Virus record (IMG/VR): IMGVR_UViG_3300027816_000240
Coordinates: 1-35,647 of that record
Direction: 5' to 3' (one strand)
Length of the DNA: 35,647 nucleotides
Source: a virus
Shown: in pieces, positions 1 through 35,647 of the stretch
How the letters are laid out: each line of letters begins with the position of its first letter
Position numbering within the stretch: position 1 is the stretch's first letter
Position numbers and translations under genes: made by a program
Notes under the pieces: generated by a model
Database searches by the model: none
Told to the model about the DNA's origin: nothing
What the model saw: the letters and a program-made list of their open reading frames with translations, nothing else

Positions 1-808
1 GGAGCAGCGCAGCGGTGTTCTCGCCGATATCGGCCAGCGTCGCTTCCCCACGTGCCATCCCTTGGATCTTGGCCAGAGCTTGGTCCGGGGTCATCCCATC
101 TTTTTCCAGTGCTCGAACGATCGCGAGATCCGCCGCTTTGTTCGCGTCGCCGTACCCCAGCGATTGCTTGACTCGTCGGAATGCGGGCATCACGGCGTAC
201 TTGCCCAGCAGCGCCAGAGTACCGGCGGTAGCGCCACCGGCCACCGCTCCTTTAGCGGCCTCTGAACCCCACTCCTCAATCGGCTTCTCGGTCGTACCCA
301 GTGCTGTTGCGGCACCCGCCGCTGCCCCGGTACCGGCGGTACGAGCCACCGTGGGAGCTTTGCCGAATAGCAGACTCGCGAGCTTTGGGCCGAGCGTTTT
401 GGCAGTGGAGGCGGTGAGACCGGGGATAAGCGATGCGCCACCAGTCATTACAGCTGGGGCGATACCGCCCACCACTTGCGCGGCGGTGGAAGACACCGGA
501 TTCTTTTCGCTGTACTCGCGCAGTGCTTCGCGCTCGGATTTTACGAGGTCCTCGTAGTTCCCCTGCCCCATTGCGGAGCGCATTCCGGCCACCGCCTCGT
601 CACCGAATCCGAAGGTCAGCCCTTGCAGCATTTGGCTACCGGCACCGGTCGAAAACGGCGCTGGACGAGGGGCGGCGGGACGGGGAGCCGGAGCGTTTGG
701 AGCGGCAGGAGCACCGGCCTTTTGCGCCTCGAACCGCTTAATCACCGCTTCGGACGTACCGGAAGGGAATTCATAGACCGTGCCGTTAATCACTCGCTCG
801 ATGGTCAT
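1..808 (-). CDS. Large virion-associated protein, N-terminal part (truncated by window edge)
   Basis: Open reading frame from ATG at 808 that runs off the left end without a stop; 269 codons are visible. It begins MTIERVINGTVYEFPSGTSE. An Ala/Pro-rich linker (about residues 30-50) follows, then Gly/Ala-rich stretches that could be hydrophobic helices (about 110-200), then a soluble part containing LEKDGMTPDQALAKIQ and GEATLADIGENTAALL. Large phage virion proteins of the ejection/internal-protein class often carry this last type of motif; that resemblance is from memory. A GGAAGGGA ribosome site lies 6 bases before the start, and the ATG overlaps the previous stop (ATGA). Its position at the distal end of the tail-tip genes fits an injected or tail-associated protein. 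The function remains a guess because the C-terminus is missing. Confidence 0.7.
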   Translation of the reverse strand, partial: MTIERVINGTVYEFPSGTSEAVIKRFEAQKAGAPAAPNAPAPRPAAPRPAPFSTGAGSQMLQGLTFGFGDEAVAGMRSAMGQGNYEDLVKSEREALREYSEKNPVSSTAAQVVGGIAPAVMTGGASLIPGLTASTAKTLGPKLASLLFGKAPTVARTAGTGAAAGAATALGTTEKPIEEWGSEAAKGAVAGGATAGTLALLGKYAVMPAFRRVKQSLGYGDANKAADLAIVRALEKDGMTPDQALAKIQGMARGEATLADIGENTAALL

Positions 809-2424
809 TGCTGTTCCCTTCCTTGGGCGTCGACTTTAACGCGGGGCATTGAGAAGTATTGCTGGTACGTCATCCGGCTAGGGTTGATCTTGATCGTACC
901 CTTTTCGTCGCGAGTCGTAATCGGGTTCGCTTCCAAGTATTTGCGCCACTGTGCTTGCGCGTGGGGTGTAATCGCACCGTTCACGGCTGCGTAGTTCTGC
1001 AGGTACGAATTGAAATCCCGGTCGCGCTGGCGCTGTGCCAAGTTGAACTCAATGATGTTCTTGTTGGTTGACGGCGATTTGTCCGAACTGAACGTCCCCA
1101 GCGCCATCCACTTCATGTCAGCGTTCGACACGTTGGAATCGCCCGGGATGCGGTTCATCTTCGCGGCCTTCGCAGCAAGCGAGTCGAATTCGGAGATCTT
1201 GGCGCGGTCGCCGGAGGTCAGCTTCGCCACATCGCCAATGCCCATGCCGAGACCGTAGGTATACCCGGTGCTAATCTCGGAGTTGAGCTTCAGCGCTCGT
1301 TGCAAATCGAGGATATCGGCGTCGGCACCCGCCACCAACGGCGCGATGGTTTCGTTGATGTACTTGTTCGCTTCCTTCGACAGAGCTTCGCGCTTTTTGG
1401 CCGCTTCGACCTTGTTCATACCGGCATACGCGGACTTGGGGTCCAGTGGCACACCCACCTCGACAGCCTTACCCGCGATGGCGTCAACGTCACCCCGGCG
1501 AATGTGGTCATCGATCTCTTGCTTCGTCCGTATGGTCTGCGCGTTCTGTTGCGCGATCGTTGTCTTCTTGCCCGTGCGCTCCAGATTCACGTCGGTCTGC
1601 AATTCACGCTGTGCACGAGCCAGATCTTCGGGCTTCAGTGGATCGCCACCAAAGCGCTGCAGAGCCTTGGCAAGTTCCGGATTTTGCGTACGGAATGCAT
1701 CTCGCTGCATCTCTTGCTGCACCCGCTGGCGTTGCGTCGGATCGTTGACGTCGAGACCCAGTCGTGCGGCCACGTCGCGCAACGATTTGGTGTCCTCGAA
1801 CATCTTGAACTTGGCGGCGAATGTGGGGTCGACCATCGACAACCCGGACTGTGCCGCGAATGCTTTCATCTCCGGCGTCGATTTGTCCAGCGCCAGCAGT
1901 TCTTTAATACGGTTGATACCTTGTGGTGACCGTGGATCGATACCTTCCGCTTGCACCTGCAACTGGTACGCGGTCATCTTGGGGGAGAGCTTCCCAGCGA
2001 TCGAGAGGCCGAGCTTGGCCGCTTCCCGCTCTTCGCCCAGTTGCGCGTTCGCCAGTTCGTAGCGCATCTTCGCCAGTTGCGCTCTACGGTTGTCTTCACC
2101 CTCTTGTGCTTTGCTGTAGGCACCCACCGCAGTTCCGAGCGATTCGCCGAAGGAGCCCGTGCGAGTTGGTGCAAGAAAGCCTTGCGCCAGCGCCAGCATT
2201 GAGGGGTCGACTCGACCTTTACGGTTATCGAGTGCTGCCCGCATCGTTTCGCGTGCCGCAGCCACCTCGGCTAGGGCACGTTTGTACTCCTCGGTCTCGG
2301 ACCCCATCGCTTGACGACCCAGAGCGGAAAGCGAGACTGACCCGATCTTCTCGGGGTCTACCTTCAACATCTGCGCCAGCAGTGGACTGTAACCCGATTC
2401 TGCGGCTTGCGTTTCTTCAGACAT
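805..2424 (-). CDS. Putative internal virion/ejection-region protein, 539 aa
   Basis: A 539-residue soluble protein rich in Ala, Gln, Glu and Arg, with long helical, coiled-coil-prone segments (about residues 45-170 and 210-330) and no membrane segment or signal peptide. The N-terminal third contains SMLALAQGFLAPTRTGSFGE, a phrase I associate with conserved environmental phage structural proteins next to tail-tip genes. I do not recognise a catalytic motif. The start is fixed by a strong AAGGAG site five bases before the ATG. The stop overlaps the next ATG by four bases, suggesting translational coupling with the large protein downstream. From its place between the tail-tip protein and the truncated large protein I infer a DNA-ejection or internal virion role, but this is context only. 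Confidence 0.6.
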   Translation of the reverse strand: MSEETQAAESGYSPLLAQMLKVDPEKIGSVSLSALGRQAMGSETEEYKRALAEVAAARETMRAALDNRKGRVDPSMLALAQGFLAPTRTGSFGESLGTAVGAYSKAQEGEDNRRAQLAKMRYELANAQLGEEREAAKLGLSIAGKLSPKMTAYQLQVQAEGIDPRSPQGINRIKELLALDKSTPEMKAFAAQSGLSMVDPTFAAKFKMFEDTKSLRDVAARLGLDVNDPTQRQRVQQEMQRDAFRTQNPELAKALQRFGGDPLKPEDLARAQRELQTDVNLERTGKKTTIAQQNAQTIRTKQEIDDHIRRGDVDAIAGKAVEVGVPLDPKSAYAGMNKVEAAKKREALSKEANKYINETIAPLVAGADADILDLQRALKLNSEISTGYTYGLGMGIGDVAKLTSGDRAKISEFDSLAAKAAKMNRIPGDSNVSNADMKWMALGTFSSDKSPSTNKNIIEFNLAQRQRDRDFNSYLQNYAAVNGAITPHAQAQWRKYLEANPITTRDEKGTIKINPSRMTYQQYFSMPRVKVDAQGREQQ

Positions 2425-2433
2425 AGTCGCTCC

Positions 2434-3509
2434 TTAACCCCCGAAGTCGCCAAGCGAGTCCGAGAGGTCGATTTCTTCCTGTGTGCGTGTGTCATCGGTG
2501 TAATCAATGGTGTCGTTACCATAGTTCGAAGGATCCCCGGCGTACCCACCCTCGTTTGACCCACCTTCGGTCACGCCACCTCCGGTTGGCCCGCCCAAGC
2601 CCTTCAGCCATTCAAGCACACCTTTACCGCTTTCCGAGTAACCTTTCCCGAACAGCGCATCGAGAACACCGGATGCGGCGCTCGTACCACCTTGACCCGA
2701 GGCGAACAATGCGCCGAGGCCCGCGACCTGCGAGAGTGGTGAGGACGAGTAGGCACCGGGAATAGGAGCACTCGCTTCTTCCGACACTGTGGACGGAACC
2801 TTGAGGTTCGAATATACGTCGGCTGCACTCTTGGCCACCGTTAGCGGGGCCATGATTTCCGCTTGAGCAAGCTTCTGCTCTTCGCTGCCGAGGTTATACA
2901 GGCGTTCCAGCTCTTTCAGCTTCGTGTCGAGTTCCGACACCGCGATCCCACGTTGAGTCTCGGCTGCGTTGCGGTACAGCCCTGCTTGATCCGTTGCAGC
3001 TTTCAGTGCCGATGCATAGCCTTCACCCATCGCTTTCGACTGCTGCCCCAGCAAGTTCGCTTGAGCGTCCGCGCCCATCTGGCCCAACGCGCTCATCATG
3101 CGCGAGCTGCCGGAGGCCCCGGTATTGCCAAACGCGGCCTTGAGCGACGGGAGAAAGTTGCGCTGCATATTTTGCTGCTGCAGTCGCGCCATCTCGTCCG
3201 TCACCGCACCTGTGTACGGGTTCATGAACGACTGAATCAGCTCCGGCGTGATGCCTTTAGCAGCATTTTCTGCGGTGGTGACGGCATCAGTCATCGTGTC
3301 GGTGTACTCATCCAGCTCGGTCTCGGCTGTATCGAGCACGCCTTGCTGCAGATCGGACATCGGCTCGATCAGCTCCGAGCCGGTTTTCTTCAGCAGGTCC
3401 GTACCCGGTTTGGCTAGACCTTCGAGGTATGTGTTGTACCAATCCGGGCCGGTAGTTTCTACCGTTTTGGTGGTGTCAATATTCGGTAGTGGATCACCTT
3501 GGGTCAAGC

Positions 3510-3513
<4 letters not shown>
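2434..3513 (-). CDS. Putative tail-tip/virion structural protein, 359 aa
   Basis: A 359-residue protein. The N-terminal half is helical and contains FMNPYTGAVTDEMARLQQQN (about residues 115-135), followed by NFLPSLKAAFGNTGASGSSR and an Ala/Gln-rich helix with GQMGADAQANLLGQQSKAMG. This combination recurs in uncharacterised virion proteins of environmental short-tailed phages, in my recollection. The C-terminal third becomes Gly/Ser-rich and acidic (GGPTGGGVTEGGSNEGG, then an Asp-rich tail). No signal peptide or transmembrane helix is seen. AAAGG lies 6 bases before the ATG, and the ATG overlaps the stop of the 1229-aa gene (ATGA). Its role is inferred from position among tail and ejection proteins; no enzymatic activity can be assigned. 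Confidence 0.6.
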
Positions 3514-7199
<3,686 letters not shown>

Positions 7200-7200
7200 A

Positions 7201-7443
7201 TTATCCTGTCGATGTACTTACTTGGTTAACTACCGCCAGCACCCACGACCGCCAATCATCAAACTCGTAAGGGTCTGGCACCGCATCGTTCGCGAACAGA
7301 TCAATACCCTTAAAACCAGCCGCCCAGCCTTTCCAGTTCTCTTCCCCATCTGGTATTGCAAGCTGCTGTGTGGCATACGCCTCGCACATAAGCGATGCCC
7401 ATGAATCCCAAGTTTGATAACGGGGATCGTAAACGACCGACAT
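7201..7443 (-). CDS. Small conserved phage protein, 80 aa, unknown function
   Basis: An 80-residue acidic, Trp-rich protein starting MSVVYDPRYQTWDSWASLMC and containing GWAAGFKGIDLFANDAVPDPYEFDDWRSW. Proteins with this layout (DPRY..W..WA, GIDLF, P.PY.F.DWR.W) occur beside tail-hub genes in environmental phages as I recall, but I know of no function. There is no membrane segment, signal or metal-binding motif. It is tightly packed: its ATG shares one base with the hub-protein stop (TAATG), and one base separates its stop from the next ATG. Coupled translation with the gp10-like hub suggests an assembly or tail-completion accessory role, which is inference. Confidence 0.6.
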   Translation of the reverse strand: MSVVYDPRYQTWDSWASLMCEAYATQQLAIPDGEENWKGWAAGFKGIDLFANDAVPDPYEFDDWRSWVLAVVNQVSTSTG

Positions 7444-9713
7444 TAATAACCCCGGACGTCGCCAGTGTCGGCGTTGATGATGATGCGCCCGACTTGGTAG
7501 TCGCCACCGGCCACATTCGATACGAACAGGAGTCGCAGTTCGCGTCGCTGTTCGCGCATATCGATCTTGTTAGTGCCGGGTTCAAATGGGAACGCATCCG
7601 AGATCTTGTCCTCGGATTGGGCAAAGGGTCGACCAGTTACGTAGCACTCCATCGTGCCCGACTGCAGAAAATCGGGTTCTACACGCTCGATGTGCAACCA
7701 TTTGTTCTCGCCCACTGGACTGGGCTGCGATGGACCCCCGGATACCCACCCGAGGTCATTGGTCTCGAAGTACGATTCGATAGCGACACTCGTAGTGCCA
7801 AGGACAGCATCGGTGCCCACTTCATGCTGCCAGAGGGAGACGAATGAATTGGTGATCGTGACCGACACCTGAAGACCGACACCGCCGCCTAGCGTTGCGT
7901 TGCTAACCGCGATCGAGTCCCCCACTAAATAATCAACACCCTCGTCTTTAATCACGAACGAGGTGACCACGCCAGCAGCAACAGTCACCGTTGCAGTCGC
8001 ACCGGAACCGCTGCCGCCGGTCACCGGGAGGTAGGAGTATGTGCCGTTAGTGTAGCCCGCTCCACCACTCACCAGCGTAACAGTGGCTATACCCCCAACA
8101 GCGTTCGTCTCCCATCCCGCAGCGATAGGGAATCGGAACACTTGCGAGAAGTATCCAGCGGATCTACGCGCCCCGACAGCCGTGCCCGCGTCGTACCAGC
8201 AATTCTCGCGGACGTTGTAGATGATCGCGTCGTTGCACTCGGTGGAGTCGCCGCGAGGATAGAACCACCACACTTCGCCGAACCGAGGAACTTTGGTTAC
8301 CCACACCTTCTGGCGCTGTGCGTAGTTCAAGTTGTCGAAGAAGTAGTTCTGGTTCATCGTGTTCGGAATTTCCTTCACGACACCGTTGTACAGCAAGAAT
8401 CGGTCAGTGCCGATCCAGTAATAAATGCCGTCGTACTCGATAACGCATTGGGAAGACAAGATCGAAGACTGGCTCGAAACCGTGTCGTACCGCCAGAATT
8501 GCGTAACCGCAGTCGTCCCAATGTTGATCGTGGTCGGGTTGTAGCTGACCCGGATGAGCGAGTCGAGCGACCAGAAAAGACCGGACGGGGAATTCGAACC
8601 GCCGCGCACCGGGAGGCCTTGCACGATCTTACCAGTCGCCACGTTCTGCGCGTTCGCGTCAGCCGATACCCAATCGGACAAGTTACCCGAAGAGCAATTG
8701 CGCAGCAACCCGTTGTTGCCGTATACAAACACGTAAGGGTGAAGCACCACGACGCCACCCGACACGTCGATTTGGTTGTCGAACGTCACTACCGTGGCGG
8801 CACTAGTCGCAGTAGCAGCGTTCGAGATCACGACGTTCTGGTATTGGCCCAGAGTGAACACCAAACCGGTAGTAGTGCCAGCTGTCGTTACAATAGCGGA
8901 ACCGCCGGAGGAAGCCGACAGCGTGAACGTCGTCGTGTAATTGGTGGCGATGATGAAATACGTGACGCCGGAAGTTAGACCAGTGGCGGTACCGGTTAAG
9001 ACGCCAGTCACCCGCACCGTCTGGCCAACGAATAGACCGGCAGTAGCAGTGCAAGAGAGCTGGCCAGCTGTACCAGTCACCGCCACCGCGTTCAGCACCG
9101 GCGCTGCAAGGGTCGTGGATACCACAGTCGTATTTGCTGGGATGCCCGTGCCGGTCACCGTCTGGCCCGCGCCGATCAGTATATTGGTGGTCGCAAGCGC
9201 CATCGAAGTGGTGTTGTTGAGAACTACAGTGTCGGTAAATACACCGATCGCCGACATCGTGGTTCCGGACACAGAGCCACTCAATACGGGGGTGTTTACC
9301 GAATTGTTGATGTCGCTCAGATTCTGGCCCGGGTGCGCCAGCAGTAATGTGTCGCCGCCACCCTGTGTGTCCGTGAACACATCGAACTGGTACAGGTTAT
9401 CATCATTAACGGTAAAATCGCTGAGTGTCAGGTTCGTGATGCCGGACCCCACACCGTTGTTGTCAATAGGCAGCACCTGAATACCGTTGCGGTGCCCATT
9501 GAAGACGTAATTAAAGTTGTTCTGGGGGTTTACGTAGATCCCCCGGCTAGGACCGGCCAAGTCGTTAACAACCCCCCTGTAGCCGCCCATTTTACGTGGG
9601 CGTCCGCGTTGAAATCGTACCCAACGACCATCAGCGTAGAACTGCTTGTCGAAAACCGTTCCGTCCCGTTGAACCCCCGGTTTAGTATCCAGCGCGAATA
9701 CTTTTTTGGTCAT
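7443..9713 (-). CDS. P22 gp10-like tail hub/DNA-stabilisation protein with two inserted beta domains
   Basis: A 756-residue beta-rich protein. The N-terminus (residues 12-46: PGVQRDGTVFDKQFYADG, WVRFQRGRPRKMGGYRG) and the core around 380-520 (FWRYDTVSSQSS, YDGIYYWIGTDRFLLYNGVV, VWWFYPRGDS) fit the propeller-like hub proteins that cap short tails, of which P22 gp10 is the best-known example. The C-terminus (SLWQHEVGTDAV, a wing ending in INADTGDVRGY) completes the core. Two extra segments interrupt it: about 155-290 (VTGTAGQLSCTATAGLFVGQ and following, Thr/Gly-rich Ig-like type) and about 536-622 (GAGYTNGTYSYLPVTGGSGS and following). Without them the protein would be about 530 aa, near the 472 aa of P22 gp10. 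Its genes follow the adaptor and a fibre, as expected. The hub assignment rests on pattern and context. Confidence 0.6.
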   Translation of the reverse strand: MTKKVFALDTKPGVQRDGTVFDKQFYADGRWVRFQRGRPRKMGGYRGVVNDLAGPSRGIYVNPQNNFNYVFNGHRNGIQVLPIDNNGVGSGITNLTLSDFTVNDDNLYQFDVFTDTQGGGDTLLLAHPGQNLSDINNSVNTPVLSGSVSGTTMSAIGVFTDTVVLNNTTSMALATTNILIGAGQTVTGTGIPANTTVVSTTLAAPVLNAVAVTGTAGQLSCTATAGLFVGQTVRVTGVLTGTATGLTSGVTYFIIATNYTTTFTLSASSGGSAIVTTAGTTTGLVFTLGQYQNVVISNAATATSAATVVTFDNQIDVSGGVVVLHPYVFVYGNNGLLRNCSSGNLSDWVSADANAQNVATGKIVQGLPVRGGSNSPSGLFWSLDSLIRVSYNPTTINIGTTAVTQFWRYDTVSSQSSILSSQCVIEYDGIYYWIGTDRFLLYNGVVKEIPNTMNQNYFFDNLNYAQRQKVWVTKVPRFGEVWWFYPRGDSTECNDAIIYNVRENCWYDAGTAVGARRSAGYFSQVFRFPIAAGWETNAVGGIATVTLVSGGAGYTNGTYSYLPVTGGSGSGATATVTVAAGVVTSFVIKDEGVDYLVGDSIAVSNATLGGGVGLQVSVTITNSFVSLWQHEVGTDAVLGTTSVAIESYFETNDLGWVSGGPSQPSPVGENKWLHIERVEPDFLQSGTMECYVTGRPFAQSEDKISDAFPFEPGTNKIDMREQRRELRLLFVSNVAGGDYQVGRIIINADTGDVRGY

Positions 9714-10945
9714 CAGAATGTCCCGCCAGAAATGCCGCCGCTGAAGTAGCCAGTGCCTGTGACTTCAATGCCGTTTGAATCAACTTCAAAAATTTGAGTT
9801 CCGAGAACGGATACGCCGAAACGACCAGCACCCGGGCGGAAAATACCAGTGCTTGGCTCAAGGCCAAAACTGAGCGATGGTCCCCCAGCAGTACCACTGA
9901 TCAAGCTAACAGAAACGCCACCCGGGAATGTTGTGCTGGCGTTCAGCAAGTTGGTCGCATCACAGATCAATGTTGCTTGACCCGGTGGCAAGACTGCGGG
10001 AATAGAGCCAAGCACACCCGTGGTAAATGTCAGAGTGAATGCTCCAGCGTTGCACTGGTTGGAGAGGACGTAAAAGTTAGCCACCGGGGGAACGGTGACA
10101 GTGACGTTTCCCGTCAGCGTTCCGGTGTAGATCTGGATCGTGTTGGCCGCTTCACTGGCTGTCAGGGTGTAAGTTCCAGAGACAATAGGCTTGGTCAACA
10201 CGCCGAACTCAAACTGGGTGCTCACGCCGTAACCAACAGTCACATACTCAGCGCCAGTGGAGACGATAAACGCAGACTCGCTTGGCGCGAAATTCTTAGA
10301 CGCGCCGCCGTCAATACTCCCGCTGGCAGGGGTCATCGTGACCGTTCCGGTTCCATTGTTCTTGAACAAGAAAAACCAGTTGTTTCCAGTTGCGGAGGCA
10401 GTGGGCAAAGTTACCGTTGTTGCACCGCCAGTCCAAACCATGGTTTTCGCCCTGTCGGTGGTCAGGAACGTGTACCCAGCCGTCACCGAAGCAAAGGGAT
10501 GGCTTTGGTTCAGGGTCGCGTTGGATGCCACCAAGCCGGAGCCAGCAAGGGTTGCGGCATCAGCCGCAGATGTCCCAACACCAAAGGCGATGTTGCCCCA
10601 TGTGCCTTGCTCGTCGTTGTTTTCCGTGATGTAGATGTACTTGGCCTCACCAGCGGCAATCGTGATGACGGTGTTCGTGCCAGCAAAGTCTTTGACCGTG
10701 AAGGTGTTGGCCCCCACGTTGCGGATCATGGCGTCATTGCCCACCGAGGTCTGATTTGCCGGAGGCATGAACAGAGACAGGCCAGCAGTCGTGGCCGTGA
10801 CGTCCATGATCCGAGCAGCGTAGTCATCCGTGGCGTTGCCATTGATCGGCCACTCCAGTTGGGTGTTGGCCGCAATGGTGATGGAGCGGTACGAGACGTC
10901 AGTCGGCTGAATGACGTTGCCGGTAAAGGGGCTGTTGTAACTCAT
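9713..10945 (-). CDS. Putative tail fibre/tail-spike-like protein, 410 aa
   Basis: A 410-residue Thr/Gly/Asn-rich beta protein. The N-terminal part (MSYNSPFTGNVIQPTDVSYR...LEWPINGN, about residues 1-120) looks like a virion-attachment domain. It is followed by repeated beta-strand segments such as VTLPTASATGNNWFFLFKNN and NTIQIYTGTLTGNVTVTVPP. The C-terminal block (SFGLEPSTGIFRPGAGRFGV, then a short Gly-rich tail) resembles the end of phage fibre proteins that describe a trimeric shaft or tip. No enzyme motif is visible. The gene overlaps the adaptor stop by four bases (ATGA), and its TGA shares one base with the hub ATG. I infer a receptor-binding or tail-decoration protein attached near the adaptor/hub. 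Confidence 0.6.
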   Translation of the reverse strand: MSYNSPFTGNVIQPTDVSYRSITIAANTQLEWPINGNATDDYAARIMDVTATTAGLSLFMPPANQTSVGNDAMIRNVGANTFTVKDFAGTNTVITIAAGEAKYIYITENNDEQGTWGNIAFGVGTSAADAATLAGSGLVASNATLNQSHPFASVTAGYTFLTTDRAKTMVWTGGATTVTLPTASATGNNWFFLFKNNGTGTVTMTPASGSIDGGASKNFAPSESAFIVSTGAEYVTVGYGVSTQFEFGVLTKPIVSGTYTLTASEAANTIQIYTGTLTGNVTVTVPPVANFYVLSNQCNAGAFTLTFTTGVLGSIPAVLPPGQATLICDATNLLNASTTFPGGVSVSLISGTAGGPSLSFGLEPSTGIFRPGAGRFGVSVLGTQIFEVDSNGIEVTGTGYFSGGISGGTF

Positions 10946-11577
10946 GAATCCACCGCTATAGCTTGACGATCAGCGACCCGGAGTTTATCTTCGGCTTTTA
11001 GCACCTCGATAATCTGGCTATACTCGGCCTTCCACATAGGAACGCGATCATCGTTTTTAAGGAAAGGCATTGCTTGCAACAGCGTGCCGTACAAAAGCGC
11101 TTGAGGCGCATAAATCGTAAACCAGTTCGTCTGATTCGACGAATCGAGTGGTTGAGCACGTTCGTAGTAAAGCACTTCGAAATTATACGCGACGTCTGGC
11201 GTCGGACCCACCAGCCAGTGCGTGTAATCGTAGTCGCAATAGAACAGTGGCTCACCCGTTTGTGCGGGGTCGGGCCAATAGTTACGAATGTATTCATATT
11301 TGCGCGACAGAATGGGCTGGCGCTTACCGCCCACGGTCACATTCATGGACACGGTCTTGTGCCACCGAGCGGGCTTGTCGATCACATTCGCGTTTGCGAC
11401 CATCTGGCTCGTGTTCACGGTCAAATTGCCGAGGAACTTGATCTCCGCTGCGATCACCTGCTCGGCGAGCATGATGAAAAGAGGGATCTTGGCTATCGTC
11501 GCTGCGTCGGTACGTTCCAGATAGCTTTGGACGTCCTCGACCAGCGAGTCGTATGTCATTACCGCTGCGGTAGTCAT
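10942..11577 (-). CDS. Head-tail adaptor (SU10-adaptor-like), 211 aa
   Basis: A 211-residue protein with an N-terminal helical part (YDSLVEDVQSYLERTDAATIAKIPLFIMLAEQVIAAEIKFLG) and a conserved middle with W and P residues (PARWHKTVSMNVTVGG, RKYEYIRNYWPDPAQTGEP, YDYTHWLVGPTPD). It ends in helices (YAPQALLYGTLLQAMPFLKNDD...WKAEYSQIIEVLKAED). This is the layout of phage adaptor proteins of the SU10 type, which form the ring between portal and tail. GGGAG lies 6 bases before the ATG, and a consensus promoter sits directly upstream (11613-11641), so this is the first gene of a separately started transcript. A second possible adaptor (gp4-like) lies at 20790-21863. Confidence 0.6.
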   Translation of the reverse strand: MTTAAVMTYDSLVEDVQSYLERTDAATIAKIPLFIMLAEQVIAAEIKFLGNLTVNTSQMVANANVIDKPARWHKTVSMNVTVGGKRQPILSRKYEYIRNYWPDPAQTGEPLFYCDYDYTHWLVGPTPDVAYNFEVLYYERAQPLDSSNQTNWFTIYAPQALLYGTLLQAMPFLKNDDRVPMWKAEYSQIIEVLKAEDKLRVADRQAIAVDS

Positions 11578-11612
11578 GAATATCTCCCGAGGGTGTTCAA
11601 AGGGGTTAACGA

Positions 11613-11641
11613 ATTATACCAGAGCTTTGCCATAGGGTCAA
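11613..11641 (-). promoter_or_regulatory. Consensus sigma70 promoter with extended -10, upstream of adaptor
   Basis: On the minus strand TTGACC (11641-11636), a 17-bp spacer and TATAAT (11618-11613) preceded by TGG, which makes an extended -10. The TGA of the lysozyme stop codon lies inside the -35 box. It would start a transcript covering adaptor, fibre, hub and the distal virion genes. The AT-rich gap between lysozyme and adaptor has no coding role. Confidence 0.85.
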
Positions 11642-12153
11642 GACAGGAATAGGGTACGTTCAGCTTCCCGGCGCTTGACCAGTCCCGGCAGCACCTTCCC
11701 ACCACCCTTGGTCCAGACCCGAAATGCGTCGGCAGCACCTTCCCAATCCCCCCGGTTGGCCTTCATTCGGATAGTGGACCGCTGGAGGTTACCTAACCCG
11801 AAGTTAAAGGATATAGAGACCAAAGCGTCGAAGCTGCCTTGACGGCTAACCACGCCGGGAACAAGTCGAAGAACACCCCGTTCAAAATCCGCGACATCAG
11901 TTCGGAATAATTCGTCGATCTCTTCTTTTGTCCAGACACGGTTGTCCTCCGGCTTTAGCGGGTACTCGCTGCGAATCATAGGGATGTCAGCCTTGGTCTT
12001 TCCCGGTGGCCGAACCATCGGTAACCTAATCTGCTCTTGGTACAGGACATGGCCGTAGCCAATCGTCCAGATGTGCGCTGGGCAAAGGTAGGGTTTGTTC
12101 CTGCACCCCTCGTAGCGGTGCATCAGGTCTTCCCCGGCTTTGCTCAGTTTCAC
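11638..12153 (-). CDS. Endolysin: GH24 lysozyme with P1-type Glu-Cys-Thr active site
   Basis: A muramidase of the T4/P1 lysozyme family that cleaves the glycan strands of peptidoglycan at the end of infection. The active-site segment is EGCRNKPYLCPAHIWTIGYG: Glu15, then Cys24 nine residues later where T4 lysozyme has Asp20, then Thr30. Phage P1 Lyz has the same Glu/Cys/Thr spacing. C-terminal family motifs are visible (FDALVSISFNFGLGNL, then GKVLPGLVKRREAERTLFLS). There is no signal peptide or SAR helix at the N-terminus, so release should need the holin encoded just upstream. The start is GTG, with GGAG 9 bases ahead, and it overlaps the holin stop (GTGA). At 171 aa it has normal family length. 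Confidence 0.92.
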   Translation of the reverse strand: MKLSKAGEDLMHRYEGCRNKPYLCPAHIWTIGYGHVLYQEQIRLPMVRPPGKTKADIPMIRSEYPLKPEDNRVWTKEEIDELFRTDVADFERGVLRLVPGVVSRQGSFDALVSISFNFGLGNLQRSTIRMKANRGDWEGAADAFRVWTKGGGKVLPGLVKRREAERTLFLS

Positions 12154-12653
12154 TTCTTACTCCACTGGCGGCTACCAAACCAGAACCCGATGATGCCGCC
12201 CAGCATCGCCATCTCGTCAGAACCAAAGATCAGGTCAGAGTATTTGACGACATCATCAATGCTCTGAATCAGGCCGGGGTTTTCGAACATGTACCAAACC
12301 ATGCAGAAGTTAATCAGCACCAGCTCAATCACGAAGATGTAGGTCACCGTGGGGCGCACTGTACCAACGTAGCTGGAGACCCATGTGGAGGCCTTCTCAA
12401 GCACCTTGGCGTCGTGGGCAAGAGCCGCCTCGGTCATCTTGGCGTCGGTCTCCATCGCCACCTGCTCGGTGCGGATTTCCTCGACCTTGGCTTGAGCGGC
12501 AAAGCCCGCAGCGGCCAGAGCCAGTTCACGCTCGGTCTGGACAGCGGCCAGAGCCAGCTCGTGCTTCTGGTCAGCCTTGTTCTGGAAGTATTCCAGCAGC
12601 TTGGGCAAGCCGGAGATCAGCAGACCTCCGAGAGTTGAAATGAGTGAAAGCAT
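12150..12653 (-). CDS. 3TM holin (GTA-holin type)
   Basis: A 167-residue membrane protein: an N-terminal hydrophobic/amphipathic segment (LSLISTLGGLLISGLPKLLEYF), a long charged Ala/Glu/Gln-rich coiled region (about 30-95), one membrane helix (TVTYIFVIELVLINFCMVWYM) and a C-terminal segment ending GGIIGFWFGSRQWSKK. The last motif is typical of the 3TM holin family first described in gene-transfer agents (GTA_holin_3TM). It should form the inner-membrane lesion that lets the signal-less lysozyme reach the wall. Start choice: a TTG at 12656 is possible, but GGGG sits 6 bases before the ATG at 12653 and only 3 before the TTG, so ATG is preferred. The gene overlaps the lysozyme start by four bases. 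Confidence 0.82.
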   Translation of the reverse strand: MLSLISTLGGLLISGLPKLLEYFQNKADQKHELALAAVQTERELALAAAGFAAQAKVEEIRTEQVAMETDAKMTEAALAHDAKVLEKASTWVSSYVGTVRPTVTYIFVIELVLINFCMVWYMFENPGLIQSIDDVVKYSDLIFGSDEMAMLGGIIGFWFGSRQWSKK

Positions 12654-13261
12654 CAATTACCCCTTTTTGTTAACATTGCACTGGCGATTTCCAGCATAAA
12701 TTTCACCTGTTGGGTGTCCTGTGGTGGCTCTATCCAGCCCACCGTAATTTGACCGACGAACCTGTGACTATCTGGTGGAACGCTTACCCGGCAGGTGTAC
12801 CCCACACCCTTCTCCAAGTACCACAACCCCACCTCAGACTGCGCGTAGCGGTATTCCCCGCAGGGAATCTCGTTGGTCATCAGCTTGATCACGTCCGCAT
12901 TATTGGCCGAGTTCTGGCTGAAGAGGCCTACATCGATGTCCTCGATGGTTTTGTCCCTGCCGTCCTTGGTGTACGCCCGGTACACCGTCCGGCTGTTAAA
13001 CAGTGGGTTGACCTTGAACACCGCCACCACCGTGGCCCCTGTCTTCTTCATCAGCAGCGAACCCACATCATCAGATCGTCCGGTATTGATCTCCGGCAGC
13101 TTCTTGGACTCCTTGTAGGCGTCCCGCATGAACTCCTGATTCTGCCACAGGAAATACCCCGAGAACGTAATCACACCCATCAAAACGATGGCGAACAGCT
13201 TGAACGGCGAGTCCACATAGGACAGCACCTTGTCGACGATGGATTCTGGTTTGTCGCTCAT
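12653..13261 (-). CDS. Lysis-cassette membrane protein, 202 aa, unknown
   Basis: A 202-residue protein with one N-terminal transmembrane helix (about residues 20-40: FKLFAIVLMGVITFSGYFLW) preceded by a charged tail. A hydrophilic domain of about 160 residues follows, presumably periplasmic, with two cysteines (IPCGEY, YTCRVS) that could form a disulfide. The layout (N-in, single helix, outside domain) would suit an inner-membrane spanin-like or lysis-regulating role, but I see no coiled coil and no partner lipoprotein, so spanin is not claimed. Its ATG overlaps the upstream stop by four bases (ATGA), and its TGA shares one base with the holin ATG, so it belongs to the lysis operon by position. 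It is not a family I can name. Confidence 0.6.
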   Translation of the reverse strand: MSDKPESIVDKVLSYVDSPFKLFAIVLMGVITFSGYFLWQNQEFMRDAYKESKKLPEINTGRSDDVGSLLMKKTGATVVAVFKVNPLFNSRTVYRAYTKDGRDKTIEDIDVGLFSQNSANNADVIKLMTNEIPCGEYRYAQSEVGLWYLEKGVGYTCRVSVPPDSHRFVGQITVGWIEPPQDTQQVKFMLEIASAMLTKRGN

Positions 13262-13704
13262 CGCAAGTGCAGCATGTACAAGACGATGCCGTAGATGATC
13301 AACGCAGCCAAAACCACAGACGCCATGCCAAGGGCAATGTACTCAATTAACTGCGCCAGTCGTTCAGCCCTGAGCCTCTTTTCTCTAGCTGCTGCTTCTG
13401 CGTCTTCCCTGCGCTTACGAGCAGCGGCGGCTTGGAACTTCTGCCAGTCACCCCACATCCCCGGACGGCCAGCGTAGACCATGCGCTCACGCAACTCTTC
13501 TTCTTGTTGCTTGAGTTGTTCAAGCGCCATGAATTCCTCAAGGTCAGAGCCGCCACCCTTCTTGGTGACGTTCTCCTGAATCTTCGCCTTGTTGTCGAAG
13601 TAGTCGAAGACCCGAGAGCCAAGCTGGTGCAGCTCCTTGCCGTTGGCCAGAGCACCTTTTATAACTGCAAAGGCCGCATTGGCGGCGGCAATTTCTGCCA
13701 ACAT
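13258..13704 (-). CDS. Coiled-coil protein with C-terminal membrane anchor, 148 aa
   Basis: A 148-residue protein starting MLAEIAAANAAFAVIKGALA. It has a long Glu/Arg/Ala-rich coiled-coil region (about residues 55-118) containing YAGRPGMWGDWQKFQAAAAR, and a single C-terminal transmembrane helix (IEYIALGMASVVLAALIIYGIVLY). I recall similar uncharacterised proteins beside holin genes in environmental phages. The C-terminal helix with a large cytoplasmic coiled coil is unlike a spanin and could be a holin regulator or membrane-linked assembly factor; this is inference. It overlaps the next gene by four bases, and three bases separate it from the 30-aa gene upstream. Confidence 0.6.
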   Translation of the reverse strand: MLAEIAAANAAFAVIKGALANGKELHQLGSRVFDYFDNKAKIQENVTKKGGGSDLEEFMALEQLKQQEEELRERMVYAGRPGMWGDWQKFQAAAARKRREDAEAAAREKRLRAERLAQLIEYIALGMASVVLAALIIYGIVLYMLHLR

Positions 13705-13707
13705 ACA

Positions 13708-13800
13708 CTACCCTAAAACGAGAATGACGGCTCGAGCCGTCCACACAGTCAGTATCACAATACTGGCCGCTGCAATGAAAGCAACGAACCAGTCCTGCAT
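13708..13800 (-). CDS. 30-aa single-helix membrane peptide
   Basis: A very short frame from ATG at 13800 to TAG: MQDWFVAFIAAASIVILTVW followed by TARAVILVLG. Nearly the whole peptide is one hydrophobic helix with Asp and Arg near the ends. It fills the gap between two membrane-protein genes exactly: two bases separate it from the upstream stop and three from the next ATG. A GGGG element lies about 9-10 bases upstream. The size, hydrophobicity and place in the lysis region suggest a pinholin-like or holin-modulating peptide, but no family match can be claimed. An alternative is a chance frame in an untranslated gap, which its exact fit makes less likely. Confidence 0.5.
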   Translation of the reverse strand: MQDWFVAFIAAASIVILTVWTARAVILVLG

Positions 13801-13802
13801 GG

Positions 13803-14006
13803 CTACAGCCCCAACAGCTTTTTTACGAACTCAGCCGCCACCCCCGGACCTAGGAGCACAGCACCGATTGTGATGTAGAGCAACACCTCGATGGTCTTCA
13901 TGCGCTTCTTGCCAGCGTCGAGCGATTCGTTAATCTTCTCGTAGCGTTGGGCGCAGACAGCCTCGTGGGTGGACAGCCTTGCATCTGTTGCGTCAATCGT
14001 GTTCAT
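13803..14006 (-). CDS. XhlA-like small membrane protein, 67 aa
   Basis: Starts MNTIDATDARLSTHEAVCAQ: a short heptad-type helix (residues 5-35) then one transmembrane helix (VLLYITIGAVLLGPGVAAEF) and a basic C-terminus. This is the layout of XhlA/haemolysin-type phage membrane proteins that act with holins. An upstream TTG (14027) would add seven residues, but the ATG at 14006 has GAGG a few bases ahead and is preferred. The gene overlaps the preceding 51-aa gene by 14 bases in another frame. It probably belongs to the lysis cassette; exact function unknown. Confidence 0.62.
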   Translation of the reverse strand: MNTIDATDARLSTHEAVCAQRYEKINESLDAGKKRMKTIEVLLYITIGAVLLGPGVAAEFVKKLLGL

Positions 14007-14148
14007 GCTGCCTCGTTGGGTTCTCAAGTTGCGGATCAGCTTGCTCTTTAATCTTTACGATCAGCGGCCAAGCACCTGTCTTGGATGGTAACTCACCCAG
14101 CACTTGCAGGATGAAGTTGATCTCATTAGGGTCGAGGTTAAGGTTCAT
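13993..14148 (-). CDS. Small conserved phage protein, 51 aa
   Basis: ATG at 14148 gives MNLNLDPNEINFILQVLGEL, then PSKTGAWPLIVKIKEQADPQ and a His-containing tail. An NxxxxEIxxILxxLxxxP...L..KI pattern is common to tiny phage proteins of unknown role, as I recall. GGAG lies 8 bases before the ATG. The last 14 bases overlap the XhlA-like gene in another frame. It contains no membrane segment or metal site. It is the first gene after the 524-aa fibre and may mark the start of the lysis cassette. Confidence 0.6.
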   Translation of the reverse strand: MNLNLDPNEINFILQVLGELPSKTGAWPLIVKIKEQADPQLENPTRQHEHD

Positions 14149-14171
14149 GGGTTCTCCAAGGTGAGTTGGGG

Positions 14172-15746
14172 TTAACCTATACGGTACATGATGTACGTGC
14201 TGGCTGTGGTGCGGCGAATACGGAATCGCCCAGTAATGTTGGTTGCAACAGTTGCCCTTCCAACTATTGTGACGCCCGTATTCCCAGCCATTGTGATCGT
14301 GCCGGAAGCTGTGTTGATGACTGAAAAATCGTACCCAAGGTCGTCTGCTGCCCAGCTAACCAAAGTGTTCAAGTCAGAACCCAAAGGCATGGTCAGAGTG
14401 AATGACGTGCCAGTCGCCACAATAATCTGAGTTTGCAAGTCAGTATTGGTCAGCGTTGCAAGGCCGGAAAAACTTGCGGGTGTTGGGGCGTAAACAACCG
14501 CTGCGCCCGTAAGAGATTGAACAGACGTTGCGTCCATTGCTTGGCGCACATTACCTGCGCCATCACTTAAAACAATCCAGTTACTACCTGTTGCAGAAAT
14601 AGGTGCGGCTGCTCCTGTGTAGCCGCCAATAATTACGTTGTTGGAGCCTGTGGTAATGTTATAACCCGAGAAAGCACCAATTCCAGTGTTGTAATTACCC
14701 GTAGTGTTACCATAAAGCGAATTGGAGCCAATAGCTGTGTTGTATTCACCGATGGTGTTAACGGCAAGCGCTTGGCTGCCGTTAGCGGTATTTTCTATTC
14801 CTGTGGTGTTGCCGGAAAGCGCAGATACACCGTTGGCTGTGTTAAAGTTGCCTGTAGTGTTGTTGTAAAGTGCTTGGTAGCCATTGGAGGTGTTATAGGC
14901 TCCGTTAGTGTTGAAAACCAACGAATTTGCTCCTGTCGCTGTATTATAGGCCCCCGACACATTAGATTCCAACGCTCCTCGACCTAAAGCAGAATTATCG
15001 ACACCCGTGGTATTGGCCCCTAAAGCACTCAAACCAACTGCAGTATTAGAAGATATTGCGCCGCCGCCCAAACCAACAGTCAAGCCTTGAATAGTAGCGC
15101 CGTTTGTCACGCTCAGTGTGGTGGATGCAGTGATGGCCTTGGCTGCAAGGGTGGTGTTGTTTACCGTCAACGTGCCAGTAGCAGCGCCAATGCTTAACGT
15201 AGTAGCAGCGCCACCGAAATTCAACGTGGTCGCTGTGGTGTTCACCAAAGCAAATGTGGTTGATGGGGTGGTCAGGCTGGTAGTAATTGCTGGGGACGTC
15301 CCAAACACAGCTACGCCTGTGCCCGTTTCATCAGTTAATGCTGCACGCAAGTTTGCGGATGATGGAGTGCCTAAGAAGGTAGCCACGCCAGTGCCCAAGC
15401 TGGTGATGCCCGTTCCGCCGTTAGCAACAGGAAGAGTACCAGTAACCTGAGTTGTCAGACTCACGCCAGACAGCGTACCACCAAGGGTCAAATTGCCCGA
15501 GGAAGTGACCGTACCAGTCAGTGTAATGCCGTTGACAGTACCAGTACCCCCAACGCTTGTAACGGTCCCCAAGGCTCCGGTGTTCGACGCCAGCAGCTTG
15601 ACTGTTCCTGCGGCGTTTTTGAAGTACAAGCGCTCGTCAGTCGTGTTGAGAGCAAGTTCGCCAGCGGCAAGGTTTCCTGCTACCGGGACAGCTGAAGCGG
15701 TGCTTGTGCGATAAAGCTGAAGAGGGGTGAAACCGATTTGTGCCAT
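14172..15746 (-). CDS. Tail fibre with 17-residue head-type repeats, 524 aa
   Basis: A 524-residue fibre. Residues 1-52 contain AGELALNTTDERLYFKNAAG, a common phage fibre N-terminal module. Then come Thr/Gly/Ser-rich beta segments (60-230) including LPVANGGTGITSLGTGVA, a motif widespread in phage fibres. Residues 234-369 are eight in-register 17-residue repeats of the form NTA.G..AL..NT.G.Y, related in style to the left-handed head repeats of trimeric autotransporter adhesins. The C-terminal 150 residues are another beta region ending RIRRTTASTYIMYRIG. I infer a trimeric receptor-binding fibre. It follows an even larger adhesin-like gene by nine bases, so the virion may carry several fibre types. 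Confidence 0.78.
   Translation of the reverse strand: MAQIGFTPLQLYRTSTASAVPVAGNLAAGELALNTTDERLYFKNAAGTVKLLASNTGALGTVTSVGGTGTVNGITLTGTVTSSGNLTLGGTLSGVSLTTQVTGTLPVANGGTGITSLGTGVATFLGTPSSANLRAALTDETGTGVAVFGTSPAITTSLTTPSTTFALVNTTATTLNFGGAATTLSIGAATGTLTVNNTTLAAKAITASTTLSVTNGATIQGLTVGLGGGAISSNTAVGLSALGANTTGVDNSALGRGALESNVSGAYNTATGANSLVFNTNGAYNTSNGYQALYNNTTGNFNTANGVSALSGNTTGIENTANGSQALAVNTIGEYNTAIGSNSLYGNTTGNYNTGIGAFSGYNITTGSNNVIIGGYTGAAAPISATGSNWIVLSDGAGNVRQAMDATSVQSLTGAAVVYAPTPASFSGLATLTNTDLQTQIIVATGTSFTLTMPLGSDLNTLVSWAADDLGYDFSVINTASGTITMAGNTGVTIVGRATVATNITGRFRIRRTTASTYIMYRIG
14640..15047. repeat. Eight 51-bp coding repeats in the tail-fibre gene
   Basis: The stretch encodes eight consecutive 17-residue units in the fibre, each opening with Asn-Thr/Ser and carrying Gly at position 5. 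Amino acids are more conserved than bases. The unit is 51 bp, so recombination between units would change fibre length in frame. Confidence 0.75.
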
Positions 15747-15755
15747 ATTTTTTCC

Positions 15756-18700
15756 TTACATTAAAAGCATGAAGCTGCTGTTGTCGCCAGCAGATCCAAA
15801 GTTCCAGCCAGTATTGTTGCCGCCATCCACGTTGCCTTGAGATGTTGGCGCAAACCAGTATCCGGGAGTCGGAGTGACGTTGGAGTCCGTGATTGAGCAG
15901 AAACTGACAACCACCTTGCTTCCCGTGGCTTTGACGAGGTTCCACTGAGTTCCGGGGGTTTCGCTTTGCAAGGTCACAAGGTTTCCAGCCGTGCCGGAGA
16001 CATTGAAGTTGTTGACTGTCTGAGTTGATCCCGCCTCAAAACCCAAAGTCAAAGGCTGGGCACTGTTGCTGATGCTGTTGAAGGTGCTGCTGTCGTAAAA
16101 GCCACCGGGCTGAGTTGTGGAGAACACCACATTGTTGTACGTTTTCCCGCCACCATAAAAATACTGTTGAGACAAACCGGTGAATGGCTCGGCCAAGTAA
16201 ATGGTGGATGTGCCAGCGTTGAGGGTGTAAGAAAATCCCGAATCTGCAACCTGCCAAGATGCGGACGTTGTTGTCGAACCGAAGCAGGTGAATGAGCTTG
16301 ATCCAAGGTTAAGTGTGCGATCTCCATTAGCCGCAGAAGTGCCAAATTTCCCACAGGACACAGCATAGCCGTTTGTGGTAAAAGTTCCCGCCAACAGTAA
16401 GAGGGTTCGTGTAGACCCAACAGTCAAATCATCTTGAAGCGTCCATGTGCCACCAATACCGTTGAACGTAATTGGAAAATCAAGCGTTTGACCTGCGGTG
16501 GTGATGGTCTGAGAACTCGTGCCAACAAAAGTGTTGGTTAGCGTGCCAGAAGCCACAACCATGCCAGAAACAAGCGTGAGGTTACCGTTAATGTTTCTGG
16601 TTGCGTTGCCAAATGTTCCTGTAAATCCACTTGCAAAAGTGAGACTACCAAGCGTTGTTGTTCCGCTTGTTGTGACTATGTCACCCGCAGCCGCCACATT
16701 TATATTTGGGGCATTAACGTATGTACCAAAAGGCGCTCCAACCGCAATTGCTCTTGTTCCAACAGCGCCAGAGTAGGTCAAGTTAAACGTGGGGGTGACG
16801 TCAACAGTATAGCTTCCGGTTGTTCCAAAGTTGACAACGGTAGCGCCGCTACCCGTAACTACAATTGGAACGGAGTTGGTCACAAGCCGACGAACCACGC
16901 TGCCTGTTCCGCTAAACGTCCCGGTTGTCAGCGTAAAGCCGTTCACATCCAGTGTGCCAGCGGTTAGTGTTGTTGCGCGGGTTGAGTCCACACCTGCTGG
17001 CGATGGTCCCACAACCACGTCGCTCAGTAGCCGCCAAGTGCCGCCTACGCCGTTGAAAGTAAACGGGTTGTCAAACGTCACGCCAGCAGTGTTGATTGTC
17101 TTTGTGCCAGATGTGGCGGCAAATGTATATACGCCTGTTCCCGCTGTTCTAGTCATGCCAGTTGAGGCTTTGAAATTTCCGTAAACCGTTAACGTGGTGT
17201 TTGCTAAGTTACCTGCAAATCCCGTTGGATTTGTACCGTCTGTAAAATCCAAATCCTTTACAACTTGATTGTTCGTAATTGTAAAATTACCAGTGCCAGC
17301 AGTAATCCTGAATGAAATACTGTTGGCTTCAGTTACTACGCCGGGGGTAATTGTCCTTGCTGTTGCGCTGTTGTCAGTGCAAATAACCAGTGGCGTACCT
17401 GTGGCTGTGGTTGTGGTCGAACCTGTGAAGATCGTGCCTGTGCCTGTCAGTGTGATGTTGCCTGTACCAAAAGCCAGAGTGTTTGCGCTTGCGCCAGCGG
17501 CGAACAAAACAGTGGTCAACACATTGTTGCTCAAGTTCAACGTGCCAGCCGTTAAAGTAACCGTACCTGTCACGTTGGGTGCAACGATTGGGCTTAGGTC
17601 CACCGCTGTATTTGCGGTTAAGCTGACACCTCCACCCGGAGAGTTAATAATTAAATTTTGCAAGCGAAGGGTAATCCCTGCGGAATTCAAGGCCTGAACC
17701 GTACCTTGGTTGGCAAAGGTCCACGATGGAGTGCCTGTGACGGTTACCATTGTCATGGCCGATGTGAGAGTCACATCGCCGTAAATAACGGGGTCACTGT
17801 TACCCTGCGTCCAATTGAACGCAACGGTGCGACCGCTAAAGTTAAGCGTGCCCATGTTCCAAAGTGCATCAATCGTGACAGTGTTTCCGGTTCGCAGACC
17901 GTTGCCTGTGGTGGCTCCAGAGTCATCAATGATGCAAGTATCTTGAGCCAACGGGAAGTTGGCTACAGCAGGTACACCCCCGCTTGATGTAGCCCACGCA
18001 TTTACATTTGACCAGTTTGCGCTTGCCCCGTTGACGGTGCTCCAGTATTTGGTAGCGGCTGCGGTGAATGTGATGTTGCTGTTGTTTTTGCAATCACCAA
18101 GTCTTGTACCAGTCCACGGAGAAGCCGCAGAAGCACCCGCAGCAACAATATCCCGGAAGTCAACATCAGATATGGCGGTCAGCGTGCCAACAGTCAGTGT
18201 GCGCTGAGTGCCTATTGCGTCGCTTCGGACAAAGGTTCGTGTAACCGCTGATGCGCCTGCACTCAAGGTCAGTGTTGCAATTGTTTGGTTGGCTCCAAGC
18301 GTAACAAACCGCAGTCCAGCCGCAGCTATTGCAGCCTGAGTCAAGACGTTGAACGTGTTTGCGCCATTGATGGTGGTTGTGCCGGTTGCTGTGCTGCTAA
18401 AGGTAACATTGTAGAAAGTCTGAGCACCGCCGGTAAAGGTTGGGCTTACTGTAGTGCAAGTAATGGTGGATGTTCCAGCGCTGAGTGTTAGATTGGTTGC
18501 TAAAAGGTTTACCGGGGTAGTCCCGCTACAAGCTATTGCCGAGCTTCCTAAACTAACACTTGCAACTGCCGACCCTGATCTTTGGATGCTGTTGATCGTC
18601 ATGGCAAAATTGCCGGTGTTGAATGTTCCTGCGTTTACAAACACACCGTTGCAAGTTATTGCAGTACCAAGAGTCCAGCCGCCCGAAGTGGTGGTAAAAA

Positions 18701-19091
18701 CAATGTTTGTATTGGTGATGGCCACGTTGTTGGTAATAAAGATTTTACCAGTAGTGGGTGCAGAAAAGTTGATGGCCGCACCAGACGTTGTGGTGAACAC
18801 AACCCCGCTGGCGGCGTTATTCCAATTACTAAAACAGTTGATGACTGCTGTGGCCCCCATAGTGATCGTGACGTTGCCAACAAGAGGGCCAGCTATCGTG
18901 ATGTCTTGCGCTACCGCGTTTGTTCCGATCGTGACTGCGTAAGCAGTAGCGTTGGACAAGCTGTTGAAAAACACGTTATCGACAGACGTAGGCGCAGAAG
19001 AACCTCCAGCACCGCCAGAGGTTGCAGACCAGTTTGTGGTGGTGGTCGCATCCCAAGTACCAGCACCGCCTACCCAGTAACGATCAGCCAT
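15756..19091 (-). CDS. Giant beta-rich adhesin/tail fibre, 1111 aa
   Basis: An 1111-residue protein made almost wholly of Thr, Gly, Asn, Ser, Ala and Val in short strand-turn repeats, typical of beta-helical or stacked-sheet phage and surface adhesins. The N-terminus (YWVGGAGTWDATTTTNWSAT...DNVFFN) has a partial second copy near residues 350-390 (YWSTVNGASANWSNVNAWAT). Recurrent units such as TLTAGTL(D/N), GGTW.L..D(V/L) and TNTFVGTS lie in the C-terminal half. No catalytic motif, signal peptide or autotransporter barrel is seen. Base composition is less GC-rich than the head genes, suggesting exchange of fibre modules. Likely a host-recognition protein on the virion; the receptor cannot be predicted. 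Confidence 0.7.
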   Translation of the reverse strand: MADRYWVGGAGTWDATTTTNWSATSGGAGGSSAPTSVDNVFFNSLSNATAYAVTIGTNAVAQDITIAGPLVGNVTITMGATAVINCFSNWNNAASGVVFTTTSGAAINFSAPTTGKIFITNNVAITNTNIVFTTTSGGWTLGTAITCNGVFVNAGTFNTGNFAMTINSIQRSGSAVASVSLGSSAIACSGTTPVNLLATNLTLSAGTSTITCTTVSPTFTGGAQTFYNVTFSSTATGTTTINGANTFNVLTQAAIAAAGLRFVTLGANQTIATLTLSAGASAVTRTFVRSDAIGTQRTLTVGTLTAISDVDFRDIVAAGASAASPWTGTRLGDCKNNSNITFTAAATKYWSTVNGASANWSNVNAWATSSGGVPAVANFPLAQDTCIIDDSGATTGNGLRTGNTVTIDALWNMGTLNFSGRTVAFNWTQGNSDPVIYGDVTLTSAMTMVTVTGTPSWTFANQGTVQALNSAGITLRLQNLIINSPGGGVSLTANTAVDLSPIVAPNVTGTVTLTAGTLNLSNNVLTTVLFAAGASANTLAFGTGNITLTGTGTIFTGSTTTTATGTPLVICTDNSATARTITPGVVTEANSISFRITAGTGNFTITNNQVVKDLDFTDGTNPTGFAGNLANTTLTVYGNFKASTGMTRTAGTGVYTFAATSGTKTINTAGVTFDNPFTFNGVGGTWRLLSDVVVGPSPAGVDSTRATTLTAGTLDVNGFTLTTGTFSGTGSVVRRLVTNSVPIVVTGSGATVVNFGTTGSYTVDVTPTFNLTYSGAVGTRAIAVGAPFGTYVNAPNINVAAAGDIVTTSGTTTLGSLTFASGFTGTFGNATRNINGNLTLVSGMVVASGTLTNTFVGTSSQTITTAGQTLDFPITFNGIGGTWTLQDDLTVGSTRTLLLLAGTFTTNGYAVSCGKFGTSAANGDRTLNLGSSSFTCFGSTTTSASWQVADSGFSYTLNAGTSTIYLAEPFTGLSQQYFYGGGKTYNNVVFSTTQPGGFYDSSTFNSISNSAQPLTLGFEAGSTQTVNNFNVSGTAGNLVTLQSETPGTQWNLVKATGSKVVVSFCSITDSNVTPTPGYWFAPTSQGNVDGGNNTGWNFGSAGDNSSFMLLM

Positions 19092-19093
19092 GC

Positions 19094-19258
19094 TTACTCC
19101 TCAACAGGAGGTGTTGTGATACTGGCAAGCCACTTGCTGAAACGATCTTGCTTCATGGCTTCGATCTCGGCCTCCGTCATGGTTTGGCCGTCAAGCAAAA
19201 CAATCGCGTCAACGTACTTGCCGTATGGGCTGTCAAACTCAAAGTCAATCTTGGTCAT
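19094..19258 (-). CDS. Small acidic protein, 54 aa, between fibre genes
   Basis: MTKIDFEFDSPYGKYVDAIV...LDGQTMTEAEIEAMKQDRFSKW: an acidic soluble protein with no recognised fold. A longer frame starting at 19300 exists, but the ATG at 19258 has GAGG 6 bases ahead and starts after the upstream fibre gene has stopped, so it is chosen. Small proteins of this sort next to fibre genes sometimes act as fibre chaperones or assembly proteins; that is only a positional guess. Confidence 0.58.
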   Translation of the reverse strand: MTKIDFEFDSPYGKYVDAIVLLDGQTMTEAEIEAMKQDRFSKWLASITTPPVEE

Positions 19259-19266
19259 GTTGCGCC

Positions 19267-20445
19267 TCAGAACCCAAAGACCTTGGCAACCATCTGCCAC
19301 TTGGCAGTGGTGCTGTTGTAGAGAAAGCCCACGTAGTCAAACAACCCACCGCCTGATGTGGCTGGCGGCAAAGCAATGTCCGCAGAGCCTTGGAAGATGG
19401 CGTTCCACGACAGGGTCTGGATGTTGGTAGATCGAACCCGCAGAATCAGCTTCTGGCCGTTTGTGGGGGTGCCGGATGGTGCATTGATGGTCAGAGTGCC
19501 CGCCGCCTGAGTGTTGGCTTGCGTAGCAATGTCGGTAGTGTCTGCGTTGATGGAAATGGACGTCGCGTCAGCGTACACAACCACTCGGCTAAATGTGGTC
19601 CCCGAGACGCTCAAATTACCTATGATGTTGACGTCAAGGTTCAGGTTCGCGGCATCTTGATACGCCAAATCGCCCAAGTCTTGGTTCTGGGGGATCTGGG
19701 TAGGTCCCAAGCCAATGTTGGCCTGAGACAGGATCGAACCCCAGCCACTGGCTACATAAGCCTCCAACGCGCTCGTCTGGCTGTTGTAGCGCAGCGTTCC
19801 GTTGGTCGGGGACGCTGGCCGTGCAGCCGTATTGCCGGTGGGGAACACAACTCCCCCAGTGCCGGGGAACACAGGGTTGTCTGCGATGCTAAAAGTCGGG
19901 TTCCCAGCAATACCATTCGGGTTGGTGATGCCGATCTGGTTAGCCGTGCCAGTCAAGGTGCGACCAGAAACGGTTCCGTTACCCGGAAGCGCCAAGAAGC
20001 CCGTTCCGCCGCTGCTTGCCAAGGAAGCTACGGTTCCGGCCAAAGACAGCGTTGGGTTACCCGATTGACCGTCGCCGTTTGCAATCGACAGGCCCGCACC
20101 CGAAACCGCCATAGACCTTGCGGTCATGGTTCCACCGATATTGACGCCAAAGCCGTTACCCATGGTCTCCAGCGTACCGGAAACGCCGTTGAGCGTGATT
20201 CTATAAAAGCTCTGAGCGCCGCCATCGACCAGACCTACGCCGGTGCCCGAAGACAGGAACCGGCTGTTCGGCAGACTTGCCTCCAGATTCAGAGTCAGAA
20301 ACGTTTGAGTCTGTGATGGACTCGCCGAGATGGCTCCAGTAGTGGTTTGCACCGTCTGGCCGTTCTGTACAATCGGTACGAGTTCCGCCCCGGTGATTGC
20401 ACCGGCTGCCGGGAGTTGCGAGATTTGTACTTGTGCTGAGGACAT
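19267..20445 (-). CDS. Tail fibre protein, 392 aa
   Basis: A 392-residue fibre. The N-terminus ISQLPAAGAITGAELVPIVQ followed by NGQTVQTTTGAI is a frequent phage fibre module, probably a virion-attachment domain. The shaft has repeated units such as SGAGLSIANGDGQSGNPTLSLAGTVASL and GTANQIGITNPNGIAGNPTF (two related copies). It is followed by GGVVFPTGNTAARPASPTNGTLRYNSQTSALEAYVASGW, the well-known collar-type motif near the end of fibre shafts. The C-terminal domain is a compact beta region (NIQTLSWNAIFQGSADIALP). It begins the block of fibre genes downstream of the adaptor-type protein. Receptor-binding or baseplate-decoration function is inferred. Confidence 0.75.
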   Translation of the reverse strand: MSSAQVQISQLPAAGAITGAELVPIVQNGQTVQTTTGAISASPSQTQTFLTLNLEASLPNSRFLSSGTGVGLVDGGAQSFYRITLNGVSGTLETMGNGFGVNIGGTMTARSMAVSGAGLSIANGDGQSGNPTLSLAGTVASLASSGGTGFLALPGNGTVSGRTLTGTANQIGITNPNGIAGNPTFSIADNPVFPGTGGVVFPTGNTAARPASPTNGTLRYNSQTSALEAYVASGWGSILSQANIGLGPTQIPQNQDLGDLAYQDAANLNLDVNIIGNLSVSGTTFSRVVVYADATSISINADTTDIATQANTQAAGTLTINAPSGTPTNGQKLILRVRSTNIQTLSWNAIFQGSADIALPPATSGGGLFDYVGFLYNSTTAKWQMVAKVFGF

Positions 20446-20450
20446 ATGGA

Positions 20451-20786
20451 TTATGGCTTTAAGGTGTCGAGATTCCCATTGGTCTCAGGCGTTTGGGTGT
20501 TGCCCTCGGTCGAGATCAGCCAATTGCCATTTGGATCAGTGACCAAATACTGATTGGTGTCGGCGACCGACACATCGGGGCGGGGGAACCGCAGATTAAT
20601 ACGCTCGGTCTTTCGGGCAGGCAACCGATAGGGGTCGAATTGATCGCGACACCCCTCGTCGCATACCCGCAAACCCGGGAAATTCGGGTCGGGCATCAAA
20701 GCGGTGAAATACCGCTTCATCTTGCAACGGTCGCATACTCCGATTGCAAGTGAGGGTTGACCAATCGTGTCGAGGAATACCGGCAT
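20451..20786 (-). CDS. Four-cysteine zinc-binding phage protein, 111 aa
   Basis: An N-terminal module with CDRC (residues 18-21) and, about 20 residues later, CDEGC (C42, C46) fits a structural zinc site. It is followed by DQFDPYRLPARKTERINLRF and an acidic tail. Uncharacterised phage structural-region proteins with this Cys pattern and the DPYRLPAR motif are familiar from environmental phages, but no function is known to me. An AGGTGA site precedes the ATG. The gene lies three bases after the gp4-like adaptor and five before the fibre gene, so a tail-assembly role is inferred. Confidence 0.65.
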   Translation of the reverse strand: MPVFLDTIGQPSLAIGVCDRCKMKRYFTALMPDPNFPGLRVCDEGCRDQFDPYRLPARKTERINLRFPRPDVSVADTNQYLVTDPNGNWLISTEGNTQTPETNGNLDTLKP

Positions 20787-20789
20787 GGG

Positions 20790-21863
20790 TCACCTCGTGT
20801 ACACGGATATATTCGGAGCCCAGTAAATCGGGGATTTGTCGCGCTCTTCCTGCTCGGCCTCGTTAAACGTCTTGTCGGCTTGCTTTTCGAGGTATGCAAC
20901 TCGGTCGAGCGGAACTGTGGGGAGGATCATGCTCATGCGGTGCGCAAGCATGTTACCAATGGCGAGATACCAGCGGTCCGGGATTTCGAGCTGGCCCGAC
21001 AGATCGCCCACATCCATGATCTGGCGCGAGTACCAGACGGTCATCTGGATAAAAGGGTCCGAGGGCGTAGGCCAGAGCACCACCTTCGGCACCGGGATCG
21101 TGCGTTCGAAGTAGAACTGGTAGGGCTGATTCGCCGTGAAGTTCTTGTTCGGCAAGTTCGTGTAGTCGTCGCGGTTCAGACGGCTCATCTGGATCTCGCG
21201 GCTATTATTACCCAGATAGAACTCGCGGAGCGCAAGGACGGTACCACCGGAGGCCACGGCGCGGTATGCGATCACGTTAGCGCCCGGGTCGATGTTCGTC
21301 CAGAGCCACTCATTGTCGGACACGACCACCGCTCCGAGGTCAGTCAGGGTGTTCCACGTGGAACCGTCCACCGAATACTCGTAGCGAATGTTCCACGTAG
21401 CACTACCGCCACCAGCGACGAAGGGTAGGATACCGATCGAGCCAATATATACCGGGTTGTTGCTGCCGTAGTTGACCGAAATGTTCCCGTTCGCCGACGT
21501 CTGCTGGCAGTACGTGTCGATGTCGCCGTCGAACGCGTTGAATACCACACCACCCGCCGAAGTCGCGTAATTCCCGCTCGGACGGTCCATCGTGCGGTAA
21601 AGTACATTGAGCGTGTCGACCGCACCCAACGGTAGTTCGTAGGTGTACTGCTCCGCTTTGAGTCCGATCACGGTCTCGTTGATCGCCCAGTATTGGATAC
21701 CCTTGTTGATCAGCGAGGAGAGGAGATAGAACAGATTGCGTTTGGCCGACACGACCTGCTCGACGGTCAGCTCCTCGGCAAGCTTACCACAAGCACGAGC
21801 GCTATCGTCGATCAGGTTCTGAACGCTGATTACGGTAGTGCCAACGGTGCCTGAATATGCCAT
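20790..21863 (-). CDS. P22 gp4-like head-tail adaptor with inserted discoidin-like domain
   Basis: A 357-residue protein. Residues 10-97 (LIDDSARACGKLAEELTVEQ, LFYLLSSLINKGIQYWAI, YELPLGAVDTLNVLYR) and 219-357 (REIQMSRLNRDDYTNLPNKN, VVLWPTPSDPFIQMTVWYSR, EIPDRWYLAIGNMLAHRM) match the pattern of tail accessory/adaptor proteins that sit under the portal in short-tailed phages. Between them, about 98-218, lies a beta-rich insert with FDGDIDTYCQ, YEYSVDGSTWNTLTDLG and ALREFYLGN, the signature style of discoidin (F5/8 type C) sugar-binding domains. The insert would place a carbohydrate-binding domain on the connector. It lies downstream of the basic DUF-type gene. Adaptor assignment is moderately sure, insert fold less so. 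Confidence 0.62.
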   Translation of the reverse strand: MAYSGTVGTTVISVQNLIDDSARACGKLAEELTVEQVVSAKRNLFYLLSSLINKGIQYWAINETVIGLKAEQYTYELPLGAVDTLNVLYRTMDRPSGNYATSAGGVVFNAFDGDIDTYCQQTSANGNISVNYGSNNPVYIGSIGILPFVAGGGSATWNIRYEYSVDGSTWNTLTDLGAVVVSDNEWLWTNIDPGANVIAYRAVASGGTVLALREFYLGNNSREIQMSRLNRDDYTNLPNKNFTANQPYQFYFERTIPVPKVVLWPTPSDPFIQMTVWYSRQIMDVGDLSGQLEIPDRWYLAIGNMLAHRMSMILPTVPLDRVAYLEKQADKTFNEAEQEERDKSPIYWAPNISVYTR

Positions 21864-21866
21864 CTA

Positions 21867-22286
21867 TTACCACCCCGGACAGTTCCAACGTTTAAGTGAT
21901 GCGGCTTTCCGGGTCGGACGACCTTTATCGTCTTTCAATGGCCCCGGGTTGCCCTCCATTCTGGCGCAGAACGAATCTTTGCGCGGCCCACCTTGCGGCT
22001 GAGGGGCTTTAAGATCGCTGCCAGTTGCACGATTATACTTCTCTCGACCCTTTTTTGTCAACCCCGCGCCTTGACTCGCCGGGAGCTTTTCACCCCGACC
22101 GATCGACAACGATACGCCGCCACCCCCAGCCTTCTTGACCGGGAGCTTACTGTACGCCTTTTTGCCCACATTGGACTCGGTGTACTCGGCGGCTTTTGCG
22201 GGGGACATCCCTACGCGTTTGGCCACCTTTGGATCGTTCTCGACCGCTTTCATCAAGCGGAACTGGGCCTGAGACTTTGCGGGCAT
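21867..22286 (-). CDS. Small basic phage protein (DUF6321-like C-terminus), 139 aa
   Basis: A 139-residue, strongly basic protein. The N-terminus MPAKSQAQFRLMKAVENDPK with SPAKAAEYTESN recalls the DUF3008 style. The C-terminal half contains LPASQGAGLTKKGREKYNRA, SDLKAPQPQGGPRKDSFCARM and ASLKRWNC, which I recognise as the DUF6321-type motif found in environmental phage proteins. Function is unknown; a nucleic-acid-contacting virion or assembly protein is plausible from its charge. The codons for LTKKGREKYN carry a complete consensus promoter (22032-22061). Two bases separate it from the preceding stop and three from the adaptor gene. Confidence 0.68.
   Translation of the reverse strand: MPAKSQAQFRLMKAVENDPKVAKRVGMSPAKAAEYTESNVGKKAYSKLPVKKAGGGGVSLSIGRGEKLPASQGAGLTKKGREKYNRATGSDLKAPQPQGGPRKDSFCARMEGNPGPLKDDKGRPTRKAASLKRWNCPGW
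22032..22061 (-). promoter_or_regulatory. Intragenic consensus promoter (TTGACA-18-TATAAT)
   Basis: On the minus strand TTGACA (22061-22056), an 18-bp spacer and TATAAT (22037-22032) lie within the coding sequence of the 139-aa basic protein, in frame, read as Leu-Thr-Lys...Tyr-Asn. It would start a transcript for the adaptor and tail-fibre genes just downstream. Both boxes match the sigma70 consensus at 6/6. Confidence 0.75.
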
Positions 22287-22288
22287 GT

Positions 22289-22573
22289 TCAGCCGCAGAA
22301 AATGGTGACCGCCGCAGCAGTGGGCAGGGTGACGTGGATGTTCGTAGTGAAACGAATGCCGTTGCCGGGAAGCAAAGTCGAAAATGGGTTCGTCGGCGAG
22401 GCAGAAATGTTCACTCGCATAAGCACAGTGCCAGATGCCCCGCCGTCACGGAACACAATTTCTCCGGCTGTTCCACCTGTCAACAACTGATAACCAGCAA
22501 GGTTGGTTGCGCCATCGTAGATCACCCCCGTCGTGTCCCTGTGTGCCGCGAATACGTTTGTCAAAGTGCTCAT
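22289..22573 (-). CDS. Small beta-rich virion protein, 94 aa
   Basis: A 94-residue protein (GVIYDGATNLAGYQLLTGGT, IVFRDGGASGTVLMRVNIS, LLPGNGIRFTTNIHVTLPTA) with alternating beta strands and no charged core. Similar short proteins follow capsid genes in environmental phages, as I recall, and probably decorate the virion. It is the first gene after a UUCG hairpin (22592-22609), with AGGAA 8 bases before its ATG. Function unproven. Confidence 0.6.
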   Translation of the reverse strand: MSTLTNVFAAHRDTTGVIYDGATNLAGYQLLTGGTAGEIVFRDGGASGTVLMRVNISASPTNPFSTLLPGNGIRFTTNIHVTLPTAAAVTIFCG

Positions 22574-22591
22574 AATGATTCCTGTAAAGAA

Positions 22592-22609
22592 CGGGGGCCG
22601 AAGCCCCCG
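22592..22609 (-). terminator. C(UUCG)G hairpin, probable attenuator/terminator
   Basis: On the minus strand the RNA would be CGGGGGC-UUCG-GCCCCCG: a perfect 7-bp GC stem closed by an exceptionally stable UUCG loop, followed by UUCUUU. It lies between the Lys/Gly-rich gene and the 94-aa gene. The U tract is short, so partial termination or 3' end protection is as likely as full termination. Confidence 0.75.
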
Positions 22610-22614
22610 CCTTA

Positions 22615-23385
22615 TTAACAGACCCGACCGCCCTTTTTGAACGTTCCCGAGAGTTCGGAGATCGCCACAGGTTTGGAAGGGGCCTTTTTGGGCATTGCTA
22701 CGGCGTGGCCGCTGCTGTTAACAGCTCCCCCCGTAGCGAAGTGCTTTTTTGTAGCACCGCCTTTTTTGTAGCCGCCAGCGTTGCTCATCTTGACGTCGCC
22801 CGTAGGAGCCGAATTGTGATTGGGTTTAGCGTCCACCACCTTTGTCGTCTTCTTGACCATCGTCTTGATGATACCACTCGCTGGCACCGAGCCGCCGCTC
22901 TTGAAGCCGCCTTGACCGTCCACCACGCCACCGGTCTTGTAGCCACCGGGCTTCGTGGACTTGGCGATACCGCCAGTCTTCAGACCCTTGTGTGCCTTCG
23001 ACGCGGGCATATCAGCGTGCTTCTCCAACGCTCCAGACACGTCGCCACCCTTTTTCATCATGGGACGACCCATGGGTGCGGCGGGCATCGGAGCGGCTGG
23101 ACGACCCACTGCGGGTATACCACGAGCCGGAGCTGCGGGAGCACGCATTGGACGCTTGGAGGCCATAGCACGAGCAGCAGAGGGGTTACCCATCGGTGTG
23201 GTTGGCGTGGGTATACGAGACAAAGCGCCCATTACTCCCCCGTTCATCTTTTTTACCGGTTTGAACCCCTCTTTAGCGCCTTCGCTGTGCATACGCTTGA
23301 ACGAAGCGGAACCGCCCGTCTTCAGCTTCAGCTCAACGGAAGGCTCAGTGGTCATCATTTTGACCATTGGTTTAAATTGACCCAT
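22615..23385 (-). CDS. Lys/Gly-rich low-complexity protein, 256 aa
   Basis: A 256-residue, very basic protein with MGQFKPMVKMMTTEPSVELK at the N-terminus and many GG-K units: KTGGIAKSTKPGGYKTGGVV, GGFKSGGSV, GGYKKGGATKKHFATGGAV, ending FKKGGRVC. The middle is Pro/Ala/Met-rich. It is unlikely to be an enzyme; it may be a disordered DNA-binding or virion-associated protein. AAGGAG precedes the start. It lies between the two UUCG hairpins, after the capsid gene, which suggests it is made in a controlled ratio to capsid protein. Confidence 0.65.
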   Translation of the reverse strand: MGQFKPMVKMMTTEPSVELKLKTGGSASFKRMHSEGAKEGFKPVKKMNGGVMGALSRIPTPTTPMGNPSAARAMASKRPMRAPAAPARGIPAVGRPAAPMPAAPMGRPMMKKGGDVSGALEKHADMPASKAHKGLKTGGIAKSTKPGGYKTGGVVDGQGGFKSGGSVPASGIIKTMVKKTTKVVDAKPNHNSAPTGDVKMSNAGGYKKGGATKKHFATGGAVNSSGHAVAMPKKAPSKPVAISELSGTFKKGGRVC

Positions 23386-23397
23386 GATGTGATCTCC

Positions 23398-23847
23398 TTA
23401 AACTTTCTGAGCGTACACAACGGTCAGGCGGTAAACGCCTTGGGTCGTAACGATCGTGCCGTTAGGATCAACAGTTAAAACGACGTTGACGTTTGTGCCT
23501 ATATCTGCCATTGCCGCGAGTTGGGCAGTGGTAAATGTGGCTGCAAAACGACCGCCAGCGAAGACATCGGTAGAAGACACATATTGTGTACCCGCCGCCG
23601 CAATTCCCACTGTCGCCGCAATAGCCGTAGCTGTACCGCCACCAACAACCTCGTCCACCATCGTATCAATGAAGATATTGATGATTTGTGAACCTGCTGG
23701 AAGGACTTCGGTGACACTAGTAGCTGTACCTGCAGCAGCAGTCGTAACAGTAGCCGACTGCATCATGACGACGAATCCGCCGTCCACCGTGTCAGTCAAC
23801 GCTGTAGAACCCGCACGCAGGGTAGAACCAAAATAGGTTTGTGCCAT
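23398..23847 (-). CDS. Small virion protein, 149 aa
   Basis: A 149-residue Ala/Thr/Val-rich beta protein: MAQTYFGSTLRAGSTALTDT, GGFVVMMQSATVTTAA, EVLPAGSQIINIFIDTMVDE, NVVLTVDPNGTIVTTQGVYR. No charge-rich or catalytic motif. It immediately follows the hairpin at the end of the capsid gene, with AAGGAGAAAG before its ATG, so it should be well translated. A head-decoration or minor capsid role is inferred from position and beta content. Confidence 0.62.
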   Translation of the reverse strand: MAQTYFGSTLRAGSTALTDTVDGGFVVMMQSATVTTAAAGTATSVTEVLPAGSQIINIFIDTMVDEVVGGGTATAIAATVGIAAAGTQYVSSTDVFAGGRFAATFTTAQLAAMADIGTNVNVVLTVDPNGTIVTTQGVYRLTVVYAQKV

Positions 23848-23866
23848 TGTCTTTCTCCTTAATGGA

Positions 23867-23886
23867 GCAGGGGCCGAAGCCCCCGC
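23867..23886 (-). terminator. UUCG hairpin after the major capsid gene
   Basis: Minus-strand RNA folds into a 5-bp GGGGC/GCCCC-type stem closed by UUCG, extended by two more pairs after one mismatch. The core is the same as at 22592-22609. It begins only a few bases after the capsid stop codon. The region after it (CUCCAUUAAGGAG) lacks a U run, so it may mainly stabilise the capsid mRNA 3' end. Confidence 0.7.
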
Positions 23887-23892
23887 ATTGGT

Positions 23893-24807
23893 TTAGACGC
23901 CGGGGGTACCGTACATTGCGCGTGGATCTGTGAAACCGAGATCGTAACGCTCTGTCGCCTTGTAGCGCATAGAGTCGGTCTCGAAATCACCTTCCATCGT
24001 CTTCTCCAGAGCACGACGCATCATCAGCTTCATGCCTTCTGGAGCGTCGGTCTGGACCCACCACGCATTAGCGTTGGTCAAACGGCTCAACACTGCAGCG
24101 CCTTCGTCCAACAGGCCGATAGACTTCACAGGGTTGATGTCGTTGTTGGTCGTACCGGCGCGGAGCACCGACTTGAGCAACACTTCGGCTTGGAACACGT
24201 TGCCGGGAGCCACGACGAGTTGACGTGGGACCAGACGGATCTTCTTGCCGTTGTTGTCCACCGCTTGACGGATCTGGATCAACATCTGTTCCAGAGAAGT
24301 CTGGGACAGGTTGGCCGCAGTCGACAGCAAGTTGGAGAAAGTGCCGTTCACGATGGGGTGCGAAGCGGAGTTCAGTTGCACGCCGTCGCCGCCGGGATAG
24401 CTGGCGTTGAAAGCGCGGTTCAGAACGTTCGCAGCCAGCGTCTCTTTGGTCTCAATCAGGGATTGAGCCAAATGCTTGGCGTACACTTGGCCGATACGGA
24501 TGTGGTCGCCGTCTTCCACGAGCACTTTGGTCAACGCGAAGGCCAAGCCATACACGTTGTACACGTAGCGCTTCAGGAACAGCACGCCGCCTTGCTGGTA
24601 GGACACTGGAGTGCCGTCCGGCAATTGGGGAGCCGCACCGAAACCGTACAGGACGGGTTCTTCGTGGTAGTTACGTGGAATGCCTTGTTCCTCGCGGAAC
24701 ACGCGTGACCACTCGTCTTTACGCTGTTCGTAGATACCGTCGAAGCACTCGTTCAGAATGGGTTCGACAATACTACGAAAGTCGGTACTGCGCATTGGAG
24801 CTGCCAT
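23893..24807 (-). CDS. Major capsid protein (Mu gpT-type), 304 aa
   Basis: A 304-residue protein with the hallmarks of an HK97-fold capsid subunit of the Mu gpT type. It has an N-terminal helix with FRSIVEPILNECFDGIYEQR, then DEWSRVFREEQGIPRNYHEE and a long E-loop-like segment. ALTKVLVEDGDHIRIGQVYAKHLAQSL is followed by IETKETLAANVLNRAFNASY and the typical GKKIRLVPRQLVVAPGNVFQAEVLLKS block. The C-terminus holds ALSKTMEG-like and RYDLGFTDPRAMYG motifs. It forms the icosahedral shell with the scaffold and portal encoded upstream. AGGAGGG lies 7 bases before the ATG and a UUCG hairpin follows, fitting high expression. Confidence 0.9.
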   Translation of the reverse strand: MAAPMRSTDFRSIVEPILNECFDGIYEQRKDEWSRVFREEQGIPRNYHEEPVLYGFGAAPQLPDGTPVSYQQGGVLFLKRYVYNVYGLAFALTKVLVEDGDHIRIGQVYAKHLAQSLIETKETLAANVLNRAFNASYPGGDGVQLNSASHPIVNGTFSNLLSTAANLSQTSLEQMLIQIRQAVDNNGKKIRLVPRQLVVAPGNVFQAEVLLKSVLRAGTTNNDINPVKSIGLLDEGAAVLSRLTNANAWWVQTDAPEGMKLMMRRALEKTMEGDFETDSMRYKATERYDLGFTDPRAMYGTPGV

Positions 24808-24822
24808 GATTCACTCCCTCCT

Positions 24823-25392
24823 TTAGATAGCTGTACCAGCAGCAGGAGCAAACTGGTACTCACTGATGTTGGCGCGAACAATGACGAATGCATCGCCCCA
24901 TGCATTATCTGGGTAGGGTGCGATGTCCAAGATGCGCATTTGCGCCGAGTTGCCCGCACCGGCGAGGGTGGTGGACAGCGTGCACTGCGACAGGCCGGTG
25001 GTGGTGGAACCAGCGGTGACGTTGCTCAGGTCAGCTTCGTCGCCGATGCTGGTCTGGGCCAGAGTGCCGTCGCTCTGGATTTCGTACACGATCTGCTGAT
25101 CAGCGTAGAAATAGGCGACGATGTCGGTACCAGAGGTACTGGCGGGCCAGTAGTTGGAAACACGACGACGACCGGTAGTGTCAGTAAACTCGACACCAGC
25201 GAAGCCGCCGACGAAGGCTTGTCCAGCAGCTGCGGGTTCGATGACACCGCCAGTGACGTAACGCACTGGTTGACCTTTGAGAATGTTCGAGCCGTAGCCC
25301 GACACGATGCCGCCAGTCAGCGCTTGAGCGCGATCCAAACCGGAAGGGTGGAAAGCGGGGCGCAGACCGAACGGAGCATTTGTTGCAGACAT
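24823..25392 (-). CDS. Head decoration/minor capsid protein, 189 aa
   Basis: A 189-residue beta protein starting MSATNAPFGLRPAFHPSGLD, with GIVSGYGSNILKGQPVRYVT, GQAFVGGFAGVEFTDTTGRR, VYEIQSDG and ending NISEYQFAPAAGTAI. This NAPFG(L/F)RP...SGYG...GVF(A)GV layout is common in phage genomes directly before or after the capsid gene; it is usually called a capsid-associated or decoration protein. Fifteen bases separate it from the capsid gene, and both lie below the promoter inside the scaffold gene. It probably binds the outside of the shell as a cement protein; that is inference. Confidence 0.6.
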   Translation of the reverse strand: MSATNAPFGLRPAFHPSGLDRAQALTGGIVSGYGSNILKGQPVRYVTGGVIEPAAAGQAFVGGFAGVEFTDTTGRRRVSNYWPASTSGTDIVAYFYADQQIVYEIQSDGTLAQTSIGDEADLSNVTAGSTTTGLSQCTLSTTLAGAGNSAQMRILDIAPYPDNAWGDAFVIVRANISEYQFAPAAGTAI

Positions 25393-25422
25393 AGTCTTAC
25401 TCCAAAATTAAGTTCGTTTCCG

Positions 25423-25962
25423 TCACGCGAAATGCGGGACGGGCATGGGTTTGTCCAATTCCGCGATGCCTTCGCCCTCAATCTGACCAAGACGCTTGCC
25501 ATTACTGTCGCGTCCCACTTGCTGCTCAGCTTGAATACGGATTTTGTCCGCCTCATCCTGAGGTGCGTGGTGGTGCAACTCCGCCATAATCTCCTGATAT
25601 ACATCCTCAGGAAGCTTGTACAGCAGCATTTCATTGCAAGCGATGAACCCAGTGTGCTCACCGGCTTTAACTTTGTAGTTCTCAAAGCCCGGAACATCTT
25701 CGACTTTTACTGGTTCATAACCCATGCGCAAGCGCTTGTGGATAGGGTCGTACCCATTGGTAGTTGAAAGCCAACATACGTGGAATCCCGGAATTGCCGG
25801 GGGTTTTGGAAGGGACTCTTGAATCCATTCCGATCTGAACATCCTACGACGTTCCTGCGCACTCGCCAGTTCTTCCGTTGCTGCGCCGCGTTGACTGTCC
25901 TGCTCTGCGCGGGACTCGCGACCACCAGCGGTAAGATTCTTTTTCAATCGATCGTCTCTCAT
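25423..25962 (-). CDS. Conserved head-region protein, 179 aa
   Basis: A 179-residue charged protein: a disordered basic N-terminus with Glu/Arg repeats, then RRRMFRSEWIQESLPKPPAI, PGFHVCWLSTTN, RMGYEPVKVEDVPGFENYKV and CNEMLLYKLPEDVYQEIMAE with a HHHAP motif. These conserved phrases recur in uncharacterised proteins between scaffold and capsid genes of environmental phages in my recollection. It has no catalytic triad or metal cluster that I can defend. Position suggests a scaffold partner or head-completion protein. Confidence 0.6.
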   Translation of the reverse strand: MRDDRLKKNLTAGGRESRAEQDSQRGAATEELASAQERRRMFRSEWIQESLPKPPAIPGFHVCWLSTTNGYDPIHKRLRMGYEPVKVEDVPGFENYKVKAGEHTGFIACNEMLLYKLPEDVYQEIMAELHHHAPQDEADKIRIQAEQQVGRDSNGKRLGQIEGEGIAELDKPMPVPHFA

Positions 25963-25976
25963 GTGAATTCCCCTTA

Positions 25977-26975
25977 TTACTTGGTTTGCATGCGGTCGTA
26001 TTCCGCATACTTACGAATCATCTTGTTGCGTTCGGTAAGATTATCCCACCGACCGGCCTCTTTGATCGCTTTAACACGCTCAGGCGACAATCGGAACTCG
26101 CCGGGACGAGCGCTCGATGTGTGTTCACGGCCTGAAGATGTTACCACGCTGCGGGGTCTCCGTTCTGACGATCGACTATTTGTTTCGCCATTGCCGCTAT
26201 TATAACGGTGCGGCAAGTATTTTGTCAATCTATTATCCAGCTCTTCCCAGTACTCGGCGGTCTTGGGGTCCCAGCCCTCAGCCGTCAATTTCTCGTCGAT
26301 CTTGGTGGCCACGGTCGAGTCCATGTCGTCCCCGTTCGGGTCGTACCAATCGTTCCGAGCCATCCAGTCGGAGGCGTGACGCTTGAGCAGGGGGTCCGGT
26401 GCCTTTGGCACTGAGTGCTTGGGTGAGTCGTTGCTCACAGCCTTTTTGCGCAGCGCCTCGAGCGCCTCCACCTGCCTTCGAGCCTCGTACCAAGCCTCCT
26501 GCGCCTCAACCGACGCACTACCGTCGGCCATTTCGGTCGCCTCTTTGATCTTCATCTTGGCATACTGCAGCCTCAAATGCCCATCTTCGATCGCCTTGTC
26601 CAGTCGAGCAAGGTCCGAACCGGCTGTGCGCTTTTCGAGAACCGCAAGACGCTCGGCCATCTGCTCGTTCTGGCGTTTCAGCGAGTTAATCAGGTGGTTC
26701 GACTCGGTAGCTTTGGCCTTCTGGAGCTTCTTCTTGAGCTGTCGTTCATCTCGACGGGCCAGTCGGAGCGCTTCCCGTGCCGGATCGGCGTCCGGAATAT
26801 TGTCTCGGGGGTCGTCGTGGTCGTCGTCGATACTTCCACCGCTATTGTGGCCTTCACCATCGTCTCCAGCGGCTTCCGAAGTACCTCCGGGTACCTCCTC
26901 GGGGGTCAGGAGGGCGACAGCGGAACCGTCCGCTTCCTCCGCGACCTGCAAGTCCATTTTGTCTTGGGGGTTCAT
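25977..26975 (-). CDS. Putative scaffolding protein, 332 aa
   Basis: A 332-residue, highly charged, mostly helical protein. The acidic N-terminus is rich in Asp/Glu/Gly (residues 1-70), then comes a long coiled coil (RRDERQLKKKLQKAKATESN...LKRQNEQMAERLAVLEKR, about 75-190). A conserved soluble part (DWMARNDWYDPNGDDMDSTV, EYWEELDNRLTKYLPHRY) and a basic C-terminus follow. This composition, and the place just before the decoration and capsid genes, fits an internal scaffold. The codons for RLTKYLPHRYN form a consensus promoter (26199-26228). The Asn/Ser/Arg-rich stretch after it is less conserved and could tolerate that sequence constraint. The ATG overlaps the co-chaperonin stop by four bases. 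Confidence 0.7.
   Translation of the reverse strand: MNPQDKMDLQVAEEADGSAVALLTPEEVPGGTSEAAGDDGEGHNSGGSIDDDHDDPRDNIPDADPAREALRLARRDERQLKKKLQKAKATESNHLINSLKRQNEQMAERLAVLEKRTAGSDLARLDKAIEDGHLRLQYAKMKIKEATEMADGSASVEAQEAWYEARRQVEALEALRKKAVSNDSPKHSVPKAPDPLLKRHASDWMARNDWYDPNGDDMDSTVATKIDEKLTAEGWDPKTAEYWEELDNRLTKYLPHRYNSGNGETNSRSSERRPRSVVTSSGREHTSSARPGEFRLSPERVKAIKEAGRWDNLTERNKMIRKYAEYDRMQTK
26199..26228 (-). promoter_or_regulatory. Intragenic consensus promoter in the scaffold gene
   Basis: On the minus strand TTGACA (26228-26223), 18-bp spacer, TATAAT (26204-26199), all in frame within the scaffold coding sequence, read as Leu-Thr-Lys...Tyr-Asn. The flanks (GATTGACAAA and TATAATAG) are the same as in the promoter at 35478-35507. 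It would add transcription of the 179-aa, decoration and capsid genes, which must be made in large amounts. Confidence 0.8.
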
Positions 26976-27412
26976 AGGAATGCCTTCACTTTCAAGGGAT
27001 CCATTGTGACCTTCGCGATCACTTCATGGTCGTTAAACACGGAAAACAGCGCGGATTCGCCCAGCGAGGGGTCGCCGTAAGGCACCTCCCAGCGGTCTCC
27101 ACCCCATTTTGGCATGCGCACATAGTCGCCGACCTCGATCCAGTTGCCCTCGGGCCACGGTTCGAGTGTATCGCGTTTCTTGAAAGCTAACGGACCGATC
27201 GCGATGACTTTCGCCACCTGATTGTTCCATTTCTCGGTTTCCTTCGTCTCTTCTACGAGTACGATGCCGGACGATGTGACGGTCTTTCGAGTGGCACGCC
27301 ACTGTACTAGAATACGTCCACCAACTGGCACTGCACCGGGTTCAACTGCGGGAAATGCTTCCTGCAACGCGGCTTCGTTCGAAGCCTCCGGTTGAGTGGT
27401 CTCACTCATCAT
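26972..27412 (-). CDS. GroES-like co-chaperonin (gp31-type role)
   Basis: A 146-residue protein whose residues 26-137 follow the Cpn10 barrel pattern: AVPVGGRILVQWRATRKTVT, SSGIVLVEET, VAKVIAIGP, WIEVGDYVRMPKWGGDRWEV, and a final FSVFNDHEVIAKVTMD. In GroES the loop between strands 1 and 2 (here around TRKTVTSSGIVLV) contacts GroEL. Phages such as T4 encode a replacement GroES (gp31) because their capsid protein needs a special cap. Lying just before the scaffold and capsid genes, it probably assists capsid or scaffold folding with host GroEL. AAGGAA precedes the first of two ATG codons. It overlaps the next small gene upstream by 11 bases. A non-chaperonin SH3-like fold is the alternative. 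Confidence 0.7.
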   Translation of the reverse strand: MMSETTQPEASNEAALQEAFPAVEPGAVPVGGRILVQWRATRKTVTSSGIVLVEETKETEKWNNQVAKVIAIGPLAFKKRDTLEPWPEGNWIEVGDYVRMPKWGGDRWEVPYGDPSLGESALFSVFNDHEVIAKVTMDPLKVKAFL

Positions 27413-27587
27413 TTTCAGGTTCCTTTAACAGGTCATTTAAGATTACCAGAGCTTCTGCAAGCCCTTGGTGCTGTCCTACCAATCGTTGGTAGGTTTCGAA
27501 GTTAACGGCGTTACCATTAACTAACGACTGCGCGATCGTCTTTTGACGCGACTCGATAGCACCAATCAAGTCACCGACGTATCGCAT
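27402..27587 (-). CDS. Small helical phage protein, 61 aa
   Basis: MRYVGDLIGAIESRQKTIAQ, then NGNAVNFETYQRLVGQHQGL and AEALVILNDLLKEPENDE. Two helices joined by an NFE-Y..LVGQ..GL turn are typical of tiny conserved proteins in phage head modules, as I recall. It overlaps the co-chaperonin start by 11 bases and shares one base (TAATG) with the 55-aa gene upstream. Function unknown. Confidence 0.65.
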   Translation of the reverse strand: MRYVGDLIGAIESRQKTIAQSLVNGNAVNFETYQRLVGQHQGLAEALVILNDLLKEPENDE

Positions 27588-27754
27588 TATTTCTTCTTCG
27601 CTTGAGACAGCGCACCACCACCACGCTTGGGGGTGCTGGAGGTCTTCACGGGCTCTTTCGCGCCCAGCGAGGAACCGTCGAGCTTCGCGCCCATTGCGAT
27701 GCGTTTATGGTAAGGCACGTCTTGGCCCATTTGGGATTGATCAGAAGTTGCCAT
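27587..27754 (-). CDS. Small basic protein, 55 aa, overlapping portal end
   Basis: ATG at 27754 gives MATSDQSQMGQDVPYHKRIA, then MGAKLDGSSLGAKEPVKTSS and a Lys/Gly-rich tail ending KKK. The VPYHKRIAMG(A)KLDG phrase is a recurring signature in tiny proteins after phage portals in my recollection. It overlaps the portal gene end by 14 bases in another frame and shares one base with the next ATG (TAATG). Likely disordered; may accompany portal or head assembly. It is easily missed because of its size. Confidence 0.62.
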   Translation of the reverse strand: MATSDQSQMGQDVPYHKRIAMGAKLDGSSLGAKEPVKTSSTPKRGGGALSQAKKK

Positions 27755-30260
27755 TTTGGCCTCCGAGGGATTGTTGCGCGCTTTGCTGCGCGGTGAGTGC
27801 AGTTTGCAACTGCTCCTGTTGCAGAATCTTCGCGTCTTGCGTCAATTCTGCGGATTTGATACGCTCTTCGGTCAGATTGTCCGAGGCGTTGAGTGCGATC
27901 TCGATCTGCTGCTGGCGGTTCTTGTGCAGCGCGTCCTGCTGCAAACGCTTCTCGGCAAGTATCGTGTCGGCCTGATCCTTCATCTTGCGACGCTCGGTCT
28001 CGGCCATCGACGTGTCGAGAATCACCTTGTCCGCTCCATCCATCTGCGGCTGCGGCTTCATGCTCTCCATCTGCTTCATCATCTGCTGGATCGCTGGCAT
28101 CACCTTCGTGAAGCCCTCTTTTACGTCCATCATCGTGTGCTGCGACGCCAGCGCGTACAGCTTGTCGATGTCCCCGGTGATTCCCGCGATGTCGTAATTC
28201 GCCACCGGCTTGCCCAGCGACTCCTCGACGTAGCCGTTCATGTGGCCAAGATACCAGAGCATCAGGTGCTGCTTAAGGTGCTCCAGCGCGTTCGGCAGGA
28301 ACTGCTGCGCAATGATCGGGTTGCCGCCCAGCATCGGGTTCAGCGCGAAGTCCAAGTGCGCTTGAATGTGCGCCAACTGGTTCTGGTGCGGGTACGCGAA
28401 AGCGGCACGCCCAATGGCCATTGCTGCGTTTTCCTCGGCTGCATTGATCTCCATGGGCTCGGCGGTCGCGGGCATAAGTTCGGTGACGTTCGGCACCTTC
28501 ATCTGCTTCAGCGCCCGCTGCACCACGGCACGACGGTCGAACAGATCCGGGTGCTCCTTCATCAGCGCCATCACCGCCTGAGTCTGCGCCATGCGCTGAG
28601 TCTCGGAGAAGATGTGCGGGTCCGACACCGGAATCACGTCCGAATTGCGGTTGAAGTCCTCGCGCTTGATGTCCAGCTCTTGCACCATGTCGCCCCGGTG
28701 CATCTCGTCGAGATACCAACGGTTCAGGCGCTGCAGGACCTTGAGGACGCGTGATTGCGAGTCGTGCAGTCGGGCGTGAATTGCTGAGAACACTTTCGAG
28801 CCTTGCTCGATCAGCGCCTGTGCGGTTCCGACTGGCATGTTGTTGCCCGCATCCGCGATCTTTTCCTCGGAGGTAGTCACCACGCCTTTTGCGGCGTCGG
28901 TCAGGAACCCCACGAGCTTGAACAGCGTTTCGCTCGGTGGGTTGAAGGGCATTGGCATCGCGATCTTGCGGATGTCGTCCACGCCCGGTGCACCCTCGAT
29001 CTCGGTGATCTGCGTGACTTCTACGTTTTGGCTCTGGCCCGAGATCTTCGCGCCTTTGAGCTTGAGCATCGTGGCGGCGTTGTTAATGTGTGCCGTATCC
29101 AGCAAAGCGCGCAAGCCGCCAGTAATAGCAGCAGAAAGACCGCCGATGAGATGCGGGAGTCCGATAGCATAAGCGCCTCGCCACGGTATGAATTTAAATT
29201 CGATCAACCAGTCGAGCTTGGCCATCGTCACGTCGCCCTGCTCCCAGTTGCGGTACAGGCCGACGATCTCGGTGTTCTCCTCGTCGATCATCATGATGTA
29301 CGGGGCCAGCTCCCCTTTCGAGTGCGAGTCGTCCTCCCACTCCATGAAGGCGTACACCACGTAGACGCGGCGCGTGCCGTCGATGTTCTCCTGCCACTGC
29401 TTGCCCTCGATCTTGTCGTTCGCCTTCTCGGGACCCGTCGATACAGGCTCCATCGAGGCACGCACGATCGAAATGTCACGGTACAGCCCCGAATTCATGC
29501 GCGACTCGAATTCCTGCTGCGTGATGTCCTGCACCTCGGTCACGCGCTGCGCGGTGTAGAAGTTCGCAGCGGAAAAGGGCAGTATGATGTTGTCGATCGA
29601 CACGAACTCGGCGCAAGGGCGCTTTTTGCGGTCGTCGTACCACAGCTTCAGGAACTGGGAACCGCCCAGCGGCAGCTGCGTGAGCATTTGCTCCTGCTCG
29701 TCCCGGAACTCCTGAATCTGCTCGGTCAGCTGCCAATTCATGAAGTCGCGCTTGCGCTCGGCCCGTTTCTCGTCCTCGTCGCTCACGTCGCCGATAATGT
29801 TCGTGCGCACTGGACCGTCCGGCGGAAACAGCTCTTTAATGGCACGCGATTCGAAGTCAATACACGCCTCAGCCATCACCGGGTGCACCACACGCGATGC
29901 GCCTTGGAACTGTGCGCCACCGGGGGCGTCGTTGCCCATGCCCGTGCGCTTAAGGCCTTCCTCGTACTGCTTATCCCGCTCTTTGCGTGCCTCTTTGTCG
30001 TTCTCGATCAGTTCGATGTACTTGAGTGCGATCTTGGACAACTCCCACTCGGGCATTTCCTCGGCCATGTTGCTGTAGAAGTCTTGGTCCTCCTCCGGAC
30101 CCTTGAACTCCTCCATCCGCACAATAGCGGAACCGTCCGGCTGCTCTTCCACCTCGGCAAATTCGTCGTCCAGATCGACGATCAGGCCTTCCTCGTCCTC
30201 GGGTCCAGCGGGTGCCGCCATCGGGTCTTGCATCTGGTCTTGTGGGAATTCAGTCGCCAT
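27741..30260 (-). CDS. Portal protein, 839 aa
   Basis: An 839-residue, acidic, helix-rich protein. The clip/stem and wing region contains YIELIENDKEARKERDKQYE, RVVHPVMAEACIDFESRAIK, ELFPPDGPVRT, QLPLGGSQFLKLWYDD and GLPHLIGGLSAAITGGLRAL. The crown is followed by a long Gln/Glu-rich coiled coil at the C-terminus (about residues 720-835). These are features of large podovirus-type portal proteins (P22/SU10 style). It forms the dodecameric ring at the capsid vertex through which the terminase (encoded upstream) pumps DNA and to which the adaptors bind. AAGGA precedes the ATG. The long C-terminal helix would form a barrel inside the capsid, as in P22. Confidence 0.9.
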   Translation of the reverse strand: MATEFPQDQMQDPMAAPAGPEDEEGLIVDLDDEFAEVEEQPDGSAIVRMEEFKGPEEDQDFYSNMAEEMPEWELSKIALKYIELIENDKEARKERDKQYEEGLKRTGMGNDAPGGAQFQGASRVVHPVMAEACIDFESRAIKELFPPDGPVRTNIIGDVSDEDEKRAERKRDFMNWQLTEQIQEFRDEQEQMLTQLPLGGSQFLKLWYDDRKKRPCAEFVSIDNIILPFSAANFYTAQRVTEVQDITQQEFESRMNSGLYRDISIVRASMEPVSTGPEKANDKIEGKQWQENIDGTRRVYVVYAFMEWEDDSHSKGELAPYIMMIDEENTEIVGLYRNWEQGDVTMAKLDWLIEFKFIPWRGAYAIGLPHLIGGLSAAITGGLRALLDTAHINNAATMLKLKGAKISGQSQNVEVTQITEIEGAPGVDDIRKIAMPMPFNPPSETLFKLVGFLTDAAKGVVTTSEEKIADAGNNMPVGTAQALIEQGSKVFSAIHARLHDSQSRVLKVLQRLNRWYLDEMHRGDMVQELDIKREDFNRNSDVIPVSDPHIFSETQRMAQTQAVMALMKEHPDLFDRRAVVQRALKQMKVPNVTELMPATAEPMEINAAEENAAMAIGRAAFAYPHQNQLAHIQAHLDFALNPMLGGNPIIAQQFLPNALEHLKQHLMLWYLGHMNGYVEESLGKPVANYDIAGITGDIDKLYALASQHTMMDVKEGFTKVMPAIQQMMKQMESMKPQPQMDGADKVILDTSMAETERRKMKDQADTILAEKRLQQDALHKNRQQQIEIALNASDNLTEERIKSAELTQDAKILQQEQLQTALTAQQSAQQSLGGQNGNF

Positions 30261-30297
30261 GGGTCGTTATCCTTTTGGTGCTACATTGTAACACGGC

Positions 30298-31431
30298 TTA
30301 GTCCTCGAATCCATATTCGCTGATGTCGCGGGCTGTCCGGATCAGGTCTTTGTACATATCGGGGTTCTCGCGTTTGATCTCCCGCAGCGGCCCGCGCATC
30401 GACATCACCGGCTCGTCAATGCCGCTGTTGATCAGGTTGCTCAGGGCGTGTGCTGGCGTCATGGACTCTTCGCCTAGATCCGCAACGAACTCTTCGGGGT
30501 TGCGCATTGGGTTCAGCATATACATCACGTCGTCCTCGTCGTACCCGAGCTTCTCGAGCATTTTGATGGTGCCGTCCTCGTCGAGTCCCTTCTTTGCGAA
30601 ATGCGCGATCAGCCCCTGCAGCGTTTGTGGCATGGTGGGCATAGGCGTCGGTACCGATTCGACGGCTTTCGCCACGTTGCCAATAGCACCGAGGCCAGTC
30701 ATGTCGGGCAGTGCACCACGCAGCGCTTGACCCGCCGCCGTCTGCAACACCTCGCGTCGCGACACCGGGGTCTCGGCGATCGATTTGAGCGTGGACTTGG
30801 CCGCGCCTTTGCCCGGGTCGACCGTCACCGTCTTCTCGGTGATCGCCGGTGCGCCTTTCAACTCCTGCTGCATCTTCTCGAGCGCTTTGGTGTCGAGGTT
30901 CGCCAGCGGAAACGCGGGCTTGGACCCAAGGCCGAATAGCGAGCGACGCCCGAGGTCCGGCTTGTCGGCGACCTTCACACCCTTTCGCGCCATCTCCGCT
31001 TGCATCTGGTCCAGCGTCTTCTTGGCCGAGCCGCCTTTGTTGAATCGCTTCGGTGCAGCACGCATCGACTTGCGCGACGTCTCCGGCGCTTCCTCAAAAT
31101 CTCGGCGACGCGTGGCGGTCATCGGGTCGTACGGCTTGGAACGGCTTTGCAGCATGTACTCGATCGCCATTTGCCGCAGCACCGGATTTGGGTATTGCGC
31201 CTCGAATTCGGCGATTGCTCGGCGGTTCGCCTCCTCGGGGCTCACTGGCGGCGGTGGTGCGGCTACGCGTGGGGGTGCGCGTCGGGCCAATTCCGCATCT
31301 TCGCCCTCGTTGAGTGCACCGGACCGGAACAGCATGCCCAGCGGCACTGCACTGCGCACACCGGCGAACAGCGTCGCGGCGTCGATTGGGTCGACGCCTT
31401 GCAGGAACTCGTCGATCGGATTACTGGGCAT
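30298..31431 (-). CDS. Unknown protein between terminase and portal, 377 aa, with two Arg-Arg motifs
   Basis: A 377-residue protein without a recognised family. The N-terminal third is Pro/Ala/Arg-rich (residues 30-110). Two similar segments follow: GRRSLFGLGSKPAFPL (RR at 162-163) and SRREVLQTAAGQALRGALPD (RR at 225-226). Both look like twin-arginine signal motifs but are internal, not at the N-terminus. The C-terminal half is acidic and helical (KKGLDEDGTIKMLEKLGYDE, NPEEFVADLGEE, REIKRENPDMYKDLIRTARD). It overlaps the terminase stop by 11 bases, so it is coupled to packaging genes. It could be a head-completion or portal-associated protein; a Tat-dependent role is not supported by position in the chain. 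Confidence 0.55.
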   Translation of the reverse strand: MPSNPIDEFLQGVDPIDAATLFAGVRSAVPLGMLFRSGALNEGEDAELARRAPPRVAAPPPPVSPEEANRRAIAEFEAQYPNPVLRQMAIEYMLQSRSKPYDPMTATRRRDFEEAPETSRKSMRAAPKRFNKGGSAKKTLDQMQAEMARKGVKVADKPDLGRRSLFGLGSKPAFPLANLDTKALEKMQQELKGAPAITEKTVTVDPGKGAAKSTLKSIAETPVSRREVLQTAAGQALRGALPDMTGLGAIGNVAKAVESVPTPMPTMPQTLQGLIAHFAKKGLDEDGTIKMLEKLGYDEDDVMYMLNPMRNPEEFVADLGEESMTPAHALSNLINSGIDEPVMSMRGPLREIKRENPDMYKDLIRTARDISEYGFED

Positions 31432-32863
31432 AAGGGTTCCCCTTTGGGCGGTATTCGTCGTCCACGTACTCAGTGTCGGGCGCGACTGGGTCGATGTTGA
31501 GGAAGCCCATGTCCTTGAGCAGTCGCAGCGCTTGCGACAGCGTGTCGGTCAGGTCGTCCCGATCTGAATCGGGGAAAGAGCACACTTGGCTAATCAGCGG
31601 CTCTGCCCAATCGCGAGGCTGACCCTTGTGCACGACCGATTCGGGGATGTAAACACGACCGTGGGCGATGATGTTGGCCACCAGATGCAAGCGCTGGGTC
31701 TTGTCGGCGCGGCCCGGGTTGTAGGCGCGGACCGGGATACCGGCACGCTGCAGGTCTTGGATGATCGAGATGCCCGAGGCTTTGTCCTCCACGAGCACCA
31801 TGTCCACCTTTTTGCCCGGTTCGCCGTAGATCGAGCCGTACTCGTCCACGATCTTGGGACGCAAGTCAGGATACGAGAGGAAGTCCTCCCACGCGTCGAT
31901 GAGCATGGCGCACATGGGCGAATCGTCGTTGGGTCGAAACACGCCCCACACGGTGCACGCGGTCGGGTCGTTGATGGTCTTGTCGGTGTACGCGCAATCG
32001 TAGGACTGCACCACGTACAAGAAGTCGGGAAATGGCTTTTGCGCGTCCCACAGCCGGAACCATGAGCGTTTGACGATGCCGTAGTCCTCGGGGTCGATCA
32101 CCTCGGCGTACAACTCCTGCCGCCCGATGCGTGTGCCCTCGTACTGCGACACGATTTCGTCGCGAAACGTGGGCGCGAGGTTGTTGAAGTTCTCGTGTGT
32201 GGTGCCCGTGGTGACGAACACGCGCTCGTCCGCGATCAGTCGCCGCACGATTGGGATGGGCTTGGGCGTGGTGGTCACGCACACCCGGGGGCGCTGGCCC
32301 AGACGCAGCCCGAACATGAGGTTGGACCACATATCCTCGGCGTTGCGGAACTTGGCAAGCTCGTCCACCCAAGCGAGGTCGTGCTGGGGACCGCGCAGCG
32401 TCTCGGGGTCGTTGTCCGAATAGATGGTCGCAATCGCGCCATTTGGCCACTCGAGTCGCCGCTTGGATGGCACAAATACCGGTTTGCACGAGGGGTGCGA
32501 AATGGCGAGGATGCCCGATTCGCCCTCTACCATCACGTCCCGGGCGTCGCCCGCATCCTCAGCGATCAGCGCGATGCGACCGGCAAGCTTGTTTTCGACG
32601 TGGTAGCGCACGAATTCGGCACCACAGCGCGTTTTACCCCAACCCCGTCCGGCGAGGATGAGCCACGTGGTCCAGAACTGCTCGTCCACCGGGGGCAGCT
32701 GGTTTGGTCGCGCCCACGAGGGCCAATCGTAGAACAACTCCAGCGCCTCGCGATCCGTCAACTCGGACACGAATTCGTGGAAGTTGTGCGGGTCCAGCGC
32801 CAGCGCGGACCGCTTAATCTTCCGCTTTTGATTTCTGCTGTAAGCGCTGGGCGAGTCGATCAC
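31421..32863 (-). CDS. Terminase large subunit, 480 aa
   Basis: The DNA-packaging motor. The ATPase domain has Walker A AGRGWGKT (residues 71-78), Walker B LAWVDE (163-168) with the catalytic Glu, and coupling motif TTTP (197-200). The RNase H-like nuclease domain shows SYDCAYTDK (Asp289), VLVEDKASG (Glu359, Asp360) and DRDDLTD (around 434-440), all the acidic residues needed. It cuts concatemeric DNA and pumps it through the portal encoded downstream. The GTG start at 32863 is supported by GAGGGA five bases upstream. The start overlaps the small-subunit gene by 50 bases. Length is typical. Confidence 0.95.
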   Translation of the reverse strand: MIDSPSAYSRNQKRKIKRSALALDPHNFHEFVSELTDREALELFYDWPSWARPNQLPPVDEQFWTTWLILAGRGWGKTRCGAEFVRYHVENKLAGRIALIAEDAGDARDVMVEGESGILAISHPSCKPVFVPSKRRLEWPNGAIATIYSDNDPETLRGPQHDLAWVDELAKFRNAEDMWSNLMFGLRLGQRPRVCVTTTPKPIPIVRRLIADERVFVTTGTTHENFNNLAPTFRDEIVSQYEGTRIGRQELYAEVIDPEDYGIVKRSWFRLWDAQKPFPDFLYVVQSYDCAYTDKTINDPTACTVWGVFRPNDDSPMCAMLIDAWEDFLSYPDLRPKIVDEYGSIYGEPGKKVDMVLVEDKASGISIIQDLQRAGIPVRAYNPGRADKTQRLHLVANIIAHGRVYIPESVVHKGQPRDWAEPLISQVCSFPDSDRDDLTDTLSQALRLLKDMGFLNIDPVAPDTEYVDDEYRPKGNPYAQ

Positions 32864-33473
32864 GGAGTCCCTCGATATTGATGTTCGAGTCCAGCTGGCC
32901 CGACACGTTCATGTTCACGTCTTTCGCACGGAACTTGGCGTCGTACCCCATCAGCGTGAACTGGAGCAGCCCGTCCGAGAACTTGCGCACGGTGTCGGTC
33001 CGGATACCTTGGTAAAACACCGGCTCCTCGTGTCCGATCACTGCGCGGCGGTAGGCCTCGGCACGCATCGTGTCGACCATCTCGTCCTGAATCGACGTCA
33101 TGATGTTATCAAACAGCTTGTGCTCGTGCCGCCATTTTTGCATTGTGTCGCGCATGATCCGGGCGCTGGTGTACGCGTGCCGCAGCGAGAATTTCGCCTC
33201 GGGCGGACCGTCCCGGAATTCGGCGATCATCACCAGCATCTTGTAGGCTTTGGTCTCCTCGTGCCTTTGCAGTTCGCCGACGGCTTTGGCAGTCGGGTCA
33301 TTGCAGGTCAGCGAGTGCGGCATGTGCGACGAGTCGCTCATTGGGTAACGCGCACGATCGCGCTGGATCGCGTCGAGGAGAGCGGTGACCGGCACTAGAG
33401 CACGGCGCTCGTACTCCGAGAGCGTTTCGGCACCAATCTGGTCCAGCGTGGTAAGGTCGTCGTAGAAGGACAT
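32814..33473 (-). CDS. Terminase small subunit
   Basis: A 219-residue helical protein ending with the phrase AEAYRRAVIGHEEPVFYQGI, then KFSDGLLQFTLMGYDAKF and a coiled C-terminus, typical of DNA-recognising small terminases. ARIMRDTMQKWRHEHKLFDN precedes it. The N-terminus (MSFYDDLTTLDQIGAE) is chosen as start at 33473. A longer frame from ATG at 33563 has GGAG nine bases ahead and could add 30 residues; those residues do not look like this family. The ATG at 33473 has no clear ribosome site, so the choice is uncertain. It binds the packaging site, for which the repeat cluster just upstream is a candidate. Confidence 0.82.
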   Translation of the reverse strand: MSFYDDLTTLDQIGAETLSEYERRALVPVTALLDAIQRDRARYPMSDSSHMPHSLTCNDPTAKAVGELQRHEETKAYKMLVMIAEFRDGPPEAKFSLRHAYTSARIMRDTMQKWRHEHKLFDNIMTSIQDEMVDTMRAEAYRRAVIGHEEPVFYQGIRTDTVRKFSDGLLQFTLMGYDAKFRAKDVNMNVSGQLDSNINIEGLRDRLAQRLQQKSKAED

Positions 33474-33975
33474 GCGCGAATTAGAACACGGATGGTACAC
33501 CCAATGCAAGTCTCGCGTGTTTGACCCGATAGAGGAGGAGGGCGGGGTTATAAGACACCCCATTGAGCATGACTCCGAGTTATAACGCTTTCATGCGCGT
33601 ACACGAGGCACCTCCCGTGAAGTCCTAAGTGGTGGTGGAAGGGTATTCGACGTCTGGAAGCCCCCTCGTGTTCCACAATGATGGAACAGCGATGGAACGC
33701 GCCATAGGCTCACAGGCCCCGTCCGGCGCGGGTTTTGAGACACACAGCCCGTGTACCATCGTTCCATCATATACCCATATATATTTAACCATGCCGTTGA
33801 CAGGGCAATACCCCCGCGTGCGTGTGTAACAATGGAACACCGGGTCTTTTTTCGAATGGGAGGAGCGTTCCATTGTGCGTTCCATCTTGATGGAACAGTG
33901 GAACAGTGCTTTGGGTTCCACTGGCGTCGTGGGGGTACGACGCGTACTCGAGCGCATTGCACGCCGAGAACTCGA
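33474..33975. other. 502-bp non-coding gap with iteron-like repeats
   Basis: No supported gene lies here; frames across it merely translate the repeats. It holds ten TGGAAC/GTTCCA elements (33670-33920), an AT-rich tract (about 33767-33795, with tatatatttaacc) and a TTGACA on the plus strand at about 33796 without a matching -10. I see no tRNA or terminator. An ORF-free gap of this size stands out in a window where the next-largest gap is under 100 bp. It lies between the nuclease gene and the terminase small subunit. Confidence 0.75.
33670..33920. repeat. Cluster of ten TGGAAC-core repeats in both orientations
   Basis: Cores at 33670(-), 33682(+), 33693(+), 33761(-), 33833(+), 33867(-), 33879(-), 33891(+), 33899(+) and 33915(-). 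Most extend to RATGGAAC(A/G). The pair 33879-33896 forms a perfect inverted repeat with eight-base arms and a two-base centre (gttccatc-tt-gatggaac). Ten copies in 250 bp is far above chance for a six-base word. The cluster suits a protein-binding site: terminase pac recognition, replication origin iterons or an operator. Confidence 0.85.
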
Positions 33976-34422
33976 TTACACCACGACTTCGGCCAGCGCT
34001 GCAAGTACGTCCTCGGTGCTACAACTGCGCCGCTGCAGTACGACGGCGTACGAGCGCCACTCGGCTTGGGTCCAGTCGCCCGACACCGCGTCGGCTGCGT
34101 TGTGCACGAACACCTCGTCGCCCACTTGGACCACGAGCCACGTGTTGCCGCCGTGGGTTCGGTGCCGGATCGCCCAATAGCGCTGGCCGGTGGTCCAGTG
34201 CGGGAGCCGGACGGTCGTGTCGGCGCGTACCGGGAAAGCATCCAGCACTTTTAGCTCGATCCACCCCCGCAGTGCCCACGGGCGCAGCGCTTGGCCGTGC
34301 TGGGTGGCGAAGTACAGGTCCGGCGTGTCCTTTTTCACCCGGTTCTCGACGCGCTCGAGCAGCGCGACGTGGCCCACCTTGCGGACGAGCCAGTCGTACA
34401 GGCGTTGTTCAGGCTGGCGCAT
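33976..34422 (-). CDS. PD-(D/E)XK nuclease, VRR-NUC-like, 148 aa
   Basis: A 148-residue protein with the nuclease core: Glu23/Glu26 in LLERVENR, TPDLYFA (Asp35), then GWIELK (Glu56, Lys58) after a strand, and a later Gln80-containing helix (TTGQRYWAIRH) followed by a GG-turn. This order fits VRR-NUC/Holliday-junction resolvase-type endonucleases. Phages use such enzymes to resolve branched DNA before packaging or in recombination. It lies just upstream of the terminase genes, supporting a packaging-linked role. GGAGG precedes the ATG by four bases. Total length is at the small end of the family. Substrate specificity cannot be read from the sequence. Confidence 0.72.
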   Translation of the reverse strand: MRQPEQRLYDWLVRKVGHVALLERVENRVKKDTPDLYFATQHGQALRPWALRGWIELKVLDAFPVRADTTVRLPHWTTGQRYWAIRHRTHGGNTWLVVQVGDEVFVHNAADAVSGDWTQAEWRSYAVVLQRRSCSTEDVLAALAEVVV

Positions 34423-34500
34423 GGGTCCTCCGATACCTCTCCGAGCCCTTCCTTGGGGTCTCCGTTGCGCTGGAAGATATAGTACCGGTATGGTAATAGC

Positions 34501-34725
34501 TTAGCATACCGCGAGGCCCTCCACGAGGCACCCGTTCACCACCCGCTGGCCCGGTTCGAGCCACTGGGGCTCGGGTCCAACGTCCGCCCAGCCCGCTCGG
34601 ACGACAGCGCGGGTGTCCACGGGGAAGCCCGAGGTCCAGTCCCAGACGGGGTCGGCGAATTCGGCCAGTGGCCAGCGCAGCAGGGGGCCGGAGGGGCGGG
34701 GTCCACAGACTTTGGTGTACCTCAT
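34501..34725 (-). CDS. Hypothetical protein, 74 aa
   Basis: Starts MRYTKVCGPRPSGPLLRWPL and contains EFADPVWDWTSGFPVDTRAV and EPQWLEPGQRVVNGCLVEGL. It is Trp/Pro-rich and I know no family for it. AAAGG lies 7 bases before the ATG and the start overlaps the upstream stop by four bases (ATGA), both good signs of a real gene. A longer frame starting at 34827 lacks such support. The 75-base gap after it holds no gene. It may be a small DNA-metabolism accessory; function is not inferred. Confidence 0.55.
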   Translation of the reverse strand: MRYTKVCGPRPSGPLLRWPLAEFADPVWDWTSGFPVDTRAVVRAGWADVGPEPQWLEPGQRVVNGCLVEGLAVC

Positions 34726-35168
34726 TGCAGCACCTTTGCCCGCAGCGCGTTGGCCAGTCGCATCGCGGCCACGCCCGGGTTGGGCGCACCGGTGAAGATG
34801 GCCGGATCGACGCCGTATTTCGCGCACAGTCCGAGCCGCGCTTCGCGGGTTTTGTGCAGCGCGAGCAGCTGGGCCACCAGATCCGGGGTCCGGGCGGGCT
34901 TCGGAGGGGTCGCGGGGGCCTTCCTTGGGGTCTCCCGCACGCTTGCGGGGGCGGGTTGGGGCTTGGATAGCGGCGCGGGTCTCGGGACCACCGGGAGCCT
35001 TCCCGTGGCCAGTCCGTGGACGATCGTCACGCCCGATTCGGTCGTGTAGCTCGTGCCATTTCGGCGGGCGTACTCGCCCTTTGCCCAGTAGGGCACGTAG
35101 TCGGGGTCCCCGGCGGGGCGGGGGGCGTGTTCGGTCAGGGGTGCGTGGTCCATGGTCGTGCCTTTCAT
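34722..35168 (-). CDS. Hypothetical protein, 148 aa, Pro/Ala-rich linker
   Basis: A 148-residue protein. The N-terminal half contains DPDYVPYWAKGEYARRNGTS and SGVTIVHGL; a Pro/Ala-rich linker (about residues 62-92) follows. The C-terminal helices (DLVAQLLALHKTREARLGLC, AKYGVDPAIF, GVAAMRLANALR) resemble a small DNA-binding or dimerisation module. No family is recognised. ATG at 35168 overlaps the upstream stop (ATGA); an internal ATG at 35153 has AAAGG seven bases ahead and is an alternative start. It lies in the small-gene cluster downstream of the strong promoter. Confidence 0.5.
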   Translation of the reverse strand: MKGTTMDHAPLTEHAPRPAGDPDYVPYWAKGEYARRNGTSYTTESGVTIVHGLATGRLPVVPRPAPLSKPQPAPASVRETPRKAPATPPKPARTPDLVAQLLALHKTREARLGLCAKYGVDPAIFTGAPNPGVAAMRLANALRAKVLQ

Positions 35169-35440
35169 TGGTTCACGGCGTCGGCGATTTCGTCGATGGA
35201 CGAGTCGATGTCGTCGATCGCCGATTCGAGCGTCGAGTTGGCCGATTCAAACGCTTGCGCGATCTCCTCGATACGCTGCCCGTTCTCGGACGCTTGGAGG
35301 CCCTCGGGCATGTTGTCGAAGCAGTCCTGCTCTTCGGTCGCGAGGTCTTGCAGGTTCTGCAGTGCGGTGCGCAGGGCGTCCATTGCGTCGCGGACGGTGG
35401 CCAGTTCTTTGTCGACTGCTGTGCGGCGTGCTTTGTTCAT
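35165..35440 (-). CDS. Small acidic coiled-coil protein, 91 aa
   Basis: MNKARRTAVDKELATVRDAM, then a long Glu/Asp/Gln-rich helix with NMPEGLQASENGQRIEEIAQ and a C-terminal ESAIDDIDSSIDEIADAVNQ. The MNKARR...FDNMPEGLQ.SE.GQ pattern is widespread among small phage and prophage proteins of unknown function. It is the first gene after the consensus promoter at 35478-35507, with AGAGGA nine bases before the ATG. The final bases overlap the next ATG by four. The early, strongly promoted position suggests a regulatory or assembly role, but nothing more can be read. Confidence 0.7.
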   Translation of the reverse strand: MNKARRTAVDKELATVRDAMDALRTALQNLQDLATEEQDCFDNMPEGLQASENGQRIEEIAQAFESANSTLESAIDDIDSSIDEIADAVNQ

Positions 35441-35477
35441 GGTGCGTTGTCCTCTATCTGTTGGTTGAAAAGGTTCT

Positions 35478-35507
35478 ATTATAACACGGGTGCTGTACCT
35501 TTGTCAA
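35478..35507 (-). promoter_or_regulatory. Consensus sigma70 promoter, TTGACA-18-TATAAT
   Basis: On the minus strand TTGACA (35507-35502), an 18-bp spacer and TATAAT (35483-35478), both 6/6 consensus. It starts 12 bases after the 37-aa zinc-ribbon stop and gives a short leader before the 91-aa gene. It is the most upstream promoter of the module seen in this window and shares flanks with the intragenic promoter at 26199-26228. Confidence 0.88.
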
Positions 35508-35519
35508 TCCCCCCCGGTG

Positions 35520-35633
35520 TCATTTGCGCTGGGTGAACGCTGCCCAGCATTTGGCGCACAGCCACCGGCCCGGGCGGGTCTCCACCCCGCCGTTGGCCAG
35601 TCGCTCGGCTTTGCATTTCGCGCAGACTTGCAT
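35520..35633 (-). CDS. 37-aa zinc-ribbon protein
   Basis: ATG at 35633 gives MQVCAKCKAERLANGGVETR, then PGRWLCAKCWAAFTQRK and TGA. Two CxxC pairs (Cys4/Cys7 and Cys26/Cys29) separated by 18 residues form a classic small zinc ribbon. GGGGGTGA precedes the ATG by seven bases. The gene lies just ahead of the strong promoter and may be the last gene of the preceding unit. Phage zinc ribbons of this size are often nucleic-acid or protein adaptors; no specific role is claimed. It is too short for most automatic calls. Confidence 0.65.
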   Translation of the reverse strand: MQVCAKCKAERLANGGVETRPGRWLCAKCWAAFTQRK

Positions 35634-35647
35634 CGCGTCACCCCCGC

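Follow-up and report, generated by a model that had tools for sequence, protein, structure and literature searches.

A probable sigma70-type promoter kept in frame within the putative scaffold gene of an uncultured tailed phage

Gene order and promoter-like sites in the window

The window (the whole stretch of DNA analysed) is a 35.6 kb IMG/VR virus record, metagenomic like the other sequences analysed here, and derives from a tailed phage of ~57 kb, with Caulobacter phage RW and Caudoviricetes ctpbd312 as its named relatives. A weak host hint, beta-proteobacterial, comes from MAG contigs, which might themselves be phage sequence binned in error. The palindromes CCGCGG, GGGCCC and GAGCTC are strongly depleted in window-clade loci, possibly reflecting restriction avoidance. 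Leftward from 35.4 kb, small genes are followed by those for the small and large terminase subunits, the portal and a GroES-like protein, then by a putative scaffold gene, two unassigned genes, the major capsid gene and neck, tail and lysis genes. The putative scaffold gene (25977–26975, minus strand; 332 aa) owes its label to gene order; its product has no Pfam family, corresponds to phrog_28737 (function not known) and gives weak PDB matches (E >= 0.14). Directly upstream is a GroES-like co-chaperonin gene (PF00166; 26972–27412, minus strand), and the two genes adjoin in Caulobacter phage RW too. Downstream, all on the minus strand, lie 25423–25962 (phrog_36003), 24823–25392 (phrog_37556) and, third, the major capsid protein gene (PF25209, Phage_capsid_4; 23893–24807). 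The ‘decoration’ label for genes in this part is tentative, having been assigned solely by synteny.

Exact matches to TTGACA-15..19-TATAAT occur three times in the window, versus 0.01 expected from dinucleotide shuffles, each with an 18-base spacer and each on the strand of the genes; two are in frame inside genes and one is intergenic. Promoter 1 (26199–26228, minus strand) reads TTGACA AAATACTTGCCGCACCGT TATAAT, with the -35 box at 26228–26223 and the -10 box at 26204–26199. It lies within the open reading frame of the putative scaffold gene, on the coding strand, and its bases form in-frame codons for Leu250-Thr-Lys-Tyr-Leu-Pro-His-Arg-Tyr-Asn259. The boxes agree with the sigma70 consensus at 12/12 positions, and the spacer of 18 is within the 16–18 bases typical of such promoters. 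A reading of the window made without database searches (the sequence-only reading) had described TTGACA-18-TATAAT in frame in the scaffold gene, and both sequence and frame check out. Transcription from promoter 1 is predicted to start at about 26192, some 7 bases beyond the -10 box. Terminator-like stems nearby number 15, versus 17.4 in shuffles; being no commoner than expected, they are not taken to mark an operon boundary. A leaderless ORF read from promoter 1 was considered and rejected.

Promoter 2 (22032–22061, minus strand; TTGACA, 18-base spacer, TATAAT), absent from the sequence-only reading, is in frame within a gene for a 139-aa DUF6321 protein (PF19846; 21867–22286, minus strand; E 1.8e-21, 77 bits versus a cutoff of 28.5), where it is spelled by the codons for LTKKGREKYN. 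The two in-gene sites thus share one L-T-x6-Y-N skeleton. The first full gene downstream of promoter 2 (20790–21863, minus strand) has a below-cutoff match to an SU10 adaptor (PF24175, E 1e-4).

The intergenic copy (35478–35507, minus strand) belongs to a dispersed class, also found at loci L163–L208, with the form TTGACA-N4-T[AG][TC]-N2-CACC[CT]GTGT-TATAAT. Here the spacer includes CACCCGTGT, with TG before the -10 box, and across the class it carries TA plus CACC[CT]GTGT directly before TATAAT. Both in-gene copies lack the TG before the -10 box and the CACC[CT]GTG spacer motif; in-gene and intergenic copies may therefore differ in regulation, since these features are confined to the latter. 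The CAC..GTG arrangement in the intergenic spacer looks operator-like and is found in neither in-gene promoter. A further intergenic site with one mismatch (TTGACC-17-TATAAT, TGG before the -10 box; 11613–11641, minus strand) precedes the gene at 10942–11577; similar sites lie at a similar distance in two relatives (G001 and G002), and it is likely a conserved intergenic promoter. Most near-complete relatives in the window clade carry two to seven exact copies, all on the gene strand. Five relatives without the scaffold promoter (G011, G012, G017, G020 and G022) have no copy anywhere, even when one mismatch is allowed. The in-gene sites look like part of a promoter system rather than an isolated motif.

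The sequence-only reading had also held that the flanks of promoter 1 match those of the intergenic promoter at 35478–35507. Both sites do have GATTGACAAA and TATAATAG. Relatives do not keep the bases after TATAAT, however, as codon 260, immediately following, differs among them (S/G/A/V), and that part of the match is therefore a coincidence. The AG that follows the -10 box at both sites varies likewise and is given no weight here.

Codon conservation at the two in-gene sites

Among 160 related loci (1.59 Mb), exact matches to the TTGACA/TATAAT promoter number 74. Every one of them has an 18-base spacer, faces along the genes and falls at the scaffold or DUF6321 in-gene site. The box codons of the scaffold site are nearly fixed (TTG 28/29, ACA 27/29, TAT 26/29, AAT 29/29) in 29 nonredundant relatives with the LT..YN peptide, and the spacer codons for Tyr253, Leu254 and Pro255 are as variable as those elsewhere in the gene. 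When all IMG/VR contigs were surveyed for LTKYLPHRYN, whatever the codons used, 31 nonredundant genes were obtained, with TTGACA in 29, TATAAT in 28 and both boxes exact in 27; the spacer Tyr is TAC in 21 and TAT in 10, versus TAT in 28 and TAC in three for the box Tyr. Related sequences make such raw counts non-independent, and the main statistic is therefore the number of changes on a tree, built without the promoter site, with box codons compared with degeneracy-matched columns. The four box codons changed five times versus 36.2 expected (P at the 5e-5 floor) over a tree length of 7.4 substitutions per site, on which other codons change about nine times. The comparison of synonymous codons that the sequence-only reading had proposed thus gives frozen box codons beside free spacer codons in the same peptide, and the boxes are conserved beyond amino-acid need. 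Codons AAT AGA upstream of promoter 1 are also constrained in the window clade. The boxes have been lost in some relatives of the window clade, which have TTGTCG or TACGGT, and promoter 1 is thus dispensable in some lineages.

At the DUF6321 site the peptide LTxKGRxKYN is present in 73/73 nonredundant relatives and in at least 221 nonredundant genes in the IMG/VR survey. Among the matches listed its codons are near-random outside the window clade (TTG 57, CTG 52, CTT 51; TAC 152, TAT 69 overall), and both boxes are exact in just 13, of which 12 belong to that clade. When the 67 loci holding both genes were compared, TTGACN..TATAAT was present at the DUF6321 site in 21/21 with the scaffold promoter and 1/46 without it (Fisher P 2e-16, overstated since the loci are related). 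Codon choice on a universal peptide appears to have created a second exact consensus promoter.

The corresponding site in the sister clade

Sister-clade phages have LQK..LPHRYT in place of LTK..RYN, and the corresponding codons (TTG 34/35, TAT 39/39, ACT 39/39) give TTGCAA-18-TATACT. These box codons changed once on the tree versus 36.3 expected. The sister clade thus keeps a promoter-like -10 box despite different amino acids; its -35 box, TTGCAA, is weak. On the gene strand in this clade, none of 4,095 hexamers is more depleted than TATAAT (0 seen, 29 expected), and TATACT is depleted outside the scaffold site (8 versus 25 expected), which accounts for 45 of its 53 copies. That -10 boxes should be purged elsewhere and retained at the scaffold site is the prediction of a real promoter. 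In bacterial genomes, -10 motifs that do not belong to true promoters have been found to be selected against (PMC1939733); the same depletion is seen in the sister-clade phages, although these are uncultured phages with one in-gene exception retained.

Scaffold genes of the sister clade (e.g. L128, L139 and L147) have CTTGAC-N5-CTTGCAA before TATACT. The two CTTG steps, 11 bases apart, are synonymously constrained, as are the CTTGAC/CGC codons upstream of the -10 box, and this arrangement could be an activator site. Elsewhere in sister-clade genomes the motif was sought and not found. The exact TTGACA-18-TATAAT motif has one copy in 19 sister-clade and other records, in a record (G027) that belongs to the window clade as judged by its scaffold motif.

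Homologues of the putative scaffold protein show, for the most part, little or no variation at residues 250, 252–256 and 258. The residues that change between clades are 251 and 259, which are Thr/Asn in one and Gln or Ser/Thr in the other, and it is their codons that complete the boxes. The data are consistent with the promoter dictating these two residues, protein-level drift being the alternative. In the broader proposal, the head protein has the amino acids it does at 251 and 259 because of the promoter, and the universal L-T-x6-Y-N peptide of DUF6321 separately gave rise to a second promoter purely by synonymous change, so that regulatory DNA and conserved peptide co-evolved twice on one skeleton. 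It has about an even chance of being right.

Interpretation and comparison with known systems

The probability that a conserved L-T-x6-Y-N peptide is spelled by chance with promoter-like codons is very small. The sequence-only reading had expected CTG, ACC, TAC and AAC here, and these are indeed the commonest codons in related genes (0.33, 0.41, 0.66 and 0.53). From the usage of TTG, ACA, TAT and AAT (0.23, 0.25, 0.34 and 0.47), the chance that a single gene with this peptide happens to spell the boxes is about 0.9%, and in DUF6321 the LT..YN peptide does occur in phages without the promoter. However, codons frozen over 7.4 substitutions per site, and a second site that accompanies the first in 21/21 loci, are incompatible with such spelling, which the codon survey, tree count and co-occurrence refute. 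The claim that selection rather than chance is at work is thus borne out by the frozen box codons and by their tracking with the second in-gene site and the intergenic copies. Selection for some other DNA or RNA function at this place (as an operator, in packaging or replication, or through mRNA structure) is improbable. The constrained codons upstream, AAT AGA in one clade and CTTGAC/CGC in the other, fit this idea, and selection therefore covers more than the two hexamers, but the frozen letters are sigma70 boxes at promoter spacing with a free middle, they point in the direction of the genes, and boxes identical to them precede gene starts at intergenic sites.

Promoter activity could also take forms other than a constitutive capsid booster. 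Dependence on an activator encoded by phage or host, or mainly early use, would be in keeping with the paired CTTG steps before TATACT in the sister clade, the strict 18-base spacing and the extra spacer motif of the intergenic class; we consider it rather unlikely, because the window-clade boxes match the consensus at every position and sigma70 promoters with 12/12 consensus boxes in general need no activator. Nested scaffold products are known in lambda, a precedent for an internal promoter yielding a short protein from the 3′ end of the scaffold gene. Here this is highly improbable and was rejected, since the sole in-frame Met after the predicted start is close to the C-terminus, and an ATG that follows the box in another frame is replaced by ACG in many relatives.

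With high probability, the site is a functional internal promoter used by host sigma70, kept in coding sequence by selection at the DNA level and feeding the capsid genes. TTGACA/TATAAT, in the 3′ quarter of the putative scaffold gene, would be recognised by the host's RNA polymerase carrying the housekeeping sigma factor, and initiation near the predicted start would give a shorter mRNA that spans the major capsid gene and the two unassigned genes before it. On top of transcripts reading through from upstream, this mRNA would increase the amount of capsid message over that of the terminase, portal and scaffold genes, so that extra capsid message would very probably come from inside the operon; promoter 2, of the same design, would re-start transcription for genes after the capsid block. 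The purpose suggested by the sequence-only reading, more capsid and decoration mRNA, is plausible on this gene order. A phage Sigma70_r2 protein was not found in 22 relatives, in a search that detected its positive controls; a T7-type polymerase (PF00940) gave no match in 22 relatives, though the control of that search was also silent.

T7 offers a counterpart: its phi9 and phi10 promoters lie around the scaffold and capsid genes, so that capsid expression in the late region is boosted by an additional promoter. Those promoters, however, are 23 bases long, of a different sequence and read by the phage's own polymerase, whereas the boxes here are of sigma70 type. In phiX174 the -35 box of promoter PD lies inside gene C, and synonymous and non-synonymous changes there both cut transcription (PMC3003669). 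PD is likewise a sigma-factor promoter within phage coding sequence that feeds structural genes, but phiX174 has an ssDNA genome in which genes overlap heavily, in contrast to the ~57-kb tailed phage studied here, which has two in-gene perfect-consensus promoters with 18-base spacing, known from comparison alone. Host-type sigma70 promoters P1–P3 of LUZ100, mapped by ONT-cappable-seq (PMC10134795), have similar near-consensus sequences used by host polymerase; they drive the early region, whereas two of those described here are inside late structural genes. No prior report of the promoter 1 site, of promoters in Caulobacter phage RW or of DUF6321 was found in open-licence papers. Promoters inside phage coding sequence are already known, and the present case stands out for how cleanly its evolution can be traced and for its two in-gene sites on one peptide skeleton.

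Here nature provides a clear example of a single stretch of DNA under two codes at once, with a built-in control in relatives that have the same peptide and do not use the promoter. Codon surveys of this kind can reveal likely promoters in uncultured phages from genome sequence, and synonymous changes in promoter-bearing genes need not be silent. For this large, abundant, uncultured family of aquatic phages, the codon record predicts a transcription start for the capsid.
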